DNA from: Gillisia sp. CAL575
GTDB lineage: Bacteria; Bacteroidota; Bacteroidia; Flavobacteriales; Flavobacteriaceae
Direction: 5' to 3'
Assembly: GCF_000403785.1 (NCBI RefSeq)
Contig: NZ_APHJ01000021.1
Span: 558,001 to 622,000 of the forward strand
DNA: 64,000 nucleotides
Shown here piece by piece: positions 1 through 64,000 of this stretch. Every line of letters begins with the position of its first letter. Position 1 is the first letter of the stretch. The notes under the pieces were generated by a model. The model was not told the DNA's origin. It saw nothing but the letters and a program-made list of their open reading frames with translations, and made no database searches. Position numbers and translations under genes: made by a program.

Positions 1-182
1 AGATTATCAATTTTAAGACTAAGATCATGGATTGTAGTTTCCAATTTTTGAGCAGCCTTTGTATTTTCTAGCTCCTCTTCTCTTTGTTTTTCTGCAGTAT
101 CTACAGCAGCTTTTTCTCTAGTATTTTTCTTAGATCCAAAAATTTTGGCTCCAGCATTCTTAATAAAACTAAATAATCCCAT
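1..182 (-). CDS. LysM/BON-type potassium-binding or peptidoglycan-binding protein, 5' part only
   Basis: The reading frame starts at the ATG at 182-180 and runs off the left edge, so only about the first 60 residues are visible. The N-terminus MGLFSFIKNAGAKIFG closely resembles the start of the YgaU/Kbp family (a BON domain followed by a LysM domain). A lysine- and glutamate-rich helical stretch follows. In that family the protein is a small soluble cytoplasmic K+-binding protein. The BON and LysM domains themselves lie outside the window, so the assignment rests on the N-terminal signature alone. It is divergent from gpsA. Confidence 0.6.
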   Translation of the reverse strand, partial: MGLFSFIKNAGAKIFGSKKNTREKAAVDTAEKQREEELENTKAAQKLETTIHDLSLKIDN

Positions 183-277
183 TATATTTTTATTGGTTAG
201 ATTTCTTACTCCAAATTACAAATTAGGCTTTATACAACCCACATTAATTATATTAAAGTTTTGTTAGTATTTCAAAA

Positions 278-312
278 AAACAGCGTAGAGATTTTTAAAC
301 TCTACGCTGTTT
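278..312 (-). terminator. Strong hairpin terminator in a divergent intergenic region
   Basis: Perfect 13-bp arms (278-290 and 300-312, core CAGCGTAGAG/CTCTACGCTG) flank a 9-nt loop. Read leftward, the stem is followed by seven T residues, so it is a convincing intrinsic terminator for a minus-strand transcript; the plus-strand tail is weak. The neighbouring genes are divergent (LysM protein leftward from 182, gpsA rightward from 483), so neither needs a terminator here. The rest of the 300-bp gap 183-482 holds the gpsA -7 box and no convincing gene. Confidence 0.8.
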
Positions 313-456
313 CATTAAATAACCAACCAAAAAACTAATTTTAAAGAATATAAAATTTGCTATTAACATTCTTCTAGTTTAGAACGATATAATATTAAAA
401 AGATTGTAGTTTACTAATAATAAAACCCGAAAAATTTACATTCTGTTAAAATTATG

Positions 457-464
457 TATTTTTG
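457..464 (+). promoter_or_regulatory. Putative -7 box of gpsA (TATTTTTG)
   Basis: TATTTTTG matches the Bacteroidota -7 consensus TAnnTTTG and lies 18 nt before the ATG at 483. No clear -33 TTG is present at the right distance. Its position argues against the upstream in-frame TTG at 462 as the gpsA start, because that codon lies inside the box. Confidence 0.5.
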
Positions 465-482
465 AAGCGAAGAAATTTTATT

Positions 483-1478
483 ATGAATAACTCTCCTAAA
501 TTTGGTGTGTTTGGCGGCGGAAGTTGGGCCACGGCAATCGTTAAGATGCTTACGGAAAATCTTGACGATATTAATTGGTACATGCGAAGCGAAACTGCCA
601 TTGAACATATAAGAACACAAGACCACAATCCTAATTATTTAAGTTCTGTGGAATTTGATGTGAAAAAGCTTCACTTAAGTAGTGATATTAATGAGGTGGT
701 TAAAAATTCAGATTATCTAATATTTGCAATTCCATCAGCATTTGTAAAGAGAGAACTAGACCATCTTACAGAATCTTTAGAAGGCAAGGTGATCTTTTCG
801 GCTATTAAAGGGATTGTACCAGAAACTAGTTTAATTGTAGGAGAACATTTTAATCAGGAGTATTTTGTTCCAGAGGAAAATATTGGTGTGATCACAGGAC
901 CATGTCATGCTGAAGAAGTAGCTCTGGAGCGTCTTTCTTACCTTACAATTGCTTGTTTAGACGAAGAAAAAGCAACTATTATGGCTAATCATTTACAAAG
1001 TGATTATATTACCTGTAAGACAAGTGATGATGTAACGGGTACAGAATACGCTGCCATGCTAAAAAATATTTACGCCATTGCAGCCGGAATCGCACACGGA
1101 TTAGGGTATGGAGATAACTTCCAAAGTGTATTAATGAGCAACGCCATTAGAGAGATGAAGAAGTTCATTAAGAAAGTGCATAAGATGAAAAGAAACATAA
1201 ATGATTCTGCCTATCTGGGAGATCTACTTGTAACTGGGTATTCTGTTTTTAGTAGGAATAGAATGTTTGGGAATATGATAGGGAAAGGATATACCGTTAA
1301 GAGTGCACAAATGGAAATGAGCATGGTGGCAGAAGGTTATTATGCAACAGAAAGTGCCTATAAGATAAACTTAGAAAAAGGTGCTAAAACTCCAATTATA
1401 AACGCGGTTTACAGCATTTTGTATGAAGGGAAGAATCCTAAAGCTGTATTTAAAAAACTTGCCGAAAAACTAGACTAA
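483..1478 (+). CDS. gpsA: NAD(P)H-dependent glycerol-3-phosphate dehydrogenase
   Basis: Reduces dihydroxyacetone phosphate to sn-glycerol 3-phosphate, the backbone precursor of phospholipids, in the cytoplasm. The 331-residue length is normal. The N-terminal Rossmann motif (FGVFGGGSWATA, residues 7-18) binds the cofactor. SAIKG (Lys109) and GTEYAAMLKNIYAI (Lys194) match the conserved catalytic lysine regions. The frame is open to a TTG at 462, but the ATG at 483 gives the usual N-terminus and lies downstream of the -7 box. A transporter gene follows 43 bp later on the same strand. Confidence 0.96.
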   Translation: MNNSPKFGVFGGGSWATAIVKMLTENLDDINWYMRSETAIEHIRTQDHNPNYLSSVEFDVKKLHLSSDINEVVKNSDYLIFAIPSAFVKRELDHLTESLEGKVIFSAIKGIVPETSLIVGEHFNQEYFVPEENIGVITGPCHAEEVALERLSYLTIACLDEEKATIMANHLQSDYITCKTSDDVTGTEYAAMLKNIYAIAAGIAHGLGYGDNFQSVLMSNAIREMKKFIKKVHKMKRNINDSAYLGDLLVTGYSVFSRNRMFGNMIGKGYTVKSAQMEMSMVAEGYYATESAYKINLEKGAKTPIINAVYSILYEGKNPKAVFKKLAEKLD

Positions 1479-1521
1479 TCCTCTTGGTTTAGTTTCAAAC
1501 AGAATCAACTTATTTAAATTT

Positions 1522-2421
1522 ATGAATAACTCCGTCCTAAAGGGCAGCTTATTAGTTGCTCTAGGAGCATCCAGTTATGGGATGCTTACTACTTTTGTGA
1601 AAATGGCATATGCAGAAGGTTATACTTCATATGAGATTACATTTTCTCAAATGCTATTGGGTCTTATTGGCCTTATTATTCTTAATCTAATATTTGTAAA
1701 AGAGAAACAAAGCTATATAGAGCAAACCAAGACTAAAAGTATTTTAAAACTGATGGCTGCTGGCACCTCTTTGGGACTTACCAGTATCTTTTACTATTTT
1801 GCTGTAAAGTATATTCCTGTATCTATTGGTATTGTTCTTCTAATGCAAAGCGTTTGGATTAGTGTATTACTTGAGTCTATTATTACCAAGAAAAAACCTG
1901 GCTTAAATAAGATACTCGCGGTAATAGTGATACTTATTGGGACTGTACTGGCAACTAACATCTTAATAGATGCAGTAGAACTAGATTGGCGAGGGATAGG
2001 ATGGGGACTTTTAGCGGCAGTGTCTTACACTATAACCATTTACACCTCTAATACTGTAGCGCTGCATTTACATTCCTTTAGAAGAAGCTTGTGGATGATG
2101 TTGGGCGGAACAATAATAATTGCCATTATCTCTGCTCCATTTCTTTTAGAACAGTTTAATCTGGAGATCTTTAAGAAATGGGGATTATTACTTGCCTTAT
2201 TTGGAACCATTTTACCACCTATTCTTTTTACGAGTGGAATGCCCAAGATAAATGTAGGCTTGGGTGCAATTATTTCTTCAGTAGAACTTCCTGTTGCAGT
2301 AATTCTAGCCTATTTATTACTAGGTGAAGTAATTAATATTTATCAATGGACTGGGATTATAATTATTATAGTCTCTGTGATCCTCATGAATATGTCTAAA
2401 CTTTTTAAACGGAAGAAGTAA
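1522..2421 (+). CDS. DMT superfamily (EamA) transporter
   Basis: A 299-residue integral inner-membrane protein with about ten predicted hydrophobic helices in two tandem EamA-like halves, starting MNNSVLKGSLLVALGASSYG. Members of this superfamily move metabolites such as amino acids, purines or nucleotide sugars; the substrate cannot be deduced here. The C-terminus ends in a lysine/arginine tail (KLFKRKK), consistent with the positive-inside rule. It follows gpsA on the same strand with a 43-bp gap and is convergent with the next leftward gene, with only 12 bp between stop codons and no evident terminator. Confidence 0.88.
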   Translation: MNNSVLKGSLLVALGASSYGMLTTFVKMAYAEGYTSYEITFSQMLLGLIGLIILNLIFVKEKQSYIEQTKTKSILKLMAAGTSLGLTSIFYYFAVKYIPVSIGIVLLMQSVWISVLLESIITKKKPGLNKILAVIVILIGTVLATNILIDAVELDWRGIGWGLLAAVSYTITIYTSNTVALHLHSFRRSLWMMLGGTIIIAIISAPFLLEQFNLEIFKKWGLLLALFGTILPPILFTSGMPKINVGLGAIISSVELPVAVILAYLLLGEVINIYQWTGIIIIIVSVILMNMSKLFKRKK

Positions 2422-2433
2422 AAAAATAGAAGC

Positions 2434-2829
2434 CTAATCTGCTAAGATCCCTTTCAAATTCATGATAGGGATTTCTGTTAAAGCGCTTTCTCTAATTGAG
2501 TTTTGTGGTAATGTAAAAGTGCGTTCGTACATTTTATCATCAGCAAAAAAAGTAACAGAGAATTTGTTATCTAGCTTCAATAGCTTCTCCTGTAAGAACT
2601 CGATTTTAGCAAAATATTTAGCCGGAAGCAGCTTAATAGAATGCCTCATAGCAGGAGTGATTTGCTTTTCATTAGAGCCGCTAGTAACGATAAGGATCAT
2701 TTCTAAAGGATCTTTCCTATCATTAATAATATAAGCATTCCAGTCCATCGTTTTATATTCCGGATGCTGTTCATAAACAGCCGCAACATAAACATCCTTA
2801 ACTTCTGGTATTTTGATATCTTTTCTCAA
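2434..2829 (-). CDS. Conserved protein of unknown function in the pheS cluster
   Basis: 131 residues, soluble, no signal peptide. It starts MRKDIKIPEVKDVYVAAVYE, an N-terminus I associate with a conserved flavobacterial family of unknown function. The start must be TTG at 2829-2827: no ATG exists upstream before an in-frame stop about 25 nt away. That TTG begins 2 nt after the stop of the upstream 55-residue membrane protein, which implies translational coupling. The product looks like a mixed alpha/beta domain; I see no catalytic motif. Confidence 0.8.
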   Translation of the reverse strand: MRKDIKIPEVKDVYVAAVYEQHPEYKTMDWNAYIINDRKDPLEMILIVTSGSNEKQITPAMRHSIKLLPAKYFAKIEFLQEKLLKLDNKFSVTFFADDKMYERTFTLPQNSIRESALTEIPIMNLKGILAD

Positions 2830-2831
2830 AT

Positions 2832-2999
2832 CTAGTCGAAAGTATGTTTTATTTTATGCCATGCAATCCAAAGTAAAATGACTGCAGCAATAAAAAGAAT
2901 TGCACCAATGGCTATTTTAATAACAGCGAGTATAAACGTAACGTAAATAATTACCGCAAATATTATTATTGCAAGTAAAAAAAAGCCCATTTTTTTCAT
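2832..2999 (-). CDS. Small two-helix membrane protein (55 aa)
   Basis: ATG at 2999-2997, directly after the pheS stop codon with no intervening base, and stop TAG at 2834-2832. The product begins MKKMGFFLLAIIIFAVIIYV, has two hydrophobic segments (about residues 5-25 and 28-46) and ends in a short basic tail (WHKIKHTFD). No function is recognisable. The tight packing between pheS and the 131-residue gene, with abutting starts and stops, is the main evidence that it is real. Confidence 0.65.
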   Translation of the reverse strand: MKKMGFFLLAIIIFAVIIYVTFILAVIKIAIGAILFIAAVILLWIAWHKIKHTFD

Positions 3000-4022
3000 T
3001 TATAATGCAGATTTAAATTGTTCCAAAAAGCGTACATCATTTTCGTAAAACATTCTAATGTCCCCTATTTGGTATAGTAGCATAGCGATTCTCTCTATTC
3101 CCATTCCAAATGCAAAACCAGAGTATTCTGTAGGGTCAATTCCGCAGTTCTTTAAAACATTAGGATCTACCATTCCACAACCCATAATTTCTAACCAACC
3201 AGTTCCTTTGGTAATACGGTAATCGGTTTCTGTTTCCAATCCCCAATAAATATCTACCTCAGCACTAGGTTCTGTAAATGGAAAATAAGATGGTCTTAAG
3301 CGAATTTTCGATTTTCCGAAGAGTTGCTTAGTAAAGTATAGGAGCGTTTGTTTAAGATCTGCAAACGAAACATCTTTATCTATATATAATCCTTCTACTT
3401 GATGGAAGATACAGTGAGATCTTGCCGAAATAGCTTCATTTCTAAATACTCTTCCTGGGGAAATAGTTCTAATAGGCGGCTTATTTTCTTCCATATATCG
3501 CACCTGTACAGATGAAGTATGGGTACGCAATAAGATATCTGAGGGATCTGTTTGTATAAAAAACGTATCCTGCATATCTCTCGCAGGATGATATTCAGGA
3601 AGATTCAAGGCTGTAAAATTATGCCAATCATCTTCTATTTCTGGTCCTTCAGAAACATTAAAACCAATATTTGAAAAGATCTCTATAATCTGATTTTTAA
3701 CAATAGAAATTGGATGTCTGGATCCTATTTGTATAGGTTCTGCAGGTCTAGTAAGATCTCCATACTTACCATTCTCTTCTTGCTTGCCATCTAAAAATTC
3801 CTTTAAGACAGTAACTTTTATTGTTGCAGCATTTTTAAGCGTATTAATGGCTTGACCAAAATCTTTTTTCTCCTCATTAGGCACATTTTTAAATTCAGCA
3901 AAAAACTGATTTAAAAAACCTTTCTTTCCTAAATATTCAATTCTGAAAGCTTCTATTTCTGAAGAATTCTCTGAATGAAATCCTTCAACCTTTGAAATAT
4001 GCTCCTTTATCTTATCAATCAT
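3000..4022 (-). CDS. pheS: Phenylalanine--tRNA ligase alpha subunit
   Basis: Catalytic alpha subunit of the (alpha-beta)2 class II synthetase that charges tRNA-Phe in the cytoplasm. At 340 residues it has the usual size: an N-terminal coiled-coil arm (1-85) and a class II core with motif 2 ([19 protein letters not shown]) and motif 3 ([20 protein letters not shown]). The beta subunit gene pheT is not in this window. A -7 box lies just upstream and two small genes follow in tight succession. Confidence 0.97.
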
Positions 4023-4045
4023 TAATACATTTCTTTAAAGAGGGA

Positions 4046-4053
4046 CAAATTTA
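4046..4053 (-). promoter_or_regulatory. Putative -7 box of the pheS cluster (TAAATTTG)
   Basis: Read on the minus strand this is TAAATTTG, a full match to TAnnTTTG, 23 nt before the pheS start codon. No convincing -33 TTG is seen at 17-23 nt upstream, so the call is tentative. Confidence 0.45.
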
Positions 4054-4089
4054 CTAAAATTGAGCATTTTGCCTACTATCCTAATTAGC

Positions 4090-4446
4090 TTATTCTATAT
4101 ATCCATTTTCTATAAAATAGTTCACAATCGCTTCTTTCATTAAAACCGATTGCTCCCCGGCTTTTAAGCTTGGTAATGTTTCTATAGTTTTATAATGAGG
4201 CCATTTATCTTCATCAAAATATTCAAATTCATAGTATCCATAAGGCTCCAAAAGCCTGCATATTGCAATATGCATAAGATCTAATTTATGATCTTTTTTG
4301 AATTTTTTATGAGGTTGTCCAAGTTCCTGTACTCCTACTAAATATATAATCGCATCTAGATCTAACATGTCTCCATCTGCAAATTGATTGGAGATCTTTA
4401 GCTGTAAAGCACTCCAACGCTCTTTTAATTGTTCATCTCTTGCCAT
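4090..4446 (-). CDS. Conserved Bacteroidota protein of unknown function
   Basis: 118 residues, soluble, no signal peptide, starting MARDEQLKERWSALQLKISN. It is rich in aromatic residues in its second half (EPYGYYEFEYFDEDKWPHY). I recognise it only as a short conserved protein without an assigned role. It lies between pheS and cvpA but has its own -7 box 4 nt before the ATG, so it is probably a single-gene unit with a very short or absent leader. Confidence 0.8.
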   Translation of the reverse strand: MARDEQLKERWSALQLKISNQFADGDMLDLDAIIYLVGVQELGQPHKKFKKDHKLDLMHIAICRLLEPYGYYEFEYFDEDKWPHYKTIETLPSLKAGEQSVLMKEAIVNYFIENGYIE

Positions 4447-4450
4447 TTGG

Positions 4451-4458
4451 CAAAGATA
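4451..4458 (-). promoter_or_regulatory. Putative -7 box abutting a start codon (TATCTTTG)
   Basis: On the minus strand TATCTTTG is followed by CCAA and then the ATG of the 118-residue gene. Transcription normally starts a few bases after this box, so the mRNA would be leaderless or nearly so. A TTG lies 26 nt upstream, slightly farther than the usual 17-23 nt. Confidence 0.5.
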
Positions 4459-4492
4459 CGTATCTTAGGGCTTGTAACACTATCCAAAAAAG

Positions 4493-5020
4493 ATGAATAT
4501 TGTAGATATCATACTAGGGGTAATCCTATTATACGGACTAGTACGAGGGTTTTTTCGTGGTTTTTTTGCTGAATTGGCTTCTCTAGTTGGTTTTATTCTA
4601 GGGATTTACATAGCTGTTTATTTTTCCCATTACATAAGTGATTATTTGGTTGAAAGAGTCTCGTGGAATATGAGGTTTGTTAATCTTGCCTCCTTTGCAA
4701 TCACTTTCATTATAGTAGTGTTCCTAATTTCACTTGCTGGGCAATTTTTAACCAAAGTAGCTGGGTTTGCTGCTCTTGGAATTTTAAATAAACTTATTGG
4801 TGCTGGTTTTGGTTTTATAAAAGTGGCGTTTGTGGTGAGTGTTGTTATTATGTTCTTTGGGTCAACCAATGAAAACATAAAAATTGTAGAACAAAACACT
4901 CTGGAAGATTCAATATTATATGCTCCAATAAGAACGATAGCTCCAATTTTGATCCCAGCTATTCTGCGTGAAGCGAGAGATCTCGATCTTATTAAAGATG
5001 AAGAAGAATCTGAAGTATAA
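4493..5020 (+). CDS. cvpA: CvpA family membrane protein
   Basis: 175 residues with four predicted transmembrane helices and the family N-terminus MNIVDIILGVILLYGLVRGF, including the conserved RGFFRGFFAE turn. CvpA proteins sit in the inner membrane and have been linked to colicin V production and envelope maintenance in other bacteria; the biochemical role is unsettled. The gene stands alone, convergent with the carbonic anhydrase gene, with a terminator hairpin between them. Confidence 0.9.
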   Translation: MNIVDIILGVILLYGLVRGFFRGFFAELASLVGFILGIYIAVYFSHYISDYLVERVSWNMRFVNLASFAITFIIVVFLISLAGQFLTKVAGFAALGILNKLIGAGFGFIKVAFVVSVVIMFFGSTNENIKIVEQNTLEDSILYAPIRTIAPILIPAILREARDLDLIKDEEESEV

Positions 5021-5026
5021 AAAATC

Positions 5027-5062
5027 CGCCAACCTATTTCAATAAAATTGAATTAGTTGGCG
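5027..5062. terminator. Terminator between convergent cvpA and carbonic anhydrase genes
   Basis: Outer arms CGCCAAC (5027-5033) and GTTGGCG (5056-5062) enclose an inner stem TTCAAT/ATTGAA (5038-5043, 5047-5052). Read leftward the stem is followed by six T residues, so it should stop the carbonic anhydrase transcript. Rightward the tail is only AT-rich, so it may work less well for cvpA. Confidence 0.7.
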
Positions 5063-5084
5063 AATCATATCTTTAATTATTATC

Positions 5085-5720
5085 CTAGAAATTTAACTGA
5101 TAGACTTTTTCCAGTTGAGAATCATTACTGAAGTTTACATCCAGATCTTTAATAATTCCAGAACCTACTCCATATACCCAGCCGTGAACACTTAACTCTT
5201 GCTCATTCTTCCATGCATTCTGAATTATAGAGGTCTTGGCAAGGTCAAAAACCTGTTCCTTCACATTGAGTTCTACAAATGAATCAAATCGCTCATTTTC
5301 ATCTGAAATAGCATTTAATTCATCTCTATGCATTCTATAAACATCCTTAATATGGCGTATCCAATTATCTATTAAACCAACAGATTGCTGACCCATTGCT
5401 GCTTTAACACCTCCACAACCATAGTGGCCACATACAATTACGTGCTTTACTTTTAAAATATTTACAGCATAATCTAGCACACTCAACATATTCATATCTG
5501 TATGCACTACCATATTTGCGATATTTCTATGCACAAATACTTCACCAGGTTGCGCACCTATTATTTCATTAGCTGGCACTCTACTATCTGCACATCCAAT
5601 CCAAAGAATTGGAGGTTGTTGTCCATTAGCTAATTTCTCAAAAAATTGAGGATCAAGTTCTAATTTACTCTCCACCCACTTTTTATTGTTCTCTATTAAA
5701 TTTTTATATAAATCTTGCAT
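5085..5720 (-). CDS. can: Beta-class carbonic anhydrase
   Basis: Zinc enzyme that interconverts CO2 and bicarbonate in the cytoplasm. It has 211 residues. Zinc ligands and the Asp/Arg dyad are visible: Cys43, Asp45 and Arg47 in IGCADSRVPANEI, and His99 and Cys102 in GHYGCGGVKAA. The gene lies 11 bp downstream of a SulP transporter gene on the same strand, so the two are very likely co-transcribed and may jointly supply bicarbonate. A terminator hairpin follows. Confidence 0.95.
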   Translation of the reverse strand: MQDLYKNLIENNKKWVESKLELDPQFFEKLANGQQPPILWIGCADSRVPANEIIGAQPGEVFVHRNIANMVVHTDMNMLSVLDYAVNILKVKHVIVCGHYGCGGVKAAMGQQSVGLIDNWIRHIKDVYRMHRDELNAISDENERFDSFVELNVKEQVFDLAKTSIIQNAWKNEQELSVHGWVYGVGSGIIKDLDVNFSNDSQLEKVYQLNF

Positions 5721-5731
5721 CTTTTTTTTAT

Positions 5732-7321
5732 TTAATGTGCTGCTTTAAATACCTCTACTCCAAAAATCTCTCTATAACTTACCGGATTTTCAAAAACCCC
5801 TCTTTCCGATATAAATTTAATATTTATATCCTTGCTTTTTGCTGTTACCGCAAAATCTTCCAAGATCTCTAAAACATCCAAATCCAAAGATCTTGTCTTG
5901 GTAACATCTATCTCCAGAGATGTATTTGGAGGTAAAGTGTTTAATTCTCGCTGTATTGCCCCTTTATTCAAAAATGTTACCTCTTCAGCAAAGACCATTT
6001 TGATTTTTGTAGCTCCATTAGAAACATCTTCCATATGCAGAAAATGAGAGTTTTTATAGCTGTTAATTAAAATGGTAATAATTCCAACTGCAAGCCCTAA
6101 CATAATTCCAACTAAAAGGTCTGTTGCAACTATTGCCACTACCGTAACAACAAATGGTATAAACTGAGATTTACCCCATTTGTACATATGAAAGAATTGT
6201 TTGGGATTCGCCAATTTATATCCGATTATCAATAATACTGCTGCTAGTACTCCAAGCGGAATTAAATTAAGAAAACGCGGAATTAATAAAACACTAAACA
6301 ACAATAGAAAACCATGAAGAATAGTTGAAATTTTTGTCTTACCACCGCTCATTACATTAGCAGAACTTCTCACAATTACCTGAGTAATAGGTAAACCACC
6401 AACTAAACCAGAAAAAGTGTTCCCTATTCCTTGTGCAATCAATTCTCTATTCGTTGGAGTCACCCGTTTTTCAGGATCTAGTTTATCTGTAGCTTCAACA
6501 CTTAAAAGAGTTTCTAAACTTGCTACGATAGCGATTGTTATTGCTACGATATATATTTTAGAGTTGCCTAATTGAGAAAAATCTGGAAACGTAAATTGGC
6601 CAATAAAATCTGTAATATTATCTGGCACTGGCACATTTACGAGATTATTTCCTGTAATTTCAAAAGGTGTAGAACTTTCGCTAAAAATTAATTGATAGCT
6701 AATACCTGCAATAACAGCAACTAAAGGTCCTGGAACCAATTTAAAAAACTTATTCCTTTTGGCAAGAACATTATCCCAAACCAATAATATAATTAGGGAA
6801 ATAGCAGTTATAATTATAACCCCTATAGAAACATAATCCGTCATATGTGCAAGACTCAAAAATGTTTCTAGTCCTGTAGTTTCAAAAAATGAAAATACAC
6901 TTTCAGACTGGTCATCAAATCCCATAGCTAAAGGAATTTGTTTTAAGAAAATAATAATTCCTATTGCAGAGAGCATTCCCTTAATCACAGAAGATGGAAA
7001 GAAATATCCAATTACCCCTGCTTTCAATAATCCTAGAACAATTTGCATAATTCCAGCCAAAACCACAGCTACCAGAAATAACTCATAACTTCCGAGATCT
7101 GAGATCGCTGTAAGAACTACAACTGCTAAACCTGCTGCAGGGCCACTAACACCAAGGGAAGAACCAGAACCAATCCCAACAACTATCCCTCCAATAATTC
7201 CAGCTATTACTCCTGAAAATAATGGTGCTCCGCTGGCAAGAGCAATTCCCAAACATAAAGGAAGGGCAACAAAAAATACCACCAAACTAGCTGGTAAATC
7301 ACTTTTTAAATTTTTAAACAT
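5732..7321 (-). CDS. SulP family inorganic anion (probable bicarbonate or sulfate) transporter
   Basis: 529 residues: a long membrane domain of roughly 12-14 helices (residues 10-420) and a C-terminal STAS-like domain (about 430-525). The N-terminal segment LPASLVVFFVALPLCLGIAL and the glycine-rich GIGSGSSLGVSGPAAGL motif are typical of SulP carriers. Pairing with a beta carbonic anhydrase points to bicarbonate uptake (BicA-like), but sulfate cannot be excluded from sequence. The 272 bp upstream (7322-7594) contain no recognisable gene. Confidence 0.9.
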   Translation of the reverse strand: MFKNLKSDLPASLVVFFVALPLCLGIALASGAPLFSGVIAGIIGGIVVGIGSGSSLGVSGPAAGLAVVVLTAISDLGSYELFLVAVVLAGIMQIVLGLLKAGVIGYFFPSSVIKGMLSAIGIIIFLKQIPLAMGFDDQSESVFSFFETTGLETFLSLAHMTDYVSIGVIIITAISLIILLVWDNVLAKRNKFFKLVPGPLVAVIAGISYQLIFSESSTPFEITGNNLVNVPVPDNITDFIGQFTFPDFSQLGNSKIYIVAITIAIVASLETLLSVEATDKLDPEKRVTPTNRELIAQGIGNTFSGLVGGLPITQVIVRSSANVMSGGKTKISTILHGFLLLFSVLLIPRFLNLIPLGVLAAVLLIIGYKLANPKQFFHMYKWGKSQFIPFVVTVVAIVATDLLVGIMLGLAVGIITILINSYKNSHFLHMEDVSNGATKIKMVFAEEVTFLNKGAIQRELNTLPPNTSLEIDVTKTRSLDLDVLEILEDFAVTAKSKDINIKFISERGVFENPVSYREIFGVEVFKAAH

Positions 7322-7594
7322 CTAAATACTATTTGTAATAGAAATTGTAATCTTAAGACTTCCAAGAAATAGAAATCCTATACTGCTAACCTCTAAGAGA
7401 CCTGCAATAAGAAAAATGGGCTATTGGAACTAATATTTTGTCCAATATCCTTTACAATTCCTTTATTTATAATTAATTAAGTAGGTAATTACTACATAAA
7501 AATAAGTGCATTTATTTTCTTTACCAACGCTTCAGTTGAAGATGGATTTAGAAAACCGAACTTATATTAATTGTAATTTAATAATCGAAAGAGA

Positions 7595-7882
7595 TTATGC
7601 CAGGTCTGGCGGAGGTGATATAATTTCAGGATAAAGCGATTGGACGTCGTGCCGTTCTTTATCAATGATCAACGATTTTTTGCGTAATAAATCAATACTT
7701 AATTGATGTGAGTTAGTTTCGTTGTGGATATATTCTAATGAAACATTATTCTTAGCTTGTTCCTCTTCAGCAGAAGCTGAAATAAAAGAGATATCGGTAT
7801 TATTATCTATAAGCACCACAATAGTTGGTACCATGAGAAAACTCACGAAAATAAACACTAATATGTAAGCCGTTTTCATCAT
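7595..7882 (-). CDS. Small secreted or membrane-anchored protein of unknown function
   Basis: 95 residues: an N-terminal hydrophobic segment (MMKTAYILVFIFVSFLMVPT, about 5-26) and a polar remainder ending in PEIISPPPDLA. A proline-rich C-terminus of this kind seems familiar from small flavobacterial proteins, but I cannot assign a role. It has its own -7 box and lies between the bat operon and the SulP gene on the same strand. Confidence 0.6.
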   Translation of the reverse strand: MMKTAYILVFIFVSFLMVPTIVVLIDNNTDISFISASAEEEQAKNNVSLEYIHNETNSHQLSIDLLRKKSLIIDKERHDVQSLYPEIISPPPDLA

Positions 7883-7887
7883 TTCGG

Positions 7888-7895
7888 CAAAAATA
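7888..7895 (-). promoter_or_regulatory. Putative -7 box (TATTTTTG)
   Basis: On the minus strand TATTTTTG fully matches TAnnTTTG and sits 5 nt upstream of the ATG of the 95-residue gene, implying a very short leader. No TTG is found at the expected -33 position. Confidence 0.45.
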
Positions 7896-7963
7896 ACAAT
7901 ATTGTTTGATTTGAAAAAAGAATGCTTATAAATTAACCTATACTTAGCATTTGCAAAATCTAT

Positions 7964-8710
7964 TTACAAGAATTTAATAGAAGATTTATCCATCCAACCC
8001 GTAGAACCATTCACAAGTTCTAGCTCCACCCAATTCTGGAACGTATTTAAAATCTGCACTTTTGTGCCCTCATGAAGTAGAAACAACTCATTGCCTCTTA
8101 AATTAGGTTCGTTCCTAACCGAAACTTCTTCAGCAAAAACAATGGCGAATTCCTTGTTTTGAGTGACACTGCTTAGATAAAATGCAAATATCAAAGAGAC
8201 AAACGAAATTATTACTGCGCTAATTGCAACTGTAAAAAATACGCGTTTCCATTTACTGGCAATACTAAAATAATAGAGTAAGAATAAAACTGAGAAAATT
8301 ACAACTCCTAATATTGCAATCCATGCCCAGCCATTAAAACTAAAAATGCTTATAGCATTAGTAATAAAATTTGATAAGCCAGATTTCGGAATCACTTTAA
8401 TATCATCTATTACCATATTACTAGCAAATTCCAAATTGTTCTTGATCGTTTTGTCTGTTGGATCCAACAATAAGGCTTTTTCGAAATTATAAACACTTTC
8501 AGCTATATAATTGAGTTTATAATGTGCATTACCTAGGTTAAAATACAACTCTGCAGATTCTTCTCCGTTTTTGAGAACTTCCGTATATCGACTTACAGCC
8601 TCAGGGTAATTACCATTATTATAAGCTTCATTAGCTTTTTCAAATAATGCATTATTCTGCCCCATCATAGGAACGCAAATTAATAGTAAAAGGAAAAGTA
8701 TTCTTTTCAT
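7964..8710 (-). CDS. batE: BatE: TPR and SH3-type membrane protein of the Bat operon
   Basis: 248 residues: signal peptide (MKRILFLLLLICVPMMGQ), TPR repeats (about 20-95), two transmembrane helices (about 125-150 and 160-185) and a C-terminal bacterial SH3-like domain (about 195-248, SVRNEPNLRGNELFLLHEGT). This is the usual last gene of the Bacteroidota Bat (aerotolerance) operon. The TPR and SH3 parts probably act in the periplasm as protein- or wall-contacting modules. It starts 2 bp after the batD stop. Confidence 0.88.
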   Translation of the reverse strand: MKRILFLLLLICVPMMGQNNALFEKANEAYNNGNYPEAVSRYTEVLKNGEESAELYFNLGNAHYKLNYIAESVYNFEKALLLDPTDKTIKNNLEFASNMVIDDIKVIPKSGLSNFITNAISIFSFNGWAWIAILGVVIFSVLFLLYYFSIASKWKRVFFTVAISAVIISFVSLIFAFYLSSVTQNKEFAIVFAEEVSVRNEPNLRGNELFLLHEGTKVQILNTFQNWVELELVNGSTGWMDKSSIKFL

Positions 8711-8712
8711 GC

Positions 8713-10470
8713 TTATAACTGTTTATCTAATGCTGAAATAGTTGCTGCAGCTTTTTCGTAATCCTGATTCATTGTAACACTAGATGATGGTGCATACCTC
8801 GCAAATTCACAAGTTTCTATAAGAGAAATAAAGTCTTTATTGGTTGCAGGATCTACACTCCTGTCTTGCAATAGCAAATCTATTTTTTCTTTGCTCATTT
8901 CGTTTGTTTGAATATGCAGTTTCGCTTTAAGATAATTGTGCAATGCCCGCTCCAAAGCTATATAAAATGCTTTTTGATCTCCCAGATTATTCTTAGCTTC
9001 TGAAAGATATTTCTTAGCAAGGCGATTCGCTTTCTTAATCTTTTTACCCTGAACATCATTTGTGATTTCTCTTCTCTTTTTACCAAGTACTATTCCTAAA
9101 AATACAACTGCTATTGGAAGTGATAACAAGGTCCAGAATAAAGCGGAGCCTAAAAAAGCACCCGAATTAATAGGCTTTAAATTGGTGCTCAACTTAATGT
9201 ATTCAAATTGCTTTCCGGTAGCTTCAATTGGAAGTTTGTTTGCAGTATTCCCTGCTGAAAATGAGGAATTAGCTGGAGCACCTGATACATCCAACAAAAT
9301 TTCTTCTGCATTAATCGTCTTGTAGCTTTTACTGCTAAGATCAAAGTATGAAAATGATAAGGCAGGAATAGGGAAATTTCCCTTCTGGTTAGGCACAACG
9401 GTATAAGTATCTGCAATGCTTCCTTGTGTACCATTAAGATCTGTTCTTACGTTCTCAATTCTTTCCGGCTCATATAATTCGATAGAATTTGGCACTTCCA
9501 GCTTAGGAAGGTCAAAAAGTTTTAAATTCCCTTTTCCAGAAACTTGTACCTTAAAAGTCAAAGATTCTGTAGCTGCTAATTTGGTCTTACTGGCGTTCAC
9601 TTTAAAATCAAAATTACCGACAGCTCCCGTAAAATTAGATGGTTTATTAGCAAGTGGTAATGGTTTTACATTGATGTTTCTTTTTCCTGCAGTAACCGTT
9701 TTATCTACTGTAGTGTACAATCTACCTCCAAAAATATCCCGTCGCTCACTTGGGACATCTACAGATACTGTGAGGGCTAAAGGTTGTATTTCCAGTTCCC
9801 CTGTTTTTTGAGGATACAAAATAGTTTTTCTAAGGACTACAAATCTATAAGGCTCTCCTTCGTAGGTTCCAGATTCGATTTTTAACTGCTTTATATCTAT
9901 ATTCTGACTCCAAAAATCACTGTAAACAGGACTATCCATTTCTCTCCAATTGCTTACACTCACCAATGGACTCACATACAATTTATAAACTACTGTAATA
10001 GCTTCGTTTAAAAACGGATTAGCATTAGAGATTTCTGCAACTAAATGCAAGTTTTCTGAAGCAACAAAATCAGAGTTATTCCCATCTGTTGGGGTTTCCA
10101 CTGCTGAAGTGATCTCTACTTGTATTGGTGTAGTTTTATAGATATCGCCGTCTATTGTGATCTCAGCCTGTGCTATCGTGACTTTTCCACGTGATGTTGG
10201 CGCCAGAAAATAACTGTAGGTTTTAGAATAGGTGCGTTTCCCATTGATCCAACTATTACTAACTGCCTGATTAGGCCCACCAACAACGGTAAATCCTTTA
10301 AAAGAGGGCGGAATAAAATTATCCCCATCCTTATTCATCTCAAAGTCTACCCTCAAGCGTTCATTTACTCCCAACTTATTTTTGCTCGCCTTGGCTTCAA
10401 ACCTTACCTGAGCAACAGAAATTGTAGAGATCGCTAGAAAAAACGATAGTATGATTATTCTTAATTTCAT
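8713..10470 (-). CDS. batD: BatD: oxygen-tolerance operon periplasmic protein
   Basis: 585 residues with a signal peptide (MKLRIIILSFFLAISTISVAQ), a large beta-rich periplasmic region made of repeated Ig-like segments (about 25-410), one transmembrane helix (about 440-462, FWTLLSLPIAVVFLGIVLG) and a basic cytoplasmic helical tail. This is the BatD layout. The VWA proteins BatA and BatB encoded upstream are its probable partners. Confidence 0.9.
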   Translation of the reverse strand: MKLRIIILSFFLAISTISVAQVRFEAKASKNKLGVNERLRVDFEMNKDGDNFIPPSFKGFTVVGGPNQAVSNSWINGKRTYSKTYSYFLAPTSRGKVTIAQAEITIDGDIYKTTPIQVEITSAVETPTDGNNSDFVASENLHLVAEISNANPFLNEAITVVYKLYVSPLVSVSNWREMDSPVYSDFWSQNIDIKQLKIESGTYEGEPYRFVVLRKTILYPQKTGELEIQPLALTVSVDVPSERRDIFGGRLYTTVDKTVTAGKRNINVKPLPLANKPSNFTGAVGNFDFKVNASKTKLAATESLTFKVQVSGKGNLKLFDLPKLEVPNSIELYEPERIENVRTDLNGTQGSIADTYTVVPNQKGNFPIPALSFSYFDLSSKSYKTINAEEILLDVSGAPANSSFSAGNTANKLPIEATGKQFEYIKLSTNLKPINSGAFLGSALFWTLLSLPIAVVFLGIVLGKKRREITNDVQGKKIKKANRLAKKYLSEAKNNLGDQKAFYIALERALHNYLKAKLHIQTNEMSKEKIDLLLQDRSVDPATNKDFISLIETCEFARYAPSSSVTMNQDYEKAAATISALDKQL

Positions 10471-10507
10471 TCTTTAAATGCTCTTTTTATTGAATCTTTG
10501 ATCCTTT

Positions 10508-11407
10508 CTACCAGTCTTTAGCTGTTCTTGTTTTTGCCCCTTTGGCCTTTTCAGCATTTATTTTATCCTGAACTTTTTTCTCTTCGTTGTTCATGGCTTC
10601 CAATAAATTCTTTATTTGCTGAGGAGAAAGCTGTCCTGGCTGAGGCTGCTGTGGTTGTTCTTTTTCCTGCTCCCCTTTTTCGTCTTTTTGCTCTTTCTGA
10701 TCTTTTGGCTCTCCTTTATCGTCTGGCTTTTCAGGTTCTTTTTTAGGCTCTTTCTCCTTATCTCCACCTTCGTTTTCCTTATTATCGCCTTGATCTTTTT
10801 TATCCTTTTCTCCTTTATCGTCTTCCTTCTTATCTTTATTCTGATCTTCTTTTTCCTTCTCCTTATCTTTTTGATCGTCTTTTTTGTCGTCCTTATCTTC
10901 GTTTTCTTGCTGCTCTTTTTCCAACATTTTCTTAGCTAAAGCCAAATTATATCTGGTTTGCTCATCTGCTGGATTATTTCTCAATGCATTTTTATAAGCC
11001 TCAATTGCTTCAGCATATTTTTTCTGATCCATATAGGAGTTCCCCATATTATGAAAAACATCGTGCTTATCTTCCTTCGTTTCAGCCACTTTTGCAGCTT
11101 GCTTATATCTTGAAGTAGCTTGTGCTGGTTTTTCTTTTCCGTAGTACATATTAGCCATATTATATCTAGCTGGGGTACTAGTTTCATTTTTAGAAACCGC
11201 TTTTCTGTAGGATGCTTCTGCGGAAGAAAAATCGTTTTCACCTAATTCGTCTGCTGCACTTTTTAAAATTTTGTTGGTTTCACGATTCAATTTCTTATCG
11301 TTCTCCTGGAGCGTTTGTGCTTGTATTCCTGAAACAAATAAGAAAAAACCCATCAATAATAAACTGATGCGCGAAGGGGTTAATTGAATTTTCAAAAAGT
11401 TCTTCAT
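10508..11407 (-). CDS. batC: BatC: TPR protein with a long charged tail
   Basis: 299 residues from the ATG at 11407-11405, which follows the batB stop after a single base; an in-frame ATG 18 nt upstream would overlap batB. A signal segment (about 8-30) precedes TPR repeats (about 45-160), then a region of about 100 residues made almost wholly of K, D, E, Q and P, and a short helical end. The charged tail is disordered by composition. The TPR domain matches BatC of other Bacteroidota. Confidence 0.85.
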   Translation of the reverse strand: MKNFLKIQLTPSRISLLLMGFFLFVSGIQAQTLQENDKKLNRETNKILKSAADELGENDFSSAEASYRKAVSKNETSTPARYNMANMYYGKEKPAQATSRYKQAAKVAETKEDKHDVFHNMGNSYMDQKKYAEAIEAYKNALRNNPADEQTRYNLALAKKMLEKEQQENEDKDDKKDDQKDKEKEKEDQNKDKKEDDKGEKDKKDQGDNKENEGGDKEKEPKKEPEKPDDKGEPKDQKEQKDEKGEQEKEQPQQPQPGQLSPQQIKNLLEAMNNEEKKVQDKINAEKAKGAKTRTAKDW

Positions 11408-11408
11408 C

Positions 11409-12449
11409 CTATTTTTTATGTTCATTAAAAAGATCTAATCTCTTGATCCATCTTGTTTTTCTTTCCAGTAAAAAGACATCTAAAAGTATCAACAATATTG
11501 CCAATCCCAAAAACCACTGAAATTGTGACTGATAGTCTGCAAATTGTTTTGCTTCAAACTCTGTTTTATCCATATTCTGAAGGCTTTCTGTCACTTTCTC
11601 TAAAACCGAATTAGTAACATTACCTTGAATATATTCTCCATTCGCATCATTTGCAATATCTTTTAGTGTAGTTTCGTTCAGCTTGGTGATTACAGTCTCG
11701 CCATTCTGATCCTTCTTATAAGTCTGAATAATACCATTTCGCTTAATTGGGATTGGCCCTCCTTTTAAAGAACCCACTCCAATAGTAAAGATACGTATCC
11801 CTTTATCTGCTGCCTCTTTTGCTACATTTCCAATATCGCCTTCATGATCTTCCCCGTCACTTATAATAAATAGAACTTTGCTGGTTTGGTCTTCTTCATT
11901 AAAATAAGTTGAAGAAAGCTCTATGGCTTCTTTAATGGCAGTTCCTTGAGAAGAAACCATATCTGTATTCATAGCCTGTAAGAACATCTTAGCCGAAGCA
12001 TAATCTGTTGTAATTGGCAATTGTGGAAATGCACTTCCTGCATAGGCGATGATTCCTACCCTATCACTCGCCAAATTGTTGATGATCTGCGTAACCAACT
12101 GTTTAGACTTTTCTAACCTATTTGGAGCTACATCTTCTGCCTCCATACTTTTAGAAACGTCTATAGCAAAAACAATATCTACCCCTTCTCTGGTTACTGT
12201 TTCCATTTTGGTTCCTATTTTAGGATTTACCAAAGCAATTATTAAACAAGCAAATGCCAACAGCAGTAAACTAAATTTCAACCAAGGCTTAAAAACAGAT
12301 TTATCTGGAGTAAGTTGTTCCAACATTTCTGCAGATGCAAACTGCTTTTGCTTGGATTTTCTCCAAAATAATAAGCCTATAAAAAGAACTACCAAGACAG
12401 GGATGATGAGCAATAACCAGAAAAATTTTTCTTCTTCTAAAATATACAT
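11409..12449 (-). CDS. batB: BatB: von Willebrand factor A domain membrane protein
   Basis: 346 residues: two N-terminal transmembrane helices (about 10-30 and 60-78), a VWA domain (about 90-290) and a C-terminal helix (about 315-333). The MIDAS metal site begins DVSKS in VFAIDVSKSMEAEDVAPNRL, and a DGEDHEGD loop completes it. BatB pairs with BatA, encoded immediately upstream. The exact role of Bat proteins is not settled; links to aerotolerance and to MoxR chaperones are reported for the family. Confidence 0.92.
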   Translation of the reverse strand: MYILEEEKFFWLLLIIPVLVVLFIGLLFWRKSKQKQFASAEMLEQLTPDKSVFKPWLKFSLLLLAFACLIIALVNPKIGTKMETVTREGVDIVFAIDVSKSMEAEDVAPNRLEKSKQLVTQIINNLASDRVGIIAYAGSAFPQLPITTDYASAKMFLQAMNTDMVSSQGTAIKEAIELSSTYFNEEDQTSKVLFIISDGEDHEGDIGNVAKEAADKGIRIFTIGVGSLKGGPIPIKRNGIIQTYKKDQNGETVITKLNETTLKDIANDANGEYIQGNVTNSVLEKVTESLQNMDKTEFEAKQFADYQSQFQWFLGLAILLILLDVFLLERKTRWIKRLDLFNEHKK

Positions 12450-12493
12450 CTGTGTGTTCCTTTATATATGTGAGATTTCCCTCGTAATCTTTT

Positions 12494-13498
12494 CTAAATA
12501 AAACTTCTGAAAATCGTGAACCTTAAAAATAATTCTAACAATAATATTAATCCGGCAATTAATACCAGCATTCTAAAATTTTCTTGATAATTATAATATT
12601 TAAATTCTTCAACTTCGGTTTTTTCAAGACTATCTATTTCCTTGTAGATGTCTTCTAACTTTTCATTGTTTGTTGCTCTAAAATATTTTCCTCCTGTAGT
12701 ACTTGCAATTTCCTTAAGCAGCGCTTCATCAATTTCTACTTTCTGATTGCCATATTGAAAGTTTCCATTTGGCAAAATCCCCATTGGAGAAAGTGCCATT
12801 CCGTTACTACCAACACCAATAGTATATACTTTTATACCGTATTCTACGGCCAACTCACTGGCTATTTTAGGGTCTATAAAACCAGCATTATTTACACCGT
12901 CTGTTAATAAGATGATCACCTTACTTAAGGCTTTGCTGTCTTTAATTCTATTAACAGAAGTAGCCAAACCCATTCCAATAGCCGTCCCATTGACTAAAAC
13001 AGGGCTGTAATCTATATCTTTTAAAGAGCTCAAGACAACTGCTTTGTCGCTAGTGATGGGCGTTTTTGTAAAACTCTCTCCCGCATACTGCACTAATCCA
13101 ATTCTATCTGTAGGTCTACCCTTAATAAATTCGCTCGCTACTTTCTTTAAAGCCTCCAGTCTATTTGGTTTTAGATCGCGGGCCAACATACTTGCAGAAA
13201 CATCTATAGCGAGTACAATATCTATTCCTTCTGTAGAGGTTGTTTTGGTAGAAATATCTGTAGTTCTAGGTCTTGCCATTGCAATAATAAGCAAGGCTAA
13301 AGCCAATAAACGAAGGACAAACAATCCATGTTTCAAATATGGAAGAACGCTACGGTTTTTCTTAAAACCTTGAATGCTGGACATCTTTAAAGATGCTTGT
13401 TGCCTGTCTCGTTTCCAAAAATACCAAACCGCAGCTACCGGTAGTAAAACTAAAAGCCAGAAAAACTGTGGATTCTCAAATGTGAAATTGTCAAACAT
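12494..13498 (-). CDS. batA: BatA: von Willebrand factor A domain membrane protein
   Basis: 334 residues with the same plan as BatB: N-terminal helices (about 10-28 and 55-75), a VWA domain with MIDAS residues (LAIDVSASMLARDLKPNRLE) and a C-terminal helix near 310-330. Its stop precedes the batB start by 44 bp, and its first codon overlaps the stop of the BatD-like gene upstream by one base. Confidence 0.92.
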   Translation of the reverse strand: MFDNFTFENPQFFWLLVLLPVAAVWYFWKRDRQQASLKMSSIQGFKKNRSVLPYLKHGLFVLRLLALALLIIAMARPRTTDISTKTTSTEGIDIVLAIDVSASMLARDLKPNRLEALKKVASEFIKGRPTDRIGLVQYAGESFTKTPITSDKAVVLSSLKDIDYSPVLVNGTAIGMGLATSVNRIKDSKALSKVIILLTDGVNNAGFIDPKIASELAVEYGIKVYTIGVGSNGMALSPMGILPNGNFQYGNQKVEIDEALLKEIASTTGGKYFRATNNEKLEDIYKEIDSLEKTEVEEFKYYNYQENFRMLVLIAGLILLLELFLRFTIFRSFI

Positions 13499-15192
13499 TA
13501 ATTTGTGGATTTTTCAAATTCAACTGAATTGATTATTCTATTTGCAATCTCATCGGCATAAGTATCTTCCTCATTATAGATCACAGTTATTTGTTGAAAA
13601 CCACCGCTCACAGCAAAATTCAGGATGATATATTTCTTATTAATGCTTCTATCCTTTTCAGGGATTTCCATTTCTAGGGTTCCAAAAACTTTAATGCCCT
13701 CAACCCCTTCTAAGGTGCTATATTCTTCATCTTTTGTGATGATGTTTTTTGCGCCTTTCTTTTCCAGATTCGCATAAACGCCATCTACAGCTGTATTTAA
13801 TTCAAATTTCACGTCTTTTTGAAATCTTACCGTACTTAAAACGACATACAGCTCTTCCTCTAGTTTCCCGTCTATAAAGGTTTCGTTACCCACCAACATT
13901 TCCTTCGCCTCATTAGGCATGTCTATTTCTCCTCTTTTTAATACTCTTGGAGTAACTATGCTAACTGATGGATCTCCATATTCACTTTGTATCCATTCTC
14001 CATCTAACAATTCCTTTGTTGGGTTTCCGCCAAAAAGATCTACCAAATAAGTATAACCATTAGTATTCACTAAAATAGTTCCTATAATAATGAGTAGAAC
14101 TAATCCCGAAAGAGAGAAGGTGATTATCTTCTTCTTTCTTTTCTTTTTTAATTGAAGCTGTCTATATTCTTCATCCTTAAGTAATTCCTCTTCTGTAGGT
14201 TCAGGAATTGCAGCTTTGGTATCTATAATAACATGTTCAATTTTAGACCTGTCGTCTTTAGCTGTAATAATATCTGGTCTGGAATTGGCGAACTTAGCAA
14301 GATCTGCTCTTTGAAGGATCACTTGTAGATCTGTAATAGTTTGATCACTAAGCTTAAGCTCTCCAGTTTGCTTTTTCAGTTCCAGAAAATGGATCAGTTC
14401 TGATGTGGTGCTTTCCATCGCCCTCAAATGAACCTCATCTTCTATATATCTCCTAACCGCTTCAGTTAATTTTGAATAGTATTCCTTAGTTTGTCTGTTC
14501 TCTAATAAATGAGATTTATCCAATTGTTCCAGCTCAAATAAGGCTCTTTCATAAGGTGGCAATTGCTTGATCGCAGCATCTCTTTTCTTTTTTCTTCTGA
14601 TAAAAAAGAATGCCAAACCAGCTATTATGAGGATTCCCAAAATCCACCATATCCAATTAGCAATTGCAAATCCAGAAGGGACTTCCATGGCTGGCTTAAT
14701 AGGAAACATTTTTTGTTTGGTAGTATCTACTACTACATCTGCAACCTCAACCTGAAAAGAATCGGTTAAGAAAGCACGCTCATTTATTAAAACTCGCTGC
14801 TGCGGAATGGTATAACTACCCGAATCAAACTGAGTTAAATAATATTCTTTAAGTAATCTAAATCTATTTTCTATTCTGGAAGTGTCTGTAGATAAAGATT
14901 CTACTACTTCCAAAGGATTAAATGTTGCACCTTCAGGAAAAACGACTAATGCTGTGGAATCTGCCTCAACAGAGATCTGATATTTTATTTGCTCTCCAAT
15001 TTTTATGGAGGTAGAATCTATTCCCGCAGAAATTTGTGGAGTTTGAGCAAAACTACTTATTGAAAAGAATAATATAAGTCCGAAAAATGCCATTTTTCCG
15101 AAGCCTTTTAAATAGCTGGAAAAATTTAAGAAATAAGCTAGTTGACTTATTTGTAAAGCGTAATTTCTAAATGTTGAAAATTTTTGTGTCAT
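13498..15192 (-). CDS. BatD-like two-pass membrane protein between DUF58 and batA
   Basis: 564 residues. The first 33 precede a second possible start (MAFFGLILFFSISSFAQ), which reads as a signal peptide. A periplasmic beta domain (about 50-175) is followed by a transmembrane helix (about 180-200), a cytoplasmic helical domain with a PPYERALFELEQL motif (about 208-345, DUF4381-like by memory), a second helix (about 356-376) and a C-terminal extracytoplasmic domain of about 185 residues. It fills the slot usual for an extra membrane protein in Bat operons. The C-terminal domain is not one I recognise. Confidence 0.75.
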   Translation of the reverse strand: MTQKFSTFRNYALQISQLAYFLNFSSYLKGFGKMAFFGLILFFSISSFAQTPQISAGIDSTSIKIGEQIKYQISVEADSTALVVFPEGATFNPLEVVESLSTDTSRIENRFRLLKEYYLTQFDSGSYTIPQQRVLINERAFLTDSFQVEVADVVVDTTKQKMFPIKPAMEVPSGFAIANWIWWILGILIIAGLAFFFIRRKKKRDAAIKQLPPYERALFELEQLDKSHLLENRQTKEYYSKLTEAVRRYIEDEVHLRAMESTTSELIHFLELKKQTGELKLSDQTITDLQVILQRADLAKFANSRPDIITAKDDRSKIEHVIIDTKAAIPEPTEEELLKDEEYRQLQLKKKRKKKIITFSLSGLVLLIIIGTILVNTNGYTYLVDLFGGNPTKELLDGEWIQSEYGDPSVSIVTPRVLKRGEIDMPNEAKEMLVGNETFIDGKLEEELYVVLSTVRFQKDVKFELNTAVDGVYANLEKKGAKNIITKDEEYSTLEGVEGIKVFGTLEMEIPEKDRSINKKYIILNFAVSGGFQQITVIYNEEDTYADEIANRIINSVEFEKSTN

Positions 15193-15201
15193 TATAAATA
15201 C

Positions 15202-16068
15202 TTAGCCTCTTCTTTTAAAATAACCCAATAATTTCTTTACATAACCTTCATCTACGCGTGTGTTTATTGTGCCTGCTCCGCTTTTATTAAAGCTCTCTTT
15301 AAAATAAGCTTCTCGCTCTCTAAAATATTTAGCATAAGCGGTTCTAACAGATTTAGCACCTGTATTCACCATCATCATCTCACCCGTCTCGGCATCTAAC
15401 ATTTGCACCAAACCTAGATTTGGAATTTCTTCTTCCCGCTCGTCGTAAATTCGTATTCCGGTAACATCGTGTTTCCCACTAAGAATCTTTAAAGTTTGCT
15501 GATAGCCATCTGTCATAAAATCTGAAAGCACAAAAATGATCGCTTTCTTCTTCATTACGCTACTTGCATATTTTAGCGCTTCAACTAGATCTGTATTTTT
15601 ACCTGTAGGTTTAAATTCTAGTAATTCCCGAATAATCCGAAGCACGTGTGATCTTCCTTTTTTCGGTGGAATAAATAATTCCATCTGATCTGAAAAAAGT
15701 AACAACCCAATTTTATCGTTGTTCTGTGTTGCCGAAAATGCCAAGGTAGCAGCAATTTCTGTAATGATCTCCTTCTTAGACTGAAGATTAGTTCCAAAAT
15801 ATTCAGATCCAGAAATATCTACCACCAACATCATGGTTAATTCCCGCTCTTCCTCAAACACCTTTACAAAAGGCTCATTATATCTTGCAGTTACATTCCA
15901 ATCTATACTTCGTACATCGTCTCCAAATTGGTAACTTCTAACCTCGCTAAAGGTCATTCCTCGACCTTTAAAGGTAGAATGATACTCGCCCCCAAAAACG
16001 TTATTGCTTAAACGCCTGGTCTTGATCTCAATTTTTCTGACTTTTTTAAGTAGTTCTTTAGTATCCAT
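15202..16068 (-). CDS. DUF58 domain protein of the Bat/MoxR operon
   Basis: 288 residues, soluble. It has the DUF58 signature (FGDDVRSIDWNVTARYNEPFVKVFEEERE, quoted in part: GDDVRSIDWNVTAR) and a VWA-like fold with a DXSGS metal-site motif (LVVDISGSEYFGTN). DUF58 proteins accompany MoxR ATPases throughout bacteria and probably serve as substrate or adaptor. It lies 69 bp downstream of moxR. Confidence 0.9.
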   Translation of the reverse strand: MDTKELLKKVRKIEIKTRRLSNNVFGGEYHSTFKGRGMTFSEVRSYQFGDDVRSIDWNVTARYNEPFVKVFEEERELTMMLVVDISGSEYFGTNLQSKKEIITEIAATLAFSATQNNDKIGLLLFSDQMELFIPPKKGRSHVLRIIRELLEFKPTGKNTDLVEALKYASSVMKKKAIIFVLSDFMTDGYQQTLKILSGKHDVTGIRIYDEREEEIPNLGLVQMLDAETGEMMMVNTGAKSVRTAYAKYFREREAYFKESFNKSGAGTINTRVDEGYVKKLLGYFKRRG

Positions 16069-16137
16069 AGCTCTTAAAGCTCTGATGAAGGTAGAATAGA
16101 ATTAATATTTGGAAATGAATTTAGATTTTTGATCCAT

Positions 16138-17142
16138 CTAAGGTACTTCTACCTCGTTGATGATTTTCTGGATAATATCTTCTGAAGTTATATTTTCTGC
16201 TTCAGCTTCATAAGTAATTCCAATTCTATGTCTTAACACATCATAAACAATAGCGCGAACATCTTCAGGAATTACATAACCTCTTCTTTTTATAAAAGCA
16301 TAACATTTAGCCGCGATAGCCAAGTTGATACTTCCACGAGGAGAAGCTCCAAAATTTATAAGTGGTTTTAATTCTTCTAAATTGTATTTTTCAGGAAATC
16401 TGGTAGCAAATACAATATCCAATATGTATTTTTCGATCTTCTCGTCCATATACACTTCACGAACTGCAGCTTGCGCTCTGGCAATTTGTTCTAAAGTAAC
16501 TACCTGATTCACTTTTTCGAATCCTCCTTTTAAATTGGCTCTTATAATAAGTTGTTCATGTGCCATTTCAGGATATTTGATCACTGTCTTCAACATAAAT
16601 CTATCTACTTGAGCTTCTGGCAATGGATAAGTTCCTTCTTGCTCTACAGGATTCTGAGTAGCCATAACCAAAAATGGTCGGTCTAATATAAAAGTTTGGT
16701 CCCCAATAGTAACCTGCTTTTCTTGCATAGCTTCTAATAATGCCGATTGCACTTTTGCTGGGGCACGGTTAATCTCATCTGCTAATACGAAATTGGCGAA
16801 GATTGGCCCTTTTTTAATGCTGAAGTCATTTAACTTCATATTATATATCATTGTTCCCACAACATCTGCAGGTAAAAGATCTGGAGTAAATTGAATTCTA
16901 CTAAAACTTCCATGTACCGCTTGAGATAGGGTATTAATTGCTAAGGTTTTTGCAAGCCCAGGAACTCCTTCTAAAAGGATATGCCCTTGCCCCAATAAAC
17001 CAATTAATAAACGCTCTACCATTTCTTTTTGCCCAACAATCACCTTGTTGATCTCGGCTGTAAGAATATCTACAAATGCACTTTCTCTTTCTATTTTCTC
17101 ATTAAGACTTGAAATGTCTACCGGAGCATTATTTTCTATCAT
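16138..17142 (-). CDS. moxR: MoxR family AAA+ ATPase
   Basis: 334 residues. Walker A GVPGLAKT spans residues 59-66, and Walker B/DEXX reads LADEINRAPAKVQSALLEAM. A conserved TQNPVEQEGTYPLPEAQ sensor region follows. MoxR ATPases are thought to act as chaperones that activate VWA-containing partner proteins, here BatA, BatB and DUF58. It is the first gene of the eight-gene leftward operon; I found no TAnnTTTG box in the 154 bp upstream. Confidence 0.95.
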   Translation of the reverse strand: MIENNAPVDISSLNEKIERESAFVDILTAEINKVIVGQKEMVERLLIGLLGQGHILLEGVPGLAKTLAINTLSQAVHGSFSRIQFTPDLLPADVVGTMIYNMKLNDFSIKKGPIFANFVLADEINRAPAKVQSALLEAMQEKQVTIGDQTFILDRPFLVMATQNPVEQEGTYPLPEAQVDRFMLKTVIKYPEMAHEQLIIRANLKGGFEKVNQVVTLEQIARAQAAVREVYMDEKIEKYILDIVFATRFPEKYNLEELKPLINFGASPRGSINLAIAAKCYAFIKRRGYVIPEDVRAIVYDVLRHRIGITYEAEAENITSEDIIQKIINEVEVP

Positions 17143-17240
17143 GGATATAACTTTTAATATGTGAAGATATTTACAAATTACGAAAGGTGCAAGTAGAACA
17201 ATTATTGAACCATAAACGTTAAAATTAAAATAAAAAAATA

Positions 17241-17274
17241 GGGCTCCCTAAAATTTTTCAATTTTAGGGAGCCC
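17241..17274 (-). terminator. Terminator after the DUF4382 lipoprotein gene
   Basis: Arms of 14 bp (17241-17254 and 17261-17274, GGGCTCCCTAAAAT and its complement) enclose a 6-nt loop. Leftward the stem is followed by TATTTTTTTA. It lies 22 bp after the stop at 17297 and upstream of moxR, separating the two units. Confidence 0.92.
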
Positions 17275-17296
17275 ATCTGAAAAAGAAATCTAACCT

Positions 17297-18124
17297 CTAA
17301 TTCAAAAAGATCGTTTCTAAATCTATAGTTCCATTAGCGGTTACCTCAATGTTATTCATTGTTTTTACCTCGAAACCTGATAATAAAGAAGGTTTGATAG
17401 TCACTTTATAAATTCCCGCAGGAACACCATTTAATGCAAACTCTCCATTGGCATTTGTATATGCAGAAATTGTATTAGTTGCACTTTGTGCAGTGATCTC
17501 ACTCTGGAAATTAGTTGGATGTACAGCTCCTATAATTATTCCGGTTTCTGAAGTTGCAGTAGCACGTATAACTGGTTTCAATATATATGAGCCAGATTCA
17601 CCAGCTTTAACGATAGATTTATCAACATCAAAATCCAATAAGAACTCATATTCCTCACCAGCTTCTAATTCTTGGTCTACCTTAATCTTTAATCCAGATT
17701 GTTGAGCGCTTGATGTGCTTAATTCTTGTCTTGATCCATCATTAAGAATTAAATAATTGTCACCTCCAAGTACTAACCTAATTTGGCTAAGGTATCCAGC
17801 TTCAACCTCTGCATCTGCCAATAATTGGGTTACACCACCTGTTAAAGTTAAAAGATCATACTTTCCTGTTTGCACTCCAGATAAACTAACCCAATCTTCT
17901 TCATCTGAAACTGACTCATCAGATTTAATCATTACATCAATCACATTCACAAAAACTGATTTGTAGTCCCCTGGTGCATCTGTCATTCTTACCTTTACTC
18001 TAGCAGAGCCGTCTCCATCATTAGAATCGTCATTGCTACAGCTAAACAATACAGTAACAGCTAAAATTGCTATTAAAAATCCTGTAAATTTCTTCATTCT
18101 CATACTCGATAATCGCTTTTTCAT
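17297..18124 (-). CDS. DUF4382 domain lipoprotein
   Basis: 275 residues with a lipoprotein signal peptide (lipobox LFSC, lipidated Cys near residue 29) followed by SNDDSNDGDG, an acidic linker. The body matches DUF4382 (residues about 40-190: KVRMTDAPGDYKSVFVNVIDV) and ends in a carboxypeptidase regulatory-like Ig fold (about 195-275: ANGEFALNGVPAGIYKVTIKP). It is probably anchored in the outer or inner membrane; no enzymatic role is known. In-frame ATGs at residues 8 and 10 are alternative starts. It is a single-gene unit. Confidence 0.85.
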   Translation of the reverse strand: MKKRLSSMRMKKFTGFLIAILAVTVLFSCSNDDSNDGDGSARVKVRMTDAPGDYKSVFVNVIDVMIKSDESVSDEEDWVSLSGVQTGKYDLLTLTGGVTQLLADAEVEAGYLSQIRLVLGGDNYLILNDGSRQELSTSSAQQSGLKIKVDQELEAGEEYEFLLDFDVDKSIVKAGESGSYILKPVIRATATSETGIIIGAVHPTNFQSEITAQSATNTISAYTNANGEFALNGVPAGIYKVTIKPSLLSGFEVKTMNNIEVTANGTIDLETIFLN

Positions 18125-18296
18125 ATATTAATTGAATTGGTTTTGGAGAGGATAACGACGCATTTTAGAATAGATTTTATGCTAAGCCAACAATTAACTA
18201 TTTTTAACAAGACTTAACATTCGTTTACAACTAAAACCAGATTAATTCTGGATACATTTTATAGCTTAAAAAGATCTTTAAATCTCAAAATTGAAT

Positions 18297-19052
18297 ATGA
18301 CAAAAATTGCATTAATCACAGGAGCCACTAGCGGAATTGGAAAAGCAACCGCCTTTGCATTAGCTAAAAACAACATCAATTTGATCTTATGCGGAAGAAA
18401 TACAAAAGTATTAAAAGAATTGGATATAGAACTATCTAAACAAGTTGATGTAATTACTTTAAATTTTGATGTAAGGGATAAAACTGAAGTATTAAAAAAA
18501 ATTAAGGGATTACCAGAAACATTTCAGAATATAGATATCTTAATCAATAATGCAGGAAACGCTCATGGTTTGGATCCAATACAAAATGGAAGTCTAGAAG
18601 ATTGGGATGCCATGTTGGATATTAATGTAAAGGGATTACTGTATGTAAGTAAAGCTATAATACCAGGAATGATCGAGCGAAAATCTGGACATATTATAAA
18701 CATTGGTTCTACTGCCGGAAAAGAAGTATATCCAAATGGAAATGTGTATTGCGCCAGTAAATTTGCCGTAGATGCTCTTAACCAAGGAATGCGAATAGAT
18801 CTTAATAAAACAGGAATCAAAGTGGGTGCAGTAAATCCCGGCTTAACACAAACAGCCTTTAGTAAAGTGCGTTTTAAGGGAGATGAAGAAAAAGCAGAAA
18901 AAGTATATCAAGGTTTTGAAGCACTTCAGCCAGAAGATATTGCAGATATTATCTCTTTTGTGGTTTCCAGACCTTATCATGTAAATATTGCAGACCTTAC
19001 TGTAATGCCTTCAGCACAAGCGAGTAGTACTATTCTTAATAAAAACATCTAA
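18297..19052 (+). CDS. Short-chain dehydrogenase/reductase (SDR)
   Basis: 251 residues from the ATG at 18297; an in-frame TTG two codons earlier is less likely. The cofactor motif TGATSGIG (residues 9-16), NNAG, and the catalytic Ser and YxxxK (NIGSTAGKEVYPNGNVYCASK) are all present. It resembles the YdfG-type NADP-dependent 3-hydroxy acid or L-allo-threonine dehydrogenases, but the substrate cannot be fixed. It starts a rightward run of four genes. Confidence 0.92.
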   Translation: MTKIALITGATSGIGKATAFALAKNNINLILCGRNTKVLKELDIELSKQVDVITLNFDVRDKTEVLKKIKGLPETFQNIDILINNAGNAHGLDPIQNGSLEDWDAMLDINVKGLLYVSKAIIPGMIERKSGHIINIGSTAGKEVYPNGNVYCASKFAVDALNQGMRIDLNKTGIKVGAVNPGLTQTAFSKVRFKGDEEKAEKVYQGFEALQPEDIADIISFVVSRPYHVNIADLTVMPSAQASSTILNKNI

Positions 19053-19094
19053 CTTTTAATAAAAAAATAGAAATAGAAAATTAAGAATTTTATA

Positions 19095-20231
19095 ATGATC
19101 AACAAACGGCTTTTAATAAAAAACTTACTCGCCCATAATGACGAGAATAGCTTTTATGATAAAAAGCGTACGTTGAATATTGGTCAAAAAGAAGGAAAAG
19201 CTAAATTCTTAAAGCATGTATGTGCGTTGGCAAATTCGAATCCTAAGAACAATTCATATATAGTGATTGGAGTAGAAGATGAAGACAACTTTATTACGGG
19301 TGTAGATTTTTTTGATGACAGTAAAATTCAGAATTTAATTAATGCTTACTTAAATAATCCTCCATTAGTTTCTTATGAGAACATTCCGTTTCCTCATCTT
19401 CCAGATCATTTGGTAGTGGGATTAGTTACTATTAGACCTAATAACGGGAAAGTATGTGCCTTGCGTAAGAATATTTGGAAATATTATGGTGGAGCGGTTT
19501 ATATTAGAGAAGGAAGTATTAGCATGCCTAAGAATTTTGGAATAGAACTAAAAGACATTAATTCTAAACTTGTCGATTCAATAGAAAATCACGCTCAAAA
19601 TAATATTGAGCTTACTTTAGACGGGGTTTTCGATTTTATGAATAAACGTAAAGATTTTCACCCTACGTATAAAGTATTTAAGGAATATTTTGTGGTTTGC
19701 TGGGCAGGGAAAACTAAGCAAATCAAAGGAGAAACCTACTATTCCAGATTGGATATAGAATTAATAAATGAACAGGTGAAATTATTTTATTCTGAACTGG
19801 ACGTTGTAAGCATAAGCATTGATAAGGACTATTTTAAGATTGTGGAATATGTGCATTTAGGGCTTCAAGATAAATACCAATACTATCCGCTGGAGGAAGT
19901 GAGTATCAGTTTTAAAGATAATGCGGGATATGATATGGAAAGTAAATTGTTATTTAAACCACCACAATTCGACAAAAAAATTCTTTATCATATTTATAAT
20001 TCAAACAATGCATTACTAGCAAAACTAAAAAATGCTTCTCCACTTAGTAAAAATGAAGAGAAAGACCTGCTTAAAATGCCCGCGGCTTATTTAATATGTT
20101 ATTTCAATGAATTTGATAATTCCATAGATAAATTAGAAGAAGCAAAAGAATACTTAAAAACTCATAGCACTAAGGCATATCAAACTTATAAAGAAAGTAT
20201 CAGGATCCTTAGAAAGGTAAAATATAATTAA
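19095..20231 (+). CDS. AlbA_2/Schlafen-type putative DNA- or ATP-binding protein
   Basis: 378 residues. The N-terminal part (about 15-140) resembles the AlbA_2 domain: LNIGQKEGKAKFLKHVCALANSNP, then NSYIVIGVEDED and a VYIREGS strand. The C-terminal 230 residues are not recognised. AlbA_2 proteins are diverse and include transcription regulators and nucleic acid-binding proteins. The stop precedes the phosphatase gene by one base, so the two are translated together. No signal peptide or membrane helix is visible. Confidence 0.75.
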   Translation: MINKRLLIKNLLAHNDENSFYDKKRTLNIGQKEGKAKFLKHVCALANSNPKNNSYIVIGVEDEDNFITGVDFFDDSKIQNLINAYLNNPPLVSYENIPFPHLPDHLVVGLVTIRPNNGKVCALRKNIWKYYGGAVYIREGSISMPKNFGIELKDINSKLVDSIENHAQNNIELTLDGVFDFMNKRKDFHPTYKVFKEYFVVCWAGKTKQIKGETYYSRLDIELINEQVKLFYSELDVVSISIDKDYFKIVEYVHLGLQDKYQYYPLEEVSISFKDNAGYDMESKLLFKPPQFDKKILYHIYNSNNALLAKLKNASPLSKNEEKDLLKMPAAYLICYFNEFDNSIDKLEEAKEYLKTHSTKAYQTYKESIRILRKVKYN

Positions 20232-20232
20232 G

Positions 20233-20961
20233 ATGAAAAGGACGATTGCTATAGGCGACATACACGGTGGACTTAAAGCCTTGATCCAGTTACTGCAAAG
20301 AATTGATCTTACACCAAACGACACTCTTATTTTCTTAGGAGATTATGTAGATGGATGGAGTGATTCTGCAAATACTGTGACTTATTTAATTGAATTGGCT
20401 AAGCAAAACACCTGCATCTTTATTCGAGGTAATCATGATGATCTTACTGAAGCATGGTTAAAATCAGGAGATTTAAATGAGCAATGGCTTCAACATGGCG
20501 GTCAGTCTAGTATAGATGCTTATAGAAATTTTTCTTCAGAAGAAAAGGAAGCACATCTTAATTTCTATTCTCAAATGCTTAATTATCATATAGATAAAAA
20601 TAATAATTTATTTGTGCATGCAGGATTCACCAATATTAGAGGACCCGAACAAGAATATTTTCCAAAAACTTTATTTTGGGATAGAACACTTTGGGAAATG
20701 GTTCTTTCTCTGGATAAAAAAATGGCCAAGGATAATGACTATTATCCCAAACGTTTGCTTATTCATAACGAGATCTTTATTGGACATACCCCTGTAACCC
20801 GAATTGGAAAAGATAAACCGGTAAATATTGCAAACGTTTGGAATATAGATACTGGTGCTGCTTTTAAGGGGAAAATTTCTGCAATTGATATAAAAACCAA
20901 AGAAATTTGGCAAAGTGACCCTGTGCATGAACTATATCCTGAAGAGGACGGCAGAAATTAA
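20233..20961 (+). CDS. Metallophosphoesterase (PPP-type serine/threonine phosphatase-like)
   Basis: 242 residues with the full set of phosphoesterase motifs: GDIHGG (8-13), GDYVDGW, RGNHDD, and the late VHAG and GHTP metal-binding histidines. This is the PrpA/PrpE/bacteriophage-lambda phosphatase group, which dephosphorylates proteins or dinucleotides such as Ap4A. The substrate is not known. It is coupled to the preceding AlbA_2 gene. Confidence 0.92.
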   Translation: MKRTIAIGDIHGGLKALIQLLQRIDLTPNDTLIFLGDYVDGWSDSANTVTYLIELAKQNTCIFIRGNHDDLTEAWLKSGDLNEQWLQHGGQSSIDAYRNFSSEEKEAHLNFYSQMLNYHIDKNNNLFVHAGFTNIRGPEQEYFPKTLFWDRTLWEMVLSLDKKMAKDNDYYPKRLLIHNEIFIGHTPVTRIGKDKPVNIANVWNIDTGAAFKGKISAIDIKTKEIWQSDPVHELYPEEDGRN

Positions 20962-21113
20962 GAAAAAATTTGGCATACAAACCTGAATAACTTCATATAT
21001 TTGAAATTATTATGATCTAAGCATCATTTTTGATGTTTAATATTGAAAAGATACGCCAGCGCTTTACAGAATTCAGTTTTTGTAATGTATGGAAACCCTA
21101 AAAAAAGTATGCT

Positions 21114-22106
21114 ATGGCTTTAGATAATATCCGTTTAGAAGTAATGAAAACTGTCGAGAAACAGGTAGATAGTTTCGTAGATAAGTATTTGATACCCGTT
21201 GAAGAAATTTGGCAGCCAACAGACCTATTGCCAAATCTACAAAACGAAAATTATTTAGATGAAATTAAACAGATCCGTGAAGAGTCCAAAGAATTAGGTT
21301 ATGATTTTTGGGTAGTACTCGTAGCCGATATGGTTACAGAAGAAGCTTTGCCTACTTACGAATCCTGGTTAATGGACATGGAAGGTGTTCAACAACATGG
21401 AAGACAAGATGGATGGTCTAAATGGATTAGACACTGGACTGGAGAGGAAAACCGACATGGTGACACCTTGAACAAATACCTTTACTTATCTGGAAGGGTA
21501 GATATGCGTGAGATTGAAAAAACTACTCAATATCTTATTAGTGACGGTTTTGATATTGGAACCGGACGTGATCCTTACAGAAATTTTATTTACACCAGTT
21601 TTCAAGAATTAGCAACCAATATTTCCCATAAGCGAGTTGGACAACTTGCTAAGAATAAAGGAAATAAAATGCTTGCTAAAATGTGTAATGTTATTGCTGG
21701 TGATGAAATGAGACACCATTTGGCTTACAGGGAGTTTGTAAATATCATTTTTGAACATGATCCAAGTGAAATGATGTTGGCTTTCCAAGACATGATGAAA
21801 AAGAAAATTGTAATGCCGGCTCAATTTATTAGAGAATCTGGGGAAGGGATTGCAACAGCGTTTGAAAATTTCTCCAATGCGGCGCAACGTTTAGGTGTTT
21901 ATACAACATATGATTATATAGACATACTACAGAAATTAAATGATTATTGGGAAATTGATAAGTTTACGTCTCTAACAGATGAAGCAGAGAAAGCTAGAGA
22001 TTATCTTATGGCATTACCAGATAGAATGACACGTATTGCAAGTAGAATTTCTGTACCTCAAGATCAACACCAATTTAAATGGGTTGCTGCCAACGGAATT
22101 CTATAA
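21114..22106 (+). CDS. Acyl-ACP desaturase (ferritin-like, soluble)
   Basis: 330 residues. Two diiron ligand motifs, EENRHGD (about 108-114) and DEMRHH (about 200-205), define the family of stearoyl-ACP delta-9 desaturases, which insert a double bond into acyl-ACP using O2 and reduced ferredoxin. It would adjust membrane unsaturation. The 152 bp upstream contain a weak hairpin (21019-21038) and no other gene. A terminator follows. Confidence 0.92.
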   Translation: MALDNIRLEVMKTVEKQVDSFVDKYLIPVEEIWQPTDLLPNLQNENYLDEIKQIREESKELGYDFWVVLVADMVTEEALPTYESWLMDMEGVQQHGRQDGWSKWIRHWTGEENRHGDTLNKYLYLSGRVDMREIEKTTQYLISDGFDIGTGRDPYRNFIYTSFQELATNISHKRVGQLAKNKGNKMLAKMCNVIAGDEMRHHLAYREFVNIIFEHDPSEMMLAFQDMMKKKIVMPAQFIRESGEGIATAFENFSNAAQRLGVYTTYDYIDILQKLNDYWEIDKFTSLTDEAEKARDYLMALPDRMTRIASRISVPQDQHQFKWVAANGIL

Positions 22107-22126
22107 TCTCCATAATAATTTAAGAC

Positions 22127-22156
22127 AATAAAACCCGAAAAATTTCGGGTTTTATT
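22127..22156. terminator. Bidirectional terminator between desaturase and scoB
   Basis: Nearly perfect palindrome AATAAAACCCGAAA / TTTCGGGTTTTATT (22127-22140, 22143-22156). It has A-rich and T-rich flanks on both sides, lies between the convergent desaturase and scoB genes, and should act in both directions. Confidence 0.88.
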
Positions 22157-22184
22157 ATTTCATATAAAATGATTTTTAGAACTG

Positions 22185-22838
22185 TTATAACTTCATTTCT
22201 GGAATGTCGCCTTCAATAATTAAAGTGCCTTCAGTAGCCTTTTTGATGTCTTCTACACTTACTCCTGGAGCTCTCTCTAATAATTTAAATCCCTTATCTG
22301 TAACCTCGATCACTGCCAGTTCTGTAACTATCTTAGTAACACAACCAACTCCAGTTAATGGCAAAGAGCATCTTTTAAGCAATTTAGACTCTCCAGCTCT
22401 ATTGGTGTGCATCATGGCAACTATAATGTTTTCTGCAGAGGCCACAAGATCCATAGCACCACCCATGCCTTTAACCATTTTTCCTGGGATCTTCCAATTG
22501 GCTATATCTCCATTTTCGGATACTTCCATTGCCCCTAAAATTGTTAGATCTACATGTTGACCTCGAATCATCCCGAAGCTCATGGCAGAATCAAAGAAGC
22601 TAGCGCCTGGCAAGGCAGTAATAGTTTGTTTTCCTGCATTAATTAGATCGGCATCCTCTTCTCCATCAAAGGGAAAAGGACCCATTCCTAAAATTCCGTT
22701 TTCACTCTGGAATTCAACATTTATATCGTCTCTAACAAAGTTGGCCACCAATGTTGGAATTCCAATACCAAGGTTTACATAATATCCGTCCTGAACTTCT
22801 TGAGCTATTCGCTGTGCAATTCCGTTTTTATCTAACAT
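22185..22838 (-). CDS. scoB: Succinyl-CoA:3-ketoacid CoA-transferase subunit B
   Basis: 217 residues. Beta subunit of the enzyme that moves CoA between succinyl-CoA and acetoacetate. The catalytic glutamate lies in the SENGILGMGP motif; GIGIPTLVANF and GGAMDLV are also conserved. The alpha subunit scoA lies 423 bp upstream in the same direction; the two are normally adjacent, but here a broken four-helix-bundle gene and short repeats lie between them. Confidence 0.95.
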   Translation of the reverse strand: MLDKNGIAQRIAQEVQDGYYVNLGIGIPTLVANFVRDDINVEFQSENGILGMGPFPFDGEEDADLINAGKQTITALPGASFFDSAMSFGMIRGQHVDLTILGAMEVSENGDIANWKIPGKMVKGMGGAMDLVASAENIIVAMMHTNRAGESKLLKRCSLPLTGVGCVTKIVTELAVIEVTDKGFKLLERAPGVSVEDIKKATEGTLIIEGDIPEMKL

Positions 22839-22844
22839 AAGAAT

Positions 22845-22876
22845 GTGTTGATTTGAAAATGTGTTGATTTGAAAAT
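22845..22876. repeat. Exact 16-bp tandem duplication
   Basis: The unit GTGTTGATTTGAAAAT occurs twice head to tail (22845-22860 and 22861-22876), immediately upstream of the scoB start and abutting the end of the broken four-helix-bundle frame. The sub-sequence TTTGAAAAT also occurs inverted on the other side of that frame. Confidence 0.9.
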
Positions 22877-23229
22877 TATCTCTTTTTTGCTGAACTTATT
22901 ATTTTGGAAATAATCTTCATTATAATATTTAAGTCGTTTAATAGTTGTGGGTTTGGCTGAGGTAGAAATGTTGATTTATCGCATAATTCTAACCAATATT
23001 AAGTTTCATCGCCCTCTTTAGCTGCAATTTTAAATTTATGAATAAAGTCTTCGGTACTTTCAGAATTCTGTGCTTCTCTTACATCAGCGCCTATGGACGT
23101 ACCGCGTTTAAATAGCTGTGAAGCCATTTCGAATTTTCTATCATTCCTCAATTCTTCTGCAAATGAAATTACTTTTAGAGAAAACTCATAAGTCTTATTA
23201 ACAATAATATTTTCCTTATCATCTCTCAA
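22876..23229 (-). pseudogene. Four-helix-bundle (S23-type) protein interrupted by an in-frame stop
   Basis: From a TTG at 23229 the frame encodes 76 residues (VNKTYEFSLKVISFAEELRN..., ending AAKEGDET), then meets TAA at 23001-22999. Reading through it, the same frame continues for 40 residues starting YWLELCDKST and ending IISSAKKR at a second TAA (22878-22876). Together they give about 117 residues, the usual length of this family, with the conserved ET-x-YWLELC junction. A single base change (for example TTA to TAA) explains the break; a sequencing error is possible. The family also occurs as the 23S rRNA intervening-sequence protein. An ATG start is not available because a TGA lies two codons upstream of the TTG. 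Confidence 0.8.
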
Positions 23230-23261
23230 CTTTCAAATTTTCAGATTAGCCAATTTTCAAA

Positions 23262-23960
23262 TTATTTTTGTCTAACTGTTCTCTGTTCAATTCTCTTTTC
23301 ATAATTCTTTCCTTGAAAGATTCGCTGAACAAATATTCCTGGAATATGAATTTGATTAGGATCCAATTCTCCGGGTTTCACTAATTCCTCAACCTCAGCC
23401 ACAGTAATTGTTGCTGCACCGCACATTAGAGGATTGAAGTTTCGCGCTGTTCCTTTGAAAATAAGATTTCCAGCTTCATCCCCTTTCCATGCTTTTACAA
23501 AGGAAAAATCAGCTTTATATGCATGTTCCAGAACATACATTTTCCCATCGAAATCTCGAGTTTCCTTACCTTCAGCAACCTCAGTTCCAAATCCAGCAGG
23601 AGTATAAACTGCAGGAAATCCTTGCTGTGCTGCCTGACATTTCGCAGCTAACGTACCTTGAGGGGTTAATTCTACATCCAACTCACCGCTAAGCATCTGC
23701 CGCTCAAATTCAGCATTTTCACCCACGTAGGAAGAGATCATTTTTTTAATTTGCTTTTTTTGAAGTAGTAGACCTAATCCAAAATCATCTACCCCTGCAT
23801 TATTAGAAATACAAGTAAGGTCCTTGACATTGAGTTTTACTAATTCTGAAATAGAGTTTTCGGGGATTCCGCTAAGTCCGAATCCACCTAACATCATTGT
23901 CATCCCGTCCTTTACACCTTCTAGTGCATGCTGAACGTTCTTTACAGTTTTTTTAATCAT
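23262..23960 (-). CDS. scoA: Succinyl-CoA:3-ketoacid CoA-transferase subunit A
   Basis: 232 residues. Alpha subunit of the CoA-transferase, with the glycine-rich [13 protein letters not shown] segment near residues 26-38 and the typical C-terminus [12 protein letters not shown]. It is intact despite the inserted sequence that begins at its stop codon. With ScoB it allows acetoacetate to be used as a carbon source or ketone pools to be balanced. Confidence 0.95.
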
Positions 23961-24073
23961 TGAAATTTCATTTGTGGAAATTTACAAAAAGTTTAAACTT
24001 ACTACAACGATTTCATTAAGGCAATTTTCTTAAAGTGGCATAAGAATTAAAGATTCTAAGCTTTTTAATTAAA

Positions 24074-24106
24074 AAAACGAGAACTATTTAGAATAGCTCT
24101 CGTTTT
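24074..24106 (-). terminator. Terminator after the penicillin-binding protein gene
   Basis: Arms AAAACGAGAACTATT (24074-24088) and AATAGCTCTCGTTTT (24092-24106) pair apart from one central mismatch, with a 3-nt loop. Leftward a run of seven T residues follows. It ends the leftward RicT-GldH-PBP unit and separates it from scoA. Confidence 0.88.
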
Positions 24107-24132
24107 GAATATTTATTTTGAATCTGAGTTCT

Positions 24133-26463
24133 CTAAAAATCCAACTCGTCTGGAATGTTTTGAGAGTCGTTCTGTCCCCTTTTATAAGTGTCACAATTAA
24201 TTTCTATTGATAAGTTCTCTGGTCTAGGAAAAGCTCCGCTAGAAACTCCTAGATCCTTTTCAGAATATACATTTTTCATATACGTTCCCCAAATAGGTAA
24301 AGCCATGGTAGCTCCTTGCCCATAAGTGATTCCTGGAAAGTGCACCGCACGATCTTCTCCACCAACCCAAACTCCACTTACTAAATTAGGAACCATTCCC
24401 ATAAACCAACCATCACTCCCATTTTGAGTGGTACCTGTTTTACCCGCGATTGGATTTTTAAAATCATACGGATAGCCAGTCATTGTTTTTTGATAAAAAT
24501 CATTATTTACTCCCCAACTCCCTCTTAATCTGGTTCCGGTTCCAAATTGAGTAACTCCTTCCATAAGATTAACGGTAACAAAAGCTGTTTCTTTACTTAA
24601 AACATCTTTAGTTTCTGGTACATGCTGGTATAGAACCGTTCCATTCTTATCTTCAATTCTATTTACAATAACTGGTTTTACATAAACACCTTCATTTGCA
24701 AAGGTTGAATAAGCAGATACCATCTCAAATAAGCTCATATCTGCAGTTCCTAGAGCAATAGAAGGAACTGCTGGAATATCTTTAGTGTCTACTCCTAGTT
24801 TGCTTAGTAATTCTATTACGGGCCTTGGACCAGTTTTAGAAATCAATCTTGCAGAAATAGTGTTTACAGAATTTGCAAGTGCATTTTTAAGAGTCATCAT
24901 ACCCTCATATTTACCATCACTATTTGCAGGAGACCAGTCGTTTTGTGCGCCCATTCTACCAGCTTCAATAGTAAAATGATTTCTAGGCAAGGTATCGCAA
25001 GGAGATAATTTTAGTTGTTCTATTGCTGTAGCATAAACAAAAGGCTTAAAGGTAGATCCAACTTGTCTTTTTGCTTGCTTAACATGTTCGTATTTAAAAC
25101 TCTTGAAATCTATTCCACCAACCCAAGCTTTAACTTCTCCTGTTTGTGGTGTCATAGACATCATCCCAGCCTGAAGAAAAGATTTGTAATACAAAATAGA
25201 ATCTCTTGGTGTCATAATAGTATCTCTGGTACCTTTCCAGCTAAAAACTCTCATTTCCCTTTTTTCATCGAAAGATTTTAAGATCTCATCCTTAGATTTT
25301 CCTTGGGCTTCCATTTTATGCCATCTTTCAGAAACTCTCATGGCATTTTTCATAATATTTGCAACCTCATCTTCATTCACATCTCTAAATGGCGCTGTTT
25401 TATTATTTTTATTCTGCCTATCAAATTCTCTCTGAAGATTAGCCATATGCTTTGCAACTGCATCTTCTGCAAATTCTTGCATTCTAGAATCTATACTCGT
25501 GTAGATTCTTAATCCATCTCGATAAATATTATAATTAGTACCATCTGCCTTCGGATTTTTCTCGATCCAATCTTTCATGAAACCTTGAAGGTATACTCTA
25601 AAATAAGTAGCGATACCTTCATCATGACCCTGAGGCGTAAAACTGATCTTCATCGGGGTTTGTTGTAAGGAGTCCTTTTCTTCAGTAGTTAGAAATCCAT
25701 TTTTCTCCATTTGCTTGAAAACCTGATTCCTTCTTTGTTCTACAAGTTCTGGCCTTCTCACAGGATTGTAAAGTGCAGAATTTTTCAGCATGGCAACTAA
25801 AACTGCAGATTCTTCCAGTTTTAAGTCCTTCGCTTCTTTATCAAAATAAATCTTAGCCGCAGAACGAATTCCTACTGCTTGATAAATAAAATCGTACTTG
25901 TTGAAATACATCGTAATGATCTCCTCTTTGGTATACTGACGTTCCAAACGAATAGCGATAATATATTCCTTAAACTTCTGAATTACCCTTTCAAAGAAGT
26001 TTTTAGAAACATCTTCAGTAAACAAAAGTTTAGCTAATTGCTGGGTAATTGTACTCGCACCCCCGCGAGAACCCAAGAAAATAGCTGCTCTCAATGTCCC
26101 TTGAGCATCTATTCCAGAATGCTGATAATAACGTTCATCTTCTGTAGCAACAAGAGCTTCAATTAGGTGATCTGGAAGGTCATCAAACTTAATTGGAGTT
26201 CTATTCTCACTATAATATTTTCCAAGTGTTTCGCCATCTGAAGAAAAAATCTCTGTAGCTAAATTAGTTTCAGGATTTTCCAGCTCTTCAAATTTCGGCA
26301 TTTTCCCAAAAGCGCCCCATCCAGCAAGCAAGAACAAGAGAACAATCACTAATATCCCTGCTCCAAATAGAGTCCAGAAACCTATAATATATTTTCTAAA
26401 ACTAGTGGGCTTTTTAGAATTCTTAGGGGTTGTTTTTTTTGAAGGGTTTGCCATGAGTGCCAT
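24133..26463 (-). CDS. Class A penicillin-binding protein (PBP1A-like)
   Basis: 776 residues from the ATG at 26463 (MALMANPSKK; an ATG three codons later is also possible). It polymerises and cross-links peptidoglycan. A single N-terminal anchor helix (about 30-52) precedes the GT51 glycosyltransferase domain (ATEDERYYQHSGID, GGASTITQQLAK) and a transpeptidase domain with SxxK (GSTFKPF), SVN and KTGTT (GKTGTTQNGSDGWF). A longer frame would overlap gldH. Neighbours are gldH and a RicT-like gene. Confidence 0.95.
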   Translation of the reverse strand: MALMANPSKKTTPKNSKKPTSFRKYIIGFWTLFGAGILVIVLLFLLAGWGAFGKMPKFEELENPETNLATEIFSSDGETLGKYYSENRTPIKFDDLPDHLIEALVATEDERYYQHSGIDAQGTLRAAIFLGSRGGASTITQQLAKLLFTEDVSKNFFERVIQKFKEYIIAIRLERQYTKEEIITMYFNKYDFIYQAVGIRSAAKIYFDKEAKDLKLEESAVLVAMLKNSALYNPVRRPELVEQRRNQVFKQMEKNGFLTTEEKDSLQQTPMKISFTPQGHDEGIATYFRVYLQGFMKDWIEKNPKADGTNYNIYRDGLRIYTSIDSRMQEFAEDAVAKHMANLQREFDRQNKNNKTAPFRDVNEDEVANIMKNAMRVSERWHKMEAQGKSKDEILKSFDEKREMRVFSWKGTRDTIMTPRDSILYYKSFLQAGMMSMTPQTGEVKAWVGGIDFKSFKYEHVKQAKRQVGSTFKPFVYATAIEQLKLSPCDTLPRNHFTIEAGRMGAQNDWSPANSDGKYEGMMTLKNALANSVNTISARLISKTGPRPVIELLSKLGVDTKDIPAVPSIALGTADMSLFEMVSAYSTFANEGVYVKPVIVNRIEDKNGTVLYQHVPETKDVLSKETAFVTVNLMEGVTQFGTGTRLRGSWGVNNDFYQKTMTGYPYDFKNPIAGKTGTTQNGSDGWFMGMVPNLVSGVWVGGEDRAVHFPGITYGQGATMALPIWGTYMKNVYSEKDLGVSSGAFPRPENLSIEINCDTYKRGQNDSQNIPDELDF

Positions 26464-26467
26464 TACA

Positions 26468-26953
26468 TTAATTGGGAGTTTTTTCAATTCGGAAACCTAT
26501 TTCAGTGATCCCTTTAAGATTTTCTATACCTTTTTCGTTTCCATTCTTACGCATAGCATGCTGAAGGGAAACCTTATATTTTCCTGATTCTGGGAACTTA
26601 ACCTGCTCTTTATACCAGAGTTTATTTTCTTTTACATCAGCAAATCCTTCGCCAAGCCATTTACCATTTGGAGCTGCCATTTCATATTCCAATGTATCTG
26701 TAATCACTTTACCCTGTGGGAACTGGATCTCTGAAATCAAAAAAAGGTTACTATACTCCAAATCATTATTATTTCTAACATTGATAAACAAATTATAGCT
26801 TTGTAAAGTATCTATGTTTTTAAGAGTAAACGTTAAAACTGAATCTTTATTCCATTGATTAGGAAGACTTTTATATTCGTCGAACACACGTTCTTTATCG
26901 CAGCCAATAAAAACAACAGCCAATAAAAAAATCAATAAAAAGGATCTAGTCAT
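26468..26953 (-). CDS. gldH: Gliding motility lipoprotein GldH
   Basis: 161 residues beginning MTRSFLLIFLLAVVFIGC with a lipobox (FIGC) and the GldH-like sequence DKERVFDEYKSLPNQWNKDS. GldH is one of the Gld lipoproteins required for gliding and chitin use in Flavobacterium johnsoniae. The start ATG overlaps the stop of the upstream RicT-like gene (ATGACTAG), which supports this start over an in-frame one 132 nt earlier. Confidence 0.9.
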   Translation of the reverse strand: MTRSFLLIFLLAVVFIGCDKERVFDEYKSLPNQWNKDSVLTFTLKNIDTLQSYNLFINVRNNNDLEYSNLFLISEIQFPQGKVITDTLEYEMAAPNGKWLGEGFADVKENKLWYKEQVKFPESGKYKVSLQHAMRKNGNEKGIENLKGITEIGFRIEKTPN

Positions 26954-28112
26954 TATTGGACGGTTTTCCTTTTTTACGTTTATTTTTTCTTCGTTTCTTA
27001 GTATTTGTTGATTTTGGTGTATCAAACCTGGTAAGACTATCTTGACCAACAACATTGGTGTAATCTGTTTTTGAGGCTTTTTCAACCTCTATTAAAACTT
27101 CATATTCCTCTAAACTAGCGATAGTTTCTTTTGCAATGTTGGCTTTCACAATCTTGGATGCCTGCTCTGCAGTTAGTTTATGCCAATTCATCCATTCGCC
27201 TTCATAAGCATACCAAAGCACCCCTTGGAAAATGTCTATTTTTTGGCAAACAGCTGTTCCTTTTTTAGTATAAAGTTTAGTGTCTGTTTTCGGGAAAACT
27301 TTTAGTGCATCTAAATAAGTGTCTAACTCGTAATTTAAACAACATTTCAACTTCCCACATTGACCCGCTAATTTTTGGGGATTCAAAGATAATTGTTGAT
27401 ATCTCGCTGCAGAAGTGTTTACAGATCTAAAATCTGTTAACCATGTGGAACAACATAATTCTCTCCCACAAGACCCAATTCCACCTAACCTAGCTGCTTC
27501 CTGACGGAATCCAATTTGGCGCATTTCTATACGAGTATTAAATTCTCGTGCAAACTCCTTAATTAACTGACGGAAATCTACTCGCTCTTCTGCGGTATAA
27601 TAAAAAGTGGCTTTAGAACCATCCCCCTGGAATTCAATATCACTTATTTTCATGCGAAGATCTAGCCTAATAGCTATTTCTCTAGCACGAACCTTCATTT
27701 TATCTTCTTTATCTCTTGCTTCTTGCCAAACATCTATATCTCTTTGGGAAGCTTTTCTATATATTTTAAGTACCTCTTCACTATCCTCTTTAACTTTCTT
27801 CTTTTTCATTTGAACTCTTACCAATTCTCCGGTAAGGGTTACTACACCAACATCATGACCTGGTGAAGCTTCTGTAGCAACTACATCTCCAATGCTTAAA
27901 GTTAAATTTTCTGGATTATGAAAAAACTGCTTCCTGCCATTTTTAAATCGAATCTCAACACAGTTAAAAGGCTCTACCCCATTTGGTAAAGTCATATTAG
28001 CAAGCCAATCAAAAACAGTTAATTTATTACATCCATCAGAACCACAGGTTCCGTTATTTTTACATCCTTTTGGCTGACCATCTTTCCCGGTCGCGCAAGT
28101 GCTACATCCCAT
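26946..28112 (-). CDS. ricT: PSP1 domain protein, RicT-like iron-sulfur regulatory subunit
   Basis: 389 residues from the ATG at 28112 (MGCSTCATGKDGQPKGCKNN). The N-terminal 30 residues hold six cysteines, and a PSP1 domain follows with CGRELCCSTWL and KLKCCLNYE motifs. In Bacillus, RicT (YaaT) forms a complex with RicA and RicF carrying iron-sulfur clusters and stimulates RNA maturation. The C-terminal 30 residues are strongly basic (KKRRKNKRKKGKPSNND). An in-frame start 66 nt upstream adds a non-typical leader and is not preferred. Confidence 0.85.
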   Translation of the reverse strand: MGCSTCATGKDGQPKGCKNNGTCGSDGCNKLTVFDWLANMTLPNGVEPFNCVEIRFKNGRKQFFHNPENLTLSIGDVVATEASPGHDVGVVTLTGELVRVQMKKKKVKEDSEEVLKIYRKASQRDIDVWQEARDKEDKMKVRAREIAIRLDLRMKISDIEFQGDGSKATFYYTAEERVDFRQLIKEFAREFNTRIEMRQIGFRQEAARLGGIGSCGRELCCSTWLTDFRSVNTSAARYQQLSLNPQKLAGQCGKLKCCLNYELDTYLDALKVFPKTDTKLYTKKGTAVCQKIDIFQGVLWYAYEGEWMNWHKLTAEQASKIVKANIAKETIASLEEYEVLIEVEKASKTDYTNVVGQDSLTRFDTPKSTNTKKRRKNKRKKGKPSNND

Positions 28113-28229
28113 ACTATATATATTGAAAACCCTAACAAAACAAGGCTTGTTGGATTTGGAGTTATTATTAATTCTCAAAAAGTAAATATACCAATATTTA
28201 TTGGTCTCGTGGAAATTCCCCCAGATTAC

Positions 28230-29261
28230 TTAATGCTTATACTTTAAGACTTCTGACCTTCCTTTTTTAAAGATTTTATTGCTATTTGGTATCCCTTTTC
28301 TTAGTGCTTTTTGCTCTTCAAAAGGGAGTGCATTTATTTCCTTACACGTGTTAGAGCAGCATGTATCCATTGATTTAGAACATTCTTCGCACTGAATAAA
28401 TAACAAATGGCAGGCTTCATTCGCGCAGTTCACATGTGTATCACAAGCTTTTCCGCATTGATGGCAATTGGAAATAACTTCATCTGTAATGCGCTCCCCT
28501 CGTCTATGATCAAAAACGAAGTTTTTACCCACAAATTTATTTTCCAAAGATAGATTTTCAACCTGTCTGGCATACTCAATAATACCACCTTCTAACTGAA
28601 AAACCTTTTTGAAACCTTTGTGTTTATAATATGCACTAGCTTTCTCACATCTAATTCCTCCAGTACAATACATTACCAGATTTTTGTCTTCTTTATGTTC
28701 TTTTAGATCTTCTTCAATAATAGATAAAGAATCTCTAAAAGTATCCACATCTGGAGTGATAGCCCCTTTAAAATGGCCTATTTCACTCTCATAATGATTA
28801 CGCATATCAACCAAAATAGTGTCGGGATCATTAAGAAGCTCATTAAATTTATCGGCATCAACATGCACCCCTTTATTGGTGACATCGAAGCTTTCGTCTT
28901 CCAAACCATCTGCAACGATCTTATCTCTAACTTTCACTTTAAGCTTGAGAAAAGATTTTAAATCATGCTCAATAGCAATATTCAGTCTTATGGTCTCAAG
29001 AAAATAAATGCTATCTAAAAATTCTTTAAATTCATCGAATTTCTTTGCTGGAACGGAAAGTTGCGCATTTATACCTTCTTGGGCAACATAGATCCGTCCA
29101 AGAACCTCCATTGCATCCCAGGCAATAAAAAGATAATTTCTAAATAATTTTGGATTTCCAATTTTGGCGTAGGCGTAAAAAGAAAGTGTTAACCGGTCTT
29201 CCCCGGCTTCCTCGATAAGAGTAGCTCTTTCCTTTGCGCTTAGTTTATTGTACAGTTGCAT
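28230..29261 (-). CDS. trhO: Oxygen-dependent tRNA uridine(34) hydroxylase TrhO (rhodanese-related)
   Basis: 343 residues. The N-terminal domain (about 25-110) is followed by a rhodanese domain (about 130-225) with the active-site loop VMYCTGGIRCEKAS. The C-terminal region is cysteine-rich (CHQCGKACDTHVNC...CCSNTC) as in YceA/TrhO. The enzyme forms 5-hydroxyuridine at the tRNA wobble position. A complete promoter and a terminator lie just upstream. Confidence 0.93.
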   Translation of the reverse strand: MQLYNKLSAKERATLIEEAGEDRLTLSFYAYAKIGNPKLFRNYLFIAWDAMEVLGRIYVAQEGINAQLSVPAKKFDEFKEFLDSIYFLETIRLNIAIEHDLKSFLKLKVKVRDKIVADGLEDESFDVTNKGVHVDADKFNELLNDPDTILVDMRNHYESEIGHFKGAITPDVDTFRDSLSIIEEDLKEHKEDKNLVMYCTGGIRCEKASAYYKHKGFKKVFQLEGGIIEYARQVENLSLENKFVGKNFVFDHRRGERITDEVISNCHQCGKACDTHVNCANEACHLLFIQCEECSKSMDTCCSNTCKEINALPFEEQKALRKGIPNSNKIFKKGRSEVLKYKH

Positions 29262-29298
29262 GCTATACTAATATTTTAAGTTTAAAGAATAATTTTTG

Positions 29299-29327
29299 CA
29301 AAGGTAAAACATTAAAGTCAAGCACAA
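29299..29327 (-). promoter_or_regulatory. trhO promoter (TTG-N18-TACCTTTG)
   Basis: On the minus strand TTG (29327-29325), an 18-nt spacer and TACCTTTG (29306-29299) match the Bacteroidota promoter exactly. The start codon is 38 nt downstream. The terminator at 29329-29361 abuts it upstream, so trhO is insulated from any transcript coming from recA's side. Confidence 0.75.
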
Positions 29328-29328
29328 A

Positions 29329-29361
29329 AAAATGCCTTGAAATTCATTTTTCAAGGCATTT
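29329..29361. terminator. Strong bidirectional hairpin between divergent trhO and recA
   Basis: Arms around ATGCCTTGAA (to 29342) and TTCAAGGCAT (from 29350) with a 7-nt loop; T-runs follow on both strands (seven leftward, eight rightward). Neither flanking gene is transcribed towards it, so it must serve a further transcript in the 29362-29628 interval or act as an insulator. Confidence 0.9.
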
Positions 29362-29412
29362 TTTTTGAATGGCTAATTCGTTATTTAAAATTTTAATTTT
29401 TCGTTAAAACAA

Positions 29413-29484
29413 TTAAATAACGTTATCCACCATCAACTCTAACATTTCTAACCCCAAGTATAGAAACGCCAGAATCAACTCCAT
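29413..29484 (-). CDS. Possible tiny hydrophobic peptide (23 aa), trhO-recA interval
   Basis: ATG at 29484-29482, TAA at 29415-29413. The peptide starts MELILAFLYLGLEMLELM and is hydrophobic and acidic. Its stop codon lies in a 10-bp inverted repeat (29379-29388, 29413-29422), and the terminator at 29329-29361 is 51 bp further on. A weak -7-like TAAGTTTA sits 8 nt before the start. A reading frame of this length can arise by chance, so the whole unit may equally be a non-coding RNA. The 367-bp gap between trhO and recA has no other gene. Confidence 0.2.
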   Translation of the reverse strand: MELILAFLYLGLEMLELMVDNVI

Positions 29485-29573
29485 TCAAGATTAAACTTAT
29501 TTATATAAAACGCATAGTTATTGGTCTTACTATAAATAAGATGTAGATTATACAAAAAGGTTGCGTGTTAAAA

Positions 29574-29604
29574 TTGTAGTGAATGAAAACTTGTACTATT
29601 TTAG
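29574..29604 (+). promoter_or_regulatory. recA promoter (TTG-N20-TATTTTAG)
   Basis: TTG at 29574-29576, a 20-nt spacer and TATTTTAG at 29597-29604, one mismatch from TAnnTTTG. The recA start lies 24 nt downstream. I saw no obvious LexA-type palindrome in this interval. Confidence 0.55.
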
Positions 29605-29628
29605 CAGCACGCAAATAAAAAAGAAGAA

Positions 29629-30645
29629 ATGAGCAACGAAAAAGAAAAAGAAGCAAAGTTAAAAGCCCTGAAGCTTACCTTAGATAAGATGGATAAAACT
29701 TATGGAAAGGGAACGGTAATGAAAATGAGCGACCAAGCGGTTTCTGATGTAGAAGCTATTTCCACTGGATCTTTAGGTCTTAATGTTGCCTTAGGTGTTG
29801 GCGGATATCCAAGAGGAAGAGTAATAGAGATCTACGGTCCAGAATCTTCCGGAAAAACAACTCTTACACTTCATGCCATTGCTGAAGCTCAAAAAGCGGG
29901 AGGTATTGCCGCATTTATTGATGCAGAACACGCATTTGATAGAACGTATGCTGGAAATCTTGGTGTAGATATTGAAAATTTAATTATCTCTCAACCAGAT
30001 AACGGAGAACAAGCGCTAGAAATAACCGATAATTTAATTCGCTCTGGTGCTATAGACATTATAGTGATAGATTCTGTTGCTGCACTTACTCCTAAAAGTG
30101 AGATTGAAGGGGAAATGGGTGATTCTAAGATGGGATTGCATGCACGACTAATGTCTCAAGCACTTAGGAAACTTACTGCGAGCATTAGCAAAACCAATTG
30201 TACTGTAATATTTATTAACCAACTTAGAGAGAAAATTGGAGTAATGTTTGGGAATCCCGAAACAACTACTGGAGGAAATGCTCTTAAGTTCTATGCTTCT
30301 GTAAGATTGGATATAAGAAGATCTACTCAGATAAAAGATAGCAACAGTAATGTGTTGGGTAATAAAACTCGTGTAAAGGTTGTTAAAAATAAAGTTGCAC
30401 CTCCTTTTAGAATGGCAGAGTTTGATATTATGTACGGAGAAGGAATTTCTAAAATTGGAGAAATTATAGACATAGGAGTAGATTATGAGATCATTAAAAA
30501 AAGTGGTTCATGGTTTAGTTATGAAGAAACTAAGTTAGGCCAAGGTCGTGATGCTGTTAAAGCAATCCTTAAAGATAATCCAGACCTAATGGATGAGTTG
30601 GAAGTGAAAATTACAAATGCAATTAAAATTGCAAAGGAGCAATAA
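29629..30645 (+). CDS. recA: Recombinase RecA
   Basis: 338 residues. Strand-exchange protein of homologous recombination and DNA damage signalling. Walker A GPESSGKT spans residues 70-77; the family motifs [22 protein letters not shown] and [22 protein letters not shown] are intact (shown here in part). The C-terminus is somewhat shorter and less acidic than in E. coli, normal for Bacteroidota. Stand-alone gene with promoter and terminator. Confidence 0.98.
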
Positions 30646-30667
30646 ACTGCATTTTTAAAGACTTTTA

Positions 30668-30697
30668 AAAAAAAACCCGCAATTGTGGGTTTTTTTT
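30668..30697 (+). terminator. recA terminator
   Basis: AAAAAACCCGC / GTGGGTTTTTTTT hairpin with an AATT loop (G-U pair in the stem), beginning 22 bp after the recA stop and followed by T residues. Confidence 0.88.
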
Positions 30698-30771
30698 ATG
30701 TTTATACGCAACCCTTTAGCTAAAAACGCATCTGTAAACTATAGAACCTGTAAGGTTTGATGGTTATTAAT

Positions 30772-31191
30772 ATGAAAAGACTACTGTTATTTACACTTGT
30801 TGCTTCCTTAATTTTAGGTTGTTCAAAAGATGATGGTGATTCTTTAAATCAGGAATTAGTTTCAACAATAGCTGTAAACATCCCAGATAGTTTGAAAACC
30901 GGACAGTCTTACGTGTTTGATGTTCTTTATAGAAAAACGACTAATTGTCATTATTTTTCGGGATTTGATGTCTCTAAAAATGTGAATACGATTGTTGTTG
31001 GTGTTGTAAACAATTACAGTTCAGTTATTAATAATTGTAGTACAAACGGAAATTTACAGGAAACAGCAAAATTAAATTTTGTTGTAGAACGGGAGGATTT
31101 TTATATCTTTAAGTTCTGGCAGGGAAAATCTTCAGTAGGTGAAGACATTTTTTTAACAAAAGAGGTTCCAATTAGTTCGTCAGGATTATAA
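30772..31191 (+). CDS. Small lipoprotein of unknown function
   Basis: 139 residues from the ATG at 30772 (MKRLLLFTLVASLILGC, lipobox ILGC, then SKDDGD). In-frame codons TTG and ATG 12-15 nt upstream are weaker starts. The body (about 30-139) reads as a beta-sandwich of unknown function with two central cysteines (NNCSTNG and TTNCHYF) that could form a disulfide. It precedes an ECF sigma factor gene by 23 bp and may share its transcript. Confidence 0.7.
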   Translation: MKRLLLFTLVASLILGCSKDDGDSLNQELVSTIAVNIPDSLKTGQSYVFDVLYRKTTNCHYFSGFDVSKNVNTIVVGVVNNYSSVINNCSTNGNLQETAKLNFVVEREDFYIFKFWQGKSSVGEDIFLTKEVPISSSGL

Positions 31192-31214
31192 ATATTAACA
31201 AATTACCCCAACTA

Positions 31215-31757
31215 TTGAGTTTAGAAAAACTCATACATAACTGTAAGAAACAGGATATTAAAGCGCAGGAACAATTGTATAGGCTATACGCCAATAAGTT
31301 GTTTTCTGTTTGTTTAAAATATTCTAATAGCTACCAGCAGGCTGAAGACAATCTGCAGGATGGCTTTATTATAATATTCAATAAAATCAAACAGTATCAG
31401 GATAAAGGTTCTTTTGAAGGTTGGATGAAGCGTATTATGATTAATAACACTCTTCAGAAATATAGAAAACAAACGGTTTTTGAAATTGTTAATGAAGAAC
31501 ATCTAAAAGAACCAGAAGTAGAAATTGATGATGAATTAGTTTCCGTAGATTATTTATTAAAGATTATACAAGAACTGCCAGATAGATATAGGCAGGTATT
31601 TAATTTTTATGCATTAGATGGATATTCTCATAAAGAAATAGCAGAAATGATGCAAATCTCGGTAGGTACGTCTAAATCTAATTTAGCCAGAGCACGAATT
31701 ATATTAAAAGAAAAGATTGAGGCCAGTCAAATTATGCCTGCAGCCCAGTCTTATTGA
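31215..31757 (+). CDS. ECF-type RNA polymerase sigma-70 factor
   Basis: 180 residues with region 2 (KYSNSYQQAEDNLQDGFIII) and region 4 (LPDRYRQVFNFYALDGYSHK then EIAEMMQISVGTSKSNLARAR). The start is TTG at 31215; no ATG lies nearby in frame. It directs RNA polymerase to a small envelope-related regulon, as usual for such factors. The downstream gene begins 2 bp after its stop, so the pair is co-expressed. Confidence 0.9.
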   Translation: MSLEKLIHNCKKQDIKAQEQLYRLYANKLFSVCLKYSNSYQQAEDNLQDGFIIIFNKIKQYQDKGSFEGWMKRIMINNTLQKYRKQTVFEIVNEEHLKEPEVEIDDELVSVDYLLKIIQELPDRYRQVFNFYALDGYSHKEIAEMMQISVGTSKSNLARARIILKEKIEASQIMPAAQSY

Positions 31758-31759
31758 GA

Positions 31760-33085
31760 ATGGAGGAAAAAAAGCACATAGATAGAATTTTCCAAGAAAA
31801 ATTTAAGGATTTTGACGCTACTCCGCGCGAGGTGGTGTGGGAAAATATTTCTTCAAGATTAAATGAAAACAAAAGAAAGAATAGAATTTTACCTATTTGG
31901 TATAAAATTGCAGGTGTAGCTGCATTACTTGCATTATTCATTAATTATGCAAGTGGTTTATTCAAAAATACCACATCCAGTTCTCCATCTATATCTACAG
32001 TGGTTAGTGATGGTTCTTTAGATATTAGTTTAGCCTCCCAACAATACACCCAAAATATGATTAGATCTTCTATCATACTTAAGGCTATAATTCAGGACAC
32101 AAATAATAAACAAGCAGATAGAACTATAGTAACAAAAGGAAGGAGTATTGCTGAGAGCTCTAATTTAAAAGAAGAGCAAAGAAATACAAAAGTGATTTCT
32201 ATGGTTGCTAGTGATAAATATTCTTATAGAGATTTTAATACCACTGATGCAAGCGCTAGCATAGAAGAAAATAAAACTACTTTAGAGAGTAAAAAAGATC
32301 TTCCAATTCCATCTGAAAAAACTGAAGACATTTCTTTAGCAGAAAATACACTTTCAACCAAAAAAATTCGAGTGTCCACTATGGCGGCTCCAATTTATTA
32401 CGATAATCTTGGAAGCGGTACTTCTATAGATTCGCAATTTAAAAACAATGCGAGTAGTGGGGAGATATCAATCTCCTATGGAATTAATCTAGCCTACCAA
32501 ATTTCAGAGAAGATCAAAATAAGGTCTGGTATTAGTAAAGTAGATCTAAGTTATAATACAAATAACATTGCTTTCACCGCAGCTGTAAATCCTACGGCCT
32601 TAAGTAGTATTAATTATTCTGATGGAAATGTACCTAACTTCAGAATAGAAAATAGAACAGTTAGACAGTTTAGTAATTTAACTGCCTCTGCAGAATTCAA
32701 TCGCGCTAGTTTGGCATCACCAACTGCTGGATATTTAAATCAGAAATTAGGCTTTATAGAAGTGCCTCTGGAAATAGAATATGTTATTATAGACAAAAAA
32801 ATAGGGTTAAATATTATTGGTGGGGGTAGTACTTTATTCCTTAATAATAATATGATCTCCTTAAATTCTTCAGACTTTTCCACAAACCTTGGGGAAGCCA
32901 ATAATCTAAATAATATAAGTTTTACTACAAATCTTGGAGTTGGATTAGATTATAACATTTCTCCTCAGTTTCAATTGAATTTTGAACCAATTTTTAAGTA
33001 TCAGCTAAATACTTTTACCAAAACTACAGGAAGTGTAAATCCGTATTATTTTGGTGTGTATTCTGGATTTAGTTTCAAATTCTAG
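31760..33085 (+). CDS. Membrane-anchored protein with C-terminal beta-barrel, partner of the sigma factor
   Basis: 441 residues from ATG 31760. Residues 1-40 are polar and would be cytoplasmic; one hydrophobic helix follows (WYKIAGVAALLALFINYASG, about 46-66). A low-complexity serine/threonine-rich linker (about 70-205) leads to an outer-membrane-like beta-barrel (about 215-441, ending YYFGVYSGFSFKF with the aromatic terminus typical of barrels). The N-terminal part resembles the short anti-sigma segment encoded after flavobacterial sigma factors. Function is inferred from position. Confidence 0.72.
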   Translation: MEEKKHIDRIFQEKFKDFDATPREVVWENISSRLNENKRKNRILPIWYKIAGVAALLALFINYASGLFKNTTSSSPSISTVVSDGSLDISLASQQYTQNMIRSSIILKAIIQDTNNKQADRTIVTKGRSIAESSNLKEEQRNTKVISMVASDKYSYRDFNTTDASASIEENKTTLESKKDLPIPSEKTEDISLAENTLSTKKIRVSTMAAPIYYDNLGSGTSIDSQFKNNASSGEISISYGINLAYQISEKIKIRSGISKVDLSYNTNNIAFTAAVNPTALSSINYSDGNVPNFRIENRTVRQFSNLTASAEFNRASLASPTAGYLNQKLGFIEVPLEIEYVIIDKKIGLNIIGGGSTLFLNNNMISLNSSDFSTNLGEANNLNNISFTTNLGVGLDYNISPQFQLNFEPIFKYQLNTFTKTTGSVNPYYFGVYSGFSFKF

Positions 33086-33097
33086 AAATTGAATAAC

Positions 33098-33838
33098 TTA
33101 TAAAGATGGATTTCTTAATTCATTTAAAACCACCTCATAAACCTCTTTTTTCAAATCCCTTTTGCCTTCTTGGGTCCGATTTACTGTAGGTATTATTTCG
33201 TGTACTTTTGCTCTCATAATTCCTGGACTACCAGAAAAGAAGGTGTAAGAAAAGCGTTTTTTGTTATCATGAAAGGTAATAGGCACAATAGGAATTTGAT
33301 GATCTATGGCCAATCTAAAAGCGCCGTCTTTAAATGCAACCAGTTCCCTAGCCTTATCCTCCGGCACTCCACCTTCTGGGAAAATACATATACTATTCCC
33401 TTGATTTAATCTTCGTTGACATTCCTTAAACACTCGCAGCCTACTTTGCAGGTTTCCCCTATCTACAACTATGCATGTTCGCTTATAGAAAAATCCAAAT
33501 AATGGTATTTTAGTAAGTTCTTTCTTTCCAACAAAAACAAAGGGATGATCTATCACGGCAAGCATCATCATGATATCTATAATCGAGGTATGGTTTGCAA
33601 CGAACATATAGCTTTCACCCTTTCTTAATGTGGCAGCATTCAATTTCTTCGGAATAAAACCCATTCCGTATAAAATAGATTTAGCCCAAATTCGGGTACA
33701 ATAGAAATATTGAGAATAAAATTTTTCTGAAGATGAAAAAACTAATAAAAAAGGAAGCATTACAATTATTGGAAGTCCCATAAGAATATAGAACCAGATT
33801 CTCCACAATGCAATTAAACCCGCTTTTAATATATTCAT
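33098..33838 (-). CDS. plsC: 1-acyl-sn-glycerol-3-phosphate acyltransferase
   Basis: 246 residues. Adds the second acyl chain to lysophosphatidic acid at the inner membrane. The HX4D motif is NHTSIIDIMM, and the substrate motif reads FPEGGVPEDK. Two hydrophobic segments at the N-terminus anchor the protein. Convergent with the upstream barrel gene and divergent from trpS, with its own promoter. Confidence 0.92.
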   Translation of the reverse strand: MNILKAGLIALWRIWFYILMGLPIIVMLPFLLVFSSSEKFYSQYFYCTRIWAKSILYGMGFIPKKLNAATLRKGESYMFVANHTSIIDIMMMLAVIDHPFVFVGKKELTKIPLFGFFYKRTCIVVDRGNLQSRLRVFKECQRRLNQGNSICIFPEGGVPEDKARELVAFKDGAFRLAIDHQIPIVPITFHDNKKRFSYTFFSGSPGIMRAKVHEIIPTVNRTQEGKRDLKKEVYEVVLNELRNPSL

Positions 33839-33843
33839 AGTTC

Positions 33844-33875
33844 CAAAAATACTAAAATGAATTAAGCGAATTCAA
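33844..33875 (-). promoter_or_regulatory. plsC promoter (TTG-N21-TATTTTTG)
   Basis: On the minus strand TTG (33875-33873) and TATTTTTG (33851-33844) are 21 nt apart, an exact fit. The -7 box ends 5 nt before the ATG at 33838, so the mRNA leader is minimal. Confidence 0.7.
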
Positions 33876-33884
33876 CAAAAGAAG

Positions 33885-33892
33885 TACCTTTG
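33885..33892 (+). promoter_or_regulatory. trpS -7 box (TACCTTTG)
   Basis: TACCTTTG matches TAnnTTTG and lies 18 nt before the trpS ATG. No TTG sits at the matching -33 distance. It forms a compact divergent promoter pair with plsC. Confidence 0.6.
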
Positions 33893-33910
33893 TGAAAATT
33901 TAAAAATTCC

Positions 33911-34879
33911 ATGGCAAGAATACTTACCGGCGTACAAAGTACGGGAACTCCCCACTTAGGAAATTTACTTGGAGCAATAATTCCAGCGATAGAAATGGCC
34001 AATAAGCCTGAAAATGAATCGTTTTTGTTTATTGCGAACCTTCATTCGCTAACCCAAATTAAAGATGCAGCATTGCTTAAAGAAAATACATATTCTACTG
34101 CAGCAACTTGGCTAGCGTTTGGTTTGGATATTGAAAAAACTGTTTTTTATAGACAGAGTGATATCCCCCAGGTAACTGAGCTTTCATGGTATTTAAGTTG
34201 CTTTTTTCCATACCAGCGATTAACGCTTGCCCATTCTTTCAAAGATAAAGCAGATAGGTTAGAAGATGTAAATTCTGGTTTGTTCTCTTATCCAATGCTA
34301 ATGGCAGCAGACATCCTTTTATATGATGCGGAAATTGTTCCAGTAGGGAAAGATCAATTGCAACATATAGAAATGACTAGAGATGTTGCTTCGAGATTTC
34401 ATGCGCAAATGGGTGAAACTTTTGTGATTCCTGAAGCTAAGGTGGAAGAACATTCTATGTACATACCTGGAACAGATGGTGCAAAAATGAGCAAGTCCAA
34501 GAATAATGTGATTAATTTATTCCAGACAGATAAAAAGTTAAGAAAACAAATCATGGGTATTGAAACTGATAGTACTCCCATGGAAGCTCCTAAAAATCCG
34601 GATACTTGTAATGTTTTTGCAATCTATAAATTATTGGGAGACAAAACCAAGGTTGAAGATTTAAGACAAAAGTATCTGGCTGGTAATTTTGGATATGGGC
34701 ATGCTAAGCAAGCCTTATATGAGCTAATAGTTGAAAAATATTCCACAGAACGAGAGAAATATACTTATTATATGAATAATTTGTCTGAAATAGATGCTGC
34801 TTTAGAAAAAGGAGCTGCAAAAGCTACAGAAGTTGCCAACACAGTTCTAGCAAAAGTAAGAACCAAATTAGGATATTAA
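33911..34879 (+). CDS. trpS: Tryptophan--tRNA ligase
   Basis: 322 residues. Class I synthetase. The HIGH-like motif reads PHLGNLLGA (about 13-21) and the KMSKS motif is GAKMSKSKNN. The TrpS-typical GKDQLQHIEMTRDVA sequence is also present. Its stop overlaps the convergent dprA stop by four bases. Confidence 0.97.
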   Translation: MARILTGVQSTGTPHLGNLLGAIIPAIEMANKPENESFLFIANLHSLTQIKDAALLKENTYSTAATWLAFGLDIEKTVFYRQSDIPQVTELSWYLSCFFPYQRLTLAHSFKDKADRLEDVNSGLFSYPMLMAADILLYDAEIVPVGKDQLQHIEMTRDVASRFHAQMGETFVIPEAKVEEHSMYIPGTDGAKMSKSKNNVINLFQTDKKLRKQIMGIETDSTPMEAPKNPDTCNVFAIYKLLGDKTKVEDLRQKYLAGNFGYGHAKQALYELIVEKYSTEREKYTYYMNNLSEIDAALEKGAAKATEVANTVLAKVRTKLGY

Positions 34880-35976
34880 ATTACCTCGAATAATTTTCCG
34901 GGAAGCGGGCGAATAGCCCCTTTTAATTCCATTTCTAACAAAATGCCCGCTGCCTTATAAGTGGGCATCTTGCAATTTAAAGCAATTGTATCTAGTTGTT
35001 GCTTTCCTGCGTCTTGTAAAAAATCATAGATCAATTGTTCTTGGGTTTCCAACTCTATAAATAACTGCTTTTGTACAGAAGCTGTTTTATTTTGATCTGC
35101 CCAATTTAAGATATAAACAAGATCTGCCGCTGAAGTTAACACATGGGCATTCTGAGATTTAATTAAATTGAGACATCCAGAGCTTTGCGAGTCAGTTGGT
35201 CTCCCAGGAACTGCAAAAACCTCCCTGTCATAAGAATTAGCGATATCTGCAGTAACCAAAGAACCACCCTTATTAGCACTTTCTATAACTACTGTTGCCT
35301 CACTTAATCCCGCAATAATTCTATTTCTCTTTAAAAAATTATTCCTATCAAAATTATCTGAGCTCCAAAAATCAGTATAAAAACCGCCATTTTCTTCTAA
35401 AGATGCACAATACTTAGCATGTGACTTTGGGTATATTTGATTGAAACCATGGGCTAAACAACCTATAGTTTGAAGTCCATTTCTTAAAGCAGCTTTGTGA
35501 GCGGTAATATCTACGCCATAAGCAAATCCAGAAATTATCACTGGCTCTAGTATTGCAAGTTCTTCAATAAGTTTTTCACAAAAAATAGCTCCGGCAGAAG
35601 TAATCTTTCTAGTACCAACGATACTAAGTATTTTCTTTTTATGAAGATTAATATTTCCTTTTGAAAATAAAAGAATTGGTCCATCATTACAATGCTTCAG
35701 TTTTTCAGGATAATCCAGATCTTTATAGTAATGAGTGTTTATACCGTTTCTATGGATAAATTTCAATTCAGATTCTGCTAATCTAAATCTCTCCGCATCA
35801 AATAAACCTTGTAGCTTGATTTTTCCAATTCCTTCGATCTTCAATAAACTTTCTTTCTTGGTGTCAAAAATCGCTTCCGCAGAACCAAAATGTCTGATCA
35901 ATTTTTTAGCTGTACTGTCTCCTAAATTTGGAGCGTTTTGTAAGGCTAAGATTGAAAGTAATTCAGAATCAGTCAT
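34876..35976 (-). CDS. dprA: DNA processing protein DprA
   Basis: 366 residues. Loads RecA on incoming single-stranded DNA during transformation. An N-terminal helix-hairpin-helix segment (LSILALQNAPNLGDSTAKKL, then IEGIGKIK), a Rossmann domain (SIVGTRKITSAG, SGFAYGVDITAHKAAL, AVPGRPTD) and a C-terminal winged-helix-like segment are visible. It suggests the ability to take up DNA, though no other competence genes are here. Confidence 0.93.
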   Translation of the reverse strand: MTDSELLSILALQNAPNLGDSTAKKLIRHFGSAEAIFDTKKESLLKIEGIGKIKLQGLFDAERFRLAESELKFIHRNGINTHYYKDLDYPEKLKHCNDGPILLFSKGNINLHKKKILSIVGTRKITSAGAIFCEKLIEELAILEPVIISGFAYGVDITAHKAALRNGLQTIGCLAHGFNQIYPKSHAKYCASLEENGGFYTDFWSSDNFDRNNFLKRNRIIAGLSEATVVIESANKGGSLVTADIANSYDREVFAVPGRPTDSQSSGCLNLIKSQNAHVLTSAADLVYILNWADQNKTASVQKQLFIELETQEQLIYDFLQDAGKQQLDTIALNCKMPTYKAAGILLEMELKGAIRPLPGKLFEVI

Positions 35977-36139
35977 AAACAGAATATTTCCCTAATTTAT
36001 CTTTTATTATATTTAAAATAATATTACGTTTTTTAACTGATAAACAATTGTTTCCGAAGAGGTTATCTCGATAAATATTCATTAAAAAGATTTGTTAATA
36101 AGATATCTTTGGCTATTTTTAGAGTATCACATAAATCCT

Positions 36140-36147
36140 TATTTTTG
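36140..36147 (+). promoter_or_regulatory. -7 box of the HU-SPOR gene (TATTTTTG)
   Basis: TATTTTTG, a full match, 5 nt before the ATG at 36153, implying a short leader. A TTTG at 36108-36111 is 28 nt upstream, longer than normal spacing. Confidence 0.5.
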
Positions 36148-36152
36148 TTTTG

Positions 36153-37085
36153 ATGACTATAGCTACTTACATTTCCGATTTACTTTACAGATACGAGTGC
36201 GTAATTTTGCCTGGATTCGGTGCCTTTTTATCTCAAAAGGTTTCAGCTGAATTCGATGAAAAGCAGCAAAATTTCTATCCTCCAAAAAAGCAACTTTCTT
36301 TTAACTCTCAATTAAAGAAAAATGATGGCTTATTGGCCAATTATATTGCCGAAGTAGAAAGCTTAGGATATAAGAAGGCTGTCTATAAAATTGAAGAATA
36401 TGTACAGCAGCTTCAATTACAACTAGAAAAAGACAAAAATTTTACGATAAAAAATATAGGAACTTTTGATGTCTCTATTGAAGGAAAACTACAATTTGAG
36501 CCGTTAACTGCTACTAACTTTTTAGCAGATTCTTTTGGATTATCTTCCATACCGGCGCTTTCTGTATCTAGAGAAGAGCTTAAAAAACAGGTTGAAGACT
36601 TAGAGGAAAAAGCACCAATTTTATTTACTCCCGAGAGAAGAAGTAAAACTCCTTATTTAAAATATGCCGCTATTGGAATATTAGCATTAGGACTAAGCGG
36701 ATTTACAGGATTGAAATTATATAGCAATCAGGTGAGCAATCACAATATTGCAGAGCAACAAGCTGCAGAATCTCAACTTCAGCAAAAAATACAGCAAGCT
36801 ACATTTGTTATAGATAATCCATTACCGGAAATCACTTTTACAGTTACCAATCAAAGTGGAAATTACCATATAGTTGCTGGAGCTTTCCGGGTAGAAGAAA
36901 ATGCGCATCAAAAAGTAACAGAATTACGTGCAGAAGGCCACAAGGCTAGATACATTGGGGAGAACAAATATGGTTTGCATCAAGTAGTTTATAGCAGTTA
37001 CCTTACAAGAAGAGATGCTATAAATGCACTTTATAAAGTTCAAAGAACCAATTCAGGTTCTTGGTTGCTTGTTGAAGAACTTTAA
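36153..37085 (+). CDS. HU-CCDC81-type and SPOR domain membrane protein
   Basis: 310 residues from ATG 36153. The N-terminal 60 and the following 70 residues match the paired HU-CCDC81-like domains (YISDLLYRYECVILPGFGAF; FTIKNIGTFDVSIEGKLQFE). A transmembrane helix (about 172-190, YAAIGILALGLSGFTGL) leads to a C-terminal SPOR domain (about 237-310, YHIVAGAFRVEENAHQKVTE). SPOR domains bind denuded septal peptidoglycan. The layout puts HU-like modules in the cytoplasm and SPOR in the periplasm. Confidence 0.85.
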   Translation: MTIATYISDLLYRYECVILPGFGAFLSQKVSAEFDEKQQNFYPPKKQLSFNSQLKKNDGLLANYIAEVESLGYKKAVYKIEEYVQQLQLQLEKDKNFTIKNIGTFDVSIEGKLQFEPLTATNFLADSFGLSSIPALSVSREELKKQVEDLEEKAPILFTPERRSKTPYLKYAAIGILALGLSGFTGLKLYSNQVSNHNIAEQQAAESQLQQKIQQATFVIDNPLPEITFTVTNQSGNYHIVAGAFRVEENAHQKVTELRAEGHKARYIGENKYGLHQVVYSSYLTRRDAINALYKVQRTNSGSWLLVEEL

Positions 37086-37097
37086 GAATCTATTAAC

Positions 37098-37128
37098 TTG
37101 TTTAGACTAGATTAGGGCAGTACCTTTG
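37098..37128 (+). promoter_or_regulatory. Thioesterase gene promoter (TTG-N20-TACCTTTG)
   Basis: TTG at 37098-37100 and TACCTTTG at 37121-37128 with a 20-nt spacer, an exact consensus match. It places the mRNA start near 37134 and supports the ATG at 37145 rather than the in-frame TTG at 37136. Confidence 0.78.
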
Positions 37129-37144
37129 CCCAAAATTGGCGCAA

Positions 37145-37654
37145 ATGCAAGCAAAGAACCCGAAAGATTCCAGAACTATTCTTACAGACTTGGTACTTCC
37201 AAGTGAAACCAACCCATTAAATAACCTTTTTGGAGGGGAACTTTTGGCACGGATGGATAGAGCTGCAAGTATTGCTGCCCGTAGACATAGCCGCAGAATT
37301 GTAGTTACTGCATCTGTGAACAATGTTGCTTTTAATAAAGCAATTCCGCTAGGAAGTGTTGTAACCGTAGAAGCTGCTGTTTCCAGAGCTTTTAAAAGTT
37401 CTATGGAGATTTTTATAGATGTTTGGGTGGAAGATCGTGAGAGCGGAAAACGCTCCAGAGCAAATGAAGCAATTTATACTTTTGTAGCGGTAGATGAAAC
37501 CGGAACTCCTGTTCATGTACCTGAATTAACTCCCGAAACTGAGCTTGAAACAGAACGATATGAAGCTGCTTTGCGTAGAAAGCAATTAAGTCTGGTTCTA
37601 GCTGGTAAAATGAAACCTAAAGATGCTACAGAGCTCAAAGCCTTGTTTGAGTAA
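37145..37654 (+). CDS. Acyl-CoA thioesterase (hotdog fold)
   Basis: 169 residues from the ATG at 37145 (MQAKNPKDSRTILTDLVLPS). The NPLNNLFGGELLARMDRAAS motif is the hotdog-fold signature of YciA/BFIT-type acyl-CoA hydrolases, which release free fatty acids from CoA in the cytoplasm. Stand-alone gene; a weak hairpin follows 15 bp after its stop. Confidence 0.9.
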   Translation: MQAKNPKDSRTILTDLVLPSETNPLNNLFGGELLARMDRAASIAARRHSRRIVVTASVNNVAFNKAIPLGSVVTVEAAVSRAFKSSMEIFIDVWVEDRESGKRSRANEAIYTFVAVDETGTPVHVPELTPETELETERYEAALRRKQLSLVLAGKMKPKDATELKALFE

Positions 37655-38060
37655 GATGCTTTAAGTTTATTTCAGCTTCTTGTGCGCTGAAAGAATTTTC
37701 GAAATTTTTCTGGTCTTCTAGATATAGCTTAATTTCAATAAATTTTATATTGATTTAGTGCGTAGCGCTCTGGTTGTGCATTAACAAAATGAATTTGTTT
37801 TTCTTTTCTAAAATCTCTACTTCACTTATTTTAATAAGAGAAATAATTTCTTAATTAAGAATTTATTTAGCCCTACTCTCCTGCAATTCGATTTTCAAGC
37901 CTACAACTTTAGATAGCCGAACAGGCATAAAACATAGATATAAATAGAAAATAGCGCTAATGTTTATTCTCTAATTCCAGACAGTCAATATAGAAGATCA
38001 TAATCCACGCTTCTGGAACTAGCAGTTTTTTAACATATTTGGCATTAGAAATCTGTGTAA
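37655..38060. other. 406-bp gap without a gene
   Basis: Between the convergent thioesterase and EnvC-like genes. The only structure I see is a 7-bp stem (TTTCAGC/GCTGAAA, 37670-37676 and 37686-37692) followed by AT-rich sequence, possibly a weak terminator. No reading frame of note and no RNA gene is recognised. The sequence is very AT-rich and looks like decayed DNA. Confidence 0.6.
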
Positions 38061-39284
38061 TTACATTTTCCCAATCCAAACTTCAGGATCCATTTTATCT
38101 GTGTTCTTATATATTAGAAAATGCAATGTGGTTTTACCTGAGCTTGAGCTTGTAGCAACTTCTCCAATATCTTGTTTTAAAGAAACTACGTCTCCTTTGG
38201 TAACATAAACATTAGATAAGTTGTTATAGATTGTAATATAATCTCCATGACGAACCATAACAGCTTTATTTGCGCCTTTTACAGCTTGAACCTCACTCAC
38301 TGTTCCTCCAAAAATTGCACGTGCCTTAGCGCCCTTATCTGTGTCTATTCGCACACCATTACTTTCTATAGTGGTAGATTTTACAATTGGGTGTTGCTGT
38401 GTTCCAAATCTCATGCTTATAACACCAGATCGTACAGGCCAAGGCAGTTTTCCCTTATTATTAGCAAAATTAGCGGCTAATGCTTTAGCCTCTGGAGTAA
38501 GCTCGAAAACATCACGAGAACTAGAACCACTTTCTTTATTCGCTTTTGCAATAGAAGCTCGAATAATCTCATCTATTTGCCTATCTATAGCGTTTATTTC
38601 TTGCTGCTTTTTCTTTATTTGAGCAGCAAAAACACCTTCTTTACTACGAATACTTTTAATGAGTACTTGTTGAGATTTTCTATTTTGTTCCAATTGCGCT
38701 CTAGTAGTTCTATTCTCTATTACTAGTTTTTCTTTCACTTTCTTTTGATCTAGTAAATTTGCATTAAGCACCTGTAATTCTTCAGATTTTAATTTTATCT
38801 CATCTCCTTGTTTCCTCCTATAATTAGCATACTGCTTCATATATTGCAATCTCTTGTAGGCTTGCAGAAAATTCTGTGAAGATAGGAGAAACATGATCCT
38901 ACTCTGCTGAGATTTACTTTTGTAAGATTTCTGGATCATTTTACCATAATCCTCTTTTAAACTCTCCAGTTCCTTTCGAAGTGTCTGAATTTTACTGGTA
39001 TTAGAACTTATATCTCGAGTAAGAATATTGGCTTGCTGATTGGTAACTTTAATCAAATTCTCTGTTGTACGAATTTGTCTATCCAGATCTTCAACTTCTG
39101 TAAGTACAGATTTTTCCTGCTTCTTATTGGAAGATCGTAAACTATTTATTTTTTGAATCTCCTCACGAAGTTCTATTCTACGCTCTTCTAAATTCTCACG
39201 AGTATCCTGAGAATAAATCTTGGCACATCCAATTAATAGAAATGCAGTTATAAAAATATGCTTGGAGTAGGTATGTAATTTCAT
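38061..39284 (-). CDS. EnvC-like murein hydrolase activator (M23/LytM domain)
   Basis: 407 residues: signal peptide (ends near IGCAKIYSQ), long coiled coils (about 25-265) and a C-terminal LytM domain (about 285-407, WPVRSGVISMRFGTQQHPIV). Catalytic histidines are missing: the HxGxD position reads NGVRID, and the second-site HLS reads NNLS. It should therefore be an activator of amidases in cell division, as for EnvC, and not an enzyme. It overlaps the DUF4292 gene by one base. Confidence 0.88.
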   Translation of the reverse strand: MKLHTYSKHIFITAFLLIGCAKIYSQDTRENLEERRIELREEIQKINSLRSSNKKQEKSVLTEVEDLDRQIRTTENLIKVTNQQANILTRDISSNTSKIQTLRKELESLKEDYGKMIQKSYKSKSQQSRIMFLLSSQNFLQAYKRLQYMKQYANYRRKQGDEIKLKSEELQVLNANLLDQKKVKEKLVIENRTTRAQLEQNRKSQQVLIKSIRSKEGVFAAQIKKKQQEINAIDRQIDEIIRASIAKANKESGSSSRDVFELTPEAKALAANFANNKGKLPWPVRSGVISMRFGTQQHPIVKSTTIESNGVRIDTDKGAKARAIFGGTVSEVQAVKGANKAVMVRHGDYITIYNNLSNVYVTKGDVVSLKQDIGEVATSSSSGKTTLHFLIYKNTDKMDPEVWIGKM

Positions 39285-40051
39285 TATTCTATCTGAATTT
39301 CATCGTAACCGGAGGGGATCTCAAAAGGAAAGCTAACAGATTCATTAAACGTAACAGATCTATACGCAATATCTATCTGGGTGCCTTTACCATCACTATT
39401 GGCAACAATTTTAATTTCTTCAGGAAAATTCTGATTATTGATTTTTTGATACTTTAGATAGGTAACTGTTACATTTCTGTTTTCCTTTACCTGAGCTAAT
39501 TGTTGTGCAAGTGCATTATAGTTTTTCGCATCTAATAAGAATAGCTTTTTCACCAATTCTAAAGAATTAGATGGGACTAATTGATATCCTTGGGTAGATT
39601 CTGTTAACACATATTTATCTTCTCTAAGGTCATAGATCGCTTGTCCTATTAATAAGTTCTGAAGTTTTTGGAAATCCAATGGCGTTCCCAACCACTTACT
39701 AACTAAACTATAATCTCCATCAAAATATGTTTTTCCTATTTTCTCGTAGTAACTCACTCTATCCTGAGTAATTAGAACCTTTGCCAAAGGAATCCCTAAT
39801 AATTGTGCACTCATCCAGATCGCACTGTCTTTTTGCATCCTAAAACTTACTGTAACAGATTGTGAACGATCATCATCCTGGTAATGTAATCTTAGCCTAC
39901 TATTTAAGGTTTTGAAATTTGGTTCGCTACTATAATGCATAGCTACAACCTTTTTAACTGCAGCATCCTCTATAACCAATGCTTTCTTCTTACTTCCACA
40001 TCCAATTAATAAAAGGGAAACAAGCGCTAGAGTGAATATATTCTTGATCAT
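39284..40051 (-). CDS. DUF4292 lipoprotein (LolA-like fold)
   Basis: 255 residues with lipobox LIGC (residues 15-18, MIKNIFTLALVSLLLIGC). The body matches DUF4292 (KTLNSRLRLHYQDDD, WMSAQLLGIPLAKVLIT, KIGKTYFDGDY), a family related in fold to LolA-type lipoprotein carriers and anchored in the envelope. It stands between TPR and EnvC-like genes with one-base spacing, the standard Bacteroidota arrangement. Confidence 0.88.
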   Translation of the reverse strand: MIKNIFTLALVSLLLIGCGSKKKALVIEDAAVKKVVAMHYSSEPNFKTLNSRLRLHYQDDDRSQSVTVSFRMQKDSAIWMSAQLLGIPLAKVLITQDRVSYYEKIGKTYFDGDYSLVSKWLGTPLDFQKLQNLLIGQAIYDLREDKYVLTESTQGYQLVPSNSLELVKKLFLLDAKNYNALAQQLAQVKENRNVTVTYLKYQKINNQNFPEEIKIVANSDGKGTQIDIAYRSVTFNESVSFPFEIPSGYDEIQIE

Positions 40052-41422
40052 TTAATTTTCTGTTTTTTTAATTGAATTGGCCTTCTCTTTAAACTCAGAG
40101 GCTTTAGATGAATTTCCTAATCCCAAATACGCAACTGATAATTGCCCATAAAAATCACGTTCCATATCCTTGTCATCTATTAAATAATCCAGGCCAAATG
40201 TAAGTATTTCTTGTGCTTCGTTGTACTTCTTTAAATTATTTAAAGTTGCTCCTTTAATAAGGTATAATAAGGTTTGTGCAGGAAATACCTCCAACCCAGA
40301 ACTACTTAATTGCAGAGCCTCTTCAAATTTTGATAAATCCAGCTGTAGTAATAATGTATTTCTAAGCAGCTCATAATTATCAAGGTTATCTACAATTCCC
40401 ATTTCAAAAAAAGCAAGTGCCTGCACTTTTTCGTTTTTCTTCAGAAAGTAATCTCCGAACTTCTGAAAGATTTCAGGAGTATTCTCTTTTTCTGAAAATA
40501 AAGCAGCGACTTGTTTTAACTCATCTTCATATTCCGGATTTTCATTTACAAACAATAAAAAATCATTTAAAACTTTAAACTTTGAAGCAGCATCAATTTC
40601 TTCAGATTGCAATACTAATCTCATAGAACTTAACGCATCTTCAGTTCTATTCTTATTCAAATAAAACTTATAGAGTGCTAGATGTACCACTTTTGAAGTA
40701 GGAAAGACTTGCTGCATTTTCTGCGCAGCTTCGAAAGCCTCTTTCTCTAATCCTTCATCACTGTACACATAGATAAGATTGAGATAATTCATCTCATTTT
40801 CAGGATTCAACTTTATAGATTCCTGTAAAGTCTTTATTTGTGCCGAAGTATTATTTGTAAGTGCATAAATCTGTTGCCTTAAGCTATTCCTATATTCTGT
40901 AATACCAAGCTCAATATCTAACTGGTTTAATAAAGCGATCAATTTATCGAACTGCTGAAGTTCAAAATACATCTTAGCTAAATCATCGTAATATTTCTCA
41001 TTATAAGAAACTAATTCTTTATTAATCAAAATAGCCGGTTCGTATTGCTTATTCAAATAAAAAGATTCCATTAATGCCTGAAGAATCCACTCTCTATTTG
41101 GTTGTAACCTGTTTGCCTTTTGAAAATTAGCAATAGCTTTATCAAGATCATTAAGAATCTTATAGTTTTTCCCTAATTCAAAAAATACAACAGGATTGTT
41201 AGGCTGTATTTTTTCAGCCTTTTGAAGAGCAACAATTGCTTTTTCATAATTCTCAATTGCCTTTTGCTTTAGTGCTTCAAAAAAATATTCCTGAAATGCA
41301 TCACTTACCTCTCCTAGATCGTCTACCGCAACTTCTTGCATCGGATCTTGGGTTTCCTGAGCACTGAGCTTAGAAGTCCAAAATCCAACCAGAAGGAAAA
41401 AATAGACGAGTAAATGCTTCAT
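40052..41422 (-). CDS. TPR repeat periplasmic protein
   Basis: 456 residues with a signal peptide (MKHLLVYFFLLVGFWTSKLSA) and about ten TPR motifs over the rest (for example KAIENYEKAIVALQKAEKIQ, LDKAIANFQKANRLQPN). The stop directly precedes the DUF4292 start. It probably scaffolds envelope proteins; no specific partner can be named. Confidence 0.85.
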   Translation of the reverse strand: MKHLLVYFFLLVGFWTSKLSAQETQDPMQEVAVDDLGEVSDAFQEYFFEALKQKAIENYEKAIVALQKAEKIQPNNPVVFFELGKNYKILNDLDKAIANFQKANRLQPNREWILQALMESFYLNKQYEPAILINKELVSYNEKYYDDLAKMYFELQQFDKLIALLNQLDIELGITEYRNSLRQQIYALTNNTSAQIKTLQESIKLNPENEMNYLNLIYVYSDEGLEKEAFEAAQKMQQVFPTSKVVHLALYKFYLNKNRTEDALSSMRLVLQSEEIDAASKFKVLNDFLLFVNENPEYEDELKQVAALFSEKENTPEIFQKFGDYFLKKNEKVQALAFFEMGIVDNLDNYELLRNTLLLQLDLSKFEEALQLSSSGLEVFPAQTLLYLIKGATLNNLKKYNEAQEILTFGLDYLIDDKDMERDFYGQLSVAYLGLGNSSKASEFKEKANSIKKTEN

Positions 41423-41440
41423 TAGAATTATTTAATTATA

Positions 41441-42451
41441 CTATTCTAAAACAGAGTAGTCTCCAATACTGATTTGAGTAAAATTCCCATCAAACTTCGC
41501 ATGACTTCCAATCATGGCGTTATCAAGGTTAGCATTCATGATAACAGATTCATTTTGGATAAGGCTATTTTTTATAGTTGAATTTTCAACTTTTGTTCCA
41601 TTTCCAATAGAAACATTTGGACCTATTTTAGCATTGGTAAGCACAACGTTCTCACCGATAAAACACGGTTCGGTGATTTCAGAATTTGTGATCTTCACAG
41701 AATCAGAGATTAATTTATCGCCATCCTGATGCAAGAAATTAAGCATTCTACCATTGGTTTCTACTGTAATTTGCTTATTTCCGCAGTCCATCCATTCGTC
41801 CACCTTTCCAGGAACAAAAACATTTCCATTGGCTTGCATCGCTTTAATACCATCATTTATTTGATATTCACCACCGCGAATAATATTTTGATCTAATACT
41901 TTTTGAAGTTCCCCTTTTAGTACTGCAACATCCTTAAAATAATAGATCCCTATCACTGCAAGATCTGAAACAAATTCTTCAGGCTTTTCTACTAATTCGG
42001 TGATCTCGTTCTTATCATTCAATTTCACAACTCCGTATGCATTAGGATTTTCTACTTGTTTTACCCATATCACCGCATCTGCATCTTTATTCAGCGTAAA
42101 ATCTGCTTTGAATAAAGTATCTGCATAAGCAACTACTGCCGGACCAGAAAGTGAATCTTTAGCGCACATTATAGCGTGCCCAGTTCCCAATGGCTTATCT
42201 TGGTAATAGATAGTGCCTTTTGCACCCAAACTCTCTGCAATCGCTTTTAAATCGGTTTCCACCTTTTCGCCAAAATCCCGTCCAATTATAAAAGCTATTT
42301 CATCTATCTTTTCATCCAAAACTTTAGCTATATCTTCAACTAGTCTGTGTACGATTGGTTTTCCAGCAATAGGAATTAATGGTTTAGGTACAGTTAAAGT
42401 GTGAGGTCTTAATCTTGAGCCACGACCGGCCATTGGTACTATTATCTTCAT
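41441..42451 (-). CDS. Sugar-1-phosphate nucleotidyltransferase
   Basis: 336 residues. N-terminal nucleotidyltransferase domain with the signature MAGRGSRLRPHTLTVPKPLI (about 7-26) and a left-handed beta-helix of hexapeptide repeats at the C-terminus (about 255-335). It activates a sugar phosphate with an NTP for surface polysaccharide synthesis; whether dTTP or UTP is used cannot be told. A REP-like repeat separates it from dut. Confidence 0.92.
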   Translation of the reverse strand: MKIIVPMAGRGSRLRPHTLTVPKPLIPIAGKPIVHRLVEDIAKVLDEKIDEIAFIIGRDFGEKVETDLKAIAESLGAKGTIYYQDKPLGTGHAIMCAKDSLSGPAVVAYADTLFKADFTLNKDADAVIWVKQVENPNAYGVVKLNDKNEITELVEKPEEFVSDLAVIGIYYFKDVAVLKGELQKVLDQNIIRGGEYQINDGIKAMQANGNVFVPGKVDEWMDCGNKQITVETNGRMLNFLHQDGDKLISDSVKITNSEITEPCFIGENVVLTNAKIGPNVSIGNGTKVENSTIKNSLIQNESVIMNANLDNAMIGSHAKFDGNFTQISIGDYSVLE

Positions 42452-42483
42452 TTTATATTTTTAATTCTAAATTATAGTTTTGT

Positions 42484-42551
42484 CTGTTCGAGCGCAGTCG
42501 AGAACTTTTTAGCGTAAAATGGAGGTTTCGTCTCCGCTCAACCTGACCTCC
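42484..42551. repeat. REP-like palindromic repeats
   Basis: GTTCGAGCGCAGTCGAGAAC (42485-42504) is a palindrome with the core I know as a dispersed repeat in Bacteroidota. It is followed at 42521-42551 by GGAGGT...ACCTCC arms containing TCTCCGCTCAACCTGACC, a related unit. Both lie in the 128-bp gap between the nucleotidyltransferase and dut genes. Confidence 0.65.
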
Positions 42552-42579
42552 TTACTCCAATATTATTTTGATATGAATC

Positions 42580-43014
42580 TTATTTATTTCCAGTACTTCC
42601 AAAGCCTCCGGCTCCTCTACTAGTATCTTCTAAAACTTCTACTTGCTCCCAGGCGATCTGCTCATGCTTAGCAATGATCATTTGTGCTACTCGCTCGCCA
42701 TTTTCAATAACAAAATCTTCATTGGAAAGGTTTACAAGAATTACGCCTATTTCCCCGCGGTAATCGGCATCTATAGTTCCTGGAGAATTTAATACTGTAA
42801 TTCCTTTTTTAGCTGCTAGGCCACTTCTAGGTCTTACCTGAGCTTCAAAGCCTAAGGGCAATTCCATGAAAAGTCCAGTTTTAACAATAGCTCTCTCCAA
42901 AGGTTTTAACGTGATAGGTTCCAAAATATTGGCTCTTATGTCCATCCCTGCAGAGAAGGCAGTTTCATAATTTGGTAAGTCGTGCGCCGACTTATTTATA
43001 ATTTTCACTTTCAT
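42580..43014 (-). CDS. dut: dUTP diphosphatase
   Basis: 144 residues from the ATG at 43014, which overlaps the flippase stop by four bases (ATGA). All five motifs are present: [34 protein letters not shown] and the C-terminal [10 protein letters not shown]. It hydrolyses dUTP to dUMP, protecting DNA and feeding dTMP synthesis. A longer in-frame reading overlaps the flippase gene and is not the start. Confidence 0.96.
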
Positions 43015-44471
43015 CTTCTTAATATTATTTTTTTTAATGCTTTTTCTTCTTGGGTATATATCAAAATTATAAAAGCAAGCCATAACCCAATTCCTACAAT
43101 ATAATTACTTCTAAAAAGATAAAAAGAAATTCCAGAGAATATTACTGAAACCAAAAAGTACAAACTTATTTTTTTAAGGTTATACGGAATTGGATAATAT
43201 TTTTGACCTAAATAATATGAAAGAAACATCATAATCCCATAAGCGGAAACAGTTGCAATGGCAGAAGCCACATAACTCATAGTAGGAATTAAAGCATAGT
43301 TGATGCCAAGAGTAACTACAGCGCCAACTATTGAGATATAAGCTCCCATTTTGGTTCTATCTGTAACTTTATACCAAACGGAAAGATTGTGATAAATTCC
43401 CATACAAAAATTTGCAAGAAGTATAAGAGGGACAATTTTCATGGCTTCCCAATAATCACTGTTTCTAATAACTAGCTCTTTTAGGAGATCTAAAAATATT
43501 ATTACCGTTAATAAAATTATAGATCCAAATGCTACAAAATAGCGAGTAATTAAGGCATAAGTTTCCGGAGCATTTTCATCTGTAGCTTTACTAAAGAAAA
43601 AGGGTTCTACGCCCATTCTAAAGGCAGTGCTAAATAAAGCCATGAAAATTGCTAATTTATAACAAGCTGAATATGCTCCTACCGCTCCTTCAGCAATGTT
43701 ACTTGGCAACAACCAACCTAATAGAATTCTATCAAAAGACTCATTTATAGCAAAGGCAATTCCTGCAAAAAGCACGGGATAAGAATACTTGAGCATTTCT
43801 TTCCACAAAGTTTTACTGAAAGTGTATTTGATCTTAAAATAAAACGGAATAAGTATTATTAAGTTAATGGCGCTTGCTATAAGCATTGAAATAAAAATAT
43901 AGGAAAGCTTAAAGTCTGGTCGATAAATTGAATCTAGAATTCCCGTAGAAGTTTCTGAAGCTATTTCGGGAAGCAGCAATAAAAAGAATACATTCAATCC
44001 TAAATTTACTGCAACGTTCAATATTTTCATGACTGCAAAGCGCATTGGCTGCTGATTTGCTCTTAACCACGCAAATGGAACAATGACCAGAGCATCTAAA
44101 GCAAGTACGATGATGGTATATGAAATATATTCAGCTTTGATACCTGACCAACTTGCTAGTTGATCCTTTAAGGAAAAAGCTAAAACCAGAAATAAAAGTG
44201 AACTTATAATTAAGGAAACCGTGGCAGTAGAAATAACCGACTTTTTATCCTTTTCCTTATTAAAAAATCTAAAAAAGGCGGTTTCCATCCCGTAGGACAG
44301 GATCACATTAAAAAGAATGATCCATGAAAAAATGATGGAAACTTCTCCATATTCCTTTTTTGGAAGTATATCTGTATAAAGTGGAACCAGTATAAAGCTC
44401 AACATTCTGGGCAATACTGTTGCCAGACCGTATATAAAGGTTTGCTGAAAAAGTTTTTTTAATGAACCCAA
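43011..44471 (-). CDS. Polysaccharide flippase (Wzx/MATE-like)
   Basis: 486 residues with about 12-14 transmembrane helices, beginning [20 protein letters not shown]. It probably flips lipid-linked saccharides across the inner membrane. The next genes in the same direction, dut and the nucleotidyltransferase, suggest an operon of surface polysaccharide functions with dut carried along. The gene is preceded by a 149-bp intergenic stretch holding the terminator of the upstream gene. Confidence 0.88.
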
Positions 44472-44568
44472 TGAGGTTGTACTAGTTAGAGGGGATAAAT
44501 TTATTCAATTAAGTGATATGGCACAACTAAATCCACACACACTTAATTTTGAATTTAAATTCAATAAA

Positions 44569-44598
44569 AAACGGAGTGAAAAAAGCTTCACTCCGTTT
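44569..44598 (-). terminator. Terminator after the 147-residue lipoprotein gene
   Basis: Arms AAACGGAGTGAA (44569-44580) and TTCACTCCGTTT (44587-44598) with a 6-nt loop. Leftward it is followed by TTTTTT. It lies 22 bp after the stop of the gene at 44621. Confidence 0.9.
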
Positions 44599-44620
44599 CT
44601 AGTGGTTAATAAATATAAGA

Positions 44621-45064
44621 TTATACTCTTTCTTTAACGCCAGTAAGCTTATAATATTTCACTTTAGAATTCTGAGTGAATATTAAAATGGCTTCATCAT
44701 CCTTCAACTCAAAGTCCATTTTCTTCATTTTTTGTGGCATTTTGTTTCCATACTCCTCTTTAGGATCTGAACTCATTATCATATCTGGCTTTTCCATTAT
44801 AACAGTCGCCATATAAACTCCTGGTGAATTTGGACTCTCAATTAAGGCTGTTTTTTTATTTCTGAAGTAAACGCTATCCAAACTCACTATGTTTGTTTGA
44901 ATAGTAGTTACAGGTATGAATAATTTAATAATATCTCCTTGAGAAGTATAGTAAGCATTATCCATTTTTACGGGAGCTTTTTCTTGTAGATCTTTATTGC
45001 CAGCGCAGTTTGCAAATAGAGCAGTTACCAAAGTGGCACTTATAAGTAGGTATAGATATTTCAT
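44621..45064 (-). CDS. Lipoprotein of unknown function
   Basis: 147 residues. Signal peptide with a probable lipobox (ALFANC, Cys near residue 20). The body contains no motif I recognise; two lysine-rich stretches and a C-terminal KYYKLTGVKERV are notable. Single-gene unit, divergent from the outer-membrane locus that starts at 45238. Confidence 0.75.
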   Translation of the reverse strand: MKYLYLLISATLVTALFANCAGNKDLQEKAPVKMDNAYYTSQGDIIKLFIPVTTIQTNIVSLDSVYFRNKKTALIESPNSPGVYMATVIMEKPDMIMSSDPKEEYGNKMPQKMKKMDFELKDDEAILIFTQNSKVKYYKLTGVKERV

Positions 45065-45113
45065 GAATATTTTGTTTTAATTATTATCTATAAAACAAAA
45101 TGAGTGCCAAAAG

Positions 45114-45143
45114 AAAAACCCCTCAGAAATCTGAAGGGTTTTT
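45114..45143. terminator. Palindromic terminator, first copy of a 30-nt repeat
   Basis: AAAAACCCCTCAGA / CTGAAGGGTTTTT hairpin. The 30 nt at 45114-45143 are identical to 51737-51766. This copy lies between divergent genes, so neither needs it; T-runs of five flank it on both strands. Confidence 0.75.
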
Positions 45144-45237
45144 ACGGAATGAATTAAAAGATAAAATGGGAAGGAATAAAAATATTATTTTGTAGTTTTC
45201 TAAAAATATTCAAAATTATTTATCTATTACTTATTGA

Positions 45238-45969
45238 ATGTATAAAACTTACCTTCTTATTTTTTCAACTTTCTTAATTTCTCTTTCCACTTTTTCCCAA
45301 AATTATTCGAAAGAAAAGCTTTATTCTTGGTATGACCAGCAAACCGGAATTGAAAATTCTATTTTATTTAGAGGGGTGGAGTATGTGGAAACGGATAGAA
45401 TGATAAATGAAAAGCATAAATTTTTCGAATCTCAAAAATTTCAAAATGGCTCTTTGACATATGATGGTCAACTTTTTTTCAAGGTGCCATTAAAATATAA
45501 TGTCTATGATGATCTAATTTTGGTGAATCTCCAGAATGACGGAGCAAATACCTTTTTTCAACTATTTAGTGGTAAAGTGAATCAATTTCAAATTAACGAA
45601 CATAAATTTAGGTTTCTAAAAGCTGATAATAATTTAAATATCAAAGGTTTTTATGAAGTGATTAATCAGGAATGTCAACTTAAGATCTTTAAAAAACATC
45701 TTAAGAACAGAATGGAAATTAGAGATAGAAGTGTAGCTTATACAGAGTTTAGTGTCGCAGATCCTCATTATATTTTTCAATTTAAAAATGATTTTTTCGA
45801 GTTGGCCAACCGAAGAGATCTACTGGCTCAATTTCCAAATCTAAAAGGTGAAATAAAAAATTATTATAGTAAATACAGGAAGCAATACAAGGATAATCCA
45901 GATATTTTTATGAATAACTTGGCCGATAAAATGAATTCCCTTATTTCTAATTCTAAAAACCAAATTTAA
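45238..45969 (+). CDS. Secreted protein of unknown function, first gene of the TonB-receptor locus
   Basis: 243 residues with a signal peptide (MYKTYLLIFSTFLISLSTFS) and no other hydrophobic segment, so it is periplasmic or surface-located. It begins mature sequence SKEKLYSWYDQQTGIENS and carries two basic C-terminal stretches (KKHLKNRMEIRDR, YYSKYRKQYKDN). No family is recognised. The stop precedes the receptor gene by two bases, which suggests translational coupling and a joint function. Confidence 0.75.
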   Translation: MYKTYLLIFSTFLISLSTFSQNYSKEKLYSWYDQQTGIENSILFRGVEYVETDRMINEKHKFFESQKFQNGSLTYDGQLFFKVPLKYNVYDDLILVNLQNDGANTFFQLFSGKVNQFQINEHKFRFLKADNNLNIKGFYEVINQECQLKIFKKHLKNRMEIRDRSVAYTEFSVADPHYIFQFKNDFFELANRRDLLAQFPNLKGEIKNYYSKYRKQYKDNPDIFMNNLADKMNSLISNSKNQI

Positions 45970-45971
45970 GA

Positions 45972-48722
45972 ATGAGAAAATTTTTACTTCTTATAATACT
46001 TATATCTTTTCATTTCTCTTACGCACAAACTACCGATCCAAAGATATCTTTAAGCTTTGAAAATAAAGAATTACCCGAAATTTTAACTGAAATTGAAGCA
46101 AAAACCGGGTATCAATTCTTTTTCGAAAAAGAATGGTTTGGTTTCCAAAAGTTTTCTGGGGAATATTCACAAATTAATGTGACTAACATATTAGAAACTA
46201 TATTGGAAGAAACTAATATTAATTTCTTTATCAAAGGGCAACGCATCATTCTTACACATGGAAGTATAATCTATGATAGCCTGCCAGAAGGGTTTTTAGA
46301 AACTCCGAAGGAAGTAAAAATTGTTAGAGAAACTCAAAACACAGATCCTCTATTTTATAATGATAATGTGGAGCAGGCTGAATTAGTTGAAACCGTTTTA
46401 ATAGGTAAAGAAGATAGGCAATCTAACAATAATTCGTATCAACTTTCTGGTAGGGTGATTTCAGAAAAAGGAGAACCCATTTCAGGATTAAATATATTAA
46501 TTGCTGATCAAAATATAGGAACAGTTACAGATATTAATGGAAATTATAAAATTAGGCTTCCTAAAGGAATAAATATTCTGGAAACTCAAGCCCTTGGAGT
46601 AGATAAGGTTAAAAAGCGCCTTATAGTTTATAATGACGGTGTTTTAAATCTACAACTGGAAGAGAGTTTTGAGGAACTAGGTGAAGTTTTGGTAGCAACT
46701 AATGCAAGGGAAAATGTACGCTCAGCACTTACGGGAGTAGAGAGAATAAATGTTGCCAATATTAAGAACATTCCTTTGGTTTTGGGTGAACGTGATATTT
46801 TAAAAGTAGCAACCACCCTACCCGGAATTACCACCGCCGGTGAAGCTGCAAGTGGATATAATGTAAGAGGAGGAAAAACCGATCAGAATCTAATTTTACT
46901 TGATGAGGGTGTCATTTATAATCCCACTCATTTCTTCGGAATATTTTCTGGATTAAACCCATTTACCACCGGCGATGTGAGTATTTATAAAGGAAGTATA
47001 CCCGCCGAATATGGAGGAAGGTTGTCCTCTGTTTTTGACCTAAATACCAAAACAGGTAATAAAGAAGAACTTGCCGGGGAGGTTTCCATAGGGCCAGTAA
47101 CAGGAAATGTAAGCCTTGAGATCCCTATTGTTGAAGGTAAATCGAGTTTAATTGTTGGTGGGCGTGGAACATATTCAGATTGGATCTTAAATCTTTTGGA
47201 AGATGAATCCTTAAAAGATAGCCAGGCCTCCTTTTACGATGTTGTTGCAAAATACAACCATAAATTTGACAATAATGACGAGTTAAATGTAAGCGGTTAT
47301 TACAGTGATGATGTTTTTAGCATCACTTCAGATTCCTTGTTTAGTTATACTAACAGGTTGGTTTCACTGTCTTATAATAAGTATTTCAATGAAAAACACC
47401 AAGGAGAAATTGTGGCAACCAACAGCAATTATGATTTTAATTTAGATTTCGAGAGTGATTTTAACAATGATTTTAAATCGGGGTACACGATTAATGAATC
47501 TGAATTAAAATTGAAAATGAAATATTTTTATAGCAAAGCACATACTTTTAACTATGGTATAAGCGGAAAATATTATATGGTTTCCCCAGGAGAAATTAAT
47601 CCCGGAAGCGCAGAATCTCTAATTGAACAACTTAGTATTCCTGAAGAAAGAGCTATAGAAAGTGCTATTTATATTGAAGACAGTTTTGAAATAAGCGAAA
47701 AACTTTTAATCAATGCGGGACTAAGATATTCTTTCTACGCCGCTTTTGGACCAGCTCAAAAAAATACCTATGAAGAAAATTTGCCCCGAAATGAAAATAC
47801 GGTTACAGGGGTGGAAACTTTTGGTAGTGGAGAAGTTATAGAAACTTACGGTGGGCCCGAGATAAGAGTTTCCGGGAGGTACTTTTTAACACCCACATTT
47901 TCTGCTAAATTAAGCTATAATAATACCTATCAATATATTCATACCTTATCCAATAATACAACTGCAGCTCCAACCGACACGTACAAACTTTCAGACTCCT
48001 TTGTAAAACCGCAAAGGGCAAATCAATTTTCTGCAGGCTTATTCAAAAATTTTGATGATAATATGTACGAACTAAGTTTGGAAGGTTATTATAAGAATTC
48101 AGACAATCTCTTAGACTATAAAGTTGGTGCAGATTTATTCCTAAATGAAAATATTGAAACCGAAGTTTTACAAGGAGAAGGTAAAGCCTACGGTGCAGAA
48201 ATTCTAATTAGAAAAAATACGGGGAGATTAAATGGATACATAGGCTATACCTATTCTAGATCTTTCATAAAATTAGCCGGAAATTTTAGGGAGGAGACAG
48301 TAAATAATTCTGAATTTTTTCCGACTAATTTTGATAAACCTCATGATTTTAGTGCGGTGTTAAATTATAAACTCACCCAACGTTTTAGCTTTTCAGCCAA
48401 CTTAGCATACCAAACTGGTAGACCAGTAACCTATCCTATTGGGAAATACACATCAAATAATTCGGAATTTGTGTTATATAGTGATAGAAACCAATTCAGG
48501 ATCCCCGATTATTACCGATTAGATTTAAGCTTTAACGTAGAAGGGAACCATAAAATCGAAAAATTTGCCCATAGTTTTTGGAATATTTCGATTTACAATG
48601 TTTTGGGAAGAAATAATCCATATTCCATATTTTTTGTGACTGATAATGGGGAAGTTAAGGCCTACCAAAGCTCTATTTTCTCCATTCCAATTCCTACCAT
48701 CACCTATAATTTTAGGTTTTAA
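45972..48722 (+). CDS. TonB-dependent receptor with STN and carboxypeptidase-like domains
   Basis: 916 residues. Signal peptide (MRKFLLLIILISFHFSYA), an STN domain (about 25-95, LSFENKELPEILTEIEAK), a linker, a carboxypeptidase regulatory-like domain (about 155-230), plug (about 255-350) and a 22-strand barrel ending IPIPTITYNFRF with terminal Phe. STN domains are usually found in receptors that signal to an anti-sigma factor, but no sigma/anti-sigma pair is adjacent here. It imports an unknown substrate using TonB energy. Confidence 0.92.
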   Translation: MRKFLLLIILISFHFSYAQTTDPKISLSFENKELPEILTEIEAKTGYQFFFEKEWFGFQKFSGEYSQINVTNILETILEETNINFFIKGQRIILTHGSIIYDSLPEGFLETPKEVKIVRETQNTDPLFYNDNVEQAELVETVLIGKEDRQSNNNSYQLSGRVISEKGEPISGLNILIADQNIGTVTDINGNYKIRLPKGINILETQALGVDKVKKRLIVYNDGVLNLQLEESFEELGEVLVATNARENVRSALTGVERINVANIKNIPLVLGERDILKVATTLPGITTAGEAASGYNVRGGKTDQNLILLDEGVIYNPTHFFGIFSGLNPFTTGDVSIYKGSIPAEYGGRLSSVFDLNTKTGNKEELAGEVSIGPVTGNVSLEIPIVEGKSSLIVGGRGTYSDWILNLLEDESLKDSQASFYDVVAKYNHKFDNNDELNVSGYYSDDVFSITSDSLFSYTNRLVSLSYNKYFNEKHQGEIVATNSNYDFNLDFESDFNNDFKSGYTINESELKLKMKYFYSKAHTFNYGISGKYYMVSPGEINPGSAESLIEQLSIPEERAIESAIYIEDSFEISEKLLINAGLRYSFYAAFGPAQKNTYEENLPRNENTVTGVETFGSGEVIETYGGPEIRVSGRYFLTPTFSAKLSYNNTYQYIHTLSNNTTAAPTDTYKLSDSFVKPQRANQFSAGLFKNFDDNMYELSLEGYYKNSDNLLDYKVGADLFLNENIETEVLQGEGKAYGAEILIRKNTGRLNGYIGYTYSRSFIKLAGNFREETVNNSEFFPTNFDKPHDFSAVLNYKLTQRFSFSANLAYQTGRPVTYPIGKYTSNNSEFVLYSDRNQFRIPDYYRLDLSFNVEGNHKIEKFAHSFWNISIYNVLGRNNPYSIFFVTDNGEVKAYQSSIFSIPIPTITYNFRF

Positions 48723-48729
48723 ATAATTA

Positions 48730-49896
48730 ATGAAATTAATGAAACTACTTTTAAAAAATAGAAAATACATGATCCTCTTCGCTGTAATAGCGCTTGTCGT
48801 TTCTTGTGTTGAAGAAATCCCCTTAGAATCTTCAGGTTTTGAGGAGGCAATTGTTATAGAGGCAACTATAACCAATGAAGTAAAGCAGCAACAGATTAAA
48901 TTATTTCAGGCTTTTGCTATAGATACCACAGGACCCAATCCCTTATCTGGGGCTACTGTAAAAGTAATAGGAAATAGCGAATATCTTTTCGAAGAAGACG
49001 AGTCGGGAATTTATAAATCCAGAGATAGTTTTGCAGCCCAGCCAGGTATTAATTACCAGCTAAATATTTTAGCAAACGGCAAAGAATATGAGTCTGAGCT
49101 AATGGAATTGCTTGGAACTAACATCATAGATCAATTAGAAGCAAATAGAATAGACTATAGGGGAGAAAATGGGGTGGCGATCACTTTGAACAATCAAACC
49201 TCCAATGGCACTGCTAATTATTATAAGTATGAATATGTGGAGACTTTTAAATTCAATTCGAATTATTTTAAAGTCAATGACATAATTCTTATAGATGGGC
49301 TGCCTGTAGAAGTGCCTAAACAAAAAGAAGAGTATACATGTTACCGTACCACCAATTCTCAAGAAATAATACTGGCCAATACAAACTCCCTCTCTGAAAA
49401 CAGTGTAAACGATTTGCTAATTAAATTTATAGAATCAAGCAATCCTGGTGTTTCTAATAGATACAGCCTTCTTGTAAAGCAATTTATTATTAGTAGAGAA
49501 GCCTATACCTATTATGAGATTCTTAAAGAATTGTCGAGTTCAGATAATCTTTTTTCTCAAAGTCAGCCAGGTTTTTTTGCCGGTAATATCTCAAACATTA
49601 ATAATCCAGATGAAAAAGTAATAGGCTTTTTTAATGTATCCTCTGTTTCCGAAAAAAGAATCTTTTTTAATTATGAGGATTTTTATGAACCAGAAAGCAT
49701 AAGACCTCGATTCGTGCCTTTTGCCGCATGCGAAGCAATAGCGCCAAGTATTCCTACTCTTATAGTGCAATTAGAACAAGATGCTGTTAGATGGTCTGAA
49801 ACTACTCCAGGAGGGGTGTTATTAGTGGTCCCAAAACGATGTGTGGACTGTACCGTTTTTGGCACCAATGTAAAACCAGAATTTTGGGTAGATTAA
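48730..49896 (+). CDS. DUF4249 lipoprotein, receptor partner
   Basis: 388 residues. Lipoprotein signal (lipobox VVSC, Cys about residue 27, then VEEIPLESSGF) and a DUF4249 body (TITNEVKQQQIKLFQAFAID, then a CRTTNSQEI motif). DUF4249 proteins commonly accompany TonB receptors and are thought to act as surface-exposed substrate binders. It starts 7 bp after the receptor stop. Confidence 0.88.
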   Translation: MKLMKLLLKNRKYMILFAVIALVVSCVEEIPLESSGFEEAIVIEATITNEVKQQQIKLFQAFAIDTTGPNPLSGATVKVIGNSEYLFEEDESGIYKSRDSFAAQPGINYQLNILANGKEYESELMELLGTNIIDQLEANRIDYRGENGVAITLNNQTSNGTANYYKYEYVETFKFNSNYFKVNDIILIDGLPVEVPKQKEEYTCYRTTNSQEIILANTNSLSENSVNDLLIKFIESSNPGVSNRYSLLVKQFIISREAYTYYEILKELSSSDNLFSQSQPGFFAGNISNINNPDEKVIGFFNVSSVSEKRIFFNYEDFYEPESIRPRFVPFAACEAIAPSIPTLIVQLEQDAVRWSETTPGGVLLVVPKRCVDCTVFGTNVKPEFWVD

Positions 49897-49911
49897 TTTC
49901 AAAATAAAAGA

Positions 49912-51624
49912 ATGATCAAAAAGATTTTTATATTATTCATAGTTTACATCGCATTAACGTATACCTCTAATGCCCAGAGCATAACAGATGAAATTTTTCT
50001 TCAAAATGAAGTATATAAAGAGCAGGTATATGTTCACTTAAATAGTAGTTTATTATTTAGCGGAGAAAAATTGCTTTATAAATTCTATTGCTTAAAGAAA
50101 GAAACCAATAAATTAAGTGATCTAAGCAAAATTGGTTGGGTGATTCTGGTGAATTCAGATAAAGATGAAGTATTTAGACACAAATTGAAACTAAATCAAG
50201 GGCAATCTTATTCAGATTTCTTTATTCCTTCCAACCTGCCTTCAGGAGCTTATAAAATTTTAGCTTATTCTTCATGGATGTTGAATGCAGAAAAAAATTA
50301 TTTTCAACAGGACATTCATATTTTAAATCCATATCAAAAGGAAAACAAAGGTCTTATTCTTGAAGAAAATCCTGAAGATTTGCTGCAAACTATAAAGCCT
50401 GAAGCATCATCTAATTTTAAGTTAAAGATAAATAAAAATTCTTTTTCTCACAGAGAAGAAGTTGTTCTGAATTTGGAAACCTCTACTGAAATAATGGGTG
50501 ATTTCTCAATTTCAGTAAGGAGAGTCGATAGTTTAAGTAAACCTAAAAGAATTAATAGCACCAATTTCCGTGATCTGTACCAGAATATTAATTGGGATTT
50601 TTCTGATACTTTAATCCTTCCAGAAGTAAGAGGTTCGCTGATTAGAGGTAAAATAACAGATAGAGACAATCAAATACTTAAGAGCAAAAGTTTAATAGCA
50701 TCCTTTCCCGGAGAAGAAAGTCAGGTAAATATAATATCTGTAGATGAGAATGGTAATTTTAATTTAACTATTAGTAATGATCTGGCTGAAGATGAGGTTT
50801 TATTACAATTGGTAGATCATAAGAAGCAAAATTTTAACGTAGAGCTAAAACAATTTATTCAACCAGATATTACTCAATTAGATTTTAAAAAACCAGTCAT
50901 CGCTGGTGGGTTTAAAGAATATATATTGGAGAAAAGTGTAAATAATCAAATTGAAAATGCGTACTCCTCCACTAAAGCAGACAGCTCTATTTATACAAAG
51001 GATAGAGGATATTTCTTTAAAAACGAACTATTAAAATTCAACCTAGATGATTACAAAAGGTTTCCTGATGTTACACAAACCTTTATTGAAATAATTGAAT
51101 ATGGAAGAGTTAAAAGCAATAAGGATGGAACACATAGCATTTTAGTGCGAAATCAAAACACAAATGGTGAATTTACGCTACCTGCTTTAGTGATAGTAGA
51201 TGGAGTGGTGATACAGAACCACGATAATTTAATTTCCTTTGATGCTCAAAGAATTCAAAGCATAGGAATTCTTAGAAGTAAATTCTTTTTTGGCCCTGAA
51301 ATATTTCAGGGTGTGGTGGTGGTAGAAACTAAAAATGGAGATTTTCCTCTGGAATTTAGAGAAGATTCTATGAAATCTAATGAAGTTATTGTGACCCAAA
51401 TAACAAAAAAATATTATAGCCCAGATTATATTAATGAAAACCTAGAGAGAATTCCAGATTATAGATATCAATTGGTGTGGAATCCTGAACTTAACTTTAG
51501 AACAGAGGGAAATGAGTTTCGGTTTTTCACTTCAGATCTTGAGGGGAGTTTTGAGATAAACCTAGAAGGTTTCACAAAGGATGGAGAAGCTGTATCTATT
51601 ACTAAAACTTTTTGGGTAGAATAA
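49912..51624 (+). CDS. Macroglobulin-like surface protein with plug-like domain
   Basis: 570 residues with a signal peptide (MIKKIFILFIVYIALTYTSNAQ). Residues about 30-145 resemble the MG2 domain of alpha-2-macroglobulins (VYVHLNSSLLFSGEKLLYKF, LPSGAYKILAYSSWM). A second beta region (about 150-300) includes a carboxypeptidase-like Ig fold, and about 400-470 resemble a TonB-receptor plug (ALVIVDGVVIQNHDNLIS, FQGVVVVETKNG). I see no thioester motif. Last gene of the locus. Confidence 0.75.
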   Translation: MIKKIFILFIVYIALTYTSNAQSITDEIFLQNEVYKEQVYVHLNSSLLFSGEKLLYKFYCLKKETNKLSDLSKIGWVILVNSDKDEVFRHKLKLNQGQSYSDFFIPSNLPSGAYKILAYSSWMLNAEKNYFQQDIHILNPYQKENKGLILEENPEDLLQTIKPEASSNFKLKINKNSFSHREEVVLNLETSTEIMGDFSISVRRVDSLSKPKRINSTNFRDLYQNINWDFSDTLILPEVRGSLIRGKITDRDNQILKSKSLIASFPGEESQVNIISVDENGNFNLTISNDLAEDEVLLQLVDHKKQNFNVELKQFIQPDITQLDFKKPVIAGGFKEYILEKSVNNQIENAYSSTKADSSIYTKDRGYFFKNELLKFNLDDYKRFPDVTQTFIEIIEYGRVKSNKDGTHSILVRNQNTNGEFTLPALVIVDGVVIQNHDNLISFDAQRIQSIGILRSKFFFGPEIFQGVVVVETKNGDFPLEFREDSMKSNEVIVTQITKKYYSPDYINENLERIPDYRYQLVWNPELNFRTEGNEFRFFTSDLEGSFEINLEGFTKDGEAVSITKTFWVE

Positions 51625-51736
51625 GTTTCAGATATAATTTTATCTTTTATTTTAAGGAATCCTCATCCTAAATATGAGCTTATAGAAGGTTATAACTAAT
51701 TTAACACCCTGAATGCCGTACACACTCATAACAATA

Positions 51737-51766
51737 AAAAACCCCTCAGAAATCTGAAGGGTTTTT
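51737..51766. terminator. Bidirectional terminator, second copy of the 30-nt repeat
   Basis: The 30 nt are identical to 45114-45143 (stem AAAAACCCCTCAGA / CTGAAGGGTTTTT). Here it lies between the macroglobulin-like gene and the convergent atpG gene and has a T8 tail rightward, so it works for both. Confidence 0.9.
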
Positions 51767-51810
51767 TTATATTTTGAAATAATTCTTTTTTCAGTCTTAG
51801 CTCGCATATT

Positions 51811-51836
51811 CACACTTCGATAGACTCAGAGTGAAA
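51811..51836. repeat. REP-like palindrome
   Basis: CACACTTCGATAGACTCAGA followed by GTGAAA resembles the Bacteroidota REP unit with CACACT/AGTGTG arms, here with mismatches. It sits just after the atpG stop codon. Confidence 0.4.
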
Positions 51837-51844
51837 AGGAGTTT

Positions 51845-52705
51845 TTAATTATTCAATGCTTCAGCACCACCAACAATCTCTAGGATCTCGTTCGTAATAG
51901 CTGCTTGTCTCGCTTTGTTATAAGACAATTTAAGCGAATCTCTTAATTCTGTTGCATTATCTGTCGCTTTGTGCATCGCCGTCATACGAGCCCCATGTTC
52001 TGATGCTAACGAGTCACTCATCGCTTTAAACAACTGCATTTTTAAAGATTTAGGGATAAGATCTTTTACGATCTGTTCCTTTTCTGGTTCAAAAATATAA
52101 TCTAAAGTTACATTCTCTTCAGTTTCAAATTTCTCAATTGGTAAAAACTGTTCTGTTATTACATCTTGAGTTGCAGCATTTATAAACTTATTATATACAA
52201 TTGAGATCTCATCATACTTCCCATCCAAGAACCATTGCATGATGTTTTCTGCAATTTCAGCTACATTATCATACTTAAGATCGTCGAAAATAGCATTATT
52301 GTTCTCTGCAACCGTATAAGTCTTACTTAAAACATCATTCGCCTTTTTCCCTAAAGTTAAGATCTCTACGTTCTTATCGCTGTATTTTGAAGCAGCAACT
52401 GCACGAGCACCTTTAACAATATTAGTGTTGAAAGCTCCAGCCAATCCTCTGTTAGAAGAAATAGCAACTATCAAAACCTTTTTAACATCTCTTTGTTCCG
52501 CATAAGCGCTTCCGCTATCTGCATCCAAAGAGGCACTAAGGCTCTGTAGCAATTCTGTTAACTTTTCAGAATAAGGTCGCATTGCAGTAATGGCATCCTG
52601 TGCTTTACTCAACTTAGCAGCCGATACCAATTTCATGGCACTGGTAATTTGCATGGTTGATGAAACCGAGGTAATCCTGCTACGTAATTCTTTTAAGTTT
52701 GCCAT
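51845..52705 (-). CDS. atpG: ATP synthase gamma subunit
   Basis: 286 residues. Central rotor shaft of F1. Typical N-terminus (MANLKELRSRITSVSSTMQI) and C-terminus (ARQAAITNEILEIVGGAEAL) form the paired coiled coil. Last gene of the leftward ATPase operon; atpD and atpC are not present in the window, as usual for Bacteroidota where they form a separate locus. Confidence 0.97.
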   Translation of the reverse strand: MANLKELRSRITSVSSTMQITSAMKLVSAAKLSKAQDAITAMRPYSEKLTELLQSLSASLDADSGSAYAEQRDVKKVLIVAISSNRGLAGAFNTNIVKGARAVAASKYSDKNVEILTLGKKANDVLSKTYTVAENNNAIFDDLKYDNVAEIAENIMQWFLDGKYDEISIVYNKFINAATQDVITEQFLPIEKFETEENVTLDYIFEPEKEQIVKDLIPKSLKMQLFKAMSDSLASEHGARMTAMHKATDNATELRDSLKLSYNKARQAAITNEILEIVGGAEALNN

Positions 52706-52749
52706 ATTATGTAATTATAAATTCTGAATTTAAAATTCTGAATTCTAAA

Positions 52750-54330
52750 TTAGTTCTTATATTTTGATGAAATCTCTTTTGCAGCTGCCACCAATGTATC
52801 TGTAATTTCATCTGTAAGTTTTCCAGCTTTTAAACCGTCTAAGGTTGCACGATGTTTTACATTCAAGTATTCTAAATACTCAGTTTCAAATTCTTTCACC
52901 TTGGTTACCGGAACATCTCTTAAAAGGTTCTTAGCACCTGCAAAGATAATTGCAATTTGCTCTTCTACCGGATAAGGATCATTCTCTGCTTGTTTCAAGA
53001 TCTCTACGTTACGCTTTCCTCTTTCAATAATATTCAAAGTAGCGGCATCAAGATCAGATCCAAACTTAGCAAATGCTTCCAATTCACGGAATTGAGCCTG
53101 GTCTAATTTTAAAGTTCCTGCAACCTTTTTCATCGCCTTGATCTGAGCGTTACCACCCACACGAGATACAGAAATACCTACGTTAATCGCCGGACGAACT
53201 CCAGAGTTAAATAAATCTGATGTTAAAAAGATCTGACCATCTGTAATAGAAATTACATTGGTAGGGATATATGCAGAAACATCTCCTGCTTGAGTTTCAA
53301 TAATTGGCAATGCAGTTAAAGAACCACCACCTTTTACTAAATGCTTAATAGAATCTGGAAGATCATTCATTTCTGAAGCGATCTTATCATTGTTTATCAC
53401 TTTTGCAGCACGTTCTAATAATCTAGAGTGTAAGAAAAATACATCTCCAGGATATGCTTCACGTCCCGGTGGGCGACGTAATAATAACGAAACCTCACGG
53501 TAAGCAACAGCTTGTTTAGATAAATCATCAAACACAATAAGTGCTGGACGACCAGTATCTCTAAAATATTCACCAATTGCAGCACCTGCGAAAGGAGCAT
53601 ACACTTGCATTGGAGCAGGATCTGATGCGTTAGCCGCAACAATAGTAGTATAAGCTAAAGCACCTTTTGCTTCTAATTTTTGTGCAATTCCTGCAACAGT
53701 AGAAGCTTTTTGCCCTATAGCAACATATATACAATGTACAGGATGTCCTGCATCGTAAAATTCTTTTTGATTCAAGATAGTATCAATACACACAGCAGTT
53801 TTCCCTGTCTGGCGGTCACCAATAACTAATTCTCTTTGCCCTCTTCCAACTGGTACCATTGCATCAATAGCTTTGATCCCCGTTTGCATAGGCTCTGTAA
53901 CTGGCTCACGGTAGATTACACCTGGTGCTTTACGCTCCAATGGCATCTCATATGTTTCACCTTGGATAGGACCTTTTCCATCTATTGGAGCTCCTAAAGT
54001 GTCTATAACTCTACCCGTAATTCCCTCACCAACTTTGATAGAAGCAATACGTTTAGTTCTTTTAGCTACAGTTCCTTCTTTAATTGTTTTAGAAGGTCCT
54101 AAAAGTACTACCCCAACATTGTCTTCCTCAAGGTTAAGTACAATTCCTTCTAATCCACTTTCAAATTCAACTAATTCTCCATATTGAGCATTCGCTAAAC
54201 CATAGATACGTGCAATACCATCCCCAACGGTTAGTACTGTTCCTACTTCATCTAAAGTAGCTTTTGCTTCAAAACCTGAAAGTTGTTTTTTTAATATTGC
54301 TGAAACTTCAGCTGGATTTACTTCGGCCAT
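52750..54330 (-). CDS. atpA: ATP synthase alpha subunit
   Basis: 526 residues. F1 non-catalytic nucleotide-binding subunit. Walker A GDRQTGKT and the family signature [14 protein letters not shown] are visible, and the N-terminus ([20 protein letters not shown]) is normal. Follows atpH by 46 bp. Confidence 0.98.
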
Positions 54331-54376
54331 AATTATTTAGAATAAAATTGATACACCTAAAGTGTATCTGTTTTCA

Positions 54377-54931
54377 TTAAATTTTTGAAATATACGTGTT
54401 GTTAGTAAGCTCTCTGCTTAAATTACTAAGGCTTTTTGCAACACTTGTATTGTATTGAAGGTCTCCTACTCTAAGGATAAAACCTCCTAATATACTTGGA
54501 TCTACCTTACTTTGTAAAGTTGCCACATTTCCTGTAAGCTCTTTTACTTTATCAAGTATCTTAACCTCTAAGTTAGCATCTAAAGGAACCGCTGTAGTTA
54601 CATGTGCAACTTGAATGTGGTTCATTTCGTTAAATAATGCAGTATATCTTTTAGCTACAGATTGTAGCTGGATAATTCTATTGTTGTCTACAAGAATATC
54701 AAAAGCTCCCAAAGTTATGGTATGAACAGACTTAAAAATTTCTTTTAAAGCACTCTTCTTAACATTGTCTTTTACAACCGGGCTAGCTAAAACTTCTTGA
54801 AGTTCTTCACTAGATGAAATAGTTTCGTTTATAGAAACCATATCATTATTCACAGCTTCTGCAGCATCTTGATCTTTTGCCAAATCTAAAATTGCTTTCG
54901 CGTATCTCTGTGCAGCTCTGGTACTTTTCAT
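54377..54931 (-). CDS. atpH: ATP synthase delta subunit
   Basis: 184 residues. Connects F1 to the b-subunit stator. Starts MKSTRAAQRYAKAILDLAKD and ends with the conserved PSILGGFILRVGDLQYNTSV region. Starts 4 bp after the atpF stop. Confidence 0.95.
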   Translation of the reverse strand: MKSTRAAQRYAKAILDLAKDQDAAEAVNNDMVSINETISSSEELQEVLASPVVKDNVKKSALKEIFKSVHTITLGAFDILVDNNRIIQLQSVAKRYTALFNEMNHIQVAHVTTAVPLDANLEVKILDKVKELTGNVATLQSKVDPSILGGFILRVGDLQYNTSVAKSLSNLSRELTNNTYISKI

Positions 54932-54935
54932 AAAC

Positions 54936-55436
54936 TTATTTTAAGGTAACATCTGCTAACATATCCTCAACCAACTTGTGTTGTTTCTCTGTAGTAGATA
55001 GTTGTTCACGAATTACTTTTTCTGCGATCTCAATAGATAAAGTTGCAACTTGATTTTTAAGGTCAACCATCGCTGCATTTTTCTCATTCTCGATAATTAT
55101 CTGAGCGTTTGCTACAATCTTATCTGCTTTAGCTTGAGCTTCTTCAGTTGCTTCAAGAACTACTTTCTCTTTTAATTCACGAGCTTCTTTAAGCATTTCA
55201 TCTCTTTGAGCTCTTGCTTCATTCAATAATTTCTCATTATCAGCATGAAGATTCTGCATTTCCTTTCTTGCATTCTCCGCAGAAAGTAAAGCGTCTTTAA
55301 TTCCTTCTTCACGACTATGCAATGAGTCTAAAATTGGTTTCCAAGCAAATTTCCTTAGAAGCAATATTAGCACCACAAGTACCATTGTTTGCCAGAAGAA
55401 TAACCCAAAAGAAAAATCATTTATTAACTTTTCCAT
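54936..55436 (-). CDS. atpF: ATP synthase b subunit
   Basis: 166 residues. One N-terminal membrane helix (about 8-27, GLFFWQTMVLVVLILLLRKF), then a long right-handed coiled coil that forms the peripheral stalk. Confidence 0.95.
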   Translation of the reverse strand: MEKLINDFSFGLFFWQTMVLVVLILLLRKFAWKPILDSLHSREEGIKDALLSAENARKEMQNLHADNEKLLNEARAQRDEMLKEARELKEKVVLEATEEAQAKADKIVANAQIIIENEKNAAMVDLKNQVATLSIEIAEKVIREQLSTTEKQHKLVEDMLADVTLK

Positions 55437-55518
55437 ATATCTTTTTTATAAGTAAACTAGTTTTTAAAAATAAAATCAAACTTTGCAACCAACCGTTACA
55501 AAGTTTGATTAGTTTCAA

Positions 55519-55713
55519 TTAAGCGAATAACGCTGCGAATGCAACACCTTCCAATAATGCAGCAACAATAATCATTGCTGTTTGGATTTTACCTGCTGCT
55601 TCTGGCTGACGAGCAATTGCTTCCATCGCGCGACCACCAATCATACCTAGACCGATACCTGCACCAATGATGATAAGACCCTTACCAATCAAACTTACAT
55701 CCATTACTTCCAT
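55519..55713 (-). CDS. atpE: ATP synthase c subunit
   Basis: 64 residues, two helices with the glycine-rich IIGAGIGLGMIGG helix, a polar RQPEAAGKIQ loop and the ion-binding glutamate in LLEGVAFAAL (near residue 55). The ring transports protons; no clear sodium-binding set is seen. A second possible start is MDVSLIG. Confidence 0.95.
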   Translation of the reverse strand: MEVMDVSLIGKGLIIIGAGIGLGMIGGRAMEAIARQPEAAGKIQTAMIIVAALLEGVAFAALFA

Positions 55714-55758
55714 AAACTACTTTGTTAAAAATTAAACTTACTTATTGATAAAATTTTT

Positions 55759-56895
55759 CTAAATAACTGGTATATCATCACTATGATCATTAGGATGATG
55801 ATCGTGATCTTCTACAGCCATTCCAATATACAATGCACTTAACAGGGTGAAAATATACGCCTGCAAAAATGCGACTAATAATTCTATTATTGAAATAAAT
55901 AGAGTAAATCCGAAAAATGCTGGACCTGCTATCCAATTCTGGAATATTACAATAAGTCCTAAAAGACTCATTACAACTACGTGCCCCGCAGTCATGTTAG
56001 CAAACAATCGAATCATCAAGGCAAATGGCTTAGTAAGCATTCCCAAGATCTCGATAGGCATTAAAACTATTTTCATAGGGATTGGCACTCCTGGCATCCA
56101 AAATATATGTTTCCAGTAGTGTTTGTTCCCACTAAACTGAACTATAAAAAATGTTGCTAATGCAAGACAAAAAGTAACAGCGATATTTCCTGTAACATTA
56201 ATTCCTAGCGGTGTTAATCCAAGCAAATTCAGAATAAGAATGAAGAAAAACACAGTTAACAAAAAGCCCATGTATTTTCTATACTTAGGACCAATGTTTG
56301 GCTTAGCAATATCATCTCTAACATATATAACTAAAGGCTCTAAAACTCTTCCAAAACCAGTTGGAATATCCTTGTTCTTGTAAGAAGAAGCTAAACCTTT
56401 AAACATCACAAACATTAGCAAAGAAACCAATAACATCGCTAGAACATTCTTAGTAATAGAAAAATCTAATGGTTTAACATTTGTAGGATAACCATCTTCT
56501 CCGTAGGTAATTGTACCTTCAGAATTGGTTTTGTATATTTTGTTGTGATATAATTTATAGTTCTGTCCGTCTATATTTGCTAAAGTCTCTCCGTGATGAA
56601 ATTCAGAAGAAGAAAATGCTTTTAAACCATTATCCCATAAAATTACTGGCAATGGAAAACCATAATGATCTCCAGTAGCACCATCTGAAAAGAAATTGAA
56701 AGTATGAGAATCCTGTAAGTGATGATCTATATAATTAGCAACTTCTTCTTTTGTATCAACTGCTCCAGGCCCCTCATGAGACTCTAATTCTGTATTCTCC
56801 CCCTGCTCTACTTCGTGATCTTGAGCAAAGGTATTTACAGAAAAAAGTGCTATAAAAACAGCCAATAAAATTCTAACAGTATTATCCTTTTTCAT
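55759..56895 (-). CDS. atpB: ATP synthase a subunit with long N-terminal extension
   Basis: 378 residues. The membrane core (about 150-365) contains the essential stator arginine in ALMIRLFANMTAGH. A signal-like N-terminus (MKKDNTVRILLAVFIALFSV) is followed by about 120 histidine- and glutamate-rich residues that are periplasmic. E. coli AtpB is 271 residues, so the extra length is in this N-terminal part, a feature I know from other Bacteroidota. It has its own promoter. Confidence 0.95.
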   Translation of the reverse strand: MKKDNTVRILLAVFIALFSVNTFAQDHEVEQGENTELESHEGPGAVDTKEEVANYIDHHLQDSHTFNFFSDGATGDHYGFPLPVILWDNGLKAFSSSEFHHGETLANIDGQNYKLYHNKIYKTNSEGTITYGEDGYPTNVKPLDFSITKNVLAMLLVSLLMFVMFKGLASSYKNKDIPTGFGRVLEPLVIYVRDDIAKPNIGPKYRKYMGFLLTVFFFILILNLLGLTPLGINVTGNIAVTFCLALATFFIVQFSGNKHYWKHIFWMPGVPIPMKIVLMPIEILGMLTKPFALMIRLFANMTAGHVVVMSLLGLIVIFQNWIAGPAFFGFTLFISIIELLVAFLQAYIFTLLSALYIGMAVEDHDHHPNDHSDDIPVI

Positions 56896-56928
56896 TCCAG
56901 GTATAGTTTCGGTCTATAAATTTCGGTG

Positions 56929-56957
56929 CAAATGTACACAATTTAAATAAAATTCAA
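56929..56957 (-). promoter_or_regulatory. atpB promoter (TTG-N18-TACATTTG)
   Basis: On the minus strand TTG (56957-56955), an 18-nt spacer and TACATTTG (56936-56929), an exact fit. The start codon is 33 nt downstream. It would allow atpBEFHAG to be expressed apart from the sprE-bactofilin genes upstream. Confidence 0.72.
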
Positions 56958-57002
56958 TCCTAAAAACTTTCAATAAGTTTAAGGACTTTAAATTCAATGT
57001 AA

Positions 57003-57395
57003 CTAACTGTTTTCATTATAGTTAACACTGTTCAAAATTCTAGAAACATAGAAAATTTCAATACCTAAACACAACACAAAAGGGATAAAAAAGAGCAAGA
57101 AGTCGGATTTATTAATTTCAATGTTTTTAGATTTCACTAAAAAATAAAAAAGCACAAATTTAAGCGTGCTAATTCCTAGATATACAAATCCCAGTTTGTC
57201 TTCTAATATCTTTTTAAAAACTAGAATATTCAACATTAATATATACGTAAATGCAAAATTGAAAAGATAGCTAAATTGAATAAGATTAGCTTCTTTATCT
57301 GTAAGGGTGGATTGTATAATATTTATTTGAATTAAATAAGCAAGGCCTAGCAAAAAGCTAATTATAAGCGTGAACTTTAGAAACTTGGAAATCAT
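57003..57395 (-). CDS. Four-helix membrane protein of the ATPase operon
   Basis: 130 residues with four hydrophobic helices (about 8-24, 40-62, 68-88, 98-117), starting MISKFLKFTLIISFLLGLAY. It occupies the place of atpI-type assembly factors and resembles the DUF6168 family as I remember it. It lies 3 bp after the AtpZ-like gene. The role is inferred from position: Fo assembly or c-ring insertion. Confidence 0.65.
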   Translation of the reverse strand: MISKFLKFTLIISFLLGLAYLIQINIIQSTLTDKEANLIQFSYLFNFAFTYILMLNILVFKKILEDKLGFVYLGISTLKFVLFYFLVKSKNIEINKSDFLLFFIPFVLCLGIEIFYVSRILNSVNYNENS

Positions 57396-57398
57396 TAA

Positions 57399-57641
57399 TT
57401 ATTTATTGAGGCTTTTTAATTGTTTTAAAACGATATATAAAGAGGCAGCAACTCCAAATAATACAAAACCAATAGTGAACCAATTTTTATTAGACGGGTA
57501 TCTCTCATCTAACTTTTTGCCTACCCAAGCACAAGCAAAGATAGTTCCACCCATTTGAAAGGCAATTCCTGAAAAGATCGCCCAATTTCTAAGCTGACCG
57601 TTCTTCTCGTTTTCCTTCTTTTCTTCCTTCTTTTCTTCCAT
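57399..57641 (-). CDS. AtpZ/AtpI-type small membrane protein
   Basis: 80 residues: a K/E-rich N-terminus (MEEKKEEKKENEKNGQL) and two helices (about 19-39 and 50-71) with FQMGGTIFACAWVGKKLDE, the AtpZ-like motif. These small proteins accompany Fo genes and help assembly or ion transport. The first 53 nt overlap the bactofilin gene in another frame. Confidence 0.8.
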   Translation of the reverse strand: MEEKKEEKKENEKNGQLRNWAIFSGIAFQMGGTIFACAWVGKKLDERYPSNKNWFTIGFVLFGVAASLYIVLKQLKSLNK

Positions 57642-58017
57642 TTTGTAGAGATTTTACAGCACCTTTCATTGTACATGTAGCATTAAAAGAAGCACCAGGT
57701 TCAATAGATAATTTTCCTGCATTCACTTCTCCATCAATAACAGCACTAGACCTTAGAGATAAAGTTTCTTCAACGTTCAATTTCCCATCAAAAGATCCTT
57801 CAAAATCGGCATTTTTGCAAATTAGATCTCCTTTTATGAAACCTCCTTTGCTAATAACCACTTTTCCAGAAGTAGATAAATTACCAATAAGGCTTCCTTC
57901 TATTCTAAAACCTCCTTTGGCTTCAATATCTCCAGTAATTACGGTTCCTGCTGATATTCTATTTTGCTCTTTACTGGTTTCTGTTTTATCTTTTGATTTT
58001 GTAGGGCTTTTAAACAT
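57589..58017 (-). CDS. Bactofilin (polymer-forming cytoskeletal protein)
   Basis: 142 residues. A beta-helical bactofilin core (about 22-125: ISAGTVITGDIEAKGGFRIE, then GKVVISKGGFIKGDLICKNA) flanked by lysine-rich, disordered tails (N: SKDKTETSKEQN; C: GRKEGRKEGKREERSA). Bactofilins form filaments that localise envelope proteins. It follows sprE by 4 bp and overlaps the AtpZ-like gene by 53 bp. Confidence 0.9.
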   Translation of the reverse strand: MFKSPTKSKDKTETSKEQNRISAGTVITGDIEAKGGFRIEGSLIGNLSTSGKVVISKGGFIKGDLICKNADFEGSFDGKLNVEETLSLRSSAVIDGEVNAGKLSIEPGASFNATCTMKGAVKSLQNGRKEGRKEGKREERSA

Positions 58018-58021
58018 AGAT

Positions 58022-60586
58022 CTAGGGTTCTTGTTTATTAATTAATTCTTTGTAGGCATCCAGGTTTTTCTTCAGCTGAATTACTCTGTAATTTTCTGAA
58101 GAAATTATATCTGGGATAATCTCGACGTTATATTTCTTATTGGTATTCAGCAATTCTGCAAAACCTTCTGCTTTGCTTAAAGTATCCACTCCATGAATTA
58201 CCACAAAAAAGAGCTTATTATTGTAGACATCTTGAGAAACAGATAATCCTGCATAATCTAAATCTAAAATAGCTTTTTCGAGTACTTCTTTTAAATCACT
58301 TATCTTTTGCTCTTCTGTAATTTCAAGCGAATAAACTAACTTAAAATTGCTTGTGGCACTGCTATTAATTTCTAATTTGCTCTTCTCCATTTCAGGAATT
58401 GCAGTATTTAACAATTCTAAAGCAGTAATTCCTTCCTGAGTTTGAGGATAGTTACCTGCAATTAAAGATAATTGTTCTTTATAAGCATTCACTCCATAAA
58501 TTCTTCCCATGACTCTAGCCCTTAGTAATTCAATTTTCGGTAGTAATTCTTCTTCAGGATATTCATCTATATAAAGCTTTGACTCTTCTATCACCTCTAA
58601 AAATTCTGATTTTTCAAAAAGATCATAAAGTTTCCTGTACTTATTTTCAGCTTCATCTTCTCTAGCTATGGCTAGATCTGGATTATTAATTCTAGAGGCA
58701 TATCTTGAATCTGGAAATTCAGTTAAGACAACTTGCTTAAATCTTTCTGCTTCTGAATTATTTCCTCTTTCAAGGTTTATTCTATATAAATAATAATTTG
58801 CAGGAATTACTAAACGTTCCTCTTCCGTGAAACCTAATAAGGCTGTAAGTTTTTCTGAAGCCAGGTCTGGTTTATTGTATTTCTCCTTATAAATTAATCC
58901 TAAGCTGTAATAGGCATCATTCCGCTCTTTCTCTATTTCCAAAATCTGAAGCGGATCACTTGGAATTTGGTCCAGATAGGATTGGGCTGAAAATTTAGGA
59001 TTATTAGAAATAATAAGTCCTGAAACCTCATCTATTCTATTGTTATCTATGCTAGCAAAACTGCTCGAATTTAACCTCCAATTATCGTTTAATTCTCTTG
59101 GACCCCAAGTTCTAACAAAATTTTCTAAGCCTGAGGAAACCCTTCGTGGATTATAAAAATAAAAAGTGTTCGCAATATCATTTCCCCCTATCGCAGGTGG
59201 TGCTCCTGGAGTGTTTCGGGAAGAAGGTGCTGCGGGTTGCACAGTTTCTGGGATTGCTCCCTCTTTAGCCTCGGCTATAGCAGATTCCTTTAATCCTTCA
59301 GCATATCTGGTAAAATAATCTACACGTTCGGTTTCTGGCATTGCCACAAAGCGTAGGATGCTGTCATTTTTCTCTACTATGCTTTCATAAAAAATCACCT
59401 CCTTAAGGTTATCTCGCTTGCGTTCAACAAAGAAATAATCTCGTGAAGTATTTGGAATCTTGGTTAAAGTACTATCATAATAAGCACTAGCCTCTCTATA
59501 CAAAGCTTTATCGAAATTTATATTTCCCAGCGTTTCATAATTCAGGGAAATTAAATAATTATCTCTGGAAGGTTCTCTAAGAGATTTATTATAATATGAG
59601 GTTGCAAGCTGAGTAGAATCTATATGACTGTAATATTCGGCTAACTGAAAATAGATTTTATCCAGAAAAGGTCTGTTTTCACGATTCTCTTCCATTTCCT
59701 TCAACCTCGCTAGCAATACTGAAGATTCTTCAGTTTTAAAATTGAAGTTTCTAGTCTTTTCAATTTGAGCATTCACTAAATATTCTCTTGGGCTTTTTCT
59801 GTTAAGCTCTATTACCTCATCAAACGCATAATTAGCACTATCTCTTTGTACTAATAAATTATAAAGTTGTCCTTGGATGTAATAATAACGGCCTTTTTCG
59901 TCATTATTACTCGTAAATTTTGCCGCCGTTCTAATAGGTACAACAGCACTATCTAGGTGATTGATATTGATATAAGCCTGTGCCAACATCGCACTGGCAT
60001 CTGCTTTATCTTGGTGCTTTAAAGACTCAAATTCAAGAATTCTTTTTAAATTCTTTATTGCCAGTTTATTATTTTGAAGTCGGATATTGGTTTTTTCCCT
60101 CCAGATCTGCGCGTGATTTATTGTATTACTAGCAGGATATTTATGCAGGATATAATTAAAGGCTTCTAATGCGGGGAAAAATCGTTGATCAAAATAACGA
60201 GCTTTACCAAGCATTAAATAAGCTTCATCTATTTGTGGATTTTTTTCTTTGCCTTCAATAAGCATAGAATGTTTTTGAATAGCCTTAGTTGCTTTTTCTT
60301 CAGCAAGCCTAAAAGATTCATTTTTCACCGTTCCAGGCAAAGAGATCTCTTCAGAAATTTGCATTCTTTCCACAGGCAGAATATCCCAGAAATTCTCGTT
60401 GTAAGAAGCTGCAACTTCCTGCTTCCCTTGCTCTAGAGCAAGTCCGCCATTATAAAGAATATTATATTCTGTGCCTACAGCATGCCAACCCCTGTTAATA
60501 AACTTATCTTTTTTCCTGGAACAACCAGAAATTGCAATCACCAAAAAAAGGCAACCAAATACGTGTGTAAATCTATTCAAAATCAA
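58022..60586 (-). CDS. sprE: Type IX secretion lipoprotein SprE/PorW
   Basis: 854 residues. Lipobox AISGC with Cys near residue 22, then RKKDKFINRGWHAVGTEYNI, a hallmark of SprE/PorW, and many TPR motifs along the length. It is required for gliding and type IX secretion in F. johnsoniae and probably links the secretion machine to other periplasmic parts. First gene of the leftward unit with the bactofilin and the ATPase genes. Confidence 0.88.
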   Translation of the reverse strand: MILNRFTHVFGCLFLVIAISGCSRKKDKFINRGWHAVGTEYNILYNGGLALEQGKQEVAASYNENFWDILPVERMQISEEISLPGTVKNESFRLAEEKATKAIQKHSMLIEGKEKNPQIDEAYLMLGKARYFDQRFFPALEAFNYILHKYPASNTINHAQIWREKTNIRLQNNKLAIKNLKRILEFESLKHQDKADASAMLAQAYININHLDSAVVPIRTAAKFTSNNDEKGRYYYIQGQLYNLLVQRDSANYAFDEVIELNRKSPREYLVNAQIEKTRNFNFKTEESSVLLARLKEMEENRENRPFLDKIYFQLAEYYSHIDSTQLATSYYNKSLREPSRDNYLISLNYETLGNINFDKALYREASAYYDSTLTKIPNTSRDYFFVERKRDNLKEVIFYESIVEKNDSILRFVAMPETERVDYFTRYAEGLKESAIAEAKEGAIPETVQPAAPSSRNTPGAPPAIGGNDIANTFYFYNPRRVSSGLENFVRTWGPRELNDNWRLNSSSFASIDNNRIDEVSGLIISNNPKFSAQSYLDQIPSDPLQILEIEKERNDAYYSLGLIYKEKYNKPDLASEKLTALLGFTEEERLVIPANYYLYRINLERGNNSEAERFKQVVLTEFPDSRYASRINNPDLAIAREDEAENKYRKLYDLFEKSEFLEVIEESKLYIDEYPEEELLPKIELLRARVMGRIYGVNAYKEQLSLIAGNYPQTQEGITALELLNTAIPEMEKSKLEINSSATSNFKLVYSLEITEEQKISDLKEVLEKAILDLDYAGLSVSQDVYNNKLFFVVIHGVDTLSKAEGFAELLNTNKKYNVEIIPDIISSENYRVIQLKKNLDAYKELINKQEP

Positions 60587-60685
60587 TAAGTTCTTGATAT
60601 TATAAATAACAGAAGTGCTTTACATTTAGTATGCTAAAATACGTTTCTTTTTAGATATTGTTAAGTTTGTAAAGTGATCTAAAAA

Positions 60686-61405
60686 CTAAACTTCTTCTTT
60701 CAAAGTTAAATCCTTCGAGAAATAAGTTTCTAATTCATCTAAAGTAGCTGTAGATGTCATAAGATCTTTTACAAGATCTCCTTTATCTAGGACAACAATC
60801 CTTTCACAAACTTCTGTAATATGAATAAGATCATGACTAGAAATCAAAATAGTAGTTTCTTTTTGGGCGGTAAGATCTTTAATAATCTTTTTAAGTCTTA
60901 TTTGAGTAGTTGGATCTAGATTTGCAAATGGTTCATCTAAAATTATCACTTTTGGGCTTCCTATAAGAGCTGCAACAATTCCCACTTTCTTCTGATTTCC
61001 TTTGGAAAGATCTCTCAAATACTTCCGTTTTCCAAGAATTTCATCATGAAAAAAGTCCTCAAAGGTTAAAAGAAGTGCATCTACATCAGCTTTGTTTTGC
61101 TTCCGAAGGTCTCCAATAAAATAGAAGTATTCCTCAGGAGTTAGATATCCTATCAAAAAACTTTCATCAATAAAAGAACTTGTAAACTCTTTCCATTCTT
61201 CATTTTGGCTCACGGTAATTTCGTGATTAAAAATGTTTCCTGTTGTTGGCTGAATAAGATCTAACAACATGCTAAAAAATGTAGTTTTTCCTGCACCGTT
61301 ATTTCCTACCAATCCCAGACTTTGACCTGTAGGAATATCCAAATGTCCTATATTTAGAACCTTGGTTCCATTGTATACTTTTGTAAGATTTGTTGCTGTG
61401 ATCAT
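60686..61405 (-). CDS. ABC transporter ATP-binding protein
   Basis: 239 residues from the ATG at 61405 (MITATNLTKVYNGTKVLNIG). Walker A GNNGAGKT (34-41), signature LSKGNQKKVGI and Walker B VIILDEPFANLD are all present. It drives the permease encoded just upstream; a start 39 nt earlier would overlap that gene. Confidence 0.92.
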   Translation of the reverse strand: MITATNLTKVYNGTKVLNIGHLDIPTGQSLGLVGNNGAGKTTFFSMLLDLIQPTTGNIFNHEITVSQNEEWKEFTSSFIDESFLIGYLTPEEYFYFIGDLRKQNKADVDALLLTFEDFFHDEILGKRKYLRDLSKGNQKKVGIVAALIGSPKVIILDEPFANLDPTTQIRLKKIIKDLTAQKETTILISSHDLIHITEVCERIVVLDKGDLVKDLMTSTATLDELETYFSKDLTLKEEV

Positions 61406-61415
61406 GTTTGTGATT

Positions 61416-62900
61416 TTATTCGCCAGATTGTTTAAAACCTTCAATCATGGCATATTTTTGTCTATTATAACGTTGTGCAATAAAGCTGATAGCCCGATTT
61501 CTTAGTATTAAGCCTATTATTCCCAGACCCAATAATACTGACACTGCAGTTTCAAAAGAAATGAACTTATTGATAATCCAGAAAATAAACAATGGCATTA
61601 GCAAAAGAGGAAGTCCTACTATCCACTGTGTGGCTCCCATTCCTTGGTAATTCATGAACGGACTTTTATCCAAGTCTATCTTTTTTCTATTGAAAGAACC
61701 TGCATAAAGTAAAATGGGAATATTGACTCCTATATTATAAATTGCGCATATTATATTGATTAAAAAAATCTTCCAACCATAGTACAAATAAGGGGTTGAA
61801 AGAATTGCTAATACCACTACGCTAAAGGTTATTAATCCTGCTTTAGCTGTTAAATATTTTTTTAACGGAATATTCTGTGCCATTATAAGCGGATAATAAC
61901 CTGCATCCCAAGCAGGAATGAACTGTCCAAAATTGATCATAAAAATACCAGTTATAAAAATCCCCACAAAAACAAAGAACGCCGGCAACTCTTGATAAGT
62001 ATCATTACCATAAAAGATAAGGCCATAAGCCAAAAATAAAATAGATATGTATACAGTTGTTTTAGGTCTTTTATTCCGCCAGATCATTTTTAGATCTAAT
62101 TGCAGGTAAGGCGCTATATCTCCAAATCTTTTTGTCCAAAGGAATTCATTGGTATTAGCAGCCTTAATTTCATCTTTTAAAGAGGCATCCAGATAAAATT
62201 TACTTTCTAAATCTTTCTGGTTCCACTTATAAAATATAGCTACTATCAGAATAGAAATAAGCGCAAGTATTGGAAATTCCAGAATCGCATTAAGCCCTTT
62301 TCCAAACCACACAATACTCTCAAAAATCTTTAAATAATCTAGGGATGCTATCACGACAATTCCAACAACTACAGGAATAAGTGCTTTTATATTATCTGTG
62401 AAGTTCTTTTTAATAATAAAATTTGCATAATTCACAGAAAGCGTAAGCCCTATCATAGCGATCATCCATGCAATTATTGCTCCTGTGCTAAAGGTTTGTT
62501 TATAAATATTATAGATTCCAAAGGGAATGATAATAAGCAAGGGAAGAAAATTGAAGAAAGAGTAGAGAGATTTTAAAAGCACGACATTCACCACTTTCCG
62601 TTTTTTAATAGGTAAGAGCATCAATGGTTTTATATCTAGAATGGGTAAATTTTGAAGTAAAAACCTATATGCTAACTCCAGAACTAGCCACACTAAAATA
62701 AACCTGTTAACTAAATATAAAGGTTCTTCTCCAGGGAAATATTTTATAATAAGAGGATACAGCCCAATACCAAACATTAAAAATGCAACAATAAAATACA
62801 AGGCTAAAAACCCCATTAGAATTTTGAGGCCAATACTCTTGCCTAAGCTTGCCGATCTAAAAAATGATTTCCACTCTAGCGAGAATAAGCGCTTGAACAT
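61416..62900 (-). CDS. DUF5687 ABC-2-type permease
   Basis: 494 residues, about 12 transmembrane helices, beginning MFKRLFSLEWKSFFRSASLG. It matches DUF5687-type permeases that accompany a single ATPase in Bacteroidota. The stop precedes the ATPase start by 10 bp. The exported substrate is unknown. Confidence 0.82.
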   Translation of the reverse strand: MFKRLFSLEWKSFFRSASLGKSIGLKILMGFLALYFIVAFLMFGIGLYPLIIKYFPGEEPLYLVNRFILVWLVLELAYRFLLQNLPILDIKPLMLLPIKKRKVVNVVLLKSLYSFFNFLPLLIIIPFGIYNIYKQTFSTGAIIAWMIAMIGLTLSVNYANFIIKKNFTDNIKALIPVVVGIVVIASLDYLKIFESIVWFGKGLNAILEFPILALISILIVAIFYKWNQKDLESKFYLDASLKDEIKAANTNEFLWTKRFGDIAPYLQLDLKMIWRNKRPKTTVYISILFLAYGLIFYGNDTYQELPAFFVFVGIFITGIFMINFGQFIPAWDAGYYPLIMAQNIPLKKYLTAKAGLITFSVVVLAILSTPYLYYGWKIFLINIICAIYNIGVNIPILLYAGSFNRKKIDLDKSPFMNYQGMGATQWIVGLPLLLMPLFIFWIINKFISFETAVSVLLGLGIIGLILRNRAISFIAQRYNRQKYAMIEGFKQSGE

Positions 62901-62996
62901 AATAGTTTGTGTTTATATATAGAAGTGTGGAAATTTACCAATTTGTTACAAATAAAAAAGGATAGACTTTGTATTTTTACAGCCAAATTGAATGTT

Positions 62997-64000
62997 ATGA
63001 ATAAATTTTATAGCCTAAATATAAAAGAAATTATCCGCGAAACAGAACAAGCGGTTAGTTTATCTTTTGAGGTGCCAGAAAATCTTAAAGAGATTTTTTC
63101 TTTTAAAGCAGGTCAATATATCACTCTTAAAACAAACATAGATGGAAAAGAAGTCCGTAGAGCCTACTCTCTATGTTCTGCTCCTAATACAAACGAATAT
63201 AAAGTTACGGTTAAAGAAGTTAAGGGTGGAACTTTTTCTGCTTTAGCAAATAACAAACTGAAAGTTGGAGACGTTTTAGAAGTGCATCCGCCAGAAGGAA
63301 AATTTATTTTTGAGCCTAGTAATTCCAAACATAACTACGCTGCTTTTGTTGCCGGAAGTGGAATTACTCCTGTATTATCTATTATTAAAACGGTACTTAC
63401 TAAGGAAACCGAAAGTAAATTCGTTTTAGTATATGGAAACAAAACTCCAGATGACACTATTTTCTTCAAAGAACTATTAGAGCTTCAATTAGAATATCCA
63501 GAAAGATTATTTATTGAATTTGTTTACAGTAGAACTCAAGAAGAGAATGCTCATTTCGGAAGAATTGAAAACAGTACAGTAAACTACGTACTGAAAAATA
63601 AATTTGACGCTTTAAACTTCGAAAAATTCTATTTGTGCGGTCCAGAAGTCATGATTGATAGTGTTTCTGAAGTCATGTTGGAAAATGGAATAGAAAAAGA
63701 AAAGATCTTATTCGAGCTTTTTACTTCTAGCGATTCTGGAGAAATTGAAGCCAATTTAGAAGGTCAAACAAAACTTACGGTGTTGGTAGACGATGAGGAA
63801 ACCACTTTTTCTATGAACAAAAAAGATACTGTTCTAGATGCAGCCCTAGAGAAAGACTTGGATGTTCCTTATTCATGTCAAGGTGGAATTTGCAGCAGCT
63901 GTATCGCAAGAATTACTGAAGGAAAAGCTGAGATGGCAAAAAATCAAATCTTAACAGATAGCGAGATCGAAGAAGGTTTAATTCTTACTTGTCAAGCACA
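62997..64000 (+). CDS. Ferredoxin--NADP reductase-like flavoprotein with 2Fe-2S domain (PaaE-like), 3' end missing
   Basis: The frame opens at the ATG at 62997 (MNKFYSLNIKEIIRETEQAV) and runs past the window end with 334 full codons seen. FAD-binding RAYSLCSAP (about 57-65), an NAD-binding FVAGSGITPVLSIIK segment and a plant-type ferredoxin domain with CQGGICSSC near residue 300 and the last Cys in LTCQ are present. It moves electrons from NADPH to an oxygenase or desaturase. It may be the electron donor of an oxygenase elsewhere. A weak -7-like TATTTTTA lies at 62972-62979. Confidence 0.88.
   Translation, partial: MNKFYSLNIKEIIRETEQAVSLSFEVPENLKEIFSFKAGQYITLKTNIDGKEVRRAYSLCSAPNTNEYKVTVKEVKGGTFSALANNKLKVGDVLEVHPPEGKFIFEPSNSKHNYAAFVAGSGITPVLSIIKTVLTKETESKFVLVYGNKTPDDTIFFKELLELQLEYPERLFIEFVYSRTQEENAHFGRIENSTVNYVLKNKFDALNFEKFYLCGPEVMIDSVSEVMLENGIEKEKILFELFTSSDSGEIEANLEGQTKLTVLVDDEETTFSMNKKDTVLDAALEKDLDVPYSCQGGICSSCIARITEGKAEMAKNQILTDSEIEEGLILTCQA

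Follow-up and report, generated by a model that had tools for sequence, protein, structure and literature searches.

What is a four-helix-bundle gene, interrupted by a stop codon, doing between the two subunit genes of a 3-oxoacid CoA-transferase? The question arises in a stretch of 64,000 nucleotides from Gillisia sp. CAL575 (hereafter the window), where scoA, encoding subunit A (23262-23960, minus strand; TIGR02429, 259.2 bits, cut-off 128.5), lies upstream of scoB, encoding subunit B (22185-22838, minus strand; TIGR02428, 326.4 bits, cut-off 243.55). The original prediction placed about 420 bp between them; the gap measures 423 bp, and the profile matches confirm both neighbours.

An interrupted S23 gene between scoA and scoB

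The gap holds an S23/IVP-type frame (22876-23229, minus strand) that starts with TTG and, when read through a single in-frame TAA at 22999-23001, runs for 354 nt, or 117 codons and a stop. As predicted, the TAA follows residue 76 of what is otherwise a whole four-helix-bundle protein: in profile searches the read-through product is a full-length PF05635 protein (66.6 bits, cut-off 33.8), and residues 1-76 alone match TIGR02436 (50.7 bits, cut-off 24). A lone stop in an otherwise full-length frame could be a sequencing error, in which case the window copy would be intact. We regard this explanation, which concerns the stop only, as quite unlikely, given that the S23 gene at the scoA-scoB junction of G005 carries a different, independent in-frame stop, and that stops within the match occur at 9 of 96 S23 loci (the window locus included, the frameshifted L008 set aside).

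The frame is enclosed by repeats. Read in sense, a 5' arm (23230-23261, minus strand) directly follows the scoA stop codon, and a 3' arm (22839-22876, minus strand), consisting of a 16-nt unit present twice, shares one base, the last, with the S23 stop codon and runs up to the scoB start. The module in this way fills the junction, with inverted TTTGAAAAT arms around the S23 frame: TTTGAAAAT is found on the 3' arm side at 22852-22860 and 22868-22876, and ATTTTCAAA abuts the scoA stop codon at 23253-23261 and recurs, with one mismatch each, at 23237-23245 and 23229-23237. Aligned as an inverted pair, the arms score 16; shuffles average 8.7, and 6 of 2000 reach that score, so that the inverted repeats originally proposed, including the contact with the scoA stop, are upheld. 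Their period is 8/16 and not 7, with self-matches of 0.54, 0.56 and 0.58 at lags 7, 8 and 16 in the 5' arm, and of 0.72 at lag 16 and only 0.21 at lag 7 in the 3' arm. An Rfam search of the region around the module (21900-24200) gave no match. The best explanation is that an intercistronic module which recurs elsewhere has decayed here, its protein being interrupted.

Inverted heptad arms as a rule of S23 loci

In the genome of CAL575, nine PF05635 rows correspond to eight S23 loci, two rows (L008 and L009, which we merged) being one frameshifted gene. Each of the eight, judged by eye, sits in a short gap and has its own repeats, the left complementary to the right. One of them, L001, is homologous to the Xanthomonas campestris S23 protein in PDB 2gsc (E 9.6e-22). 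Decayed S23 genes of this genome include L004 (1501-1815), with an in-frame TAG, and the frameshifted L008 (1501-1814).

Among the matches listed, 27 of the 40 genomes searched, CAL575 being one of the 40, have PF05635 matches. For arm statistics we used 96 loci, eight from this genome and 88 from relatives, the latter taken largely by score among the matches listed, with lower-scoring rows and the weak locus L035 left out; L008 was also kept out of the S23 tree, and L008 and L005 out of the profile. A second set consists of 80 named loci, the best of at least 581 that were confirmed in a search with a single S23 protein; they are Bacteroidota for the most part, and the other labels among them belong mostly to MAGs and could be incorrect.

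An S23 gene typically stands between two inverted arrays of short tandem repeats, most often with a period of 7. Across the 96 loci, the inverted match between a locus's own left and right flanks averages 18.0 against 11.1 for flanks of different loci, a mean reached by none of 10,000 permutations. The own partner ranked best of 96 in 23 loci and among the top five in 58, and was not special at several, for example L032, L062 and L074. Self-match of the flanks is about 0.43, 0.39 and 0.36 at lags 7, 14 and 21, against 0.31 in shuffles; lag 8 gives a weaker signal. The named set (best 80 of at least 581) behaves alike: own flanks score 18.7 against 12.0 for mismatched ones (0 of 10,000 permutations), and self-match is 0.416, 0.374 and 0.355 at lags 7, 14 and 21, other lags lying near 0.29. 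Going by record labels, the own partner ranked best in L250 (Betaproteobacteria), L270 (Desulfobacteraceae), L273 (Syntrophobacterales) and L241 (Chlorobiota), and fifth in L259 (labelled Peregrinibacteria); L240, L214 and L251 fit poorly, with partner ranks of 67, 62 and 60. Inverted repeat arms were also seen by eye at five of six S23 loci on cyanobacterial plasmids; at the sixth, L312, a long heptad array is confined to one side.

A module with the anatomy of rRNA intervening sequences

The 23S rRNA intervening sequence (IVS) of Coxiella burnetii, as described in parts of one report (PMC4990558), is about 430 nt long, has complementary ends with an S23 gene in the loop, and is excised by RNase III; its S23 gene is prone to decay, and S23 proteins are described there as being without known function. 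The window module is like it in element size, in complementary ends that enclose an S23 gene and in the decay-prone gene itself (PMC4990558). Unlike the IVS, the module lies between scoA and scoB, outside the 23S rRNA gene, and each of its ends is built of short tandem units whose sequence is particular to the site.

Because the anatomy matches the rRNA IVS, our preferred reading, to which we give about an even chance of being right, is a 23S-IVS-like element in mRNA, with S23 in sense, inverted arrays and an operon junction as its site. Such a module would span some 410-490 bp and comprise an S23/IVP gene in sense and two inverted arrays of short, mostly 7-nt units, gene and arrays jointly filling the operon's stop-to-start junction. 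It would presumably be co-transcribed with the operon, S23 would be made from the polycistronic transcript, and the arms could join the ends as a hairpin, which would let the neighbouring cistrons tolerate the insert. RNase III might cleave that hairpin and S23 might act on the arms; that the module is mobile, and how it spreads, are inferences. Counted in favour of the IVS-like reading are the inverted arms of both sets of loci and their period of 7, the shared layout, and purifying selection on S23. The fold predicted for the window module, in which the two ends are paired, speaks for it too; against it, shuffled sequence folds as well as this module does (z -0.30, 35 of 100 as good), and the fold of the L021 module has z -2.60. 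The 8/16 period of the window arms counts against it.

Placement in operon junctions

Orientation was scored at 93 of the 96 loci, three being skipped for flanks that were too short. S23 lies in sense between co-directional genes at 83 of the 93, which favours the IVS-like reading; against it we count the other ten, of which three are antisense to both neighbours, five divergent, one convergent and one without an upstream frame. On the cyanobacterial plasmids S23 is in sense with both neighbours at four of six loci and antisense to both at two, these two again being counted against an IVS-like module.

The same junctions recur: fadB-fadA 15 times, sufA-sufB 10, fadA-acad 7, ffh-folD 6 and ruvC-hemW 5, besides smaller groups and 37 groups of a single locus. 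These names, like sufC-sufD, sdhA-sdhB and ugd, are ones that we presume from the neighbours' sequences. The array begins at the upstream stop codon, a further point for the IVS-like reading: over 36 loci, the match to the locus's own heptad is 3.3-3.9 inside the upstream gene, 4.56 of 7 for the 7-mer at the stop and 5.5-6.2 after it. TAG serves as that stop at 40 of 81 loci, compared with 119 of 612 background genes, orthologous sites being counted more than once. Across 793 kb of the CAL575 genome, same-strand gaps of at most 30 bp account for 1,528 of the 87,746 intergenic bases, and such junctions are therefore small targets. Matched inverted arms at an operon junction, recurring with different repeats, point to a little-noticed class of insertion module.

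Empty, remnant and refilled junctions

Thirty scoA loci were surveyed, CAL575 included, with 29 readable gaps whose status was assigned by eye. The expectation that scoA and scoB are normally contiguous holds for part of them only: 13 gaps have neither S23 nor arms, eight of these measuring 0-27 bp, and against it 12 of the 29 hold S23 and four hold repeat arms only. At sufA-sufB, where 28 of 30 gaps were readable, eight hold S23 at 109 bits or more, nine are 8-19 bp long, and the remaining 11, of other lengths, have no scored S23, G011 and G005 being among them with probable remnants. The near-empty alleles at these two junctions are counted for the IVS-like reading. In the scoAB tree, G014, with a gap of 9 bp, is nested within an occupied clade (98/99), so a clean loss of the module is likely there; this, too, favours the IVS-like reading.

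Much of the genus has S23 between scoA and scoB, as do other genera, mostly with one S23 clade, and the insertion is therefore not young. The original prediction of an insertion module stands for a short S23 module set inside an operon between inverted arms, for the IVS-like anatomy, for decay by a stop and for near-empty alleles in relatives; it is to be revised as regards age. More than one S23 lineage occupies a single junction: at scoA-scoB the S23 of G030 (L068) belongs to a markedly different clade, and S23 of a different clade likewise sits at fadB-fadA in several genomes. The scoA-scoB S23 of G002 groups (support 100) with that of G044, of another genus, the two standing on a long branch within the S23 clade of this junction, unlike the scoAB genes of G002, which group with its own genus. 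From such losses and foreign S23 clades at one junction it follows that modules persist for long and are lost, and that their junctions are refilled.

Two observations would also suit an ordinary, vertically inherited gene that is useful to its operon and has incidental repeats. S23 proteins cluster by junction, with 15 label changes against a shuffled mean of 45.5 in a quick tree built on few columns, and S23 is under purifying selection in six junctions, with median dN/dS values of 0.24 (44 pairs), 0.38 (5), 0.19 (5), 0.23 (7), 0.14 (6) and 0.39 (2), which we set down as a difference from the 23S rRNA IVS. The frequent absence of S23 with a gap of 0-27 bp, the different S23 clades at one junction, the many unrelated operons and the matched arms all weaken this explanation, and we hold it to be very improbable.

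Arm sequences are private to each junction

Left arms of a given junction, compared across genomes, have a similarity of 22.58; those of different loci in one genome have 10.25, and other pairs 10.29. Each junction has a repeat sequence of its own that is inherited in place, and the copies in one genome do not share it. The idea that the window's own repeats would surround other S23 genes of CAL575 accordingly failed, the arms of the other copies differing in sequence; of the two signs looked for, near-empty alleles do occur in relatives, and similar repeats do not occur elsewhere in this genome. Repeats common to S23 copies, as in terminal inverted repeats of IS or MITE type, are likewise rejected by the values of 10.25 within one genome and 10.29 for pairs sharing neither genome nor junction.

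Within a junction, own arms beat those of other genomes at fadB-fadA (2 of 20,000 permutations as extreme) and sufA-sufB (41 of 20,000); the figure is 1,480 of 20,000 at fadA-acad, smaller groups show nothing and ruvC-hemW is reversed. That this matching is clear for fadB-fadA and sufA-sufB only is counted against an IVS-like module. Arms made anew at each insertion and arms that change jointly are both possible.

Possible RNA or DNA hairpins

The G-U signature of RNA pairing is absent from the arms: alignments scoring 14 or more contain 196 G-U-compatible and 301 A-C-type mismatches, which does not set them apart from mismatched pairs (p 0.16), and an RNA stem kept by G-U pairs is unsupported. 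This counts against the IVS-like reading. With no sign of RNA pairing in the mismatch spectrum, a DNA-level role is left open. The arms could be single-stranded or cruciform DNA ends recognised during movement by S23 or by a host or trans-acting enzyme, and the sense bias would then arise if only co-transcribed copies stay alive. The near-empty, arms-only and re-occupied junctions fit this possibility, as do the arrays at fadB-fadA, which differ in unit copy number between close relatives. Against it, the copies in one genome have differing arms where a transposon would have fixed ends, no enzyme for mobility was identified for the module, and CAL575 has no PF00078 (reverse transcriptase) match. 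We consider a DNA-level hairpin element possible, if rather doubtful.

The Avd protein of diversity-generating retroelements has a related fold. A reverse transcriptase was considered as mobiliser. Unlike such a retroelement, the CAL575 genome has no PF00078 match, and this candidate was rejected: 11 of the 40 genomes searched (CAL575 among the 40) have a match, and 18 of the 29 without one have S23. G002 has sixteen reverse transcriptase matches, mostly near-identical in score.

According to parts of the same report that describes the Coxiella IVS, the X. campestris S23 protein (PDB 2gsc) is a homopentamer of four-helix bundles (PMC4990558). As an idea only, one 7-nt unit might bind per subunit, which would make the arms a multivalent binding site.

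Heptad arrays with and without S23

In 856 kb of the CAL575 genome there are seven strict period-7 arrays, two at one S23 locus and five solo; block-shuffled sequence of this stretch has none. The same 856 kb hold 25 inverted-arm clusters, three at S23 loci, the window module with its 8/16 period among these three; the scan missed two of the five S23 loci in the stretch.

Heptad arrays might be primary, arising by replication slippage or another process at stop-start junctions, with S23 merely settling in or between them. The five solo arrays out of seven suit this view, and so does the survey of TAACTGA arrays, rejected as S23 footprints with S23 near only one of 15 distinct arrays read and the other 14 without S23 within about 1.5 kb. 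Two results oppose it: the sole two of the 25 inverted-arm clusters with a lag-7 match of at least 0.6 are both S23 loci, and own left and right arms match specifically. We think it unlikely that the arrays came first.

Two of the solo arrays, C20:46517-46603 and C20:340559-340643, consist of about eight and nine GGTTTCA or GGTTTCG units and lie between genes, with no inverted partner or S23 nearby. At L173, around 1420-1521, an inverted heptad pair (TCAGTA-type and TAACTGA) stands back to back with no gene between.

Relation to other heptanucleotide repeats

TAACTGA heptamers have been described from Beggiatoaceae, Cyanobacteria and five Bacteroidetes, in short intergenic regions by start codons (PMC4679880). 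They resemble the module arms as 7-nt tandem units in short intergenic regions and, unlike these arms, are mostly direct; "helix bundle" and "S23" are absent from the paper's text (PMC4679880). The GGGAATC heptamers of Xanthomonas and GGGGA(C/T)T of Nostoc form two close convergent arrays in 70 and 75 cases, respectively, according to portions of another paper, and share both heptads and close convergent array pairs with the module; its text, too, is without "S23" and "helix bundle" (PMC4692102). Full-text literature searches, which left out most subscription papers, listed nothing recognisable as tying S23 genes to heptad arms, and an earlier description is possible.

We tentatively suggest, while thinking it likelier to be wrong than right, that S23/IVP genes supply the protein of a so far undescribed kind of hairpin module, present in several phyla, whose inverted 7-nt arrays are rewritten per site yet kept matched at operon stop-start junctions; the rRNA IVS would be its rRNA branch, and the orphan heptads of Cyanobacteria, Xanthomonas and Beggiatoaceae would in part be its traces. 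The module could thereby supply a protein partner for unexplained heptanucleotide repeats of several phyla. With its near-empty alleles, arms-only remnants and replacements, it offers many natural replicates for arm turnover, S23 specificity and operon expression.

On two cyanobacterial plasmids, an S23 gene with heptad arrays lies between cas6 and cas4 (L309, 889-1248; L312, 880-1248).
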